A stretch of 64,000 nt of DNA from NCBI GenBank assembly GCA_036426205.1, contig CM071579.1:18194463-18258462 (forward strand), in the 5' to 3' direction. How positions within the stretch are numbered: the stretch's first letter is position 1; every line of letters starts with the position of its first letter. A model generated the notes under the pieces. That model did not search any database and was not told the DNA's origin. It saw nothing but the letters and a program-made list of their open reading frames with translations. Origin of the DNA: Ascaphus truei. Taxonomy: Eukaryota > Chordata > Amphibia > Anura > Ascaphidae. The translations under genes and the position numbers were made by a program. Of this stretch, positions 1 through 64,000 are shown one piece after another.

Positions 1-227
1 AGAATAATGAGTAGTTAGAACTAGAGCTGGGCGACATTGTTACCAAGATTTAATCCGAAGATGGATTGGGCAGTAACACATTCAGACAGATGCTCCTGAA
101 TCCGCCATGATTGGATTTTATGTTCAATTCTATTGCGGGTTTTACAAACGTTGAATCCGCGCTCGCATGTGCTAAGCCCCTCCCATTTCCGAATCCCAAG
201 AACACAACTTGGGCTGCGGCCAGGCAG

Positions 228-489
228 AGGTGCGCTGGCACTCGTGCCCTGCACCCTGCTCGGCCGGGCGATTCGTGGGGGCGTGGCCATGATGTCACGG
301 AGCTGGTTCGCCCTCATTGGGCGAACCGCTCACGTGACGCGCTTGCGAGTGGCAAATTCAAATTTGCTTTCTTTGAGCGCCGATTGGGCGCAGGCGCTCG
401 CTCACGCTGGCCATACACATTGCCGCAATGTGTTTCATCGCGGCCGGCGTGAGCGCGACCGCCCACTCAGCACCACCCTGGACAAGGCC
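228..489. mobile_element. GC-rich MITE fragment, Harbinger-like family
   Basis: CpG-rich block in AT-rich surroundings. It carries the phrase gcgaaccgctcacgtgacg, close to phrases in the elements at 20.6, 41.6 and 56.2 kb (gcgaaccagct, cgtgacgtca). The right end reads ggacaaggcc followed by TTA, fitting a GGCC terminus next to a 3-bp TWA target site. I could not find the left terminus, so the left boundary is approximate. The family assignment (PIF/Harbinger) is inferred from the better-bounded copies. Confidence 0.4.
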
Positions 490-492
490 TTA

Positions 493-1284
493 GACCTGAG
501 GCTGAAACTCTATGTATCCTCCTCCCAGAACTCACTTTTTAAAAAAAAATCTGCATTCAAATTTATGCCTATTAGAATGCAAATTTCCAACGATAAAATA
601 CAACAAAGAAAGAATTAGCGTTTTTGAGACTGAGCCACGAAAATCCACAACTGAAAGGAACTTGCAAATTCGAGGTGTATTCGAATTTGAGAAAAGAATT
701 GACCCATCTCTAGTAAGAAGGACAGAAGACACAAGTGACTGAAGAAGTTCTCTGTGCTACGGAATATTTGTGTCTGTAAAATTCTATGTGCAATGCTGTG
801 AAAGATTTATACAATTATAATGATCTATTATATGATGTCCGTGATGTATGTTGAACGTTACATGGTAGAATTTCCAGATATGATTGGTTCTTGTCCCAAA
901 TAACATACTGTCATCATAAGGCCATGAAAATAGTCAGTATTTTTATAATCTGGCACACAAACAGTTAACTTGAGTTACATCTTTAAAGCACATGTATTGT
1001 TTTAAATGGAGTCAGGACCTGGCCTGGGTTTCTGTGTTTGTCTAGAAGTGTGGTTATCTGGGTGCAAGCTGGCCTGGGAAAGTCGGGTGATTAAAACATG
1101 GAGTCACAACTCTCTTTGACAGTGGAAATAAGCAAAATCCCTTGTAATGTAATTTAAAAAGAGATTCCTCCAGTGAGGAGTGAAAGCAAGAGGGCGTGGC
1201 CAGGAAGACATTCTAGATGTTTGTGTAAATTTACTAATAATAAAATATCATGGATCTGATATTATTTGCAGGTATTACAAAATA
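493..1284. other. unassigned AT-rich DNA
   Basis: I see no repeat family shared with the rest of the window, no credible coding frame and no splice-framed exon here. Short poly-A and AT-rich runs only. Confidence 0.5.
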
Positions 1285-1466
1285 CAAGCGGTTATCCGAC
1301 GGAATCCATTTTGGAAAATAATCTAAGATAGTGAAAGTGTCATAAAGCAAATCCAATGTTAATGAGCGGTGGTGCATGATGGATAATCCGTTCCGCAGCA
1401 TGCATTGCGACGTGTCGGATACTCCGTTTGTTGTGAGGTGATACGATGGATAGCGAGAACTGACTG
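1285..1466. mobile_element. Tigger-like (pogo/mariner) MITE, diverged
   Basis: Bounded by TA on both sides. Its interior matches the better copy at 25.95 kb: ggttatccgacgg near the left end, gatagcgagaactgactg at the right end. The left terminus has decayed relative to the CAGGCAGACCTCGG terminus of that copy. About 180 bp, no coding capacity, so a non-autonomous element. Tigger elements typically begin CAGGCATACCTCG and duplicate TA, which is the basis for the family call. Confidence 0.6.
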
Positions 1467-1468
1467 TA

Positions 1469-2323
1469 TATCGTTGAAAACGTTTGGAATCAGACAAATT
1501 AAAAGATACCAAATAATCCATGATTATGAGGGTGCAAAGGGCAGATATCTGTTTTCTCATACCCAAGTAGAAGTTATGTTGGCAGAGGTGGTGTCCACAA
1601 GTGTATTTTAATGATACCGATGCAACCTTGAAGTTGGCATGCTTGTAGGTATTATACAAAGAAAGATATGGGACATTTTTCATACTCAGGCAGTTTTTTG
1701 GGACTCAAAAAGAAAAATATATATTCTCTCTCCAAGGTGTCACTGGAGACTGAGGGGGAGTTCCGGATATGCCCCAGAAGGTGGGCTTATTCAGTTTCAA
1801 TTCAGGGGTGCTGATGATAAAAATCATGCATTTGTGATATGAAGGTAGAATTTAACCAATGCCATGACACAGAATTTTTTTCCAACTCAAGACCCTTAGA
1901 GAAACCTAATACAGTATGTGTGGTAATGTATGTTAGGAAATGTCTTTTTCCAACTGTTTGTTTATTTAGAGATTTAATTGGGGGTACAAAAAGAAAAAGG
2001 GCAACGGGAAATATGAACATCCATTGAGTTACATAAAATGACATTTTGAACTAAAGCATATTTAGGGTGGGGAGCACATGACATGGGGGGTAACCAACAG
2101 TATTTACGGGAAAGAAAAAAAAATAGGGGGAAAACATGACCATTTCTGGGCCCATTAGCCCACCTGCGACTACGCTAAACCTTATTCCCAGACACTACGG
2201 GTCAGAACCTGCATTGCTGCTGTACACTTTTTAATGTAAGACAGAGAATCCCAATGCTACATCCAACATGACAAATCATATAGTTAAATATTTATCTGTA
2301 CTTTTCTCATAAGTGAGGGTCAC
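1469..2323. other. unassigned DNA
   Basis: No recognisable gene, RNA or repeat family. Contains A-rich runs and a short GGGG-rich stretch near 2.07-2.13 kb. Confidence 0.4.
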
Positions 2324-2571
2324 TTAGTTAAATTCTTTGGCTAAAGCATTGTAAGTTGCAGAGCACGCCATGGTGTGACCTCTTTCTGCAAGTCCTAACA
2401 CTATCTCTGCAAACGTTCTCTTTACCTCTCTGACATGGGATCCGACAGGGATCTCCTCAAACTCACTCTTGACCACGGATAGATGTTTTTGGCTGAATCT
2501 GGACGTGCTGCCCAGGGACGTGCTGTTGCAGCCCGCACAAAGATCTAGCCGTTCCAGAAATGTATTGGTCT
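2324..2571 (-). CDS. candidate 3'-terminal coding exon, product unknown
   Basis: An open frame of about 82 codons ends in TAA. Unlike most open frames here it is not low complexity, is not in a recognised repeat, and reads as balanced protein with mixed charged and hydrophobic residues (for example EVKRTFAEIVLGLAERGH). A possible splice acceptor, ccagcag followed by AGACC, lies at its 5' edge near 2,572, but the pyrimidine tract is weak. I do not recognise the protein. It could be the last exon of a host gene on the minus strand, a decayed transposon fragment, or chance. No polyadenylation signal was identified with confidence. Confidence 0.3.
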
Positions 2572-2712
2572 CTGCTGGATAATGCATTGAGATATGGCTC
2601 CCTTCATGTATTCAATAAATCTACTATCGCTTATTCCTGGAGAGTGCTACGGAATTCTTTTTACCTTATACTTACTGGACTTGCTGGTGATCCTTGTCCC
2701 CCTGCCCGCACC

Positions 2713-2955
2713 CAGTGCCGTCTTAACGCATGGGCACGCTGGGCAGTTGTCTGGGGGCCCCACGAGCATAGGGGGCCCCCATGCTAATCAATGCACAGAC
2801 AAGAATTTAACACTAATTTTCCGATCACCCGCCTCAACATTCAAATCTCCCGCTAACTCGGTAGAAGGAGAAAAATGACAACTTGCAGCGGAGAGTTGGC
2901 GGGGCCCAGTGCACTGCTTTGCCCGGGGGCCTATAATGCTGTTAAGACAGACCTG
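2713..2955 (-). mobile_element. hAT MITE with perfect 8-bp target duplication
   Basis: Flanked by the direct repeat CCCGCACC at 2,705-2,712 and 2,956-2,963. The ends are inverted (cagtgccgtcttaacgc and ctgttaagacagacctg). It is the same family as 8,201-8,633, in the opposite orientation, sharing the internal phrase ttccgatcacccgcctcaac. 243 bp, no coding capacity. An 8-bp duplication with CAG..CTG ends is typical of hAT elements. Confidence 0.85.
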
Positions 2956-3355
2956 CCCGCACCCCACCACCTGTTAAGTACTTCATTTGATTTTTTTCTA
3001 CTGTGCTTTAAGTGTGCGGCGTTTCAAGTGACAGGTGGCAAGAAAGTCACTCCAAGTAAGCAAGAAGAGTTTGTAGTGAAACAGCCATGAAAGAAAGAGC
3101 TTGCATAGCATGACTACAAATCCTTGTGGAATAATTGCATTAAGGGTTCCTAATCTTGAATATCCCAATACAGTAGTGTCCAGATTCACTACTAAAGGAG
3201 AATTAAAATTGGTCATAAACAGAAAACATAGTTAATTGGGCATCTTATCCCAGCCCGTCACCATCCACTTGGGCCTGAACTGCACTCAAATGCCTTCCAC
3301 ACGTTACCACAGAAATGTCGCATCTTTCCGTTTCTATTGCACATAAAATAGGCTT

Positions 3356-3416
3356 TAACTCTTTCAGCACAGGACGGCTGCGCAAATCATAGCCCTTCCG
3401 GCACTGAAAGAGTTAT
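3356..3416. repeat. short hairpin element
   Basis: TAACTCTTTCAGCAC and ACTGAAAGAGTTA form inverted arms about 35 bp apart, with TTAA-like flanks. Small palindromic MITE or remnant. Confidence 0.45.
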
Positions 3417-3770
3417 TAACAGACGCAGAACATACTGTAGGCATTGAAACTGCAAATGCTGATTCAGCACTGAGCGCACAAAATAATATGAATTTTAGTC
3501 AAAGGCAATTTGGGAGTGATGTTCCTTACAAACGCCTTCTGATTAAAGCCGTAAAATTAATTTCAGCAAAGGTCATTTTTTTTCTGTAAGTGAAGAAGGG
3601 CAATGTAATGGGATTTCATTAAGTATTCCCCTCGGCAGCAGTTTGTGCCGCTCCTGGGTGCATTACAATTCTGCTGTGTAGTGACATATCGCCCATCGTA
3701 AGCGGCCGTCATTTGTCTGTCTGAGGTGCGGCACAGGCCCCCCGGGCTCTCATCTTTCCAGGAATGGTAA
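3417..3770. other. repeat-free stretch, possible conserved non-coding element
   Basis: Non-repetitive within the window, with AT-rich homeodomain-like cores (ttaatttcag, attaaagccg) and balanced complexity. Nothing coding. The suggestion of conservation is only an impression from composition and needs alignment. Confidence 0.2.
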
Positions 3771-3789
3771 CCGGCTGGAAACCGGGCAC

Positions 3790-3955
3790 CCTATGTATGT
3801 ACGTATATCTTTTATTTATATAACGGGACATAATAATGCAACACGTAGTGGGAATAAAGCGCTTCAGACAGAAACGTAGCATTAAGGAAAGGAGTCCCTT
3901 GCCCCGCAGAGCTTACAATCTAAGTGGTAAGTAGGGAGAGCTTACGGAGACCGTA
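3790..3955 (-). repeat. SINE/LINE 3'-tail type repeat, reverse orientation
   Basis: Shares ccttgccccgcagagcttacaatctaag with 19,512-19,700 (ccctgccccgaagagcttacaatctaag), along with a leading tttatttatat/gcgct-type tail. Orientation minus, judged from the attgtaagctct phrase of the SINE at 5,065. Confidence 0.6.
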
Positions 3956-4274
3956 GGAGGATGTTCTGGTAAATGCGTCTGCAAGGGCTCACGGGCGGTC
4001 AGCGTCGGCGCGATGGCGATGCCTGTGCGGTTACTGAGGCCCGTTGCTCTTCCCCACGAAATTCGAACCAGGTTTTTGGGGAGGGGTGTCATAGACTTTT
4101 AGTGGAGTTAACATTTGGGGATTTTTTCTTGTTCCTGGTACTCCGCGCTGAATATGGAGTTTAACACATCTGCAGTTTGTTGGTTTGCCTTACAAACCAA
4201 TATTTAACAAATCCATACAACCTCCTTCAAATCAAACTGTTAAAGCGGGGGGGTGGGGGGGTGGGGGGGTGGGG
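3956..4274. other. unassigned DNA
   Basis: No recognised feature, apart from a G-run near 4,250-4,272 adjoining the next MITE. Confidence 0.4.
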
Positions 4275-4452
4275 CGCAACTCAAGTCTTCAAGCCCCACC
4301 CAACAGGAAGCTTTTCAAGATATTCCTGTTCAGGACAGGTGGCTCAATCATGATTGAGCCGCCTGTGCTGAAGCATAGATATCCTGAAACCCCGACCTGG
4401 TGGTGGTGGGGGGGGGAGGGGGTCTTGAGGACTGGAGTTGGCGACTCCTGTG
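4275..4452. mobile_element. hairpin MITE (CTCAAGGGCC family)
   Basis: Two inverted arms: caggtggctcaatcatga, then ttgagccgcctgtgctgaag, with outer ends reading gtcttcaagcc and cttgaggactggagttgg. The same element recurs at 49.25, 51.25, 59.74, 61.41, 63.14, 63.49 and 63.66 kb. It would fold into a near-complete hairpin. This copy has G-run expansion in its right arm. Confidence 0.75.
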
Positions 4453-5064
4453 TTAAACAAGAAACAAAGAAGTCCAGAGCAGCATCCAATGTGACAAAAA
4501 TACACAGTGAAATACCGATATATCTTTTGAAAAAGCGGCATTTAGTTTAACCCTTTGGCCAAAGCGTATAAGCCTGCGAGCCACTGTCAAGGCATGACCA
4601 TAATATCACAGACTCCTGTGTTAAACAATATATTGCAACCACTGGACTGCAGCTACAACAAGCCGAACGCTGGGCAGGAATCTGCATGAAACATCTCATT
4701 CATCACCCTAAACAGAATGACTCGGGAGGCGAAGGCTCCCCCCCCCCAGTTACTCATTTTTATGAGACAGACTTCCCTGCAATCAGTGAGACCGATTTAG
4801 CGCATAGTGTGGCTCTGCTATAACTAATAGCAGGATTGACTGTATATCCTCTTTATGGCGGTTCATCCCCCCCCCCCCCCCAACCCCCTAACTTAATTTC
4901 AATGCAGTGAGATCATTACAGTCTTTTTTTAATCTGATATTCTGAGAAAGAGATTTGTGGGACAACCGTCTGGTCACCGTCACCCCAGCATTCACAGAAC
5001 ATGGCACATAAAGCTTGGCCCCCTGCAGATGCACTTACCAGAACTCCCTCCTACTGTCTCTGTA
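4453..5064. other. unassigned DNA with C-runs
   Basis: Contains a direct repeat of gactcctgtgttaaacaa (4,442 and 4,610) and poly-C runs near 4,740 and 4,868. No gene seen. Confidence 0.4.
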
Positions 5065-5262
5065 TGTTCTCCCTACCTACGAATTAGACTGTAAGCTCCT
5101 CGGAGCAGGGACTCCTCTTCCTTAATGTCTAAAGCACTTTTTCCCATGATCTGTTATTTATATTATCTGTTATTTATTTGATTACCACATGTATTACTGC
5201 TGTGAAGCGCTATGTACATTAATGGCGCTATATAAATAAAGACATACAATACAATACAACAG
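5065..5262 (+). repeat. SINE-like repeat
   Basis: Carries ttagactgtaagctcctcgg, gagcagggactcc, ctgtgaagcgctatgtac and a tail ggcgctatataaataaag followed by acatacaatac. The second copy at 55,582-55,765 matches throughout. Dispersed short retroposon; no A/B box head is visible in this part, so it may be the 3' portion of a LINE-mobilised SINE. Confidence 0.75.
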
Positions 5263-5341
5263 GGGGGGGGGGGGGGGAGTCATTTACAGTACCACTTCTC
5301 TGCCAGAAGGTGGAACACAAGTAGGTATGTATGTGTGTGTG

Positions 5342-5945
5342 TGTAACCCCTTTCCCCCCACCCTAGGGGAGATTTGGTTCTTGTTATCGGGTGTAGTGCT
5401 GCTCACCTGTAGGCTCTTAGGATTCAGATCTTCCGCCGATTGTATTGGTGATAAACAGGACAGGCTTTTGGATCGTATCTTCTTTCGCTTTGGTGCAGCG
5501 CCTCCATCCAACAGGGTCTATCGTAAATAGGTGCAGCCCCTGCAGGAACACTCTCTTCCCTCCCCCCCCCCTGAATAACTGCATCCTCAGGCAGGAGCAA
5601 AACAACCGGTAGTCTTTAATCAGCATCACATCACAGCATAGGTAGTATTGCTTTGTCCCTGGAGTCAACCCGAGGAGCTTGTGGCTCCAGGAGTCTCTCC
5701 TTAACTCCCCTACTCCGTGGTGGAGTAAGGAGTAACAGCTTGCACTCCCCTGCGGGAGGGGACACGAACAACAACTTGATCCCTGGCTCAACAACTAGAG
5801 AGCACACCCTCGTCCCCCAAAGGGGACAGCAAAAGGCAGAACCAATACTGCCTCAAGAACAACTCTAAATTCTGCTGCAGACCCTTTTTGTTACCAGGGG
5901 AGGGTCCCAGATCGCAGCCCCGGTAGTGGGCAGTACATCGGCCTC
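5342..5945 (-). mobile_element. LTR fragment of the GGAGGCGCTGC superfamily
   Basis: Begins tgtaacccctttccccc like the other minus-strand LTR copies and carries the box gcagcgcctcca near 5,498. No matching right terminus was found before the DNA transposon at about 5,948, so it is probably truncated there. Confidence 0.55.
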
Positions 5946-6072
5946 GGTAGGGTAGCCAGGTGGTTTGTCCAAAAATACTGGACACAATGGTGAAAGGTGC
6001 GACGCGCGAGAATCGCTGGTGGGGAAGAATGTTATTTATAAAGGACCTGACTGTTACGCAATTTTTTTTCTA

Positions 6073-6256
6073 AATCTCACTCCAAGTATTCACCAATTTG
6101 CACCAATTTATATTCTGTTTCGTAAAATATCTGGGGAGGGGTCTTGAGTGGGAGGGAGTGAGAGTGGGATGGTGAGGGAGGGAGAGCCCTTTTGAGGATT
6201 TTTTTAGGAAATAGACTATGAAATGGTGCAAATTGGTGCATGCTTGGAGTGAAATT
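6073..6256. mobile_element. foldback MITE
   Basis: Arms of about 37 bp: ctcactccaagtattcacc at the left and the inverted ggtgcatgcttggagtgaaa at the right, each continuing into aatttgcacca or its complement. Nested in the larger element. Confidence 0.65.
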
Positions 6257-6371
6257 GATAACAAATGACGTATTGGTCAGATTATTTATAAATAACTGAC
6301 CTGCAGTCGTACTGTACATGGCGAGCAATACTGATCTTAATGCTGTTCCTACAAATTCCAAGATTGTTGCT

Positions 6372-6645
6372 CCCCTCCTCATCCTCTCTCTCTCTCCCTT
6401 ATCCTCTTACCCTACCACCCACCTCATCCTCTCAACCCCTCATCCTCTCACCCGCCTCCCTTCATCCTCTCATCCCCCCTCCCTTAATCCTCTCATCAAC
6501 CATCCCCTCATCCTCTCTCACCCCCCTCCCTTCATCCTCTCTTACCCCCCTCCCTTCATCTTCTCTCACCCCCCTCCCTTCATCCTCTCATCCCTATCCC
6601 TTCATCCTCTCTCACCCCCTCCTTTCATCCTCTCACGCCCTCCCT
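6372..6645. repeat. CT-rich minisatellite
   Basis: Irregular tandem copies of catcctctcacccccctccc, about 20-22 bp each. The frames reading through it are artefacts of the repeat. Confidence 0.85.
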
Positions 6646-6893
6646 GGATTTCCCAGAGCAGGAAGAGAGCAGGGCTGTTGCTAGGGGGCTGGGCAGCTTC
6701 CTCCACCCTGATTGGCTGTAGCTGGGTAAGGCAACCAATTAGGAGGTCTCAGGAGCCTGAGGGTGGGGCCAAGGAGAGGAGGAAACAGCATGGAGCAGAG
6801 AGCATAGAGAGAGGTGTGTGTGTGTGTGTCGTGTGTGTCTCGCACCTTTCACCATTGTGTCCAGTATTTTTGGAGAAGCCACCTGACAACCCT

Positions 6894-7761
6894 AAGTGTT
6901 GTGTGCGTATAGATTACAGAAAGAGCTTAGGACCAGAGTTTGTTTAGTAAGAAGCTCTTTATTTATGGAGAAGTTCTGTCCTGGTTCACTGGTCAACGTC
7001 CTTAAGAAATATAAAGCTTGCTTGGGTGCTCGCTCCTTTTGGAGCCATACACACATTTTCACACCGGTTTCAAACTTTATCGATCACCGGGACACAACAC
7101 GAACGTCAAGTTTTATCAACTCCCGGTTATCATGCAAATCCACAGATTCTCCATCGATGGAACATGAGAAGAAGAATGCAGTGAGTGTAAAATAAACATG
7201 GACTGGATCACATATCCATTTCCCCCCCCCCACCCCCCCCCCCCCCCGCATGCATAAAAATGAAATACCGGTATTACAATTTGAAGAAAATCTTGTTCCC
7301 ATTTGTTTCATACTTGTGTTTCCGTCCCCATCTGGAAGAGAAGAGGAAACTGACCCCCCCCCCCCCCCTGTTTTGTGATGCAAGGTGTTATAATATTCAG
7401 CATCTATGGTGACACCTTCTGACACTAGAAAACATCTTCAAGTGAATGGGCTGAAAGGGGTCTTACAAAGTAGCCCTGTTTAGTTAACATGGCCCTACAT
7501 CCCATTGGAGCCAGTGAGACTGTCACAATTTACACTACAATAGGCACAGTGTATAACATGGCAAACTGTTACAGCACAGATCAGGGCCCTTCCTAAAGGT
7601 GCTATTGCTATCCCACATCGTCGGCCAGTTCAATTTCTTAGGGAAGTCTTTGTCGAACAAGTGTTTTCTTTCCCCTTATCCCACCCTGTCCTAATCAGAG
7701 ACCCAATAAAGATATGGGGGAGGTGAGGAGGGGGGGACTCTGGCTGTACAAGCACTCGCTG
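6894..7761. other. unassigned DNA with poly-C runs
   Basis: C-runs at about 7,220-7,248 and 7,352-7,369. No gene or known repeat recognised. Confidence 0.4.
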
Positions 7762-7842
7762 ACCACACAGGGACATCACCACACAGTGACATCACCACAC
7801 AGTGACATCACCACACAGTGACATCACCACACAGTGACATCA
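7762..7842. repeat. 16-bp minisatellite
   Basis: Five near-identical tandem copies of gacatcaccacacagt. Confidence 0.95.
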
Positions 7843-8192
7843 CATGAAATGCAGACAAAGGAAATCAAACTCGTCTCAAGTCTGACTTTAAAACATACAT
7901 AAAAAATACTCATAGGGGTAAAAAAAAAGGTATCAATTACCCAGATGAGACTCCTTAAACATGTCACAGGAATTAGTCAACTTTGGTCCAAGGAGATATT
8001 TCCCCGTTAATATGTGCAGCACTACGTTCCCTGTGTTACTATACAGTTTGGTTATTGTAGCTTTATCTTTTAAACAAGCCTTGTCATATATTTTTCACCA
8101 GCATTTTACCCCGAGGGATCCTGTCTTTTCACTTTTATTCCTGAAACACCTGCTTGCCCAATCAAAGCCTTATAACCCCTTTTAAAATATCT
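7843..8192. other. unassigned DNA
   Basis: AT-rich, nothing recognised. Confidence 0.4.
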
Positions 8193-8200
8193 GCTGTACC

Positions 8201-8633
8201 CAGGGCCGTCTTAACAGCATTATAGGCCCCCCGGGCAAAGCAGCGCCCTGGGCCCGGCCTACACAACCACTCGCAGGAATAAAAATGGAAATTATCCATA
8301 AAATAAACTTATATTTATTGGTACCTCCAACAAAACCGTTAATTGCCTCCCGCGAATCCTTTACAGTATTCTGCTTCCATAACATTGCAAGCAATAAAAA
8401 CGGCCACATTTCTCTTGCGAATGCAGACACGCCGACTCTCCGCTACAAGTCGTCATTTTTCTCCTTCTACCGAGTTAGCGGGAGATTTGAATGTTGAGGC
8501 GGGTGATCGGAAAATTAGTGTTACATTCTGGTCTGTGCATAGATTAGCATGGGGCCCCTGTGCTCGTGGGGCCCCTATGCTCGTGGGGCCCCCAGGCAAC
8601 TGCCCAGCGTGCCCATGCGTTAAGACGGCCCTG
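8201..8633 (+). mobile_element. hAT element, non-autonomous, 8-bp target duplication
   Basis: Begins cagggccgtcttaacagc and ends gcgttaagacggccctg, giving terminal inverted repeats of about 14 bp. Flanks gctgtacc (8,193-8,200) and gcagtacc (8,634-8,641) match at 7 of 8 positions. Same family as 2,713-2,955 and 56,771-58,568. No transposase remains. Confidence 0.85.
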
Positions 8634-8641
8634 GCAGTACC

Positions 8642-9766
8642 ATCCAATAGAAGTAATACGAGTGAGGCCTGTGGGATATACATGCTTAATTCATGTTTCC
8701 CCATCAACAATGGAAATGTAAAACAAAGAAACATACTGTAGAATGTTAGATATTGAATAAGTGCTTTAATAGTCCGTGAGTTCCCCCTTTATTTAGTTGA
8801 GGGGGGGGGGGGTGAGGCTGTTTCTATAAATGTACAAACAGGTCGGAAAGGTGAACGTCTCCAAAATAAAATGAAATTCAAGAGCGGGGTGTAACGCGTC
8901 GTTACAAAATGGTTCTTCGCAAGAGCAATCTAAGGGGCAAAAAAAGGAAACAATTACAATAAATCAGTATCATCATTGCGCACTTATTTGGATAAACAAA
9001 ACACGCCCCTAGCGAGCTAATGAATATCATTATCGCACGACTTTCCCGGATCATAATATTCATGGGCTCATTAATCGTTTAGTTGGCGTTTGTTTTAACC
9101 GCCAGGAAAAATACTATTTTGCTTCTGAACACAAGAGGTTGATTCTGTTTGACAAAAGAGGGTAATTTTTACACACACAATGCCAGGATTGGCGATAAAA
9201 ATCCAAAAAGGCTTGGTAAATTAAACTGGCCCCATTGTATGGCTCCCCCCGCCCAATGCATCAGCTTAACAACTTGATACCCACTTCTAGGCTCTGTTCT
9301 TCTTATAGTTAAAGATAAAGCAGGTCATGTTAGATTTCATTCCTTTTAGCCTAACACAATGATTCCCACATTGCAGCAGTGGAATTTCCCTCCCTACAAA
9401 CACATGTGTTTCCTATGAAAAAGTTGTCATCACTTTGCAGTTCTACTTGTTGTGGCCAATTATTATGTATCTGTCTGTTTATTTATTCATGTTTTCTGAT
9501 TTTTTTTTTGTTGGTCAATTAGGTTTTTGACCAATCAGAAAGCAGCTATTTTTTTTTCCAGAGCTACCAATAAGCGACAACCCCTCCCCGGTGGGAAGAA
9601 AGGGGAGGGAAGGATTAGCTAGGGACGTCGTGAATCTGTATCTTCGCCCCTCATCTTGTTCTTGCCAGGAAAAGTCACTGAAATAGTCACGTAGTGGATT
9701 ATTAAAAAATGCATTTTCTTAGCTCTAATTATTTCACAAGTGTGTGTGTCTATGTGTATATGTATG
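8642..9766. other. repeat-poor DNA, possible conserved non-coding element at 8,960-9,130
   Basis: G-run at about 8,802-8,813. Between 8,960 and 9,130 the sequence is free of the window's repeat families and rich in TAAT/ATTA cores (gctaatgaatatcattat, ggctcattaatcgttt), as developmental enhancers often are. This is compositional evidence only. The rest is unassigned. Confidence 0.25.
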
Positions 9767-10585
9767 TGTAGCCCATCTACCCCTACCCCTAAGTGAGATT
9801 GGGGTGGGTAAGCCTTCTCCTGGCTACGCTGTGTGATGGTGCATTCCTGTAGGTAACAGGAGGGCTGAGTGCTCCACGGTGGTGTGGGGAGAAACAGGAC
9901 AGGGGACAAGTTACCTGGGTCTCAGTGGGTGTAGCGCCTCCAGCCAGCAGGGATCCTCTGTGGTTGTTCAGGGGATGGGCCCCTACTGACATTCCTCCAT
10001 ACAACAGAGACAGTTACAGACAGCATTGTCTTTTCTGATGTTTATTGTAGTCAGTTGACCACAACAGAGAGGCAGACATTCTTCATAGTTGTATGTTATT
10101 AATTGCAGATCATTGCCCTGCACCAAGTCTTAGGCCCAGCTCAGGCCTGTTGTATTCCTCCTCCATCTCCTAGTCAGAGCCCTGACTCAGGCCTACTCCT
10201 CTTCCCTCCCATCCCCTCATGGGTGGGAGGAAGAGACTCCTCTCTTCTCTTATAACTCCATCCTCTCTCAGAACTGGACTGAACTCTCAATTTGAGGTAA
10301 TGTCAGAATTGATAACCTTTGAGGAGTGTCTGTAACTCTGACTCATAGCAATCCAGATCTGGATACTGATTGGAACACACCCTGTATGTGAGGGTCTATC
10401 AATATCCACCCCTTAGATTGACATTCTCAGAAGTTGCTAGGCCCGCCCTTGGATACTGATTACATCATTCAAGGCTGTAATACACACACAGGCCTACAGA
10501 AGGAATTAACATTTCCATTGCCTGCACTAACAGGACTGACACTGGAAAGGCCAAGGAAAAATAAATAGCTGCCTGGAGGCTAGGC

Positions 10586-10589
<4 letters not shown>
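9767..10589 (-). mobile_element. solo LTR with 4-bp target duplication
   Basis: Starts TGTAGCCC and ends GGCTATA (decayed from TACA). Flanked by TATG at 9,763-9,766 and 10,590-10,593. Carries the superfamily box gtagcgcctccag near 9,939 and, on the minus strand, an acaataaaca polyadenylation-type signal near 10,038, which sets the orientation. Its right third matches the LTR inside the L1 at 32,854-33,190. Confidence 0.85.

Positions 10590-10590
<1 letters not shown>

Positions 10591-10676
<86 letters not shown>
10591..10676. repeat. (TG)n(TA)n microsatellite
   Basis: About 29 TG units followed by about 12 TA units. Confidence 0.98.
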
Positions 10677-11150
10677 GAATAGACGATACAGTTCTGTGGC
10701 TAACGAAATGCCTTTATTTGTGGCAAGTAAAAAAAGGGCAGTTGGACAGATTATAATCAAGCTGAGTCTCTCACTCTCAGCTTGTGCCCCCGATCAATAG
10801 TTGTCCACATTAGGTTTTAGATTTTAATCTTGTTTGAAAGTCTGCTGCAGGTTAAACTCAACGCACTGCTCCGTGTATCGGCGTCTGCTCTCCCTGGCAG
10901 CCGAACACCTCCGCGTCACGTGTCCTCCTTCCGATCTCGCGAGATCTCGCCTGCACACTCGCACGCTTCCAAAACTTCTTTGTCTCACTCGGGGCTCTCT
11001 GTCCTCCTCACTCCTCCTACTGCACGGCTGCCAGTCACTAATCACCCGACGTTTCACCGACAAGGCTTCTTCAGGGGTTAATGTTGGCATTATCGGTCCC
11101 TACCCTATTTATGGGCACCTCCCAATTCCTATTGATTCTCATAAGCACTG
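10677..11150 (-). mobile_element. hammerhead-bearing arm, Penelope-like type
   Basis: Read on the minus strand, it begins near the hammerhead motif (11,044-11,079) and continues through a GC-rich segment sharing ggacacgtgacgcgga with the plus-strand arm at 12.4-12.7 kb. The two arms are therefore related and inverted around the AT-rich array between them. No reverse transcriptase is present. Boundaries are approximate. Confidence 0.55.
11044..11079 (-). ncRNA. hammerhead ribozyme-like motif 1
   Basis: Minus strand: CTGAAGA core (11,068-11,074), one extra A, stem II GCC/GGT, GAAA (11,052-11,055), then CGTC, with predicted cleavage after that C. Stem I is ACCC before the core and GGGT after the cleavage site, fully complementary. 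Stem III would be only AC/GU, too short for a monomer but self-complementary, as in dimer-type hammerheads. The extra A between core and stem II departs from the strict consensus. Confidence 0.6.
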
Positions 11151-11629
11151 AAAAAATGTATATATGATTGGAAACATCTTAACTTGTAATATTACATATC
11201 AGAGACACAGAATCTTTCCTAAACATTAAGCAGACAATTATTTTAGAGACATAAAAACTGAATACTCATAGGACATACTAGTATATGATTAAGTAATGAG
11301 TCATATAATAAAACCTATTGGAATAAGCTGTATCCTGAGCACTACTTTTAAATATGTTTAAGTGTTATATCACTCCAATTGTCTCATGCCATGTTGAATA
11401 TAGCTAAAAAGGAGATGTATATCTCAAATTATGGATATATATTGTTAATAATATTATATATATTAGCCAGACAAATTTGCTCTATAAATTGGAGTCGTGT
11501 TACACTTATCAAAGAACAAAAGAGCAATATATTTGCTCTAAAACGTATTACAGAGAGAGCTATATCTAATCCCTAATAGGAACTTATGTATATGTAACTC
11601 ATCAATGTTCAGTTTGTTTACAGCATACA
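11151..11629. other. AT-rich spacer of the hammerhead composite
   Basis: Very AT-rich, no recognised feature. It lies between the inverted hammerhead arms. Confidence 0.4.
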
Positions 11630-12300
11630 TAATAGCACCTTAAATCACACAGTTCATAATAGATTCCTCCCTGGACTAAATACAGGAGAGACATCTTATA
11701 TAGAAAATTAACCCATCATTAAATAACACCATAAATGTATATGTAGTATCACTGTAAATTCACACAGTTGGAAAGGTATAGTAGGCTAAATATAGAAAAG
11801 GAAGTCTTCATTCGTTTATTTAATAACAAAGGGTCTTAAATCGTACAACAGTTCCCATTACTAGATATACAGGGAACATATATTCTCTTAAATACAGTAT
11901 GTAATGCCATTCATAAATCGCACAATTAGCAATGAAGAATGTATCATTGAAATATAAAAAGAGACATCTTAAATCGTACAATTTGAGAATAAGGAATCGT
12001 ATTTTAGATTCAATATGGAGTGAATGTCTTAAATTGTACAATAGAGAAATCTATACAAATGTCTATATAAATTATAAAATTATATGGAATATTAAATGGA
12101 ACCGCAAATATAAAGGGGACATAAACAGATATAATACCATTCATATATCACACAATTAGTCACGAAGAATGTATAATTGGAACTTGATAGGAAGGAAAAA
12201 ATCTTAAATCGTACAATTAGAAAATTGGGAATCATATTTTAGATTCAATGTAAAGAGAATATCTTAAATAATTGTACAAGGAGAAAATCTCAATCTAAAT
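11630..12300. repeat. degenerate AT-rich tandem array
   Basis: Recurrent phrase cttaaatcgtacaa with variants (taaatcgcacaatta, taaattgtacaata, cttaaatcgtacaattag) at irregular 80-170 bp spacing. Two longer units also share gtattttagattcaat or catattttagattcaat. Confidence 0.65.
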
Positions 12301-12342
12301 CAATGTATACCAGGCCTGATTAATAAATATAGATATAGATAT

Positions 12343-12378
<36 letters not shown>

Positions 12379-12400
12379 ATAATATATAATATATATTTTA

Positions 12401-12437
12401 ACCCCTGAAGAAGCCATTGAGGTGAAACGCGTAGGGT
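12401..12437 (+). ncRNA. hammerhead ribozyme-like motif 2
   Basis: CTGAAGA (12,405-12,411), extra A, stem II GCC/GGT around a five-base loop, GAAA (12,424-12,427), palindrome ACGCGT with predicted cleavage after A at 12,433. Stem I ACCC (12,401-12,404) pairs with GGGT (12,434-12,437). Confidence 0.65.
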
Positions 12438-12730
12438 GACTGTAATTACGCAGAGAGAGGAGCAGAGACTGAGCACTGGATCGAGAGGTGAAGCCAGCAT
12501 CCACAGCTGAGAAAACCCGAGAAGTGATCAGTGGGACACGTGACGCGGAAGCGGATGCGCACTGTGTACAGACGCCAGAGGATCGGGACACACAGCTGAG
12601 TGTGAGAGACTCAACTTTGTGCACCACCAAACTCAGAGCTGCACCTTAATCAATTTTAATTTATGAGTGTGATATCTATGTGTAGGTTTTATAATAAATT
12701 TCATTAAATACAGTTGCACTATGTATGTCT
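12401..12730 (+). mobile_element. hammerhead-bearing arm, plus orientation
   Basis: The hammerhead lies at the start, after a (TA)n tract, followed by a segment sharing gggacacgtgacgcgg and cagacgcc with the inverted arm at 10.7-11.1 kb. It runs to an AT-rich end with aataaatttcatt near 12,690. Together they form a composite of about 2 kb with inverted arms. Confidence 0.5.
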
Positions 12731-12840
12731 CCTACCATTATCTTCCCTAGATGGAATCCCCGAGGCGGAGGTTGGATACACCTCAGAGAAGACACGTGGA
12801 TCCTGTGGCTATAAATTCGAAGTGGACCCCAGGTCATATT

Positions 12841-12985
12841 TTATTTATTTATAACATGTGTCACCAGGAAGTAATACATTGAGAGTTGCCTCTCGTTTTC
12901 ACATATGTCTTGGGCATAGAGTTAAGATGACAAATAATACATGGGTTACATAATACATAGTTACATAAGTGAACAGGGTATACAC
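12841..12985 (-). mobile_element. 3' end of LINE copy 1
   Basis: The phrases aggaagtaatacattgagag, gcctctcgttttcac and gggcatagagttaaga match 25,776-25,920 and, in reverse, 37,262-37,447. It is collinear with the LINE that resumes at about 15,437, so the DNA between looks inserted. Confidence 0.75.
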
Positions 12986-14700
12986 GGCGGGGGGGGAAGG
13001 GAGGAGGAGGAGAGGGGAAGGGGGTGGAGTGGAGTGGAGGGGGGGGAGTGGAGGGGGGGGGGAGTGGAGGAGGGTAGTGGAGAGGGGGGGGGGGGGGTGA
13101 GAGGGGGGGGGGAGTGGAGGGTGGGAGAGAGGGAGGGGTGGGAAGAGGGGAAGGGGGGGGCAGGGGAGGGGGGGAACGGGGGGGGGCGGGGTGGGGGGGG
13201 GGAAGTGGAGAGGGGAGGGGGGGAAGGGGGGAGGAAGGGGAGAGGGGAGGGGGGGGAGGGGGGAGAGTGGGGGGGAGAAGGGGGGACTAGGGCGGGGGGA
13301 AGGGGGGAGTGGATGTGGGGGGGGAAGGGGGGGTGGAGGGGGGGGGGTGGAGGGGGGGTGGAGTGGAGGGGGGTGAGGGAGGGGGGGGTGGAGTGGAGGG
13401 AGGGGGGGGAGTGAGGGGGGGGGGGGGTGGAGGGGGGGAAGGGGGGAGTGGAGAGGGGGGACTGGGAGGACGTGTGTGTCCTGCTAGGGTGTGAGGCGGC
13501 GGAGGGTGGCGTGTGGGTTGTGAGTGCTGTTCTGTGAGTGTGGGTCGCTGGGGGTGTCGGCGGCAGGGTGGCGCAGTTTGGATGCTGGTGTGGGGGTCTG
13601 CTGCAGGGTGTGAGGCGGCGGGTGGCGCGGTGGGTGCGTGAGGCTGTTGTGAGTGGGGGGTCCTGTTAGGGGTGTGAGGTGGCGCATGGGTTGTGGTGCT
13701 GTCTGTGAGATGGGGGTGTGTAGGGTGTGAGGTGGGCAGATACGCGGTGTTGTGAGTGATGTGTGTGAGTGGGGGGCGTCATGTAGGGTGTGACGGCGGT
13801 GGCGGGTGGCGCGTGGGTTGTGAGTGCTGTTGTGAGTGGGGGTCCTGCTAGGGTGTGAGGCGGCAGTAAGCGAGGTGGGTTGTGAGTGCTGTCTGTGAGC
13901 GTGGGGGTCCTGCTAGGGTGTGTGAGGCGGGTGGGTCATGATGTGAGGGGGTAGGAGGGCGGTGAGGCAGAGGGGTTGTGGAGGGAGGTGGGAAGTGGCG
14001 CAGGTCGGGGTTGTAGTGTAGTGAGTGAAGGAGTTGGTGAGGCAAGAGGAGGCGGGGGATGAAGGAGAGGCGGGAGAGGAGGGGGGAGTGGAGAGGGGGG
14101 AGGGGGAGGGAGTGGGGGAGTGGGGGGGATGGAGGGGGGGAGTGGAGGAGGGGAAGGGGGGAGTGGAGGGGGGAGGGAAGGGGGGAGTGGAGAGTGGAGG
14201 GTGGAGTGGAGGGTGGAGTGGAAGGGGGGAGGGAGTGGAGGGGGGGAGGGGATGTGGGGGGGGGGAGGAGAGTGGATGGGGGGGAAGGGAGTGGAGGGAG
14301 AGGAGGGGGAGAGGAGAGGGGGGGAAGGGGAGAGGGAGGGAGTGGAGGGGGGGAGAGTGAAGGGGGGGAGAAGGAGTGGGAAGGAGTGAAGTGGAGGAGG
14401 GAGTGGAGGGAGGGGTGAAGTGGAGGGGGGGAGGGAGTGGAGGGAGGGGTTGAAGTGGAGGGGGGAGGGAGTGGAGGGAGGGGTGAAGTGGAGGGGGGGA
14501 GGGGGGTGGAGGGAGGGGGGGTGGAGGTGGAGGGAGGGGGTGGAGGGAGGTGGGGGTGGAGATGGAGGGAGGGAGGGGGGTGGAGGGAGTGGAGTGTGGA
14601 GGTGGTGGAGATGGAGGGACGGGGGGGTGGAGGGGGGAGGTGAAGGGGGGGGGAAGGAGTGGAGGGGGGGTGAGGGGAGTGGAAGGGGAGGGGCATGGGG
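12986..14700. repeat. 1.7-kb G-rich polypurine minisatellite
   Basis: Irregular units of ggagtggagggggg type on the plus strand, with a TG-rich variant section (13,480-13,940, ggtgtgaggcggc units). Strong G-quadruplex and triplex potential. The Pro/Ser-rich minus-strand frames of several hundred codons here are translation of the repeat and not genes. Length may be unreliable in assembly. Confidence 0.9.
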
Positions 14701-14719
14701 ATATGAGATTGTTAATTTA

Positions 14720-15230
14720 TGTATCCGCTTGCCCCCCCCCCCCCCCCGCCCGGGCGTCCGTTCCCCCGCAGGCTCGGTGGCTGGCCGCCCTCCCTGATTG
14801 TTCTCCGATGACTCGGGCCTCTCCCTCCCCCCCCCCCGTCCCCGGGCTCGGCCGCTTCCCCCCCCCCCTGCGGCCGCTTGGTCCCCCGATGGGTCGTCCG
14901 GCCAATGGAGGCGTGTGCAGGCGGCGGCAGGAAGCGCCATGTGTGGTCCTGGCCTGAGGCGCGAGGTAATGGTGCGCTCCCCCAGCCGGCTGCTCCGCCG
15001 CTTGTTCCTGGGCAGTTGAGGCGGGACGCGCAGGGGTGTTCTGCGGCAGGGGTTTAAGGTGTGAGGCAGGAGGGGTGTGAGGCGCAGGATGTATGGTGTG
15101 AGGCGCAGGGTGTAAGATGTGAGGCGGCACGGCTGCGGGAGGGGTGTGAGGCGCGGGGTGTAAGGTGTGAGGCGCAGGGTGTAAGGTGGCACGCCTGCGG
15201 GAGGGGTGTGAGGCGCAGGGTGTACTGTCT
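14720..15230. other. CpG-rich block
   Basis: Many CpG sites and poly-C runs, a ggccaatgg CCAAT box near 14,900, and from 15,060 onward repeated gtgtgaggcgcagggtgta units. Could be a CpG-island flank or an expanded GC-rich repeat. Confidence 0.5.
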
Positions 15231-15233
15231 TAC

Positions 15234-15264
15234 CTGGGCTGCTGCACATCGTGTGGTAGGCCAT
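15234..15264 (-). CDS. candidate first coding exon, product unknown
   Basis: Minus strand: ATGG in a good context (ccaagATGG, also a YY1-type site), ten codons reading MAYHTMCSSP plus one base, then a consensus splice donor CCCAG/GTAAGA at 15,233. It lies just downstream of a promoter-like segment with CCAAT boxes. No downstream exon was found on the minus strand in this window, and the block sits inside a LINE, so it may be a coincidence. Confidence 0.25.
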
Positions 15265-15410
15265 CTTGGAGAGGAGCACGCGGTGTTAGGGTGAGTGTGT
15301 GTGTGTGTGAGACCACACCGGCCAATGAGAGGTGTGCGGGGGCGGGCGGGCCAAGGGAGCCATCTCATTGGCCTGAGGCGGAGTGACGGGCCAAAGGTCC
15401 AATGCGATTG
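15265..15410 (-). promoter_or_regulatory. CpG-rich promoter-like segment
   Basis: Three CCAAT boxes (near 15,322, 15,366 and 15,399), a GC box (gggggcgggcggg near 15,338) and no TATA box. The layout suits a TATA-less housekeeping promoter reading toward lower coordinates. Activity is inference. Confidence 0.35.
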
Positions 15411-15436
15411 CCCCTAGACACAGGGAGACACAGGAC

Positions 15437-17312
15437 AAACAGACACGCATACAACGGTTTGAGAAATATATATATAGATGGGCGTATGTAACAGTTACAG
15501 ACCAGATTAAAATGTGAGACAGCTTTAGTTTTGAAAAAACGTAGACTGGTGGCGGGAGTGAGAGTCTCCGGTAGATTGTTCCAAATGCACTTTGAGCAGC
15601 AGACATAGGGAGGATTTAGAAAAAACATAAAAAAACAGCGCACAACGCTCATAGTGTATTAAAAATATATAATGTGAGGCACAATAAACGGTAAGTAAAC
15701 TGCGTACATCAAGGATGAATTAATGAAGCATTTCAAGGGACAAATTACCCAAGTACCAACCAGCCGAATCGCCTCTACTTATATGTCATCTGGTATTTTC
15801 ACTAAGTATTTTAATTACATTATCACCTTGATCACATCACTTTTACTGGGGTGGTGTGTAAGAGTGTTTAAATTGTAGTAGCGCACTTATACTCTGTTTT
15901 TTTGTTAGGGTAGATTTGTTCATATATAGTACACCTAGTTTGGCATAGGTTTTAGATGTCAGGGTATGAATGTGCAACCCAAATGTTAAATGTGAGTCAA
16001 ACCATATGCCCAAATATTTGTAACTAGTAACAGGGGCTAGGATAGTATTAGAGTTGGTTCTGATCTGGAGCTCATTCATAGGAACCTTTAGAAATGTAGC
16101 CTCGGTCCCAAATACCACTGTTACAGTTGTCAGTGTTTAAAATAGTTTGTTTTGGGAAATCCAATTTTCAAGTCTCAAAAAGTCAGATTGAAGTACGTGT
16201 CCAAGGTCAGAGAGGTTAGGGCTGTGTGCATATAAGATTGTGCCATCCGCATACATGTGTATTGAAGCTCGCTCACAAGCTGTAGGAAGATCATTAATGA
16301 ACACTGAGAAGAGATTGGCCCCAGAACAGAGCCTTGTGGGACATCACCGATGATATCCAAGGGGTTGGAGTTAGTGGCTGAGATAGACACATGTTGGGAT
16401 CTACCTGATAGGTAGGAATGAAACCAGTTTAAAGCATGCTTCCCTATTCCAGAGCACTGGAGTTTGTTAAGCAAGATAACATGATCAACAGTATCAAAAG
16501 CCTTTGCAAAATCTAGGAATATTGCACCAGTGAGTTGTCCCCGTTCCATTCCACACTGGATCTCACTGCAAACTTTTAAGAGGGTAGTTACCATGGAGTG
16601 TTTGGGACGAAAGCCAGATTGGAATTGGCTAGGGAAATTTGTCTTGGTTTAGTGATCGCTTAATTGGGAGTGAACACATTTTCCATGACTTTGGATAGGA
16701 TTGGGAGAAGGGAGATTGGCCTGTAGTTTGAGACTGTTTTTATCCCCACTTTTGAAGATTGGGACAACTCTGGCAGTTTTCCTGGTCTTAGGGATATGGC
16801 CTGAAGATAAAATAGAGTTGATTAGGGAATCAAGCAGTTTTAGCAATGGCCGGGGCACCAAGTCGTAGGAACTTAGATTGAAGTGGGTCCGGTCCACATT
16901 GGCTGCTTAGTTTTAATTTGAGGAGCGCTTGTGTAATCTTCTCTTTGGATACTGGGACAAATTGAAAATTGTGAGCAGTGTTGGGAGAGGGTGGGGCTAT
17001 AGGGGTACTCACAGAATGAGGTTCATGTAAGTAGTTCAGGTTACGTTTAGCTAATAAGTTAGTAGCACACCCCACAAAGTATTCATTGAATGCTTTTGCA
17101 ATGTCAGTGGGACTTGCCAGAGTAATATCCTCCTTAGTGATATTACTTGGTTGTTGATGGCTAGAAAGCTGGTATTTATTGTTGATAACCTTCCAGAAGT
17201 TAGCTGGGCAGGTGACTCCATAAAAGACGACATCACAGGAAGGAATTTCAGTTTTGATGGTGTCTAAGGATTCAAGACCGTTCCTGATCCAATATCTTTG
17301 GATAAATGCTTA
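15437..17312 (-). pseudogene. LINE copy 1, decayed reverse transcriptase (CR1/L2/Jockey group)
   Basis: Non-LTR retrotransposon ORF2 remnant, target-primed reverse transcription. On the minus strand, in order: a pre-RT linker (QALLKLKLSSQCGPDPLQSK, about 16,860-16,950), RT core with FLDFAKAFDTVDHVILLNKL (near 16,500), SYLSGRSQHV and GDVPQGSVLGP (near 16,350), a catalytic box reading YADG where YADD is expected, then the SYKYLGIWFDSHLTF thumb segment (near 16,000) and a C-terminal WNNLPETLTPATSLRFFKTK near 15,560. Frameshifts separate these pieces. The mutated YADG and the frameshifts make it inactive. The upstream endonuclease is absent; a solo LTR interrupts at 17,313. Confidence 0.85.
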
Positions 17313-18711
17313 TGTAGCCCTCTTTCCCCCCTCCCCCTAAGTGAGATTGGGGTGGGTAGGTGTATCTGACTACTTCTCAGTGTGGTGTGCTACCTGTTTG
17401 GCAACCAGGAGGGCTGAGCTTCCGCCACGGGGAACCTGGGGTATGTACTTACACTCGGTGCAGCGCCTCCACTTACCCAGGATCCCTGTGATGTGAGATT
17501 GCCCTGGGCAAGAAATACAACAACACACATATGAATGCAACCAGTTTTACTGTAACGCAAACGTACCTTATCACTTTATCATATAACGTAGCAATAACAC
17601 ATATCATACACACTTATACTCTAATGCTCATATAACCTTAGTGGCTCGGCCACTCTCATCAGGAGTAACGTCTCCGTCCCCTCACCGCGTGCCCCACACA
17701 CCATGTCCATGTATAGTACTATATTGGTATACACTCAGTCCTTTGGCCACTTAGCTAGTGTCCCCAAAGAGTTACGCCTAAGGCGGGATCAGCGCCTGTT
17801 GACCGGTGTTGGTGCATTTGATGTAATAATACCTTCCGGTCACGGCGGTGACCGGCAACAACTTCGCAAAGGGTCAGACGAATCAGCGGCCTGCCTCCTG
17901 GGTCTCAATGTCCAGCCGTCTGGTCCCAAACGACTCACCACAACCGCAACTCTGTGCTTTGTCCCTAACTGGTACTCAGTAAGGGTGATGATCGCTACCA
18001 CTATAGGGTGTCCCTGCAGCACAGCAACCTACGGTTACTTCAGGGAATACTCCTAGGGGCTAGCGGGGAAGAACTGTCCTATGCAGGCGGGTCCCTGACC
18101 CCCTGAACCCACTCTGCCTCTCCCTTCACCACCCGGGTCCCCTCTCACTAGCTTCTCCCTAATACCTGCAGCAACCGCACTGCACTCACACTGTACCTGC
18201 AGCAACCGCACTGCACTCAACCTGGTACCTGCAGCTACACTGCACACACTGTGCCTTCTTGTCAGCGCTCACAGCACTGACAGCCGTGACAATGACAAGA
18301 CTGCACACACACTCACACCTAAGGGCAGGGTTCCTACCTTAGGGGCCATCCCTCAGTACCTGCCCACTACCCTAACAGGGATTGGGGCCTGCCTGGGACC
18401 TGGGGATACCTTACCTGGTGTAGGAGCCACTTGCTCCCTACACCCTGCCTCCCCCTTCCTGCTTCCAGCTCCAACTGACAACGTGGTCCCCGCAACATTG
18501 TATTCTTCCTCCACAGGAGAAGCTGCAAAACTCTATTTGCTGGCTGGCTGCATGTGATGTGGGTGAAAGGGCAATCCCCAGAGGCTGCTGGGAATTGTAG
18601 TCCACTCAGGACCTCTGTGGCATTGGGACCGTGTGCGCTATCTTTACTGCGCACGCGCGATCCTGTAATGGCTACCGCGGTGGTAAGGGGGCTAGGGGGA
18701 AGCCTACTACA
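17313..18711 (-). mobile_element. solo LTR, 1.4 kb, 4-bp target duplication
   Basis: Begins TGTAGCCCTC, ends CTACTACA, flanked by CTTA at 17,309-17,312 and 18,712-18,715. It carries gtgcagcgcctccactt near 17,458. Same superfamily as the LTRs at 9.77, 40.26, 49.47 and 52.75 kb. It interrupts LINE copy 1. Confidence 0.88.
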
Positions 18712-18715
18712 CTTA

Positions 18716-19505
18716 TTTACTGCATCTAATTGTGAGTGCAATACTTACCATCATTATCTGGTATAGTTTGGACATACTACCCTATGTTTCTTCCCATTTC
18801 CCCTTTTCTTCTATTTTTTTTGCGCCTAGGGCATTCTGCTTCACATTTTAAGTTATGGTGGGTGAAAAAGGCAGCAAGAAACCTCCACCGGGTTTCATAA
18901 CGCCTCCAGTCCACCATTGCTCGATCTTATCCTGTCCACCAGACACCATACGTGTCATACCAACTTCAGGGCAACAGCCGGCAGCAAATCTGTGCTGTCG
19001 TGCTACGTCCGTGGCGGGGGTCATTTCAGACTCAGGGGTGGCTGGGTAAATAGTGCAATCTGGAAGCACGGAGGCCACCGGGCAACAGCCCAAGGATGAG
19101 GGAGAGGGAACTTCATTGTTGGAATCACTGGAAGCGATACAACCTCCTGTATCAACGGAGCAAACCTCATCAGCTGGATCCACAGACTCCACCATTTGTG
19201 AAACCTCAGGTGGATCCACGACCAACTCCTAGACAGTGTCTCCCTCTGGAGGTCCGGCCTGAAGGGTCTCTAGAGGCATCTTAGCGACCGTAGGGATTGG
19301 TACGGCATCACTCCTCACTTCTGGGGTGGAACTCACAGGTTCAGGGTCGTGGATTCCGTCCGTTGATCCAGGTTGTCAGATTTTGCAGAGATCTCATGGA
19401 CAGATCCTTCGGTCTCTCTCAAGTCCCCACTCGCTCAGTCAAAATGTATCAGTGACTGCCGCATGTAAGGCAGTCTGCACTCTGCATGCTTGACAAGGCT
19501 CCTCC
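18716..19505. other. unassigned DNA
   Basis: Includes a minus-strand open frame of about 125 codons (18,848-19,225) that I do not recognise; it is Ser/Pro/Cys-rich and may derive from LTR-element internal sequence. No other feature. Confidence 0.3.
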
Positions 19506-19511
19506 TGTATT

Positions 19512-19700
19512 GTATTGTATGTATTGTATGTCTTTATTTGTATGGCGCCAAAAGTTTACTCAGCGCTTCACAAAGAATATAGTACAGGGAATTATAATAA
19601 TACAATAAGTGCAGCAAAATCAGACAATAGGAAAGGAAATCCCTGCCCCGAAGAGCTTACAATCTAAGAGTTTTGATGGGGAACTTACAGAGACAGTAGG
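19512..19700 (-). repeat. SINE/LINE 3'-tail type repeat
   Basis: The tail gtattgtatgtctttattt is followed by agcgcttcacaaagaatat and gcagcaaaatcagacaatag, then gaagagcttacaatctaag. Same family as 3,790-3,955. Confidence 0.7.
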
Positions 19701-20025
19701 TGAGTGAATAAGTGCTGTAGATGGCAGTGCTTGGTCACAATGGGTGGTAGGAGTGACTGAGTGTGGGACAGTAACCATAAGTGCAGACTATTGGGATGCT
19801 TGATTTGTGGGGCAAGTTTTAAGGTTAGTCAAATAACCTAAGGGTTAACACACTTTACAGGGGAAGAGATGGCAGGGAGGTATGGGTGAGATCAGGTGTG
19901 TATGTCTGGCTTCAGGCTTAGGGGAGATCCCCAGACATCTAAAACAAGCAGCTTGTAGGAATTCTGTGTCTCCTACGATAATGACAAAAACTCTGCCGGG
20001 GGTTTCAAAGTGCACTAGCTGTGGA

Positions 20026-20100
20026 ATACTGGTGGAATACTGGTGGAATACTGGTGGAATACTGGTGGAATACTGGTGGAATACTGGTGGAATACTGATG
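20026..20100. repeat. 11-bp minisatellite
   Basis: Seven or so copies of tggaatactgg in tandem. Confidence 0.95.
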
Positions 20101-20555
20101 GCAGTCACCATTTCACCTAATCCACAGTAAAATAGTCTGGCACTCATGATCACGAGTGAGTGATATGGTCACTCCCTGTGCAACGTGCTGTTTTTCTCTC
20201 TGTGATACTCAGTCCCATACCTAACAAACTGGTAGGATCATGGCGTGGATTCTATGGATCAATTCTATGTTTCCAACATCTTTCTATTAGTGTTGAATGT
20301 TCTATATGGCACTTATGTGCTTTTTATCTTATTGATATCATAAAATAATTTTTATACTTACCTTTGCTCTATTACGTGTTTTTTGTGCTGGTAGTTTTTT
20401 CTATATTCTCTTTAGGAGGGGATAGATAAATAGATAGTTAACCCGAGGCTGGTTATCTAAATGTGTTTAGATAATATCCTTTATACAGCGCTCACTGAAG
20501 ACATATCAATTATTTGCAACATATACAAACTAGCAATTCCATAGAGCCAGTGTTA
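20101..20555. other. unassigned AT-rich DNA
   Basis: Nothing recognised. Confidence 0.4.
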
Positions 20556-20903
20556 GGCCGAGTCCAGGGTCAGCGCTTAGGCGCTGACCCGTGCTGAGGC
20601 GCGCTAACACTTGTCAGTGAGCCCCTGCAGCCGCAATGAGAGCGGCTTTAGCAGGGGCTCGCGCACGCGTCCGCAAGGGTGCGGAGGCGTAGCTGTTAAT
20701 TTTTTTTACATTTGAGCGCTCACGGGAGCGCAGGGCCGGTCACGTGAGCGGTTCACCCAATGAGGGCGAACCAGCTCCGTGACGTCATTGGCCCGCCCCC
20801 TGACACGCCCCCGGACGGCACGCGAACTAAGGCCAGGGAAAGCACCCGCTTTCCCTCAGCCTCAGTGCGCCTCCGCACGGCTTCAGTCACCATGGACTCA
20901 GCA
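20556..20903. mobile_element. GC-rich Harbinger-like MITE, TTA target site
   Basis: Left end GGCCGAGTCCAGGG and right end (reverse complement) TGCTGAGTCCATGG form an imperfect inverted repeat. TTA flanks both sides. Interior has gttcacccaatgagggcgaa and ctccgtgacgtcattgg. A 3-bp TTA/TAA duplication and GGCC ends suit PIF/Harbinger. Confidence 0.65.
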
Positions 20904-20939
20904 TTAGAAGTGTTCAGTCAGTAAGCTCAGCTGGCAGCA

Positions 20940-21250
20940 CTACAGAAGTACTGCAGGCCGCTTGTTGGAGGACACAGGGGATCAGTTAGGAAATACAGAA
21001 AGCCTGAGATCCAATAGGGTGAATGGTTTCAGAGTCATTGGGAGAGAAAAAGGCAGACAAGGTAGAACAGACGATCTGAATCATCAGCTTCTGTATTTTT
21101 CTGTTCACATTGAAGTAAAGGGTGACACACTGTGCTCATTTGCATGTCATTACCCAGAATCCCTGGCTGCAGCAGAAGCACTGCTTGCTAGGCGATAATG
21201 CGGAAAGACAGCGTTGCAGCCCTGTCTGAGACAAGCAAATGCAACTCACG
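20940..21250 (+). repeat. satellite-2-like unit, partial (octamer and SPH part)
   Basis: Carries gtgctcatttgcatgtcatt (octamer 21,138-21,145) followed by tacccagaatccctggctgc (21,151-21,170, SPH/Staf-like), then the downstream part ctgtctgagacaagcaaatg. No hammerhead is left in this copy. Same family as 36.7-38.3, 50.7-51.2 and 59.8-60.2 kb. Confidence 0.7.
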
Positions 21251-22149
21251 TGGTATTTTTATTTATCATTCCTTGTCCTGTAATAACACAAACATATCCA
21301 CTCCCCTCTCTTTCTTCGTGTATCACCCAGCAGCAGTTTGAATAGGATTAATATTGAATCCCAATGCACTTCAGCCTCTCTCCCAGTGATACAATGTGAC
21401 ATGTCTAATAGAGGATCTCTGAGCTATTATACACGAGGTGTTATTTTGTACAGCTTCAGTTGTGTACCTACATACTTCCTAATGTTTTGAGGCTACGGGG
21501 GTTATTCATCCAACTGTAATAGTACCAATCGGGTCACTACAGCACAGAAACGTAAATTGAAATCACTATGCGTTTTCTGGGGGATAGCCCCAGTTTAATG
21601 AATAACCCCAGTTTAAAACAGTTGTTTGAGTCCAGAAGTCAAATTGCCCATTAATATTCATTGTTTTTTTCTTGTACACTGCTGACAGTGTACGCAGCAC
21701 TGCACATAGATTTTTTGCGGGCACGAACCCTTGCCTTGTAGAGCTTCTATTGCTGTTTTTTTCAGGGGAGTGCAACTGGATAACCCAAAATGAAAGCAAG
21801 AAAGGCAAAAAAGAATGTAGTACGCCTACAGCACAAGGGAATGTACGGTTGGGGGTAATTAATCCTACTCACATCTCCCCCCCCCCCCCCCCCCTCATCC
21901 CAAAAAGGCGTAACCAAAACGGTGGCACATTATTCCACGACAGTCCGAAGTTTATACTACAATAAGTAAGATCATTAAAGCTGCAGATCAAGCAATATCC
22001 TGCATGTGTGTTGTTTTTATAAGTCAGTTCTGTACTATGAGAAAATACTTGTAGCATTTAAAAAAAACAACAACTCCGAATTACATTATTAATGTATTGT
22101 AATGTAACAAGCATGTTTTGCTTCTATAGCAACCATTTACAAAGTCACA
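21251..22149. other. unassigned DNA
   Basis: Poly-C at about 21,877-21,894. No gene or known repeat recognised. Confidence 0.4.
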
Positions 22150-22380
22150 TCCCCTTCCACTTCTGAAACACCCCTTTTTGAGCCCTACCCTCTCTCTAGC
22201 AGTGCACCAATTGTATCTAGTGACTGCCTGGTCTTCCCCACAGAACTTTGCATCGTTGGTCCTCTTCTGCTGCACTGACAGCCATTTAGTGAACCCCCGA
22301 GCCGAATCTTCGCCGATCGATAACAGGAGAACATATTGATCTGCAACTTTGCTAAATACTTATTAAAGTGGGGGGGGGGG
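22150..22380 (+). repeat. dispersed repeat, copy 1 of 2
   Basis: Shares with 24,017-24,270 the phrases ctctctctagcagtgcacca, tctagtgactgcctggtc and cttctgctgcactgacagcc. Ends near a G-run. Class unknown; direct orientation to the second copy 1.9 kb away. Confidence 0.8.
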
Positions 22381-22384
22381 GGGA

Positions 22385-22640
22385 ACGACAGCTTGGACTG
22401 CAGCTTTAAAACATATAAAATGAGCAAACAACGCACTCCACAGGATTAGGCTTTAATCTCACCGCCTCTCCGCTCGTGGATGCTGGCGTCTGTTGGTCAG
22501 GCCTCCCCCCTACCGGGTACAGGTCCTGGACGTTTCTCCCTCTCTGGTGCAGACGTGCGTCTTTCTCTCTCCTCCCCTCTTGGTTTTGGATGAGAGCCAC
22601 TCAACACGTTTCACCGCTTTATCAGGAGGTTTTTTGGTGA
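22385..22640 (-). mobile_element. hammerhead-bearing repeat, minus orientation
   Basis: Begins on the minus strand at the hammerhead motif (22,600-22,628) and runs toward 22,385 through a GC-rich segment, the organisation seen in the other family members. Boundaries approximate, no target duplication identified. Confidence 0.45.
22600..22628 (-). ncRNA. hammerhead ribozyme-like motif 3, degenerate
   Basis: Core CTGATAA (one change from CTGANGA) at 22,619-22,625, very short stem II, GAAA at 22,609-22,612, then CGTGTT. Stem I CTC/GAG pairs. Probably inactive because of the core change and poor stem II. Confidence 0.45.
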
Positions 22641-22790
22641 CGGCGGCACAGGGAGAGTAGGTGATTTACCCAACGTCACAGGGAGCTGACCCCGGGAATC
22701 CCTGCTTCAAACTCAGTGTCGTTCTTTTTAGAGTCAGTGCCTTTACTCCCTGAGCCGCTCCTTCAGCTCCATCAATAAGGTCCTTTTTAC
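22640..22790 (-). repeat. tRNA-derived SINE head, minus orientation
   Basis: The minus strand reads ggagcggctcagggagtaaa (A-box-like) then gattcccggggtcagctccc (B-box region). Plus-strand phrase ggtgatttacccaacgtcac is the complement of the gaccttgggcacatcac type seen at 54.7 kb. Confidence 0.6.
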
Positions 22791-22799
22791 CACCTCCCC

Positions 22800-24016
22800 C
22801 ATGTCCTTCTAAAGCTCCAGAAAGGTAGGGGGTAGCAGTACAATGTGGTGGCTTGCAATGCTGCTAGGATTGGAAATACGTGACTGAGGGATAATCACTG
22901 AACAAGAAGACGTTCCCCTATAACAGAGAGGAGCGGGACAACTTTTACCAGCCGCCCCCTTCACCTCTAAAGCAGACGAACACATTTCAAAGCCATCTCA
23001 GAAAATATATCTCCTGGGCAGAAATTGGCAGTGCCGCCACAATACGAAGTATTTTCCAAACACATTCAGGTAATATTGCTTTCACCTCCTTTGCGGAGGA
23101 AATATTTGTTCACGCTGCATATTGGTTACTCAGTTACCGGTTTTATACTCGCAACATAAACTTTGCAACGCAAGATGTTCGCCGTCCCTCCGCTTCTACA
23201 GCGCGCAAGGGCCAAACTAGTCCTAACAATAAGTTTACTGATGTAGATAAGCAGGTCTAGGATGTCTGACAGCTGTTTCACGCTCTTCATCATCATTTGA
23301 AACAATCAGTACGCATTAGAGAGTACTTTTCCCTTTACAAAGGTGATAATTAGATAACAAGCTGAGATTAAAGTAATTACAGTTAGACAGCTGGCAAGGC
23401 AGAACAGTCATGTTGAAATATTGTTGATACTTCAGCATCTGTTTCTAATAGCAGCACAAGCTAAAAGATTTTACATTAATTACAGCACATCATTTAATAT
23501 AAACATATTTAATTACAATTGATGGGCGATAAACTGTTCAAAAGGGATTTAACCCTTTAAGCGTTTCCGAAGAATGATAAACTTCCCGTTGTCGCCGAGT
23601 TGAGACGAAGGTACAGGAAGAAATATTAATACGAGCGGCCCTCGGGAAAGAAGTGTGGAGAAAAGTTACTACGTATACAACGAGAAATGGGAAAGGCTGA
23701 AAAGTATTTTCTTTACATTTCGCAGAACTATTCCAAACTTAGTTACCGTTTGGATTTGTTTTTATTGAGCAATGGAAATGGACAAGTATCCGAAAACACA
23801 TATTTCAGGGAATTTTCCACAATTTCAATGATAGAGAAAGATGCTGGGATTTAAAAAAATCCATAATCAACAACCATCCACCCGCACAGAAGCCTCGGAT
23901 CATAAGACAGCTGTACCAACCTTCGTACGAGAAGCCAACCAGTCTTGATAGCATTACAAGGAAATAGTGCTTAGAACTACATTTTACCTTGTTAACTTCT
24001 ATACAGACACAAGAAA
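22800..24016. other. longest repeat-free stretch; candidate conserved non-coding element
   Basis: About 1.2 kb without the window's repeat families. Between 23,250 and 23,530 there are CAGCTG E-boxes (gacagctgtttcacgc, agacagctggcaaggc) and TAATTA homeodomain cores (aaagtaattacagtta, acattaattacagcac, atatttaattacaattga). This texture is common in vertebrate developmental enhancers. Function and conservation are inference; no coding frame supports a gene. Confidence 0.35.
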
Positions 24017-24270
24017 TTTTTTGAGCCCTGCCCTCTCTCTAGCAGTGCACCAATTGTATCTAGTGACTGCCTGGTCACATGATCTTCCCCACAGAACTTT
24101 GCATCTTTGGTCCTCTTCTGCTGCACTGACAGCCATTTAGTTAACCCTAAGCCGAATCATCGCTGATCGATCAGAGGAGAACGGATCGATTGGCAACTTA
24201 GCTAATTACTTATCAATGTGTGGACTGTATATATATATTTTTTTTTAAATGGCAGTTTGGACTGCTGCTA
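24017..24270 (+). repeat. dispersed repeat, copy 2 of 2
   Basis: Matches 22,150-22,380, with an extra cacatga insertion after ctgcctggt and a preserved end ggcagtttggactgctgct. Confidence 0.8.
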
Positions 24271-24735
24271 TAAAATTAATCTGTGTTTAATCCCAATTAC
24301 TTCACCCATACAGGAACCTAGAAGAGAAATGTTTGGTAGAGAGTTGAAAAGTGCCATGATTGATATATACACACACGACAAAACTTTGAGATCGATTCAC
24401 TAAATGTCAATATAATTTGCATTAAAATTTCGTTAGAAAATTAGATTTCTTTTAGAGATTTTCTAAATATCTAAGTGATATTTTCTTGAATTACCGCCAA
24501 ATTCACTAAGAATTATTTATGCATAAATGGTTTGTAATATGCTGCTTATTTGCATACATGAAAAATGCGTACATTTTGCAGTTAACGCTAGCGATACACG
24601 GAAGTGATAACGCATTGAAATCCTCGTTTATCAGCACTAGTGATTCCCCTGTGGAGTATGGGGGATATTGCACATTTCTACTATATGGTTATGTTATAGG
24701 ATTTCGTACAAAAACCTGTGGGAGAAAATCATTAT

Positions 24736-24797
24736 AACCCCTTTGAAGCCTGACCTATGCATTGTAAAGGAACAGCGTCAGGCACCGAAGGGGTTAA
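24736..24797. repeat. short hairpin MITE
   Basis: taacccctttgaagcctgac and gtcaggcaccgaaggggtta are inverted arms around a 22-bp loop. TTAA-like ends recall Kolobok-type MITEs. The DNA from 24,271 to 24,735 is AT-rich with nothing recognised. Confidence 0.55.
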
Positions 24798-24973
24798 CAT
24801 AACACATAAACACCCTACATAGACAACACAAAAAGCAGAACATCCATATGTGCAAATATCAAACCTTTAACCGCACAAGTGACCATGGGTTGAGCATCAC
24901 AAGCTGATCGGCTGGAACTGTGGTTGGGAGAGGCTCAGTGGTTAAAGGTATGGACTCTGAAAGCAATGCCATG

Positions 24974-25090
24974 GAGCAGGGGTGTGCAAACTTACCTCAA
25001 TGCGCCCCCCTGCCTCCTTTCCCCTCCGTCTCATGCCCCCCCCCTTCAGGGATCCGGCGGCAAATGACCTGCCGGGTACTCCAGCACCCG
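24974..25090. mobile_element. hAT-like MITE end
   Basis: gcaggggtgtgcaaacttac and runs of C resemble the ends of 35,358-35,593 (gcggtgcgcaaactgggg). Only part of the element is visible. Confidence 0.35.
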
Positions 25091-25094
25091 GTAG

Positions 25095-25762
25095 CGCCAA
25101 CTGAAAATAAAGGGGCCGTCCGGTCCCACGCCATCGTCGTCAGCGATGAGTCCGCCTCCACGTGGGGTGGTGTCCAGCTGGAGGGTCCCACCATGAAGAG
25201 AGTCTCTTATCTGTGGGGTGATCTGGTCCCAGACCACCGGATTGCCAGTTCGTCGCTGCGTCCTGGCTGTGTGCCCTCACGCTTGTACTACAGGGCAGTG
25301 TCCCTATCTACTGGGATGGTCCCTGTAGCAGCCACAAGCTCAAAGGGGGAGTCAGGGCCTAGCTGGGGCCTAAGGGGGTCTCTGGCCTAGTGCAGGGATC
25401 ACAGACACGCTGCACACACACCCTACCTCTTCTTGTCCCAGCTCCGACTGCCGTGATTTGCAGCGCTCCAAATGTATCTTTCTTGGAAGCAGGGGATACT
25501 CACAGCCCTATTGGCTTTAGCTTAGCCATGTGGTACATTGCACCTTTGTATTTTGGGGGGCTGTAGTCCGCGCAGAGCACCTTCCGTGCAATGGATGCCA
25601 TGTCCTGCGCATGCATGTGCCTCTCCCTAATGGCCACCGCAACGTGGGCCAGACTGCGCATGTGCGATTGCACAGGCAGTCTCCTGGACATGCCGCACTC
25701 CCTCCGCCCGCAGCAGAGGTTAGCGGAGCACAAAGGGGGGACCAAGAGGGAACCTGGCCACA
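25095..25762 (-). mobile_element. truncated LTR of the GGAGGCGCTGC superfamily
   Basis: Matches the second part of the solo LTR at 40.26 kb (for example ggtgatctggtcccagac, gtgcagggatcacagaca) and ends ggaacctggccaca. The left end with the superfamily box is missing. Confidence 0.7.
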
Positions 25763-25775
25763 TATGATATAGTAT

Positions 25776-27033
25776 TATTTATTTATAAATGTTTTACCTG
25801 GAAGTAATACACTGAGAGTTACCTCTCGTTTTCAGGTATGTCCTGGGCATAGAGTTAAGACAAATAATACATGGTTACAAATAGTTACATAAATGAGCAG
25901 GTTATACATTATATAAAACACATTGCATGCACAGTTAGAGATAATACAGGCAGACCTCGGTTATCCAACGGAACCCGTTCTGGAAGTAGCGTTGGATAGT
26001 GACACCATTGTAAAGTGAGTCCCATGTTAATCAGTGGCGGTGAGCGTTGGATAGCGTATTCCGGCGTCCAAACGGCCCATAGGGTTGCGTTGGATATGCC
26101 ATTCGTTCTAAAGTGAAACGTTGGATAGCGAGGACTACCTGTATATATTATAGGCGTATGTAACAATTAAAGACCAGATTAAATAAAATGTGAGACAGCT
26201 TTAGTTTTGAAAGTTTTGAGTTATGATGACAGTTAGTACATGGTTACAAATACATAGTTACATAAGTGAGCAGGGTATACATTATATACAAGACATTGCA
26301 TGCACAGCTAGAGATAATATATATTATAGGCGTATGTAACAGTTAAAGACCAGATTAAAATGTGTAACAGCTTTAGTTTTGAAAGAACTCAGACTGGTGG
26401 CGGCTGTGAGAGTCTCCGGTAGATTGTTCCAGTTTTGGGGTGTACGGTAAGAGAAGGAGGAGCGGCCGGATACTTTGCTGAATCTTGGGACCATGAACAG
26501 TCTTTTGGAGTCTGATCTCAGGTGATAAGTGCTGCATGTGGTAGGGGTGAGGGGCTTGTTCAGATAGACGGGTAGCTTGCCCAGAAAGCATTTGAAGGCA
26601 AGACAGGAAAGATAAACTTTGCACCTAGACTCAAGTGATGACCAATCTAGTTCTTTGAGCATTTTGCAGTGATGTGTGTTGTAGTTGCATTGGAGAACAA
26701 AACTGCATATTGAATGTTATCAAGTTTGCTAAGGTGGGTTTGGGGTACTGAGCCGTATACTATGTCCCCATAGTCAATAATTGGCATTAGCACCTGCTGT
26801 GCGATACGCTTTCTGACCAGCAAATTTTGGGAGGATTTGTTCCTATAAAGTACTCCACATGTTGGGATCTACCTGACAGATAGGAATGAAACCAGTTTAA
26901 AACATGCTTCCCTATTCCAGAGCACTGGAGTTTGTTTAGCAAGATAACATGATCAACAGTATCATAAGCCTTTACAAAATCTAGGAATATTGCACCAGTG
27001 AGTTGTCCCAGTTCCATTCCACACTGGATCTCA
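25776..27033 (-). pseudogene. LINE copy 2, decayed reverse transcriptase
   Basis: Same family as LINE copy 1. Minus strand: RT fragment with IFLDFVKAYDTVDHVILL near 26,975, a deletion joining it at about 26,860 to later sequence, then the C-terminal region (26,324-26,662) with WNNLPETLTAATSLSSFKTK, and a 3' untranslated region to 25,776. The 3' region contains a Tigger-like MITE and a partial tandem duplication (26,156-26,220 repeated at 26,325-26,395). Inactive: it lacks most of the palm and all of the endonuclease. Confidence 0.85.
25947..26141. mobile_element. Tigger-like (pogo/mariner) MITE
   Basis: Flanked by TA. Ends caggcagacctcggttatcc and ggatagcgaggactacctg are inverted repeats of about 22 bp with few mismatches. 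Nested in LINE copy 2. Non-coding; the terminus matches the Tigger style. Confidence 0.85.
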
Positions 27034-27096
27034 TAGTATAGTATTCTATAGTATGGAATGGTTCAGTATAGTATGACATAGTATTATACAGTATAG
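27032..27096. repeat. TAGTA-type simple repeat
   Basis: tagtatagtattctatagta and similar. A short relative of the array at 34.85-36.07 kb, adjoined by a hAT-like end (cagatgtttgcaaactgggg) at 27,097, as in the large array. Confidence 0.75.
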
Positions 27097-27215
27097 CAGA
27101 TGTTTGCAAACTGGGGGAGTGCGTGGTGGTTGCAGAGGTCCTGCACTCTCCCCCAAGGAATTTAAATTATATGCTGGGGAGATTGTGAAGGTGGAGCGGA
27201 GGCGTTAGCCCCCCT

Positions 27216-27227
27216 AAGATGGCCGCC
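27216..27227 (+). promoter_or_regulatory. YY1-type site at L1 5' end
   Basis: AAGATGGCCGCC near the start of the L1 5' region. Mammalian L1 elements carry a YY1 site in the same place that guides transcription start. By analogy this marks the 5' end of this L1 as near 27.19 kb. Confidence 0.5.
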
Positions 27228-28099
27228 GTACCCGATCAGAAGCTCTAAAACACCTGCCAAACGGACGCTCGGTCGAGTGGCTGCAGGAGAGGGATCAGCA
27301 TTCCCCCAAGCAGATCGGGAGGAGGAGTGGTGCTGCCCTCAGAGTGAGCTGATCTGACAGGAGATGGAGGCGGCGCCTGACGGCAGGAGCGGAGCTGTGC
27401 CACAGCAGCTGAACCACTTCGGGTCTGTAAGGTGAGCCGGGGGCTAAGCAAAGGAGGACTACAAAGCAGAGGAGCAGTTTGATCTGCCTCTATAAACATA
27501 AAAGCCCCACAGAGACACAGTAGCCTTGCGCAGGGGCCAGAGCCAGCCTTACCTCCCTCCAAAATGGCCGCAGGTGGCCCGTGAGGGGAGGGAGGCTGAG
27601 GAGACGGCCACCCAGCGCCAAAGTACCCCATTAGAGGGAAATAACAAACCCACAGAAAAGGGACAGATTGATGATTAAAGGCACAATCTGGTAGAATTAG
27701 AGTTGCAGTGAAGACTCTGAAAAAGAGAGAGCAAACATCACTAGGGGCCATCAACCCTGAAAGTAAATAACTTCACGCTGCCAACATCCCAGTCCAGCCA
27801 CCACGGAACATATTAAAACACGTATAATTCTGGGAAGGGTGCGCACGACACTGGCAACAATCAAAATATAATGCTTCAACACAACCTGCATACGGTCTAC
27901 TAATATCAAAGATCCCATTACATCACAAAGGGGGGCATACGCGCGATTTGCAAAATGACCACACGGCACGCACGTGCGTCAAGGAGCGAGATGGCGGCGT
28001 GATCCTGTAGCTCCGGCCCAGAACTCTGCATCTAATCACTACTCAGCGGTAAACCAGCAACAACCAACCTACTAACCCCCCCCCCCCCTCCCTCCAAAT

Positions 28100-28820
28100 A
28101 TGTCTCGCAAGTCTACATCCAAAAATGTGCATCCCAAGGTTAAGAAAAACCTACTCAGGGCCGGCGCGTCAGACTTCTTCGGAAGGCAACCCGGGCAGGC
28201 ACAAGCAAGTCAAGAAAGTGTTGGGACACATGGTGACGGGGACTCAGATACAGAGGAGGGCTCTGGTCCCCTGAATTCCACCAAGCAGGATATAGATGAC
28301 TTATACGTAGAATTAAAATCTGCGTTCCAACTGGAAATTCAAACAGCTGTAAAAGACCTCCGCGGTTATCTTGCCCATATGGAGGAGCGAACTTCGGATC
28401 TGGAAGCCAGGGTCATAGAGTATGGGGAGGTGCAGGGCTCCTTAGTGCAGGACATGGCCACTATGAAAGACAAAGTGGCAGAACTCAGAGAGATGCAGGA
28501 AAACCAGAACAATCGCTCCCGCAGGAACATCCATGTGCGGGGCATACCTGAGGAAGTTTATGACCTCAATGACTTCCTATCGAGGCTGTTCACCATGCTG
28601 TGCCCTGATCTGGCGGAGTCTCAATTGCTAATGGACAGAGCGCACAGAGCCCTGAGACCTAGGGCCCCTAATCAGGACAAACCGAGGAATGTCATCCTGC
28701 GCCTTCATTATTACAGAACAAAAGAATCAATCATGTCGGCGGCTAGAAACCATAAGTTCATTGAATTTGACTCCATAAAATACAGCTGTTCCCAGATCTG
28801 GCTGCAGTCACACCACAAAG
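28100..28820 (+). pseudogene. L1 ORF1 protein (RNA-binding), interrupted
   Basis: Encodes a nucleic-acid chaperone that binds L1 RNA. From ATG at 28,100 about 240 codons are open: a polar N-terminus, a coiled-coil region (about residues 70-135), then an RRM-like domain starting NRSRRNIHVRGIPEEV, with the family signature LLMDRAHRALRP near residue 180. An 887-bp hammerhead element interrupts it at 28,821. The C-terminal domain resumes at about 29,708 (LKKITELLRNPGIRYRWGFP, then GIQVSIKDPSKAPSFLARLG). Apart from the insertion, the frame looks well kept, better than ORF2. Confidence 0.88.
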
Positions 28821-28858
28821 TCCCTGAAGAAGTAGTTTATTCTACGAAACGCGTTGGA
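28821..28858 (+). ncRNA. hammerhead ribozyme-like motif 4
   Basis: CTGAAGA (28,824-28,830), extra A, stem II GTAG/CTAC around tttatt, GAAA (28,846-28,849), palindrome ACGCGT, predicted cleavage after T at 28,855. Stem I TCC (28,821-28,823) pairs with GGA (28,856-28,858). The stem sequences differ from motifs 1 and 2 but stay paired. Confidence 0.65.
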
Positions 28859-29707
28859 TGACACATTTCTATTGCCTTATATCTGCTATTGCCTATTTGT
28901 TGGCTTCGCCCTGCCAATATCACTCTTGTGTGTTATTTTGGGCCTTTTGAGAGACTTTGTGAGACTTTATCATCTCCCTGCCGATTCCATCACTGCTGCG
29001 GAGACAGTGACGTCATCACGCAGCGTCCCGCGACGGAGCGGCATCGTGGCACGCCGAGTGTGCCCCTGCAAGTTGCGGTCTAACCTCCGTGCAGAGGATC
29101 TACCTGTTGAGCCATACGAGCTGCTCCAGACGGCTTGGAAACTTGAGCGGTCCCCACTGAGCACCAATACCTGCAGCGGAGCCTGGCTGCTTAAAGGGAA
29201 ACCCCCTTGGGAGCGAAGCATTGCCAGATGAGGAGTCCAGGCAAAAACCCTGCTCCAGAACCAACGTAGTGGCACCAGCTGAGAGAAGCAAGCACCAGAC
29301 TCTCCTGACAACAGCTGCCGAGTGGTAATCAGTGTGAAACACACTAAATGCACTTTACCAACCTATATTATGTACGCAGATATAGTACCTTTTTAATTGA
29401 CAATATATTGTAAAATTTGCTTCACTATTTGGCGTTGAGCGCTGTTTTCTTTTGTTTCCATTTCCTAGAGTGCGTGGGGTGCTGAGCCACCCCCTGTGTT
29501 TATAGCAGCAGACGCCCTTATCAGTTACACGGTTATGTGATATAATTTATTTTCTATATACCTCACTGTGGGAGTTGTGGTTTATTCTTTTCCACATTTC
29601 TATATGGTTTAGTCACTGCACTGTATATACATATTCATATTATATTCTTTAGGTTAGTTAGTTAGGTAGTAGTGCACAGTATTTTTTCTGTTTTTTACAC
29701 TACAAAG
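28821..29707 (+). mobile_element. hammerhead-bearing element inserted in L1 ORF1
   Basis: Flanked by CACCACAAAG (28,811-28,820) and CACTACAAAG (29,698-29,707), 9 of 10 identical. It starts exactly with the hammerhead motif. Behind it is a GC-rich segment and an AT-rich end (tatattctttaggttagtta). No reverse transcriptase: a non-autonomous retroelement. Removing it restores the order of ORF1 domains, proof of insertion. Confidence 0.75.
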
Positions 29708-32700
29708 ACGTAGAAACCTAAAGAAGATCACGGAACTCCTTCGCAACCCTGGAATCAGATATCGTTGGGGGTTCCCCTTCCGCCTCATAGTACTCAAAGA
29801 TGGCATCCAAGTCTCAATCAAGGATCCAAGCAAGGCCCCCAGTTTTCTGGCGAGATTAGGGCTACGGACGAGGCCAGCGGAAGCGCAGGGGAAGGGGTCG
29901 ACCCCAAGAAGAGACCAATCGAAATGGGTCAAAGTGGGTGCTCAGAGCAGTTCACAATATCCCCCGAAGGTGACGACAGGAGATATGAAGGCGGATCGGG
30001 GGGCCGGACAACTAAAATGCGGGTTCTTGGGGCTGCGGAAGGACGGCCGCAGGTGTTATGTCACGGGTGTTTAACCCGAGTTATTGTCTGACTCAAGCCA
30101 TTTTTCTGGTCAGGCATGAGTTCTAATTATTGGAGCCACTTAGTGGCCTCAAACTTTTTTCCGTTAAAAACGTTATCTGTGTTCATTTACTCTTGTTCCT
30201 TTCCCTCATGTGTGTCCCCTTCCATTCCCGATTGTAGCCAGGTCCCACGGTCGAAATATTGTATTCTCAAATACATGTACTGCTCATTTCCATACTCATG
30301 GATATACAGGCTACTATCAAAAAATAAACGATTAATACACAACCACCTTCACAATGGGCTCCCTTAAGATCAGATCCCATAATGTTAAAGCTTAATAGCC
30401 AGGCCAAATGCCATACGGCATCCTCAAATTATAAAAGAGAGCTAGCAGATGTCATCTTTCTGCAAGAGACTCATTTCTCGAAAAATCGCCAACCAACCTT
30501 CTTACATAAACAATTCTCCCAGATGTTCGTATCTTCTGCGACAGTTAAAAAGAGAGGGGTGGCTATAGTTTTCAATAACAATTCCCCCTTTCAACTAGAC
30601 CTAAAAAAAACAGACAAGGAAGGGCGTTTTATTCTCCTGACAGGCCGGATTGGTGGGTCTGAGGTCACTTTGGTCCATATCAATGCCTCTAACTCAGCAA
30701 GGGCCCCATTTTTTGAAAAAATCATAGACCTAATCCAAACATTCAGAATAGGCCTTCTGATTGTGGCAGGGAATTTTAACTTAGTCTTGTCTCCCAATCT
30801 AGACAGATCAGGGGCCTCAGTGTCGGTGACTTATCGCCCTGACTCTCAAGAACCTAGACTGCTGGTTGACTTATTAAAAGAAACACAAACCGTTGACATC
30901 TGGAGGTCTCTACACCCTACGGAAATAGACTACACATTCTACTCTCCCCCCTCCCCCCGACCCCCCATACTCCAGGATCGACATGATTCTGGTGGATGCC
31001 CGACTGGTAGGGAGAATCTCAAAGGCTAATGTAAATCCTATTACATGGTCAGACCATGCTCTAATAGACACCACAATACAAAATTTAAATGCTCTGAAGC
31101 TGGCGGACCAATGGAGACTCAACAAATATTTTTGATGTGCCCAAGATGTGGTGATACCCCTAAATAAAGACATCCAATGTTATTTCGCCAATAACTACTC
31201 CCCCGAGGTCCCGATTCCCACAGTATGGGAGGCCCATACAGCAGTTATAAGATGCGCCCTTATAAGGGTAGCCTCATTCAAGAACGAACACAGATTAAAA
31301 GAATAGAGGAACTAACCAAAGAACTAGCAAATCTTGAAAAGAGCCATATAGCTACTCAGTCAGCCGAGACACTGGCAAAGATAATTAGAACTAGAGGAGA
31401 ATTGAACCTCTGCTTGACAAATAAAACGGAGCAAGCTATGAGATGGACGTCTCAGAAATATTATGAGAGAGGAATTAAGGCCCATACTATGCTAGCCAGG
31501 AAAATAAGAGGCTCAGACAGCTTGGGGGGTGGAAGGGGGGGGGGGGGCAGTCCATAGTTTTAAAAGATGGGGTCCTATCCCATGACCCAACCAAAATTGT
31601 GGAGTAATTTAGAAAATTCTATTAAGAACTTTATAACAGAACTGGCAAAGCCACACATCCTCCTCCTAAAACCAGTCTCTCTAAATTTCTACACTCATGT
31701 CACCTCACAGCTCTGATGCTTGAACAACTAGCAAAACGTAACATTATTTCCTCACAGGAGATTTTACGGTTAACAATAAAAGGCCTCAAAAACCTTAAAT
31801 CCCCTGGTCCCAACGGCTTTTCGGGTTTGTATTAAAAAATATTCGCCAAAATTACCGTCCCCCCCCCACCCCCCATCTAGAGATTCTATTCTATAAATTC
31901 ATGGAGGAGAGGCTATTCTTGACACAATGGCCTCAGCTAACATTGTGCTGATCCTTAAGAAAGGGAAAGACCCTACTAGCTGTTCGAGCTATCGCCCTAT
32001 CTCCCTCATTAATACTGACCTGAAGCTATTTGCCAAGATACTAGCCAATTGACTGAATGAGTATATGGCGCACTTAGTGCACCACAATAAGGTGGGCTTT
32101 ATCCCTACTAGACAAGCCGCAGATAACGTACGCCGCATTGTAGATCTGACGCATTCGGCGAGCACGGGGGGTACACCACACCTATGCCTCTCTCTAGATG
32201 CCGAAAAAGCTTTTGATGAGCTCAACTGGGACTTCATATTCTCTGTTCTTAAGCATATGGGTTTTGCAGGTCACTTTCTTCAAACAATCAGAGGTCTATT
32301 TCAACACCCCTCAGCTAGAGTCAAATGCGCTGGCCTCATCTCTAATTAAATTAAAATAACCAAATGGTACTAGGCAGGGGTGTCCCCTGTCTCCTCTGCT
32401 GTTTGCACTCTCTATAGAGCCCCTGGCAGCCTCCATCAACCCCAACATTTCAAGGGTGACTATTGGTAACAGTAACTATAAAATATCGTTATTTGCGGAC
32501 GACGTATTTCTGATCCTTTCACGCCCACTGATCTCTCTCCCAAATTTATACCATTCCCTCATGGATTTCGGAAGCAGGTCGGGCTTCAAAATCAATCACA
32601 CCAAATCTGTGGCATTGGCGGTTAACTTGCCCAACGATGCAGTCAGGCTCCTAAAACTCAACTTCAATTTCTCTTGACAAACTTATTATATTCCCTATCT

Positions 32701-32853
32701 CGGAATCAATATAACTAAATCATATTATACTCTCTACAAATTCAACTGCCCCAAACTAATTAAAAGCTTGAAAAAGGACTTAGAAACATGGGGTAAAGAT
32801 AATATCTCATGGCTAGGCAAAATTGCATCGATTAAAATGAATCTCCTTCCACG

Positions 32854-33190
32854 TGTAGCCTAGCCTTCCGGCAGCTACTTCTTTTCCCTGGGCCTTTCCT
32901 CTGTCAGTCCTGTTAGTGCAGGCAGTGGAAAGGTTAATTCCTTCCTTAGGCCTGTGTGTGTATTACAGCCTTGAATGATGTATCAGTATTTAAGGGTGGG
33001 CCTAGCAACTTCTGAGGATGTCAATCTGAGGGGTGGATACTGGTTGGAACACACCCTGTCTGGGTGTGGGCATATCAGTATCCAGGTCTGGCTTGCTATG
33101 AGTCAGAGTTAGAGACACTCCCCAAAGATGATAAATTCTGACAGCCTCCCAAATTTAGCTGTGTTCTGATCTGTTCAGTGACTCCCAGTA
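32854..33190 (-). mobile_element. short LTR inserted in L1 ORF2, CACG duplication
   Basis: Starts TGTAGCC; flanked by CACG at 32,850-32,853 and 33,191-33,194. The L1 frame reads LLPR before and IVYFF after, continuous once the insert is removed. Homologous to the right third of the solo LTR at 9.77 kb in reverse orientation (phrases acagccttgaatgatgta, gcctagcaacttctgagg). It lacks the usual box, so is an internally deleted LTR. Confidence 0.8.
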
Positions 33191-34042
33191 CACGCATAGT
33201 GTATTTTTTCCGCACTCTCCCTATTAAGGTTCCGATTGGTGATCTTGAGGACCTCCAATCCGACATCACAAAATGTATATGGAATAAAAAGCGCCCAAGA
33301 GTCAAAAGAGAGGTACTATACAGACCCACGATAAAGGGGGGGCTAGGCCTTCCCAGTCTGTTAAGATACTATTAAGCCTCCCAACTGAGTCAGATTCTGC
33401 TCTGGAACTCCGAGCCGCAAACAAGAGGCTGGGTGGATATAGAGAATGTTATGTCCAATCCAGCTGACATTACAACGCTCTTATGGTTAACCAAATCTAG
33501 CAGGCCACCGTGCTCTACCTCTCAACCTGTAATCAGACATTCATTGACACTCTGGGACTGCTTGAAATTCAAATTCAAACTTAGAAAAACCTGCTCCCCC
33601 GTGATCCCGCTTTTTGGTAACCCAGATTTTGACCCAGGCAGACCTTTAAGTGTATTCCAAGCGTTGTGGGCAGCTGGGATTACCAGAGTAGGAGACCTAT
33701 TCACAGATACTGGGATTATGCCCTTCCCAAAAAAAGAGGAACCTTCCACCTGCAGAGATATTCAGGTATCCACAGATTAAACATTTTGTCACTCAGTTCC
33801 ACAAAGCAGATCCCCCTACACGCACCTACTTTGAATCTTTATTTATGTACAGATCGGGGCATTACTTCTGCCCTATATTATTCCCTAATTAACTCGGGGA
33901 CAGATAACAAATATTTTCATATGCTAAAATGGGAGGAGGAGCTCGGTGAGGTCCTGGACGAGGAGGATTGGGCTAACATCTGGGAGGCTGCGGCAAAAAG
34001 TGTGATCTGAACTGTGGTTAAAGAGAACTCCTACAAACTATT

Positions 34043-34605
34043 CAGTAAAAAACAGTAATAATAGTTCCAGCACTCACTGACTAGTAGAATGAATCGCAAA
34101 CGTAGGTAATTGCCAAATCAAGAAAAGATATTTAATGTCAACACAAGTCAAATCCACGGAGCGATGTGACCAACACAAAAGCGTCTAAAATACATACTGC
34201 AAACAAACATAGTATGCAAAAAACAGAATATCACACAATGGGAGGTGGGGGTGGGGTGGATGGAGAAACAAGGGGGGGGGCAAAAAATGGGGATAAGCAG
34301 GGGGGCAACGTTTCGGGGACAAAACCCCTTCCTCAGGCCCGTTCCCTCAGGACCCCAAAAGGGGACACAGAGGTACTTCCCTTCCCCAAAGCCCCAACAC
34401 AATGAAACAGCAACCCTAGCAGATTAAGCACACACAGCACCTCTAAGTAACCAATCCAAGACTATGACAGAGAAAAAGCAGAGAGAATATAACTAGTGTG
34501 AAATCAGACCACAGGGTATAAGACATCAAGCATAATCACAAGCACGTCTCCTCTCCTGCTGCAAGGGGGACTGCCGTCTATCACTTGTTTCTCCCATAAA
34601 CTATT
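34043..34605 (-). mobile_element. hammerhead-bearing element inserted in L1 ORF2
   Basis: Flanked by AAACTATT at 34,035-34,042 and 34,598-34,605. L1 coding sequence continues across (NSYKL before, ISLGYDSSQTPRNI-like frame after). Contains a minus-strand hammerhead in its middle rather than at its edge. Non-coding. Inserted target-site style like 28,821-29,707. Confidence 0.7.
34303..34340 (-). ncRNA. hammerhead ribozyme-like motif 5
   Basis: Core CTGAGGA (34,330-34,336), extra A, stem II GGGG/CCCC around ttttgt, GAAA (34,311-34,314), then CGTT. Stem I GGGC (34,337-34,340) pairs with GCCC (34,303-34,306). Both stems differ from the other motifs but remain fully paired. Confidence 0.65.
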
Positions 34606-34847
34606 ATTTCGCTGGGATATGACTCCAGTCAGACTCCACGCAATATATAATGCCCATTCACCGGCCTGTTTTAGAGGGTGTGGACAAAATGGCTCAATGA
34701 CACATATCTGGTGGAATTGCCCGAAACTAGTCCCCCTATGGAGACCGGTTTACTTGTTTATCAATAGATGATACCAGGTAGGTGGGGAGTGAGCACTGGG
34801 GCAGTGCAGGCAGGGGGCGCAGGGTCAAATTTTTTGCGCACTCCTGC

Positions 34848-36068
34848 AGTATAGTATTGTATAGTATAATACAGCATAGTATTGTATAGTATATTGTAGT
34901 ATACCATGTACTGTATAGTATTGTATAGTATACAGTAGTATGGTATGTTATAATATGGTAATGTCTAGTTGGTTTGGTATGGTTTAGTATAATACAGGAT
35001 AGCATAGTATGGTATAGTATAATACAGTATAGTATTGTATAGTATATTGTAGTATACCATAGTACTGTATAGTATTGTATAGTATACAGTAGTATGGTAT
35101 GTTATAATATGGTATAGTATAGTATGGTTTGGTATGGTTTAGTATAATACAGGATAGCATAGTATTGTATAGTATAATACAGCATAGTATTGTATAGTAT
35201 ATTGTAGTATACCATAGTACTGTATAGTATTGTATAGTATACAGTAGTATGGTATGTTATAATATGGTATAGTCTAGTATGGTTCGGTATGGTTTAGTAT
35301 AATACAGGATAGCATAGTATGGTATAGTATAATACAGTATAGTATTGTATGTTATAGCAGCGGAGCAGCGGTGCGCAAACTGGGGGGCGCAGGGTTTACA
35401 GAGGCCCTGTGCGCTTCCGAAGACACTTTAATTAAGTGCCAGGGGAGCTGCAGGGCCTCTGTAAACCTTTACTTACCTTGACTACACACGCGTCGCCGTG
35501 GCAACGTGACGTCATGACGCCTGGTCCAATGCCAGTGGGGGTGAGGTGACCGCTGGCAGGGGGGCGCAGGGAAAAAAAGTTTGTGCCCCCGTGTGTTATA
35601 GCATAGTATGGTATAGTATAATACAGTATAGTATGGTATAGTATAGTTTGGTATAATATGGTATACTATAATACAGTATAGTATTGTATGTTAGCATAGT
35701 ATGGTATAGTATAGTATGGTATAGTATAATACAGTATAGTATGGTATAGTATAATACAGTATAGTATGGTATAGTATAATACAGTATGTAGGTTATAGAT
35801 TATACTACAGTATAGTATGGTATAGTATAATATGTATAGTATAGTAGTTGATATAGTATATACATATAGTGGTATAGTATAAATAGAGTTAGTATGGTAT
35901 AGGTAATACAGTATAGGCATAGGATAAGTATCATACAGTAGAGATGGTATAGCGAATACAGTATAGTATGGTATAGTATAATACAGTATAGTATAGTATG
36001 GTATAGTATAATACAGTATAGTATGGTATAGTATAATACAATATAGTATGGTATAGTATAATACAGTT
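34848..36068. repeat. TAGTA/GTATA simple satellite, about 1.2 kb
   Basis: 5- and 10-bp units such as tagtatggtatagtataata with higher-order copies of roughly 170 bp in the first half (tacagtagtatggtatgtta recurs). Strongly AT-rich and able to form cruciforms. Interrupted by a hAT MITE at 35,358-35,593. Confidence 0.93.
35358..35593. mobile_element. hAT MITE in the satellite, 8-bp target duplication
   Basis: Flanked by TGTTATAG at 35,350-35,357 and 35,594-35,601. Ends resemble each other in inverted order (gcggtgcgcaaactgggg; reverse complement of the right end cacgggggcacaaact). Non-coding and GC-rich. Confidence 0.8.
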
Positions 36069-36069
36069 T

Positions 36070-36650
36070 TTGTTGATCTATTATTCATGGAATATTATTA
36101 CTGATCTCATGAATCCTGTTCTGTGCTTTGGGTTCCAGACTTCCGTACAGAAAGAGTTAGCGCATTACAATGCCGTTGTTAAAAGAGAAGACATGGCGTG
36201 ATTCATTTGCTCTTTTTTTTTAAATCTTGTTTAACATGTCCCAACATCAGTAAACTGTCCCATCAGCCATCTTTCCCCGGTACAAACACACTTTCACACG
36301 CGCATTTGGCATAATTGCTGCTTTGCTTTTGACAGTCAATTCAATTCTAAATGATACAAATGACAGAACCTTGGGAATTTCTCCTGTAAACGAGACACGC
36401 GTGTTTACTTCTGAGCACAATTAGGCGCCTGTAACACCAGCTTAAATATGGCTGTATTTAGCAATTTTAGGCTATGCAGTTTATCTTTAAATACGTTCCT
36501 GCTTTTAATGCAAAGAACTACATTAAACTGAAGGTGTAGCCCTGAAACGGGCGTCAGATTTGAATGGGAGTTTTCAGACAGTACCGGCCCAAATGGCCAC
36601 TTGGACTTTATGGAATGATCTTGTGATTTCCCAGTGATGTATGCCGATTT
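36070..36650. other. repeat-free stretch, possible conserved non-coding element
   Basis: 36,240-36,540 is free of the repeat families and includes ttgacagtcaattcaattct, gcacaattaggcgcctgtaa and tttagcaattttaggc. Non-coding. Conservation is inference. Confidence 0.25.
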
Positions 36651-36711
36651 ACTGTATCTCTAAAAAATAAGGTTAAAATGGATTTGAAGGAAAAGGTGAC
36701 ACTGTGTGCTC

Positions 36712-36744
36712 ATTTGCATATCATTACCCAGAATCCCTGGCTGC
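36712..36744 (+). promoter_or_regulatory. octamer and SPH/Staf-like element (DSE-like)
   Basis: ATTTGCAT at 36,712-36,719 then tacccagaatccctggctgc at 36,725-36,744. Octamer (Oct-1) plus SPH (Staf/ZNF143) sites together form the distal element of snRNA-type promoters. The second monomer repeats this at 38,167-38,199. Confidence 0.6.
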
Positions 36745-36814
36745 AGTGGAAGTAGTGTATGGTAAATGATAATGGTGAAAAGCCTTGGTCTGAGACATGT
36801 TATTGTGCTCACAG

Positions 36815-37859
36815 GTAGGGTTGCCACCTTCTGATGAATAATAACCTGGAGACTTTTTACAGGTTTTTATTTATACGTTTAAGTGTCTTACCTTCTCCGG
36901 CTGCGGCATCATCATCATCATCACCCCAGTGTACATCTGCGTTGCCCCGAAGGCGGAGAGCCTGATGGGGCTCCCCAAGAGCTGCTGCCCTCTGCACAGG
37001 ACCAGCGTGCTAAGGGTTAACGTTTGCTTGTACTTTGAGGAACGTCAACCCCACCCACTGGAATGTTAATGAGCCAAGAGGACACAAAGAACTTTGTGTT
37101 CACAGCTGCATTGAATCGCAACACCCCCAGTGTACATCTGCATTGCCCCAAAGGCGGACAGCCTTGGGTGCAGCCAAAGGGTGTGAGCCGTTTGCTGCCG
37201 TTCGCTGATGTTTGGTGATGTTTAAGCTTCTCTATTTCAATCTGAAACTCACCAGCCCTTTTATCCCCTGTACCCAATTTTCCAACTCTATCTGCCCATG
37301 AAATGTCTGTGAATTGACCGTATAACCCTGTTCTTTTAATGTAACCATGTATTGTTATAACTCTGTGCCCAGGACATACGTGAAAACGAGAGGTAACTCT
37401 CGGTGTATTACTTCCTGGAAACACATTTTTATAGATATATAAATAAATACAATCTTATAAATAAATCTGGCTGCATCTCCCGCTGCATGGTCCCATCAAG
37501 ATGGCTCGGCGATGTCAAAGGGTGTCGCGTTGCCACAACAGTGGGATGTCACATGACGTCGTGGTGCCATGTGGCATCACATTGCCATGACAACAGACCA
37601 CCCTGCAGCGCCGCGTTGCCACGACAACGTGACGCCCCGTTGTCAATGCAGCGCGATGCCATTTGACGTTGTGGAGCCATCTTGACAGGACCATGCAGGT
37701 GGAGACGCCGCTGCCGGAGAAGATGAGAGCCGAGGCTCCGCACCAAACATCTCAGCCGGCCCTTCAGTAACCCGGAGATTTCATATTACAACCCGTAGTC
37801 CGGAGATACCTCGCCGAAACTCGTAGTCTCCGGGTCAAACCCGGAGTGGTGGCCACCCT
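36815..37859. mobile_element. TAGGGTTGCCACC-type DNA transposon
   Basis: Begins gtagggttgccacc and ends ggtggccaccct. Flanks gctcacag and gctcccaa agree at 6 of 8 positions, so a hAT-like 8-bp duplication is plausible. The satellite-2-like unit reads through once it is removed. It contains a LINE 3' tail and a direct repeat (cagtgtacatctgcgttgcc at about 36,927 and its variant at about 37,128). Confidence 0.6.
37262..37447 (+). repeat. LINE 3' end, plus orientation
   Basis: gtgaaaacgagaggtaactc then gtgtattacttcctgg are the reverse complement of the LINE 3' ends at 12,841 and 25,776. Ends in an aataaata-type tail. Confidence 0.8.
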
Positions 37860-37925
37860 GCTCCCAAGTGATAGTTTTTATTTGCTGTACTCTGCACTGC
37901 GGAGGATTTTTGGCACTTTTATACC

Positions 37926-37937
37926 CACCATAACTTA
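37926..37937 (+). promoter_or_regulatory. PSE-like box of satellite-2-like unit
   Basis: CACCATAACTTA, resembling the snRNA proximal sequence element (U6 type: ACCGTAACTTGAAAG). It lies about 165 bp from the octamer after removing the inserted transposon, the usual DSE-PSE distance, and about 60-70 bp before the hammerhead. No TATA box follows, so RNA polymerase II type is more likely. Confidence 0.5.
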
Positions 37938-37994
37938 TATAAGGTGTGGGTGAAACCTATTCCAACTTCACATTGCAAAGCCAGTATAACCATC

Positions 37995-38037
37995 CTCACT
38001 TGGCGAGACCCAAAAGGGTGAAAAAGCTGTCTGTGAG
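37995..38037 (+). ncRNA. hammerhead motif, satellite-2-like, degenerate core
   Basis: Stem I CTCAC/GTGAG, core TTGGCGA where CTGATGA is expected, stem II GACCC/GGGT, GAAA, then a GTC cleavage triplet before TGTGAG. Two core changes and a small deletion probably abolish cleavage. The paired copy at 59.9 kb shows the intact version. Confidence 0.6.
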
Positions 38038-38300
38038 TCGGTTACTGACTCTGCGCTTCTTTAACCCAGGCTGTGCTGGAAAGCTGTATAATGCAGCAGG
38101 CGTACTGTAAGCTTATAGAGCTCCATGTAAAAATGGATTTCAGGCAAAAGGTGATACTGAGTGCTCATTTGCATGTAATTTCCCAGAATCCCTGGCTGCA
38201 GTGGAAACACTGTATGCTAAGAGATGGTGGTGAAAGGCAGGGGTGCAGACCTGTCTGAGACATGTAACTATGCTCACAAGTGATATTTTTATGTGCTATA

Positions 38301-40255
38301 AAAAATGACAAAATTGCAACTGTAGAAAAATACATGTTATTTTAAAATGGTTTATGCATAGTTATTTAAATGATGAGCACCAAAAAAAAATAGAAAATCA
38401 TACATATCATAATACACTGAATATTGTATTCATACCTCTCAACACATTTACAGAAGGCACATAACGTCAAATTAATATTCATTACAGAAAACAACTAATC
38501 TGCTGAACACACCCTTTTATAAACTAATGCCGAGTATGACTTCTTCATTGCAAGCTACAAATAAAGCATTGCTGGAGCAACGATCCCAGCTGCTGACCCC
38601 ACACTGCCCACACGAACGTCCAGTTATTTAATGCGGGTTAGACTGCGGACAAAGTGTGGTGGGACCGGATACCAAACAAGATCAATATCGCAGGGCCAGA
38701 CCTTCTAACTGGCGCAATTGTTTCGCTACGCACGCAGTTACCTTTCACTCGAACTGCGTTTGCACAACCAGGAGTGCGAGTGCTGGTTAGTGAATCCAGC
38801 TATATGTGCTATGGAAATGTTGACCTCTGTGCTTCCAAGTGCATGGCGCCCCCCTCTGGTAGCAGAAAGAGTTGATCTCTGTTGACCTTGAATTAAAAAC
38901 ATAACTTGTATTATTTATACATTCCGCCATGTTTTATTTTTTTTTTTCTTCCCCCATTAATATTCACCCCTTTTCCAGGGACGGCTGCTTTCACACTGAT
39001 AATAAGAGGGATTGTAAATATTGGTTCCATACACGTAACGTGCTGGGTAGCGCCATCGTAAAATCCCCTTTCAGACGCGTTATGTTCAGTTTCAAATGTG
39101 CAGCCCTACAAAAGATCCGCGAGAAGTAACTGCAAGGAAACGGAGAGCGCCCGGCACACGTCCTCAGTCCCAGGCTCCAGGCTGAGATGTAGCAATGTAC
39201 ACAAATGAGGTGGAAAGTCAATGGGATTACATTCTCCTAATTATTTTCCGCTCAAGGTTTGCAGCACATACACAAAATGTGACTCAGTTGGGACTTGCCT
39301 CACTCACAAATCACTCAGACTTAAACATTGCTCATATAAACAAAAGGGAGGGGAAGGCAGAGAAAAGGCAGAGAGAGAGGTGCTTCTTCAATCACAGTGG
39401 CAAGGAACAAAAACCTGGAGGGGGGGGAAAAGCTGTTGGACCCGCACCAAATCTCCCCCACTGGAGACAAGAGCCCATCTGCTGAGCTCTGTAAAGTAGC
39501 TTCGGCTAACATTCAACTCCCGTCTCTGCAGAGATCAATCTGTACAACTGGCAGATGGGCCCCTGTTTCCCTGTGTCGCTCTGTTATTTGTTTAATAAAT
39601 TTAATTAATATCCATACTGCATTGGATTGCACCCAGAATAGGAGCGGCGGCTCGCGCCTTCGCCGGTAGCTACACGATGAGTGATTCCCCCATATAAGAC
39701 CAGATAACACCCACCCCCAGGCCATAGAAAAATTAGAAATGCTATGTGCTTGCATTGCTTTGCATATATTAGTTATATCAACGCACTAATGCGCTAGGGT
39801 TATTTATTTATGTTTTTAACGTAATGAAAGTCTAACGGTTATTTTTTTTTTTTTTAAAGTCTGAATAGATTTTGCTTTATTTCCATCGCAAGATATCGAA
39901 ACCTTTCATGTTTCATTGCCCTTCAAAGAGAAATACACTGATAATGAGAATATTCCTCTGGGGGGAAATATGTTTCTGGGTGGTTTCTGCTTACAAGTCT
40001 CAGACACTCATGGATGGTTATATTGGACCTGTCCTATTTCCATGCTCATGAATACACTTTGAGCAATACAACTACATATGTTTTTTTAAATCTATCCATA
40101 ACACAAAAAAAAAAATATGCTATGGGCAAAGGAATTTGAATTTTTAGAAGTTGCCTAGTATTTAGAGATAGATTTAGCATTTTTAGTGTCGCTGTAACCA
40201 TCGTCTGCCAAGCATCAGTCAAAGGAAAAAAACCCCAATCTTACTATTTTTTAAC
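38301..40255. other. unassigned DNA, partly repeat-poor
   Basis: No gene recognised. 38,930-39,190 is non-repetitive with balanced composition (gcgttatgttcagtttcaaa) and might be conserved. 39,840-40,140 is AT-rich. Confidence 0.3.
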
Positions 40256-41239
40256 TGTAGCCCTCTTTCCCCCTAGTGTAGAGAGGCTACTGGTGCTGGC
40301 ATTACCTGTTGGCTCACGGAGGTCCCAAGCCCGGGGTGATATAGCAACACAATATCGGTGCAGCGCCTCCACCTGAGAGGGAGCCCAACGTAGTGGGAGG
40401 AGTCCCTCACAGGAACCCAAAGATACTAACACACACACTCTGTATAAAATAACAATAACCTTTACTTAGGACTATATAATCAGTAATGAGAATAACAATG
40501 CTACTGGTTACAGCTACCCACTGGTAGCTGGAGAAGATCCACTGATCCAGCGATGGTGTCTGTCTCCGCAGTGAATCCGCCTCCGCGTGAGTGGTATCCA
40601 GCTGGAGTGTCCCACATACAGGTAGTCTCTATACCCTGCAGGGTGATCTGATCCCAGACAACAATCGTCAGGGTTGCGCAGCGTTGCAGCTGTGTCCCTG
40701 AACTCAAGCAGCTACTGGGGCAGTGTCCCTACCTAAGGGGCTGTCCCTGTAGCAGCCACCATCTTGATATGGGAGTCAGGACATATCTGGGGCCCATCAG
40801 GGGAGTCTCTGGCCTAGTGCAGGGACCACAGACACCCTACACATACAACCTCCCCTATCTGCATCCCAGCTCCGACTAACGTGGTCCTGAAGCGCCAAAT
40901 GTAACAACTGCAGTCCTCCGTGAACGCTGCAGCCCTATTGGCTGTTCTATACACTGTGACTGCATGCCCCTATGCATGCTGGGGGCTGTAGTCCCCGCTG
41001 AGCCTATCCCAATCAGTAACCGCGTGGGCCTAGCGTGCTGCTCATGCGCGAACTGTAATGGCCACCGCAAACTCTTTCAGCACATGTGCGAGCCTCCGCT
41101 CGTGCGCGCGCACAACCAACATAGCGGCGCCCTGCAGAGAGAGCCGCCGGCGAGCCCGCCGCCACCCGCAACATCCTCCATGGCAGCGGAGTTAAGGGGG
41201 AAACAGGAGGACCAGGGAGCCAGAGGGGACCTGGCTACA
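40256..41239 (-). mobile_element. solo LTR with perfect TAAC duplication
   Basis: Starts TGTAGCCCTC, ends CTGGCTACA; TAAC at 40,252-40,255 and 41,240-41,243. Carries gtgcagcgcctccacctg near 40,358. 984 bp. Confidence 0.9.
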
Positions 41240-41243
41240 TAAC

Positions 41244-41622
41244 CATAACAATTTTCTCCATCAAAACACTTTGGAAATTTGCTGTGATTTAAGGAAAGAA
41301 GAAAACTATCTTTAGAACCACGTCGCTTTCAGCTGGATCTGCTGCTTCCTTAAGACAAGGCACTGCTCTTGAAATCAGCCTTCGAGAGATGTCAATTTAA
41401 ATATACTCGTTATCTTTTGTGCATTAAGAAGGCACACAATTGGAAACACTGCTGAACTCAGCCAAAACAGAACTCTGGGCAAAGAGAGACAACATTAATT
41501 TGCACTCATGGCTACTGTCCCACACTCGCAGTCACTCTACCAACCACGGTGCCCAAGCGCTGCCATCTACTGCACTTATTCCCTCACCTGCTGTCTCTGT
41601 AAGTCTCCAAACATATCGCTAA
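41244..41622. other. unassigned DNA
   Basis: Nothing recognised. Confidence 0.4.
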
Positions 41623-41868
41623 GGCCGTGCTCATGGTGGGGGCATTGCTGTGTGCGTGCGCTTGCGTGCACTTACCTGATTTCCTATTGTAGTTCCTCAA
41701 GTGCCCGTGGGGCTGCGCGCGTCACTACATTTTGGCCGACAATACATTTGAGATTTCGAGCTGCACTCGCGTGACGTCAGCGTCACTTGAGCTGGTTCAG
41801 CCAATGAGGGCGAACCAGCTTCGGGACGCGTCTGTGATGTGTGCGTCACGCCCCCACCACTGCCCAAC
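41623..41868. mobile_element. GC-rich Harbinger-like MITE, TAA target site
   Basis: TAA then GGCCGTGCTCATGGTGGGGG at the left. The right end, reverse-complemented, is GTTGGGCAGTGGTGGGGG next to TAA. Interior has agccaatgagggcgaaccag as in 20.6 kb. Confidence 0.55.
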
Positions 41869-41871
41869 TAA

Positions 41872-42870
41872 TTTTAGCACTTCCCTGTGACATTAAAAAG
41901 GGGAGGGCATAGTGTCTGTACCACCATTGGCTATACACACGCACACCATGTCACCCCCTTTCCTGTCAATCAGAGGATAGCAGAAGGGGGGTCATTAGCC
42001 CTGGATCATCCTGTCACAGCCTCCAATACCTATCAGGGCTTGAGTGACAGAAGGCACAAAGGCAACAGGATCAGCCATGTTACACACAGGATCAGCCACA
42101 GTCACTTTGAGCTTGGTATTGGACTTTTTGGGACACTTGGTCACATTTGAGCCCCATTGCAGCCGTCAGTTCTTGGCATACAGGACGCTTGTACTGTCCC
42201 TTTAAGGGCACGGGCACTCTCTGAGACAGCCTGTGTAACCGGAGGAGGAAGTGAGGAGAGCAGCCTCACGTGGAGTAGAGCTGTGAGCCCCACGAGCGGG
42301 CCTCCGACACTGCCACTGTTCCTGTTAACCCCTGGAGGGAGGGTCAGCACGAGAGTCGCGGTGCAGCAGGAATGACATCTATGCAAAGACATCAGCAGCA
42401 CCTGGAGGACTCTTTGTTGCATTGCCTGTATTTGCCTTGCTGCTTGTAAGTAGGGCTTTGATTTTTCCCATCTGGATGACCAGCGGTGTTCTCATTTGTC
42501 CATACCATTTTATGGCATAGTTCTTTTTATTTAATAAATAGTTTTATAGTCACTAGGAGTCTCTATGTTATATGTGCAGTGTGTGTATTAGTGTAGACCT
42601 GTTTTAACCCTACAGTGTTGCACTATGATCTGTGTCTGCTTGTGTTTTTTCCCCTATATGGCCTGTCAAGCAAGTGTGCTGATCCCCTGAGGAGTACAGG
42701 ATTATCCAATGAACTTTTGGCGCCAGGTTTTTCTTTGTTTTCACTTTTTCTGTTAGTTCTGACAGTATTACTAGGCAGCCTTTATATATATATATTTTGT
42801 ACTTGTCACACTGGTGTTTTAGTCTTTAGCGCTTGTTCACATTTTTTCTTTTTCACACAGGATCAGCCAT
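41872..42870. other. unassigned DNA, probably repeat-derived
   Basis: caacaggatcagccatgtta near 42,066 recurs as cacaggatcagccatgctac near 42,856. A GC-rich middle (42,190-42,400) resembles the GC-rich parts of the hammerhead elements, but I could not find a complete hammerhead. Confidence 0.3.
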
Positions 42871-42878
42871 GCTACACA

Positions 42879-43479
42879 CAGGCCTGCTGCCTGTGGGCCC
42901 ACTCCCAACGTGGGATGGAGGGGAAGCTCTGTTGCTAGCCCGCGCGCCAACCCAGCCTCCCCCGCGCACCCGCCAACCCAGCTTCCCCAGCGCATGCCAA
43001 ACAAGCCTCCCCCGCGCGCCCGCCAACAGCTTCCCTGCGCCCGCTTCCTACCTCGGGCAGCAGTCGTGGAGTTAGCCCATCAGTCTTGCCGCCGCCCACC
43101 CCAGCGGCCTACCCTCTGCACCCCCCCCTCCCGAGCCTACCTTGTGTCTGGCGGGCAAGGAAGCAGGAAGCATCACCCACCTGATCAAGGTCTGTCACCC
43201 AGTCACTCGCGCACCCAGTCACTCACTCACCCAGTCACTCACACACCCTCACTCACACACCCTCACTCAGACACCCACACTCAGACACCCACACTCACTC
43301 ACACACCCACACTCACTCACACCCAAACACCCACACTCACTCAGACACACACCCACACTCACACACCCACACTTAATTTTTTTTCGTGGTAGGTGCGCTA
43401 TGGGTTTGGGGGCGGGGCGGGGTGGCGGCCCTACTCCTTTCATTTGTCCTGGGCCCCATGATTTCTGTTGGTGGCCCTG
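42879..43479. mobile_element. hAT-like element, internal minisatellite
   Basis: Left end caggcctgctgcctgtgg; right end, reverse-complemented, cagggccaccaacagaaatc, typical of hAT MITEs. Flanks gctacaca and gttacata agree at 6 of 8. It is followed directly by the CATA microsatellite. Confidence 0.5.
43200..43376. repeat. CACTCACACACC minisatellite
   Basis: Irregular tandem cactcactcacacacccaca-type units. Confidence 0.9.
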
Positions 43480-43483
43480 GTTA

Positions 43484-43559
43484 CATACATACATACATGC
43501 ATACTTACATACATGCATACTTACATACATACATGCATACATACATGCATACTTACATG
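43484..43559. repeat. CATA microsatellite, left part
   Basis: catacatacatgcatactta units, split from the matching tract at 48,798-48,912 by the LTR element. Confidence 0.95.
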
Positions 43560-44369
43560 TGTAACCATGCTGTAAAATGGCTACAGTCATCTCTCCTGCT
43601 GACAGTAAGGCCTGGTAAGTTATGGGCATGCCAGCAGTAATTATGGAGGTTTGCCCTCACACCCTGGTGAGGTGCCCTATGTATGGATGGGAGTGGCCAC
43701 ATACTCTGAATCCATAATTAGTGATGTCAGAGTTGTGACTGCCCCCAGAGGATACATAAGGCACAGCACTGCTCCAAAAGTTAGGTAGTTCAGAGATCAT
43801 CACTGGAGTTCAGTAGAGTTGGTAGTAGATGATGAAACAAGGAGCAAGTCTGAGTACAGACTTGGGAGGAGACAGCTCATAAGACTGTGACCAGGGACCT
43901 GGCACAGGGAATATCTCCCTAAGGGGAGATAGGGAATCCCCCAATTTGGGAAAGGATACCTTTCAAAGGGAAGTGCGGTGAACATGAGCGGCTGAGTACA
44001 ACCGCTGTGAGGGGCAGCTGGCCCGCCTTGCAATAAAGATGATCTTGTTAACTCATACCCTCGTGTGTAAGTGTGGAGTGATTACACAGTGGAGTGCACC
44101 ACAGAGGAGTTCCTCACCAGGACCATCCACAAGCGGACGCTGGGATCCTGATGAGGTGGAGGCGCTGCACTGGATATAGGTAGGACTCATGCACACTACC
44201 TCAGCTGCCTGTCTGGGTTGGCATTCCCCACACAACATCATGCGGGAGACTCAGGAGTCCTGTTGCCAACAGGTGCACCACCAGACACTACACTGTAATG
44301 GGGACTGGTTAGACCACAGGGGCCAATGTGAGATTGGGTGGGTCAGGCCAGGCCAGAAAATCCGTTACA
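43560..44369 (+). repeat. 5' LTR
   Basis: TGTAAC to GTTACA. Contains a TATA-like tacataagg (43,752-43,760), an AATAAA at 44,032-44,037 and the box ggtggaggcgctgcactgg near 44,155. Confidence 0.9.
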
Positions 44370-44371
44370 TT

Positions 44372-44389
44372 TGGAGGCGCTGCTGAGAT
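44372..44389 (+). other. primer-binding-site-like sequence
   Basis: TGGAGGCGCTGCTGAGAT, two bases after the LTR and beginning TGG as a primer site should. I could not match it to a specific tRNA 3' end. Its first 12 bases equal the box inside the LTRs. Confidence 0.5.
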
Positions 44390-45332
44390 AGACCTGTCAA
44401 CAGGACAGGCTTTTGCTAGGTCACTTGGAAACAGAGAGAGTGTCTGCTGCCACTTTGTGCTGTGTTGGGACGGACCTAGGGGTAGTCAGGGGGCTGATGG
44501 AGTTTGTCACTTCGCAGGGACGACCTAGGGGCCTGAAAGGAGTTGCGGGTTTGGAGCCAGGCTATAGCTGTCCTAGTCACCTTGAGGCAGTGCTAGTTGG
44601 TAGGATGCCTAAAGGGATAGCCTGTTAATGTGGTCAGGAATCCTGGAGAGGGTCTGCGCTAGGCTAGCCAACAGTAGGTAGACGCCCAAGTACTGCATGG
44701 AAGAGCCAGAGTACTCTAGCCCATTCCAGACCACTTACCGAAGGGAGCACAGACTGGGAGGAAGGAGATACAGCAGACACTGAGAGAGTGAGCCTAGCCT
44801 GAGGTAGTGCAAACACGAGTCCAGCCTACATTAGGTACACAAGGTGGTGCATCAAGGTAATCTTTATTGTACCGGTGTGGTAGCTGCCCCGCAGAGAGGA
44901 GCTCCATGTACAATAATCCTAAGTACAGTGAAAGAATGGCGACCGCAAGAATGGAGGATCCGCGCGGTGCGGAAGGTCCAAGATGGCGGACGGAGGTAAA
45001 TGGAGAGAGCGCACATGGCGTGTGTGCGGGTGAAGACCATGCTACGGAAATGACTTGCGCGAGCCTGCTGTGGAGTGGTGCTAAGGCTGTAGCCACACCA
45101 TTTTGGTCCTGCCTAGGACCGCAGGGTACTACCCTGGAGGACAGTGTTCAGGACATTGTGATTGTGGCTGGTGGAAAAGAAGGATCTGCTTGCCAGACGG
45201 CGAGCAATACACAAAGAGCTACCTCAGTTGCTAAAGTGATTGGCAATGTAAACCAAGATGGCGGTTCCCGCTTCCCTTTGGAGACCACGTGGGCCGAGTG
45301 CAGAGAGGGCTGCAAATACTAAAGTTGCAGAA

Positions 45333-45800
45333 AGTTGGCCGAGAGTGGCGCCAACAGGAAAACCCCGCCCTGATGGGGGGTATGGCGCGAAAGCTGCGGC
45401 CGCTCCTTCTTGGACTATGACCAGCTCAGCCCCAGTGCTGGGTCACTCGATAAATTTATGGGACCTCCCCCTAATCTCAACCAGGGGGAGTGGTTTCCAA
45501 TTATGCCCCGTGGGCATGAATCCAGCGGAGCAAGGAGTTGGTGAACTGGCCGTATCATTACAGAAAGTAGTTCCTGTAATCAGTGCTGCCCGCGGAAAAG
45601 AGGACAAGGATTTTGCAAGCAAGGTGGCTGCAAGAAATTGGCCGGGATTGGCGCCAAATAAGGAGTTACGCTCAGGGGGTAGTGGCGCGAAATCGGAAGC
45701 CGCGCCCCCCAGGACTGTGAAAAGTTCAGCCCCTGTGCCGGGGCATCCAATTAACTTGTGGGACCCTCCCCAAATATTCACCAGGGGGAGGGGTCTCTAC
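45333..45800 (+). repeat. tandem duplication in the element interior
   Basis: Two copies about 300 bp apart share aagttggccgagagtggcgc / aaattggccgggattggcgc and gggagtggtttc / gggaggggtctc. An open frame (45,258-45,878) reads through both and thus repeats NLWDLP / NLWDPP. Confidence 0.7.
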
Positions 45801-46077
45801 CTCTGCCAAGCGAGACCCGAGTTGTTGAGGGAGGAGCTGGATGTGAGCTTCCTGTCCCTAGTTGCGAGGAGCTGGTGAACAGGACAGACCACTGTGCAAA
45901 GTGTCTCCCTTAACCAGCACTACCAAGAGCGAGATGGACATTGGGGTATATCCCTATTCATTGCCAGGAGGCCTCCTGGTAGTACAAAGCTGGGCATGTC
46001 GCGAGGTGGGGCAGAGACAGTCAAGCTGACGGCTGGAACCTCGCCCAAAGTCAAGACAGAGCAAGCTGATCCGGAGA

Positions 46078-47508
46078 ATGGGGATCCCTGCTAATGGTAG
46101 CAACGGAGAAGAAAGAAGTTGGGGCCTACAAACGCGGGTGAGAAACCGGAACCTACACGTCGGTCCCCTGCAGGAGTGCCACTCCCCGAGTCGGGAGTTC
46201 GGCTCCTCGAAAGAGGAACAAGCGACCCTAACGACGGTGGTGATGCGCCTACCGGCGGACCAACAGCGTGCTGGAAAAGAACCGGCACTTACCTGTGTCG
46301 CGGCGGAGCGGAGTCTCGTGTCGCCGGTGCAGAAACAACCCGAGAGGCGGAGTCCCACGGCCGTGGTGACTTACAGCGTGGAAGGAGGAGAAGATCCCAT
46401 CCCGAGCCGACGGAGCGGTGAGACACATCCTTACCCTCCACAGGCGCCGGTGGTGGCAATGGCGGTGGAAGGCCTAGCCCAGGCCCGAGCGGAGCGGAGA
46501 GCAGAACCATCACTTCCGGTGGTGGATGTCATTCTGGAGGAAGAGTTTCCGGTTGGGAGCCCAATGCAAGATGGCGGCGGCGAATCCCGCGAGATCCAGG
46601 ACGTCATTTCCGGTGGGCACAGCGGAACCGGATGGAACAAGGACACGAGTGAACCGGAGTGCCAGTCCGATGGTACCGGGCAAGGTAGCGAAAAGTTGCG
46701 GGTCATAGCCCCGCGTATGCCGGCAGTATTTCCCTATGCTCAACCCCCGGCCATAGTTAAAGCCCCTGCCCCTGTCACGTCTCCCTCAGGGTCCCAATCG
46801 AGCCAAGGGTGGTCTGGGGAGTCACAGGGCAGCGTTGATGAACGGACTGGGGAGAACCTGGACTGGGGTGATTGCTTTACATCCGATGAGGGAGCGGGGT
46901 GGGAAATGCATAGGAGAAAAGAGTCATCTTATACGAGTAATACTGATTGCAATGCTAATATAAAATGTAGGCCTAAGCGCTTTGGGTCCAATTCTAGGTC
47001 CACAGGGTCCACAGGAGTGTCTTCTGGGGATTTGGGTAATATTGCTCATATTGTGCCTATTGCCCGGGGAAACCCCTCTGTACCTCCAGTGTCGGCAAGG
47101 GTTGCCAGGGATCGTCAAAAGCTATTACTTTATTTTCACCATCCAAGGGAGGGAGAAATTGAGTTTGAGATGGGTTCCACTGATGAGGAGAGGGAGTATA
47201 GTACTGATGAGGAGGAAGGATTAGGGGAAGAAAATTGGGATTCTGATAGTTCCATAGAAGATTGGGATACTGATAGCTCTCTAGAGGATTGGGATCCTGA
47301 AGTGTTAGATGAGAAGTGGTGTAATCAAGAAAAGATAGTCTACATCTCCAGGAGATGCCTTAAGGAAGTATATGGCCATGATCCTCTCAGTCCACTAGCA
47401 TCCAGGCAGGAATTATGGGCTGATTGTGGGTGTCCAGTATGTCACCCAGAGTGTTACAGCATTGCTGCTCTAAACCCAGTGGACCATGCTGTGCGTAGGC
47501 CACCTTAA
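46078..47508 (+). CDS. unknown 476-codon frame of LTR element
   Basis: The longest non-repetitive open frame in the window, in the gag position between the two LTRs. N-terminal half is polar and Pro/Gly/Glu-rich and probably disordered. About residues 370-410 are an acidic repeat (EENWDSDSSIEDWDTDSSLE). The C-terminus has clustered cysteines and a histidine (WADCGCPVCHPECYS) that might bind metal but does not match the gag zinc knuckle. No protease or RT motifs follow. It may be a gag-position protein of a non-autonomous element, or the start may lie later. I do not recognise it. Confidence 0.55.
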   Translation: MGIPANGSNGEERSWGLQTRVRNRNLHVGPLQECHSPSREFGSSKEEQATLTTVVMRLPADQQRAGKEPALTCVAAERSLVSPVQKQPERRSPTAVVTYSVEGGEDPIPSRRSGETHPYPPQAPVVAMAVEGLAQARAERRAEPSLPVVDVILEEEFPVGSPMQDGGGESREIQDVISGGHSGTGWNKDTSEPECQSDGTGQGSEKLRVIAPRMPAVFPYAQPPAIVKAPAPVTSPSGSQSSQGWSGESQGSVDERTGENLDWGDCFTSDEGAGWEMHRRKESSYTSNTDCNANIKCRPKRFGSNSRSTGSTGVSSGDLGNIAHIVPIARGNPSVPPVSARVARDRQKLLLYFHHPREGEIEFEMGSTDEEREYSTDEEEGLGEENWDSDSSIEDWDTDSSLEDWDPEVLDEKWCNQEKIVYISRRCLKEVYGHDPLSPLASRQELWADCGCPVCHPECYSIAALNPVDHAVRRPP

Positions 47509-47726
47509 GAGGGTATGGTAGTACCAGTAATGGATACTCCAGCAGGGAGTAATCCTGGTTGTTACACATCTACGTTAGGATGTATCTGTTATTATGTTTA
47601 TGATGAAAAGATATGTACTGTAATAATGTATTGTTGTGACTAATTATGTATGTCATTCATTTTACAGTGCTTCCTGAAGAAAGGTACTTCAAATTTAGGT
47701 CCCAGCCGGGGACGGTGGGATTCACC

Positions 47727-47736
47727 AGGGGGAGAA
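47727..47736 (+). other. polypurine tract
   Basis: AGGGGGAGAA immediately before LTR2, as required for plus-strand priming. Confidence 0.75.
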
Positions 47737-47802
47737 TGTAACCATGCTGTAAAATGGCTACAGTCATCTCTCCTGCTGACAGTAAGGCCTGGTAAGTTAT
47801 GG

Positions 47803-48059
47803 TGGAAGTGGTGAAGAGGCGGTCACAGCAAAAAGTCAAGTTCAGGAACGGTTATGGTTAAAACAGCTTTATTGGTACATGCTGTACATCTCAGAAGGGG
47901 GCACTCTGACGCGTTTCGTCCTTCGTCGGGACTTTTTCATATATACTCTTTAGTGGACTGTCGGTTTAATCCCATTTAAATCATATCAGACTCTAGTAGC
48001 ATCAGGTCCACTGGGCTCATTCCCCAAAATACCCTATTTCACATTCTGGTAAGTTATGG
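47803..48059 (-). mobile_element. hammerhead-bearing insertion in LTR2, 14-bp duplication
   Basis: CTGGTAAGTTATGG occurs at 47,789-47,802 and 48,046-48,059. LTR1 has it once, so LTR1 is the empty site. The insert is 243 bp plus duplication, non-coding, with a hammerhead-like motif on the minus strand. Younger than the LTR element. Confidence 0.88.
47903..47942 (-). ncRNA. hammerhead ribozyme-like motif 6, degenerate
   Basis: Stem II GTCC/GGAC, GAAA and the palindrome ACGCGT are kept. The core side reads ATGAAAA where CTGANGA is expected and stem I does not pair. Probably inactive. Confidence 0.4.
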
Positions 48060-48797
48060 GCATGCCAGCAGTAATTATGGAGGTTTGCCCTCACACCCTG
48101 GTGAGGTGCCCTATGTATGGATGGGAGTGGCCACATACTCTGAATCCATAATTAGTGATGTCAGAGTTGTGCCAGCCCCCAGAGGATACACAAGGCACAG
48201 CACTGCTCCAAAAGTTAGGTAGTTCAGAGATCATCAGTGGAGTTCAGTAGAGTTGGTAGTAGATGATGAAACAAAGAGCAAGTCTGAGTACAGACTTGGG
48301 AGGAGACAGCTCATAAGACTGTGACCAGGGACCTGGCACAGGGAATATCTCCCTAAGGGGAGATAGGGAATCCCCCAATTTGGGAAAGGACACCTTTCAA
48401 AGGGAAGTGCGGTGAACATGAGCGGCTGAGTACAACCGCTGTGAGGGGCAGCTGGCCCGCCTTGCAATAAAGATGATCTTGTTAAATCATACCCTCGTGT
48501 GTAAGTGTGGAGTGATTACACAGAGGAGTGCACCACAGAGGAGTTCCGCACCAGGACCATCCACAAGCGACGCTGGGATCCTGATGAGGTGGAGGCGCTG
48601 CACTGGATATAGGTAGGACTCATGCACACTACCTCAGCTGCCTGTCTGGTTTGGCATTCCCCACACAACATCATGCGGGAGACTCAGGAGTCCTGTTGCC
48701 AACAGGTGCACCACCAGACACTACACTGTAATGGGGACTGGTTAGACCACAGGGGCCAATGTGAGATTGGGTGGGTCAGGCCAGAAAATCTGTTACA

Positions 48798-48912
48798 CAT
48801 GCATACATACATACTTACATGCATACATACATACATGCTTACATGCATACATACATACATGCTTACATGCATACATACATACATGCTTACATGCATACAT
48901 ACATACATACAT
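48798..48912. repeat. CATA microsatellite, right part
   Basis: catgcatacatacatactta units continuing the tract before the LTR element. Confidence 0.95.
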
Positions 48913-49245
48913 TTGAAGCTGTTGGCACAGAAAGGATTTTAGCTATAGATTAGTGCAGCGTGTGGGCTGTTTGTTTGCTTCATGCCGAAACTTTACGCAA
49001 TGTATTGTTGCGCAAGAACAGAGCAGCCTCCGAGGGCGGGCAAATCTGCCCTCTTATTCCTGTGATGGAACCAAAATATCCTCTTCACTAATCATCACTC
49101 TTATTTCTGCACTTGAGTATCGCAGCATGAGGGTTTCTCATCCCTGCCTGCTCCGGAGGGTTGTCTTGTTGTTATGTAACTTAGCAAGTGCACGAAATCA
49201 GATGTACATGCCTAGCCCATGGTGAAGTCCTCCTCTAGGGCCCGG
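48913..49245. other. unassigned DNA
   Basis: A short open frame (48,953-49,225) is present but unrecognised; no other feature. Confidence 0.35.
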
Positions 49246-49372
49246 GTGGGCAACTCCAGTCCTCAAGAGCCACCAACTGGTCAGGTTTTCAGGATATCCC
49301 TGCTTCAGCACAGGTGGCTCAATCAGTGGCTCAGTCGAAGACTTGAAGACTGGAGTTGGCTACTCCATCATT
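49246..49372. mobile_element. hairpin MITE (CTCAAGGGCC family)
   Basis: gggcaactccagtcctcaag to gaagactggagttggctact. A near-complete hairpin copy with a shortened right arm. Confidence 0.8.
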
Positions 49373-49468
49373 GGTCAAAGTGGCTTAATGAAAAGTCGAG
49401 ATACTCTCTCTGATTTAAAAAGAAACATTGGTGCAAACAGCTGTAGATAGGTTTTTAAAAATGTCTTA

Positions 49469-50708
49469 TGAAACCCACTTTCCCCCACCCCCTTGGGAGA
49501 TGTGTAGCTACAGCGTATGTGTGGTGCAATACCTGTGGCTCACAAGAGTCCTGAGCCTCCGCTTCTGGGAACCTGGGACGCACCTGGATCGGTGCTCGGT
49601 AGCGCCTCCACCTGTACGGGATTCTATATGTAGAATAACCCCGTTACAGGACACATAATAAAGAGTACACACTGGGTCACGCAGAACAAGTTTACTATTA
49701 GTGATAAATAATGGTTACAGCAACCGACCAGGTCTCGCACGGCCGTAACCCCCCACTGTGTTCCCAACACCATGTCCACACCCCGTAGGGTATACTGTCC
49801 CCAAGGTGCTAAGGTGCTCTTGGACACCGAACCTTCCCAGTGTCCCCAAGACCCAACCCACCCAAATGTGTGAGACAGCGCTGCCCCCACTAAAGTGTTG
49901 AGTTGGTGCACTTGCTGGATAAAGGACACATGGGCGCGCAGATGAGGAAGATAGGATCCACGAGGTCCTCCGCGAAGCCTTCGCATTGGGTGGTGTCTCG
50001 CGTGGATGACACCACCATGGAAAGAGTGTCTTGGTGGCAGGTGTCTGGACACAGAGCACCTGAGGCCAGGATGAAGCCGCGTCCTTGCTGTGTCCCTCAC
50101 TATAATGCTACAGGGGCAGTGTCCCTATCTATGGGTCTGTCCCTGAAGCAACCACAAGCTGAGGGGAGTCGGGGCCTAGCTGGGGCCTAATGGGGGGGTT
50201 TCTGGCCTAGTGCAGGAGCCACAGACTCCGCACACACAACCTACCCCTTCCTTGTCCCAACTCCGACTGACTAGCTTGTCTTCTGCCCACAAAATATATC
50301 TATTCCTTGACATGGGAATCCTTGTGCCCTATTGGCTGCTGTGTGCCACCTGACAGCAGCCCCTGGGGCTGCTGGGGGTTGAAGTCCCTCTGGGAGCCCT
50401 TCCCTACACTGGCCGCCGCTTGCGCAACTTTCGGCACATGCGTACCATCCCGCGCATGCCCGATAGTGAACCAGATGGCTGCCGGACTGGGGAGGTGACA
50501 CTGCGCACTTGTGATCTATTGCGCATGCGTGCGCAACTCCAATATGGCTGAGACCTCCGCAGCTCTCTGCGACCCGATCGAAACTCCGGCTCACACCACC
50601 CCCCCACCCCTGCAGTGCCGCCCGCACCTGTCCCTGCCTCCACTGCTGCAGGAGCGAGCACGCCGGGAGGTAAGGGGACAAAGGGGCACCAGGGGAACCC
50701 ATGTTACA
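49469..50708 (-). mobile_element. LTR of the GGAGGCGCTGC superfamily, probably solo
   Basis: Starts tgaaacccactttccccc (decayed from TGTAACCC), ends catgttaca. Box gtagcgcctccacctg near 49,598. I could not confirm a target duplication. Confidence 0.7.
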
Positions 50709-50744
50709 CACAATGTAAAATAAAAAATATCCCTTGTGAACACA

Positions 50745-51165
50745 TTATGTCTCAGACAGGCCTGCAACCTCACATCCCACCATTATCGCTTAGCATACAG
50801 TGCGTCCGTTGCAGCCAGGGATTCTGGGTAATGACACGCAACCTCACATCCCACCATTATCGCTTAGCATACAGTGTGTCTGCTGCAGCCAGGGATTCTG
50901 GGTAATGACACGCAACCTCACATCTCACCATTATCGCTTAGCATACAGTGCGTCCGCTGCAGCCAGGGATTCTGGGTAATGACACGCAACCTCCCATCTC
51001 ACCATTATCGCTTAGCATACAGTGCGTCCGCTGCAGCCAGGGATTTCTGGGAATGAACGCACCTAAAATCCCACCATTATCGATGATAGCATACAGTGCG
51101 TCCGCTGCAGCCAGGGATTCTGGGTAATGACACGCAACCTCGCTTCCCACCATTATCTCACCAAG
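50745..51165 (-). repeat. 74-bp tandem array derived from the satellite-2-like family
   Basis: Units start at 50,765, 50,839, 50,913 and 50,987, exactly 74 bp apart, with a fifth, partly diverged. Each holds gcagccagggattctgggta, the complement of the SPH-like part. The octamer is lost from each unit (gacacgcaacctc where gacatgcaaatgagc is expected). Confidence 0.9.
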
Positions 51166-51249
51166 ACGGGCACGACCATAGACTGGGTAAAAGCAGCATT
51201 AGCTCTGAGGAACAGTATATTCTTCAGTAAGAGATGCATCAACAAGGGC

Positions 51250-51346
51250 CACCAACAGGTCAGGTTGTAAGGATATCCCTTTCAGCACAAGTGGCTCAAT
51301 CAGTGGCTCAGTCAACGACCATGGGAATTGGAGTTGGCCACCCTTG
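51250..51346. mobile_element. hairpin MITE, partial
   Basis: gccaccaacaggtcaggttg to ggaattggagttggccaccc, CTCAAGGGCC family, shortened. Confidence 0.7.
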
Positions 51347-51448
51347 ATCTAAATGGTCGTAATGGCAATACATAAAATGACGTGAGTGGTCAGAGTTTGG
51401 TACGATCACCGAAGGAGCGTGTTAGTGTTCTAAAACAAAGTGAGTTAG

Positions 51449-52155
51449 CAGACAGATTTCCCGGGGCCCAGGACTAGCGTTACACCCACCCCCACACCCC
51501 AAAACATAATAAAAATACACCTCCACCCCCAAAACATAACAGAAATACACCACCCACCCCCAATACATAATAAAAATACACCCCCAATACGTATAAGAAA
51601 TACACCATCCACCCCCCAATACATATAAAAAAACGCCCCCAATACATATTAAAAATACACCCACCCCCCAAAACATATAAAAAGACACCCCCAATACATG
51701 TAAAAAGACGCCCCAATACATATAAAAATACACCCCCCCCAAACATCTAAAAATACCCCAAAACATATAAAATAAACTCACCCCAATACATATAAAAAAT
51801 ACAGCCAAACCACCAATACATATAAAAAAAAACACCTACCCCCCCTTATATATAAAAAATACCCCCACCCCCAATACATATTTTAAAAAAAAACACACCC
51901 CCAATACATATAAAAATACCCCCACACACCCAATACACATACAAAATACACCCACCCCACAATACATATAAAAAAACAACCCCCCCCCCCCCCCCAATAC
52001 ATATAAAAAAATATTCCCACCTCCCTCATACATATATTAAAAAAGCAGACTTACCTTGTGGATGGTCAGGCCGGGTCCTGTGTCTGTGCTGGGCCCTCAG
52101 CAGCCACGGGGCCCAGGACACCTGTCCCGGCTGTCCCGCCCTGTCGGCGGCCCTG
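51449..52155. mobile_element. hAT element, perfect 8-bp duplication
   Basis: TGAGTTAG at 51,441-51,448 and 52,156-52,163. Ends cagacagatttcccgggg and ctgtcggcggccctg. The interior (51,480-52,045) is a minisatellite of acacccccaatacatataaa type, variable unit near 30 bp. Confidence 0.88.
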
Positions 52156-52163
52156 TGAGTTAG

Positions 52164-52749
52164 TATCAGAAAATGATAGAGGAGTCCTTCCCCTGCTACA
52201 ATAATATTGTGGTCTGTGCCATGACCCACCATGAAACATAATGACATTAGTATATTATTCCAGGCAGGCACCCGCACCTCTACCAGTGCCAGGCTATACA
52301 TCTCAGCAGTGGGGGACGGGCAGTGACGGAGTGATGGAGTCTGAATTACACTGTACAAAACATTTAACTCTGGAGCAAAATTATCGCCTATCAAGAAATG
52401 GTATAATTTGACCAGAGGGAGTTTAAAAGCTGCCTTTCACAGTATTGCAGCGTCTTGCTGGTAGAAATCACAGCTTTTTGCTACCGTTCAGGCACGCTGC
52501 AGAGTTTTTAGGGGATTTTTTTTGCAGAATAATAATAAAAAAAACAAGCAAAGAAGATTGAGCTCTGGTCTTACTGTTTTATTGACAAAGTAAATCAGTG
52601 GCAGTTCCCTTGTCCACGTCCACGTGGACACGATCGTGTTGCATCATTCTCCACGACAGATTATATTAAGAAGCGGTGTTAAAAAAAAAAATGGTTGTAT
52701 TAAATGAAACGTAATGTCCCACTGAATAGGAGGTTTTGTTTGTTTGTAG
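52164..52749. other. unassigned DNA
   Basis: No gene or repeat family recognised. cacgtccacgtggacacg near 52,614 is a short palindrome-like run. Confidence 0.4.
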
Positions 52750-54568
52750 TGTAACGGGTATTCCACCCCACCCAATCTCAATTGTAGTGTGGGTGAGTAG
52801 AACATGTGGTGTTACCGGTGTGGTGCGTATACCTGCAGGCTCACAGGAGGTCTGAGCCTCCGCTAATGAGAGCCTGGGGTGAATCCTCTGGAACGGATCT
52901 TCGTTTACAGCGCCTCCACCTATGTAGGATTCTAGGGAAGTGTAGAATGACCCTACATAGGAACCCAATCAGAAACCACACACACAGTGATTATAATAAC
53001 TAAGGGTTTTACTATGAACATAGAGAATATCATAATCATTTACATAACCTCATAACCTGTGTCCCTCTCACGAGGAGACACTACCCGTGACGTCTCGCAG
53101 GACGTTTCCCAACACTAGGTGATCCCACCCAGTGTCCCGTGAAACCCCCACACCCAAGGTCCCGTACTCCTACGGAGATAGTCAATGGGTGACTGCGCAG
53201 TCACTAAAACCTCTAGGCCTGTTGGTGCACATATAATATTGATACCTTCCGAGCACTCCGGTGCTCGGGCCTGCAACACTCTTCTCAAAGGGTCAGACGT
53301 CCGTCTGATCCTTTCCAGGTATTCTGCCAGTGGACCCCAACGAGGGTCCCACCGCTCCACGGGAACTGCAACCGATCACGGCAACACCAACCGCATGGGA
53401 ACAGCAACCGCCGTTATCAGCTTTCTGCCTAACTACTTCTAGAGTGACAGCAACCCTAACCTAGGGCCTGTCCCTGAGGAACCGCAACCTGGGATGGCTT
53501 GGGGAAAACTCCTAGGGCCTGTGGAACATTAACCTGCCCCCCTTCCCCTAGCTACCCAGTCTCAACTGTAACTGCTAATCCTAACAGCCTAACTCACCTG
53601 CAGCCAACACTCAGCTCACACTGTCAGCCTGCAGGGATCCACACACACTTCACACACACTGCACGCACTGCGCCCAGCACATGCAGCGACACACATACAG
53701 ACACCTGGATCCCGTAGCAATCCACTACTAGCACACTGTGCCTATTTGCCAGTGCCCACAGCCCTCTCCGTTGTGGCACTGCCAAACCTGCACCTTACAC
53801 ACACTAAGGGCGACCTCCCTATCTAGGGCCGTCCCTTATCAGTTACCCACTAACCTGGTGGGGAGTTGGGGCCTACCTGGAGGGTGAGGGTACCTATCAG
53901 GATGCAGGAGCTGCACTCACTCCCCGCATCCTTCCTTCCCCTTCAGCTCCTCTGCTCCAACTGACGTGACTCATGCAAAGCCCGGGAAAATGTATCTCTT
54001 TCCTCCAGGGCAGTCCTGCAGCCCTATTGGCTCCTATCAAGCACCTGGTGCCTGCCTCGCTATGCCTCATGGGAATTGTAGTCCCGAGGCCCCTACAATA
54101 ACATTGAGGCCGCGTGCGTGCCTTCCCTCTGCCTACACAAACCTGTAATGGCCGCCGCAACCTCTCACTAACTTCCCCTACTCTCGCGCGACTCTCCTGC
54201 GCCTTCCCTGCCCTCACGCAACTGTTCCCTGGCTCTAGGGTTCTCCCTGCGCATGCGCGACTCTGCCCTGTCTCTCGCAGCCTCCCTGCGCAGGCGCGAG
54301 CTAACTGGGCCGCCGGGGACTCACTGCGCATGCGCGAGTTGATGCGCAATGGCGGCGCCCTATCCGCCCGGCTCCGGGAGCGCCGGGAGCCCTGAGATGC
54401 GCGTGCGGCCTTGGCAACCGGCCGCACGCGTCCCCGGCAACCCCCGAGCCGGGACCTGACCGCCCTCTCCCCTGCCACTGCCGAACGGAGCCGCCATTGG
54501 ACGCGGCGGCCCCCGCGATCGGCAGTCAGGTGAGGGGGGTGCGGTAGCGCTGGGGAGACCTGGCTACA
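52750..54568 (-). mobile_element. solo LTR, 1.8 kb, GTAG duplication
   Basis: Starts TGTAACGGG, ends TGGCTACA; GTAG at 52,746-52,749 and 54,569-54,572. Box tacagcgcctccaccta near 52,909. The minus-strand frame at 53,897-54,667 lies within and across this LTR and is not supported as a gene. Confidence 0.88.
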
Positions 54569-54609
54569 GTAGTAAAGCGTTCTAGAATTAACAGTGGTCT
54601 CGGATAAAA

Positions 54610-54895
54610 GATTCCTTGCAGGTAGTGTCTCCGTGAGTAAAGACACTGTCTCTGTAATCAATGACACTGAGTTTGAACCAGGTTACAATTCCCTGTGTTA
54701 GTTCCTTGTGACCTTGGGCACATCACTTTATCTCCCTGTGCCTCGACACCAAAAATCCTAGAGTGTAAGCTCATCTGGGCAGGGACTGTGCCCGTAACAA
54801 GCCTATGTGCTGCGTACCGCGTGCTATACTGTAATCGTGACGCGCTTTGTGTCCCATTGGAAGAAAAGCGCTATATGAAATAAAGTTATTATTAG
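54610..54895 (+). repeat. tRNA-derived SINE
   Basis: Head: cgtgagtaaagacactg (A-box region) and aaccaggttacaattccct (B-box region). Body: gaccttgggcacatcacttt and gagtgtaagctcatctgg. Tail: aagcgctatatgaaataaag then ttattatt. Confidence 0.75.
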
Positions 54896-55417
54896 TGATG
54901 CTTTTTATTGGAACAACCTGTGTGTCCATACATATGAGCTTTCTACACTACAAACAGATATATTAAATGTGTGGTCTTAAGAGCTCATATACAGTATAAG
55001 ATTGCCTATGTAGTAAGGCCATGCGAGCCCAATGAATTGTATCATAACCTGCAAAGAAACTGCTGGCCATAACACGATTAATTTGGGTGTAATTAACAAC
55101 AAGAAAACAACCGAATAAACTGCAAATATTTGACCAAGATGATCAGTTTGATGCATTGTTTTTTTGGGGTTTTTTTTTTAAACCAAGACGATTAAAAGTA
55201 TTTATTATCAAATATAATAAGGTATTAAAAAGTTAATCATAAAGCTCCACCAAGTGGAAAGTATTAAAAGTACACCAATAACACTCGTGTTACTGCTGTA
55301 AATGTAGGGTACATTCTGCATTCAGATTCAAGTCCATCTACAGTATTCTACATTTCTTTAAATCGTTTATTCATAAAGAAAGTCAGAAGTTTAAGCATAC
55401 AGTAAGAGCTGTGAATA
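54896..55417. other. unassigned AT-rich DNA
   Basis: Nothing recognised. Confidence 0.4.
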
Positions 55418-55433
55418 TATATATATATAGCTG

Positions 55434-55489
<56 letters not shown>

Positions 55490-55531
55490 GACAGAAACCA
55501 GGGGATGGTAATAAATTCCATATATAGGGCT

Positions 55532-55581
<50 letters not shown>
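55418..55581. repeat. (AT)n tracts
   Basis: Two long AT runs around a 60-bp unique island. Confidence 0.97.
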
Positions 55582-55765
55582 GTTCTTCCTACCTACCAAT
55601 TAGATTGTAAGCTCTGCGGAGCAGGGCCTCTTCATGTCTGAAGCACGTATTCCCATGAACTGTTATTTATATTATTTGTTATTTATACGATTGTCACGTG
55701 TATTACTACTGTGAAGCGCTATGTACACTAATGGCGCTATATAAATAGAGACATACATACATGCA
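55582..55765 (+). repeat. SINE-like repeat
   Basis: Same family as 5,065-5,262: ttagattgtaagctctgcgg, ctgtgaagcgctatgtacac, tail atataaatagagacatacat. Confidence 0.8.
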
Positions 55766-55894
55766 GTATATATTACAGAATAAAGATCATACGTGTGAGG
55801 TGAACAGCTACAAGTGCAACCCCACGTATGTCCATATTCACCAAAGGGTGGTAAGCTTTAGCACATCTTAAAGGAGCCGCTCAAGTGACATGTT

Positions 55895-56235
55895 TGAAGC
55901 AGGGGGTCTCCGGAGCTGAACCGTGTTGATTTCAGCTCTGGGGGACCCCTACTTCCTGAGATACTTACCTCCGTAGGGGGTACCGGCATTTCTCTGCTTT
56001 ATAAACGCCCCAGTTACGCTGGCCAATAGGAAGATACAAGGGATGATGTCACGGTTTCCTATTGGCCCGCAGGGTGCGGGAGCTTTGAAAAGCGGCCATT
56101 ATGTGAACCCCTGTTAGCCGAGGGGAGCGGCTACCGGCACCCCCTATGGAGGTAAGACTCTCCGGAATCAGGGGGTCCTTGGAGCTGAAATGAATGTGGT
56201 TCAGCTCCTGAGACCCCCTGCTTCAATGCTATGGA
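55895..56235. mobile_element. foldback MITE, about 95-bp arms
   Basis: tttgaagcagggggtctccg and, inverted, gagaccccctgcttcaatgc; inner pair acttacctccgtagggggta / taccggcaccccctatggag. A single arm recurs near 63,360-63,430. Immediately followed by a Harbinger-like element. Confidence 0.75.
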
Positions 56236-56247
56236 TTGCCTCTGTAA

Positions 56248-56559
56248 GGCCGTGACCATACTCCGAGCGATACAATCAAAATGCAGGGGATCTATGGGGC
56301 TGGCCATAGTCCGCGAGCGTGTGCGCAAGGAAGCCGGTTAAAAAAAATAATATTTGGTCGCGCTCCAGGCGGATGGCGCGTGCTGTTTAGGGAATGAGGG
56401 CGAACCACGTCTTAACGTCACAATTAACGTCACGGCGCCGCCTCCACCACGCCTCCCCACCGCGAGCATCATAAAATCCAACAGGCCGCAGATCGCTCCA
56501 GCTACAGGCATGCGCCGCGCCATGCGCTCCTGCGCGTGACGCCTACTCTATCCGAGGCC
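56248..56559. mobile_element. GC-rich Harbinger-like MITE, TAA duplication
   Basis: TAA then GGCCGTGACC at the left; GAGGCC then TAA at the right. Inverted GGCC ends, CpG-rich interior with atgagggcgaaccacgtctt. Confidence 0.65.
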
Positions 56560-57042
56560 TAAAGTGTAGCACCATTTAGTAAATATGGGCCTTAGACTAA
56601 ACTAGAGGCAGTGATAGGTTCAAAAGGCTCAACTTCAAACTACGTGTTAATTCTGACAGAAATCAGAGACAAGTCGTGTATAAAGCATGTTACGTTCATT
56701 GTTTGGCTTCAATGTGTGGAGATTAAATACCATAATATGTGTATATATCATCTTTAAGTCCCAGTCGATCCAGGGCCATCTTAACAGCATTAGGGGCCCC
56801 GGGCAAAGCAGTGCACGGGGCCCTGCCTACACAATCACTCACATGAATAAAAATGTAAATTAACGATTTGTTAACGAATAGTTAATATCCCCTGAATATC
56901 TAGTTTACAATTTATTCTGACATCTTACTGTTACAGTGTTATTCATAAAACAATCTTTTTTATATAACTTTTACAATACCTCACAAGAAAAACATCACTT
57001 TGCTAGCTATAACTGCAGTACAGTGAAAAAACTCAACCTGTA

Positions 57043-57094
<52 letters not shown>

Positions 57095-57098
<4 letters not shown>

Positions 57099-57984
57099 GC
57101 CCCGGTAAGATTTTGGGGCTATATATCTTTCTCCTACTGGTGTAACTCCTTCTAAGGGCAGGCCGCCAGTAGTTATCATGGGTTTCCCCCACTCCAAGCC
57201 CTGCCTTGATTGATGGAGGTAGGCCCGACTCTGTGTGGAAGGCATGCGACACAGGGGAGGGCCTGCTGACATCATGAGGGGTGAGGCTGACTAAACTTAG
57301 TCCTGCTTGTTCCTGTAAGTGACAAGCAGTTCTGTCCTGGGAGCAGAGAGTGCTGGAGTGACTGACCGGAGAGGTCATGATTAGAGTGACACCTGTGCTT
57401 GGAGGAGAAGCTAAAGACCAGCCTGTTTAGAGCTGATAAAACTATAGGTGGTGGACCAATGCCCCTCACCCTGCTCAGGGGGTGAGGGGGGGGATCTTGC
57501 CTCACCCAGAGGGTATACCCTTGGGGTGAGTGTCGGGGGTATTGAAGCCCCATACAGCCCGTCCTGCAGGGGTACAGCCTGGAGGAGAAGGAGAGGAGGA
57601 CAAGACCCTGTACACTGTACATGAACTGCTGCTGTATACGAACTGCTGCTGTGTGCTGCTACAGAAAGAATAAAGAGACATTGCTGCTTTTATACAAAAG
57701 ACTGTGTGAGACTGGAATCTCTCGCCCTGAGACCAGGGCTTCTCTGGGAGGATTTCACCCTACCCCTATAGGCTCCCCAGAGATGGAGGCGCTGCACCAC
57801 CACCACTAAAGATGAAGGCATATACCCCAGAAGCCTGTCCCTGTTATCCCCAATACCATTGCGGGAGACTCAGGCCCTCCTGTTCCTCACAGGTATGCAC
57901 CACCAACACATATGTAACCAGCCCAACTACACTCTAGGGGTCCAGTCTGCGACCGGGGGGGGGGGGGGGGGAACATGGGTTACA
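57095..57984 (+). mobile_element. solo LTR in an (AT)n tract
   Basis: TGTAGCCCCGG to GGGTTACA, with TATA on both sides (uninformative in an AT tract). Contains aataaagagac near 57,669 and the box gatggaggcgctgcaccacc near 57,783. Confidence 0.85.
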
Positions 57985-57998
57985 TATATATAAATAAA

Positions 57999-58290
57999 AT
58001 ATCCCCCACCACCACCCCCATATATATTAAATATCCCACCACTAGCCCAATACATATAAAATATCCCTCCACAACCCCAATACATATAAAATATACTCCA
58101 ACCACCACAATACATATAAAATATACCCCTACCACCCCCATACATATAAAATATACCCCTACCACCCCCATATATATTAAATATACCCCTACCACCCCCA
58201 TATATATTAAATATACTCCTACCACCCCCATACATATTAAATATACCCCCACCTCCCCAATACATATTAAATATCCCCCCACATTGTATT
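57999..58290. repeat. 30-bp minisatellite
   Basis: Units accacccccatacatataaa then atataccct. Frames through it are artefacts. Confidence 0.93.
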
Positions 58291-58679
58291 TTACCTTATC
58301 TTCTGCAGGACGCAGACAGCACGGAACATGTCTCTGGCCCGCCGGGGTGTGGGCTCCGCCCCCGCTGTCCTCTGGTTGGCTGTCCTCTCCTCCAATCAGG
58401 GACAGCACACCAGTCCGCCTTGCTCTGCCCAGCCCTCTCAGCACTTAACGCTCGCCGGACACCTGGCAACCCTATGGTGGGCACGCATGGGCCGGACGCA
58501 TGGGGGCCCCCTATGCTGTGGGGCCCCCGGGCAACTGCCCAGCGTGCCCATATGTTAAGACGGCCCTGAGTCGATCCACTGCTGGATGAGGCCTCCCCAA
58601 TGGTCTTCCTGGTACTGTACTATGGTTGCAATAATGCACATGTAGGTGTTAATGGTCATGCTGGCGGGACACACAGCAC

Positions 58680-59063
58680 TAGGGTTGCCACGTGTCCAGT
58701 ATTGAACTGGACTGTCCTGTATTTGGACACTCTGTCCAGTAAAATCTTATAGGTAATACTGGACATGTATGTGTCCGGTATAACCTCTCTAAACATAGTG
58801 ACCTGACCGGCTTGGGGGGCCACGGGATTTTTCCGAACAGGGCTGTTTCTAGGGGGCTGGGCATCTTCCTCCATCCTGATTGGCTGCCGCTTGGTAATGC
58901 AGCCAATCAGGACGAGGTGTCAGGAACCTGGGGGTGGAGCCAAGGAGAGGAGGAAACAGCATGGAGCGGAGAGAGGAGAGGTGCATGCGTCTGTGTGTCT
59001 CAAGCATGGTGCACCTTTCACCATTGTGTCCAGTATTTTTGGAGAAGCCACCTGGCAACCCTA
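58680..59063. mobile_element. TAGGGTTGCCA-type DNA transposon
   Basis: Ends TAGGGTTGCCACGTGTCC and GCCACCTGGCAACCCTA. Flanks cacagcac and catagcgc agree at 6 of 8. Non-coding, the cleanest copy of the family. Confidence 0.8.
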
Positions 59064-59280
59064 CATAGCGCCCCACATTAGCCATGCACTAAAAAAGGCG
59101 CGGGGCTCATGCGTTATTTCACCCCCCGGCTGGTGTGCCATAACTCTGGCTACCTCTGTATATGTGTGTTAGTGTGTTACCACATCACCTATTACATGTA
59201 CCATTCCACATTGCTTATCCAACCCCAGTCCTGTTTCCTACAGTGCTAATAATGCTATGACTCCTATTTCCTTGCTGCGC

Positions 59281-59426
59281 AGGATTTCTCTGGCGTTCGC
59301 AGGATTTCTGTGTTGTTCGCAGGATTTCTGTGGCGTTCGCAGGATTTCTGTGGCGTTCGCAGGATTTCTGTGGCGTTCGCAGGATTTCTGTGGCGTTCGC
59401 AGGATTTCTGTGGCGTTCGCAGGATT
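59281..59426. repeat. 20-bp minisatellite
   Basis: Seven full copies of aggatttctgtggcgttcgc in register, then a partial. Since 20 is not a multiple of 3, all frames give 20-residue protein repeats. Confidence 0.97.
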
Positions 59427-59736
59427 GTGCCTGTTCTGTGTCGCTGCTTTGGAGAAATCCCACTTTATTGGATGTCTTGTTCTCTCTCTCTATTAAAATA
59501 TTTATAATATTTGTAGTTTTAACAGCCTGATAACAATGGTTAAAAGCTTCGATGTTCTGCCTACTAGGCAGAGACTCTAGAAGAGAAGCCAAAGAGATCA
59601 TTAATAAGATATAGGAGTCTGATAAAATATTTATACCACACCTCGTCGCCGTTAAAAAGCTGGGTTTTCTTCGGTCTCTTAGTGCTGGTGAGGCTCGCTA
59701 TATACATTGCTTTTGCATTAATGTAGGGAGTGGGCC
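59427..59736. other. unassigned DNA
   Basis: Nothing recognised. Confidence 0.4.
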
Positions 59737-59805
59737 ACTGTAGTCCTCAAGGGCCCTCAACAGGTCAGGTTTTCAGGATATCCCTGCTTCAGCACAGGTG
59801 GCCGA
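59737..59805. mobile_element. half of a hairpin MITE
   Basis: tagtcctcaagggccctcaa then aggatatccctgcttcagca; right arm absent. Confidence 0.7.
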
Positions 59806-59829
59806 GTCAGTTTTTTGCACTATTTTTAC

Positions 59830-59841
59830 CCACCATAACTT
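59830..59841 (+). promoter_or_regulatory. PSE-like box
   Basis: CACCATAACTTA, identical to 37,926-37,937 and 66 bp before the hammerhead start. Confidence 0.5.
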
Positions 59842-59895
59842 ATTTAATGTGTGAAACCTCTTACAGTGTCACATTGCAACGCTAATATAACCAGC

Positions 59896-59939
59896 CTCAC
59901 ACTGATGAGACCCAAACGGTCGAAAGAGCCGTCTGTGAG
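59896..59939 (+). ncRNA. hammerhead ribozyme, near-canonical
   Basis: Stem I CTCACA/TGTGAG is perfect over 6 bp. Core CTGATGA at 59,902-59,908, stem II GACC/GGTC around caaac, GAAA at 59,922-59,925, cleavage triplet GTC ending at 59,933. All core bases fit. Stem III (after GAAA, gagccg) is reduced to one pair, so self-cleavage as a monomer may be weak. Confidence 0.82.
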
Positions 59940-60064
59940 TTGGGTTACTGGCTCTGCACTTCTTTAACCCATGCTGTGCTGAAAAGCTGTGTAATACGGC
60001 AGGCAGAAGCTTACAGGGATCCATGGTAAAATGAACAGGAAGCAAAATGTGACACTGTGTGCTC

Positions 60065-60097
60065 ATTTGCATGTCATTACCCAGAATCCCTAGCTGC
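60065..60097 (+). promoter_or_regulatory. octamer and SPH/Staf-like element
   Basis: ATTTGCAT at 60,065-60,072 and tacccagaatccctagctgc at 60,078-60,097. Confidence 0.6.
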
Positions 60098-60165
60098 AGC
60101 GGAAGAACTGTATGCTAAGAGACAATGGGGAAAAGCAGGGTTGCAGACCGGTTTCACGTAAGTTT

Positions 60166-61236
60166 GCCAGGTGTCCAGTATTGGACCGGACTATCTTGTA
60201 TTTGGACACTCTGCCCAGTAAAAAATGAGAGGTAATACTGGACATGTATGTGTATACCGGTATTACCTCTCTGGGCATGTATGTGTATACCGTTATTACC
60301 TCTCTGGGCATGTATATACCAGTATTACCTCTCTGTATGTATATATCGTTATTACTTCTCTGGGCATGTATGTGTATACCGTTATTACCTCTCTGGGCAT
60401 GTATATACCAGTATTACCTCTCTGTATGTATATATCGTTATTACTTCTCTGGGCATGTATGTATATACCGTTATTACCTCTCTGGGCATGTATGTATATA
60501 CCGTTATTACCTCTCTGGGCATGTATGTATATACCGTTATTACCTCTCTCTGGGCATGATTGTATATACCAGGATTACCTTCCATGGTCTTGTAATGTAT
60601 ATATCTTTATTCCTCTCTCTGGCCTGTATTTGTATATACCGTTATTACCTCTCTGGGCATGTATGTATACTACCGTATTACCCTCTCTGGGCATGTAGGT
60701 ATATACCGTTATTACCGTCTCATGGACGTAGGTGTATCCGGTATTATCCGCCCTCTCTTGGCATGTATGTATATACCGTATTACCTTCTCTGGCCTGTAT
60801 TAATACCAGTCTACCTTTCTCTGGCAGTATGTATATACGCATTTATTTACCCCACTACTGGGCGATGTATGTATATACCAGTATTACCCTGCTCTCTGGC
60901 GTGTACTGTATATTACCGTTATTACCCTCTGGCATGTAATTATATGACTCAGTATTGAACCTCTCGTGGCATAGTGACCTGACCGGCTTGGGGGCCCGCA
61001 GAATTTCCCTGAGCAGGGAGAGCAGGGCTGCTGTTTGGGGGCTGAGCAGCTTCCCCCATCCTGATTGGCTGATGCTGGATAATGCAGCCAATTTGGAGGT
61101 GGTGTCAGGAGCCTGAGGGTGGGTCCAATGAGAGGAGGAAACAGCATGGAGCAGAGAGAGGTGTGTGCCTCTCGAGCGCGTCGCACCTTTCACCATTGTG
61201 TCCAGTATTTTTGGAGATGCCGCCTGGCACCCCTAT
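60166..61236. mobile_element. AGGGTTGCCA-type transposon, expanded
   Basis: Left end gtttgccaggtgtccagta, right end gccgcctggcacccct, interior gtgacctgaccggcttgggg as in 58,680-59,063. A minisatellite has expanded inside. It interrupts the satellite-2-like unit. Target duplication unclear. Confidence 0.7.
60228..60960. repeat. ~33-bp minisatellite
   Basis: Units gggcatgtatgtatataccg then ttattacctctct, grown from the gtaatactggacatgtatg part of the transposon. Degenerate after 60,560. The 231-codon frame here is an artefact. Confidence 0.92.
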
Positions 61237-61407
61237 GTCTCAGACCTGTGAATGTGCTCACGGCGTGGTGCTTTTAATTTTATATTATAAGACTTGGTTA
61301 AATCTTTTTAAAATACCATCAACAGCTCTTTGCACCAAAGTTTCTTGTGAAATCAGAGACAGTATCTCTTCTTTTCTTTTCGCCACTTTGACCCAATGAC
61401 TCTAGAG

Positions 61408-61537
61408 CAGGGGAAGCAAACTCCAGTCTTCAAAAGCCTTTGACTGAGCCACTGATTGAGCCACCTGTGCTGAAGCAGGGATATGCTTAAAACCTGACCT
61501 GTTGGTGGCCCTTGAGGTCTGGAATTGGCCACGCCTG
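61408..61537. mobile_element. hairpin MITE (CTCAAGGGCC family)
   Basis: caggggaagcaaactccagt to ggaattggccacgcctg, arms complementary throughout. Confidence 0.82.
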
Positions 61538-62334
61538 CAGTAATGTATAAACAAGATGTAACTCACTTTTATAGTAATATTCTGGGCACAGAGAAGTGCA
61601 AATCATTCCACCAGGATCTCTATCTGTCCGAACGTTTGCATTCCACTATCCCTGATTACATTGTAAATTTGGCTTTAATCTCCTTATCTCCTTTTTTTGC
61701 GGCCAAAGGGGCCCTGCTCTCGTGTTTTGCTTTTCAACGCGTAAATTCCGACCTCTCTGGCAGCGAAAGTTTTATGCTTTTGCATGTGCTGAAAATAGAG
61801 GACTCGCTGAATTCCTTAAGACAAAACTCCTAGCCCCGGATATGCACTAACTCAGAGCGCCGTGTGGACGAAGCGTCGCAAACGGGATTGTTGACGCTTA
61901 AATGACGCAAGGAAAACAAGAAATATATTGATTGTGCGCTTCTTTTTTTCACCTCCAATTGTGTGCCTTTGGCGTCATAAATGTTTTTAGTCAAGGATAT
62001 TGGTGCAAACATGTGACGTAGGGGCAAAATGGCGAGCATGATAAAGGTTGAGCCCCGCCACTGCCCCTGTACGTCTGGATGTGTCCGCAGGATTTCCTCG
62101 GCAGGCCGATGTTATGTGGCTCATCTGGTCCAAAATCTTGTGTGTTACAATGTATCACTGTGTGTTACCATGTATTGCTGTATGTGGAAACCTTTATTTA
62201 TGCAGTGTATTCCTGTGTACTGTTACTGTAAACATGTATTTGGCTGTTCCCTTGGTGTGCCAGGTTAGTGATACACTTACCCACGGCCTGCACGCCAAGG
62301 GATCCAGGTTCTCGCTAGTCGAGGAGGGGGAGGT
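61538..62334. other. unassigned DNA, partly repeat-poor
   Basis: A 102-codon frame (61,525-61,833) partly overlaps the MITE and is unrecognised. 61,560-61,990 is non-repetitive. No firm feature. Confidence 0.35.
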
Positions 62335-62455
62335 GCAGTGCAGGGGACAAAGGGAGAGCGGGGAGGTGCAGTGAGAGAGGGAGAGTGGGGAGGTGCAGTG
62401 AGAGAGAGAGAGGGAGAGTGGGGAGGTGCAGTGAGAGAGGGAGAGTGGGGTGGGT
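62335..62455. repeat. GA-rich minisatellite
   Basis: Units gggagagtggggaggtgcag then tgagagag, about 33 bp, 3-4 copies. Confidence 0.9.
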
Positions 62456-63136
62456 GGAGTCTGGGAGATGTTGGTCCAAAGAGTGGAGCCTTTGTCTGCC
62501 CCAGGTACCGTGACTGTATGTACGAAAACAAAAGTGCATACGTGCAGCAAAAAAACTGTTAATACTGCGTCAAAACGGCACGCCAAGTTGTATCTGGCGC
62601 GAATCGTTTTCAGTCTGTGTATATTGTTAGCGCAGAATTAAAAGCACTCAAGCTGCTTTGTATCAACGCAAAAAATGTTATGACGCAGCACCGATGATTC
62701 ATAATATACATTAACAAAATCTTATATTTTCGGATTTAACAGTGACACTATAAGAAAATACAGGCAGCTATCAAGTGATATTTACTAATACTAGTCATAA
62801 AATGAACAAATACACAGACGTCTGTTTTCATTCATATTGAACCAATCAGGCGTGCGGCACAATGCCACGAGTGAAACGTCGTTTCAGACAATGAGCTGTG
62901 CGTCATACGTAAGAAGTCGCAGACCGACCTTCATATATACAACGCAAATGTTTCAAGGTATGTAGGCAACGTCTTTTTTTAAAAGGGTACAGAAAACAAA
63001 AATGGCTGGGCGGACAGGAAGTGACACGCAGAGTATGGCTTTGGGGAAACATCCATTTTCTTTGTAATAATGATAAGACTGGAGTCAGGTAAGCAGAAAA
63101 GTGTCGCTACTGTTAGAGAGCAGGATACATTATATC
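62456..63136. other. unassigned DNA
   Basis: tgaaacgtcgtttca near 62,872 is a short palindrome. Nothing else recognised. Confidence 0.4.
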
Positions 63137-63300
63137 AGGGGCGGCCAACTCCGGTCCTCAATAGCCACCAACAGGCCAAGTATAAAGGATATCCCTGCTT
63201 CAGCACAGGCGGCTCAATCAGTCCCATCTTCAGCACAGATCGCTCAATCAGTTCCTGCGTTAATGTGACAGCCAAGAACAGTGGAAAGACTTGTCCTTGA
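63137..63300. mobile_element. hairpin MITE, decayed
   Basis: gcggccaactccggtcctca start; internal gcttcagcacaggcggctca; weak right arm. Confidence 0.7.
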
Positions 63301-63490
63301 GGAGACCTGCTCTTTGTAGACATTGTTTAAATGCCCCGGGAGTAAGAACAAAACTAAACAGGTAAGTATCTCAGAAATAGGGGTTCCCCGGAGTTAACAA
63401 TAGTGAGGTTCAGCTCAGGACGCCTCAAATTATGCAAAGAAATCAGTATTGAAATGTATCGGAAAGACGACTTTCAATAGCGTTAGGGCA

Positions 63491-63582
63491 AGGGGTGTCC
63501 AACTCCAGTCCTCAAGGGCCACAAACAGGTCAAGGTTTCAGGATATCCCTGCTTCAGCAGAGGTGGCTCAATCAGTGGCTCA
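63491..63582. mobile_element. hairpin MITE, left half
   Basis: aggggtgtccaactccagtc then cagcagaggtggctcaatca; right arm absent. Confidence 0.75.
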
Positions 63583-63655
63583 GTTCATTTCTTATTACCA
63601 TAGTGAACAGATTTATGCGCCACTGGGAACCAACAAATATATTCGAAACTCTCTA

Positions 63656-63781
63656 GGGCAGGGGTTCTCACCTCCAGTAGTCTTTAACTGAGCCACTGAT
63701 TGAACCACCTGTGCTGAAGCAGGGATATCCTTAAAACCTGACCAGCTGGTGGCCCTTGAGGACTGCAGTTGGCCATCCCTG
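63656..63781. mobile_element. hairpin MITE (CTCAAGGGCC family)
   Basis: gcaggggttctcacctccag to cttgaggactgcagttggcc, both arms present. Confidence 0.8.
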
Positions 63782-63930
63782 GATTATATAACATAGGCGT
63801 AGCACATGGCCAACAGCTGCTAAGACCTGGGCTGGGAGCAGAGAAAGCCATCCTGAGAGCTGAAGCACTGGGATCAGGTTTGCACTACCAATTTTACACA
63901 ATAAACTCTTTCACAGATCCTGATAGTAGT

Positions 63931-64000
63931 ACGTTGGCCTCCGTGTGTTCCGAAACGTTGTTGGCCTCCGTGTGTTCCGGAACGTTGTTGGCCTCCATGT
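63931..64000. repeat. 27-bp minisatellite, runs off window end
   Basis: gttggcctccgtgtgttccg then aaacgtt, two copies and part of a third. Confidence 0.88.

Follow-up and report, generated by a model that had tools for sequence, protein, structure and literature searches.

The window analysed here, a stretch of 64,000 bp from Ascaphus truei, contains at positions 36,672-38,300 of the forward strand a copy (copy A) of a repeat with a 408-bp consensus unit. The alignment of copy A to the consensus runs from unit position 235 through one unit junction to 408, and without a 1,043-bp insert the copy is 582 bp long, corresponding to 1.43 units. Its 5′ partial unit (unit 235-389; window 36,672-36,816; 90% identity to the consensus over aligned bases) contains the octamer ATTTGCAT at 36,712-36,719 and the SPH-like element CCCAGAATCC from 36,727, both as stated in the original prediction. 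The insert splits the copy at 36,817-37,859. It is regarded as DNA-transposon-like because its termini are nearly inverted (AGGGTTGCCACC and GGTGGCCACCCT) and because it is flanked by GCTCACAGGT and GCTCCCAAGT, an imperfect 10-bp duplication with 8 of 10 positions identical. The full unit 3′ of the insert (unit 379 to 408; window 37,860-38,300; 90% identity) contains, all on the forward strand, a PSE-like element CCCACCATAACTTATATAAG at 37,924-37,943, found with a 19-bp pattern and including CACCATAACTTA at 37,926; a decayed extended hammerhead at 37,978-38,053, delimited by alignment to the consensus; and, at 38,167-38,199, a second octamer (ATTTGCAT, 38,167) with its SPH-like element (CCCAGAATCC, 38,182). 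The PSE-like element and this second octamer had likewise been predicted at these positions.

The hammerhead had been placed at about 37,995. The position is right, with the core CTTGGCGAG at 37,999, but the ribozyme is not intact: the core is mutated, reading TTGGCGAG and GGTGAAAAA, and Rfam gave no match to it even at E ≤ 1. When the insert is removed, the octamer lies 165 bp before the PSE, the PSE lies 73 bp before the hammerhead core and 54 bp before the extended stem I, which begins at 37,980, and the two octamers are 406 bp apart. These spacings are near those claimed, and the expected unit of about 400 bp agrees with the 408-bp consensus. Copy A terminates at the common 3′ end of the family (TTTTTATGTGCTATA) and carries its own flanking duplication (TAAAAAAT); what had been described as two monomers is thus most simply a single retro-insertion of about 1.43 units. 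The idea that this copy drives a hammerhead repeat was wrong in detail: because the ribozyme core is mutated and the insert parts the octamer from the PSE, copy A is unlikely to be driving anything now. Just upstream of copy A lie two AT-rich arrays of 5-bp units (34,848-35,350 and 35,597-36,060), the former with a higher-order period of 155 bp.

Further copies are present in the window. Copy B (59,810-60,152, forward strand; unit 17-362, one unit, 90% identity) contains a PSE-like element at 59,829-59,848, again matched by the 19-bp pattern, and an intact type I hammerhead at 59,896-59,939 (Rfam RF00163, 38.4 bits, E 3.8e-06), the only match in the window at the Rfam gathering score, which is 34 for the hammerhead model. 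From its sequence, this ribozyme is expected to cleave after the GTC at 59,931-59,933. An octamer and SPH-like element follow 3′ of the ribozyme at 60,065-60,097 on the same strand; the copy starts at unit 17 and is consequently without an octamer upstream of its PSE. Copy C (21,111-21,264, forward strand; unit 248-402, 86% identity) is a 3′ part with the octamer and SPH only, and copy D (18,842-18,890, reverse strand; unit 8-57, 88% identity over about 50 bp) is a short 5′ piece with a PSE-like element. Copy E (50,710-51,157, reverse strand), delimited by consensus alignment and TRF, consists of the 3′ end of the unit and a 74-bp tandem array with the SPH-like element, and reads GGTTGCGT at the octamer position. 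The array itself (50,764-51,157, reverse strand; 5.3 copies by TRF) repeats the SPH/ZNF143-like part without the octamer, the enhancer block having been amplified locally. With up to three mismatches allowed, the octamer-plus-SPH pattern matched at eight places in the window, whereas 100 shuffles gave a mean of 0.00; the 19-bp PSE-like pattern gave two matches, against 0.03. The 22 other Rfam matches at E ≤ 1, from the region 34,000-64,000, were rejected as lying below gathering score, most of them being miRNA models on simple repeats.

A first search of the 2.82-Gb assembly gave 7,658 candidates, 40 of which were scored, and the consensus was built from the 39 fetched scored copies with copy A excluded; these 39 are the copies that match a decayed one most closely rather than a random sample. 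The first landmark of the unit is the PSE-like element (CACCATAACTTA at 37). Next comes the type I hammerhead, whose extended stem I (GCCAGTA) starts at 91, whose core CTGATGAG lies at 112 and whose GTC ends at 143. The octamer (275), the SPH (290) and the 3′ end near 405 follow. Helix III of the hammerhead, AC-AGCU-GU, is short and palindromic. Read across a unit junction, the octamer/SPH block is followed about 165-170 bp downstream by the PSE and a further 55-75 bp downstream by the hammerhead. In the sampled copies the distance from PSE to core was 75 bp in 24 of 41 cases and 70-81 bp in all 41, and that from octamer to next PSE was 158-170 bp in all seven. The octamer was exact in 38 of 44 cases and the SPH 10-mer in 38 of 47, and a loose core pattern was passed by only 12 of 40 core regions, a generous count that includes L027, which is without the GTC, and L045 and L046, which read CTGATGAA. 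Rfam gathering score was reached by one of the 39 fetched loci (L043, Hammerhead_1) and by none of the other 38, and the majority of sampled copies look dead. A genome pattern one base different from the intact ribozyme design gave 10 matches, which are length variants only. No match was found for a 441-bp query in a plasmid collection by blastn, or for an exact 23-place pattern in viral contigs.

The layout was compared with that of the snRNA genes of the same genome. The U2 genes used were the three of 30 loci (L049, L050 and L052) that begin with ATCGCTTCTCGGCC. L059, which begins like a shortened U2 (ATCGCTTCTCGGCTAAG) and is without CTCCCTAA upstream, was left out, and the remaining U2 loci begin differently. 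The U6 reference was L079, the sole intact-looking gene among 12 U6 loci. In these genes CTCCCTAA lies at −60, −64 and −60 (U2) and at −61 (U6), and TTTTGCAT lies at −192 to −196 in the U2 genes. Upstream of the U6 gene lie an octamer-like ATTTGCAA (−264), an SPH-like CCCAGCAT (−251), further ATTTGCA motifs (−212 and −157) and TATATTA (−28); in the repeat the SPH stands 15 bp past the octamer. The genome also has a U2 snRNA cluster at C8:56.8-57.4 Mb in which some genes are about 1 kb apart and many model matches are decayed or oddly placed; homopolymer length differences there may be assembly errors.

Applied to the PSE position of the repeat, this spacing places the predicted start at unit 97-101, within the 5′ strand of the extended stem I. 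snRNA promoters have the PSE 40-70 bp upstream of the start and the DSE at −250 to −170 (PMC9652321), and most SNAPc promoters carry octamer and ZNF143 motifs (PMC3499247). Reckoned from the predicted start, the consensus octamer lies 230-234 bp upstream and the octamer and SPH are within the DSE zone of −170 to −250; the position of the PSE at −40 to −70 fits only since the start itself was predicted from the PSE. No clear TATA box was found at −30 of the predicted start, where the consensus reads ACCTATTCC, and TTATATAA at unit 46-53 falls inside the PSE. Absence of a TATA box goes with Pol II in vertebrates (PMC9652321).

The identification of the PSE-like element as a PSE is based on position and resemblance. 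The element presumably resembles the human U6 PSE. In a weak PSE model made from only two gene types of this genome (U2 and U6), the PSE of the repeat tied for third to fifth place in the unit, and the top score of the unit was reached by a fraction of 0.442 of 1,000 shuffles; support from the model was not significant. A gapped match between the unit and the U6 distal region landed on the octamer/SPH, with a fraction of 0.278 of 500 shuffles scoring as high.

The original prediction withstood the first of its two refuting conditions, since the spacing of octamer, PSE and hammerhead is kept throughout the genome. The exact pattern octamer-N(148-176)-ACCATAACTTA has 5,368 matches (2,689 + 2,679) in 2.82 Gb, against none for its reversed control, and the pattern shifted 48 bp off phase has 103, against two for its own reversed control. 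Trios, in which CTGANGAG follows such a pair 50-78 bp downstream, number 1,404 exact matches (713 and 691; reversed control, 0), the pattern probing CTGANGAG only and not the entire ribozyme. Among the first 100 pairs listed, all on contig C1, the octamer-PSE distance has a median of 168 bp and an interquartile range of 164-172, within an allowed range of 156-184. Some of the trios sit in tandem arrays with a period of about 400 bp; the array at C1:10,700,772-10,707,288 has nine pairs at about 400 bp or multiples thereof, and in seven of these the ribozyme core is present as well. Given the common descent of the copies, kept spacing alone indicates an ancestral design and not function. Three further copies in 105,439 flank bases correspond to about 80,000 genome-wide, a rough guess with a Poisson range of about 17,000-235,000.

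The ends of 40 copies (the 39 fetched and copy A) were analysed for signs of how the repeat spreads. The 3′ end was found at unit 398-408 or 1-4 in 36 of them, the 5′ starts vary widely, falling at unit 208-405 and 7-33, and the insertions span 0.92-1.50 units. Shared flank strings of at least 8 bp occur in 11 of the 40 (300 permutations gave 0.8 on average and never more than 4) and are detectable target-site duplications. No LTR was seen, the sampled copies simply stopping at unit ends. The full succession of octamer, PSE and ribozyme is found in only three copies (L010, L044 and copy A), and L010 and L044 are damaged by changes in the upstream octamer, PSE and core. Four others (L023, L024, L028 and L033) span the octamer and the next PSE and end at unit 52-69 of the next unit, which suggests a second reverse-transcription start point or multimeric templates. 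In L019 and L023 a full copy is directly adjoined by an inverted partial copy, an arrangement expected from twin-priming or snap-back events. If the template were a linear RNA with a cut at 143/144, at most about 262 nt upstream of 405 would be available, and a circular or multimeric template would therefore be needed. In the animal retrozyme model, ribozyme-cut RNA is circularised by a host ligase, and the circular RNA serves as the template, possibly primed at the DNA target (PMC7229834). The ends, spans and target-site duplications of the repeat fit this published model.

Substitution is unevenly distributed along the unit. The 14 windows of 32 bp with the lowest values, both for shared and for all substitutions, begin at unit 267-280, in the octamer/SPH block. 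Shared substitutions are three times rarer in this block than elsewhere (0.024 vs 0.071) and private ones 1.5 times rarer (0.017 vs 0.026); private substitutions at unit 361-408 are as rare as at the block. The identity of the octamer/SPH exceeds that of the rest of the unit in 35 of 39 copies. Identity ranks were computed only at positions at which copy A agrees with the consensus, so as to offset the choice of copies; they place the octamer third of 382 windows and the SPH third of 393, with the PSE at 90 of 386 and the ribozyme core at 217 of 382, neither of these two showing above-average conservation. The simplest reading of the octamer/SPH retention is that the enhancer would have been under selection in source copies. 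The missing constraint signal at the PSE and ribozyme counts against a simple story; these elements may vary among subfamilies or matter less. A segment at unit 178-197 (CCCAGGCTGTGCTGAAAAGC), without a known motif, has a conservation nearly equal to that of the octamer/SPH block.

From these sequence features, the repeat is probably a retrozyme of the salamander satellite-2 kind, non-autonomous, with an snRNA-type promoter that is rebuilt across the unit junction. In the proposed cycle, Oct-1/ZNF143 and SNAPc would drive Pol II transcription of multi-unit copies, and the hammerheads would cut the multimeric RNA, probably as pairs because helix III is weak and palindromic. Dimer action has been reported for axolotl hammerheads (PMC7229834). 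Every monomer would then hold both promoter halves and could be circularised by a host ligase, a step taken from the same model (PMC7229834). Reverse transcription would begin at about unit 405, where the ends are observed, and might run round a circle or along a multimer, its laps giving 0.9-1.5-unit insertions with target-site duplications. Insertions of at least about 1.32 units, reaching past the octamer, would restore the promoter upstream of the ribozyme and could become new sources. A more specific proposal is that an external-type promoter is kept by permutation: the transcript of one unit would hold the control elements of the next, and more than one lap would restore their order. The chances for and against this permutation appear about even.

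That the octamer and PSE are mere passengers of a retrozyme transcribed by read-through from neighbouring genes, their spacing being due to common descent only, is unlikely. Descent by itself does keep spacing, the PSE is conserved no more than average, and the full order is found in only three of 40 sampled copies, all damaged; however, descent leaves unexplained why the octamer/SPH block changes most slowly, mainly in shared substitutions, and why three elements are laid out as in snRNA genes; the U6 gene of this genome, too, has an SPH-like element a short way downstream of an octamer-like one. That the repeat is SINE-like, with a type 3 (U6-like) promoter used by Pol III and termination at the TTTTT close to the 3′ end, is very improbable. 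Pol III is expected not to pass T-runs. The consensus has such runs at unit 394-398, 18-22 and 28-33, all three positions are spanned in the 27 of 40 copies whose 5′ start falls at unit 208-386, and each of the 30 readable junction segments has kept four or more T in a row; the kept runs therefore argue against a Pol III template. The lack of a clear TATA box around −30, near where the U6 gene of this genome has its TATATTA, points the same way, although U6-type promoters also have a PSE and octamer/SPH and a T-run does lie 7-10 bp before the commonest 3′ ends. Least probable of all is a satellite array of the ordinary sort that unequal crossing-over has spread, with the ribozyme and promoter motifs as fossils that play no part in the spread: tandem arrays do exist (C1:10.70 Mb) and the sampled ribozymes are mostly decayed, but the 40 sampled copies span 0.92-1.50 units, 36 share the common 3′ end, and 11 have target-site duplications.

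Returning to the retrozyme with a rebuilt promoter, the repeat has sequence characters of metazoan (non-LTR) retrozymes, namely a type I hammerhead (recognised by Rfam in copy B and L043) in a repeat of about 150-400 bp (here a 408-bp unit), tandem copies (the array at C1:10.70 Mb) and target-site duplications longer than 4 bp (8 bp or more in 11 of the sampled copies). Retrozymes of this kind also have abundant linear and circular monomeric RNA. Salamander satellite 2 is reportedly the subject of a 1987 paper by Epstein and Gall, and Coats is said to have described in 1994 an snRNA-type promoter in newt satellite 2. As described for satellite 2 and axolotl retrozymes (PMC7229834), these share with the present repeat a type I hammerhead with a weak helix III and palindromic tetraloop, a unit of a few hundred bp, tandem repetition and high copy number. 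The likeness is one of features, and the unit is 408 bp here rather than 330-350 bp; unlike in those elements, the promoter spacing of this repeat has been counted genome-wide. A hammerhead inside interspersed repeats of an amphibian is likewise described in Xenopus tropicalis (PMC3088659). Plant LTR retrozymes are also proposed to use a ribozyme-made circular RNA intermediate (PMC4918200), and in Nicotiana benthamiana the promoter lies inside the repeated LTR (PMC9695139, PMC12029980), much as the putative promoter lies inside the repeat here. As far as these sources describe them, the plant elements have a type III hammerhead, LTRs and 4-bp duplications, whereas the present repeat has a type I hammerhead, no LTR seen and longer duplications. 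As in Pol II snRNA genes (PMC9652321, PMC3499247), there is a PSE-like element, a DSE-like pair of octamer and ZNF143 motif, and no clear TATA box; unlike in those genes, the two halves of the putative promoter are situated 3′ of the predicted start within their own unit and would serve the next one, and the repeat encodes no snRNA.

Hammerhead repeats and their proposed spread through circular RNA are already known. Among the titles and beginnings of abstracts listed by a literature search, with older subscription papers outside its scope, none reports an animal hammerhead repeat with such a promoter, and no paper searched had a hammerhead ribozyme together with a proximal sequence element. 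As far as this search shows, what is new is that the complete arrangement has been counted across a genome, that the enhancer block is constrained, and that the promoter order is restored over the unit junction in insertions longer than about 1.32 units.

For the transcription of animal retrozymes, a 2020 review supposes read-through, since no promoter was seen (PMC7761336). The snRNA-like promoter signals offer a testable answer, with specific predictions of a start at unit 97-101, a cut at 143/144 and a reverse transcription start near 405, and the genome, as a large natural data set, allows promoter motifs, spacing and insertion ends to be read together. If the permutation reading is true, candidate source genes would be found among the 1,404 exact trios, the octamer/SPH retention would reflect selection on the element for transcription, and the arrangement would be a ribozyme-based counterpart of LTR duplication in LTR retroelements. 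If confirmed, this would explain why retrotransposition does not cost a non-coding element its upstream-type promoter and the element survives.
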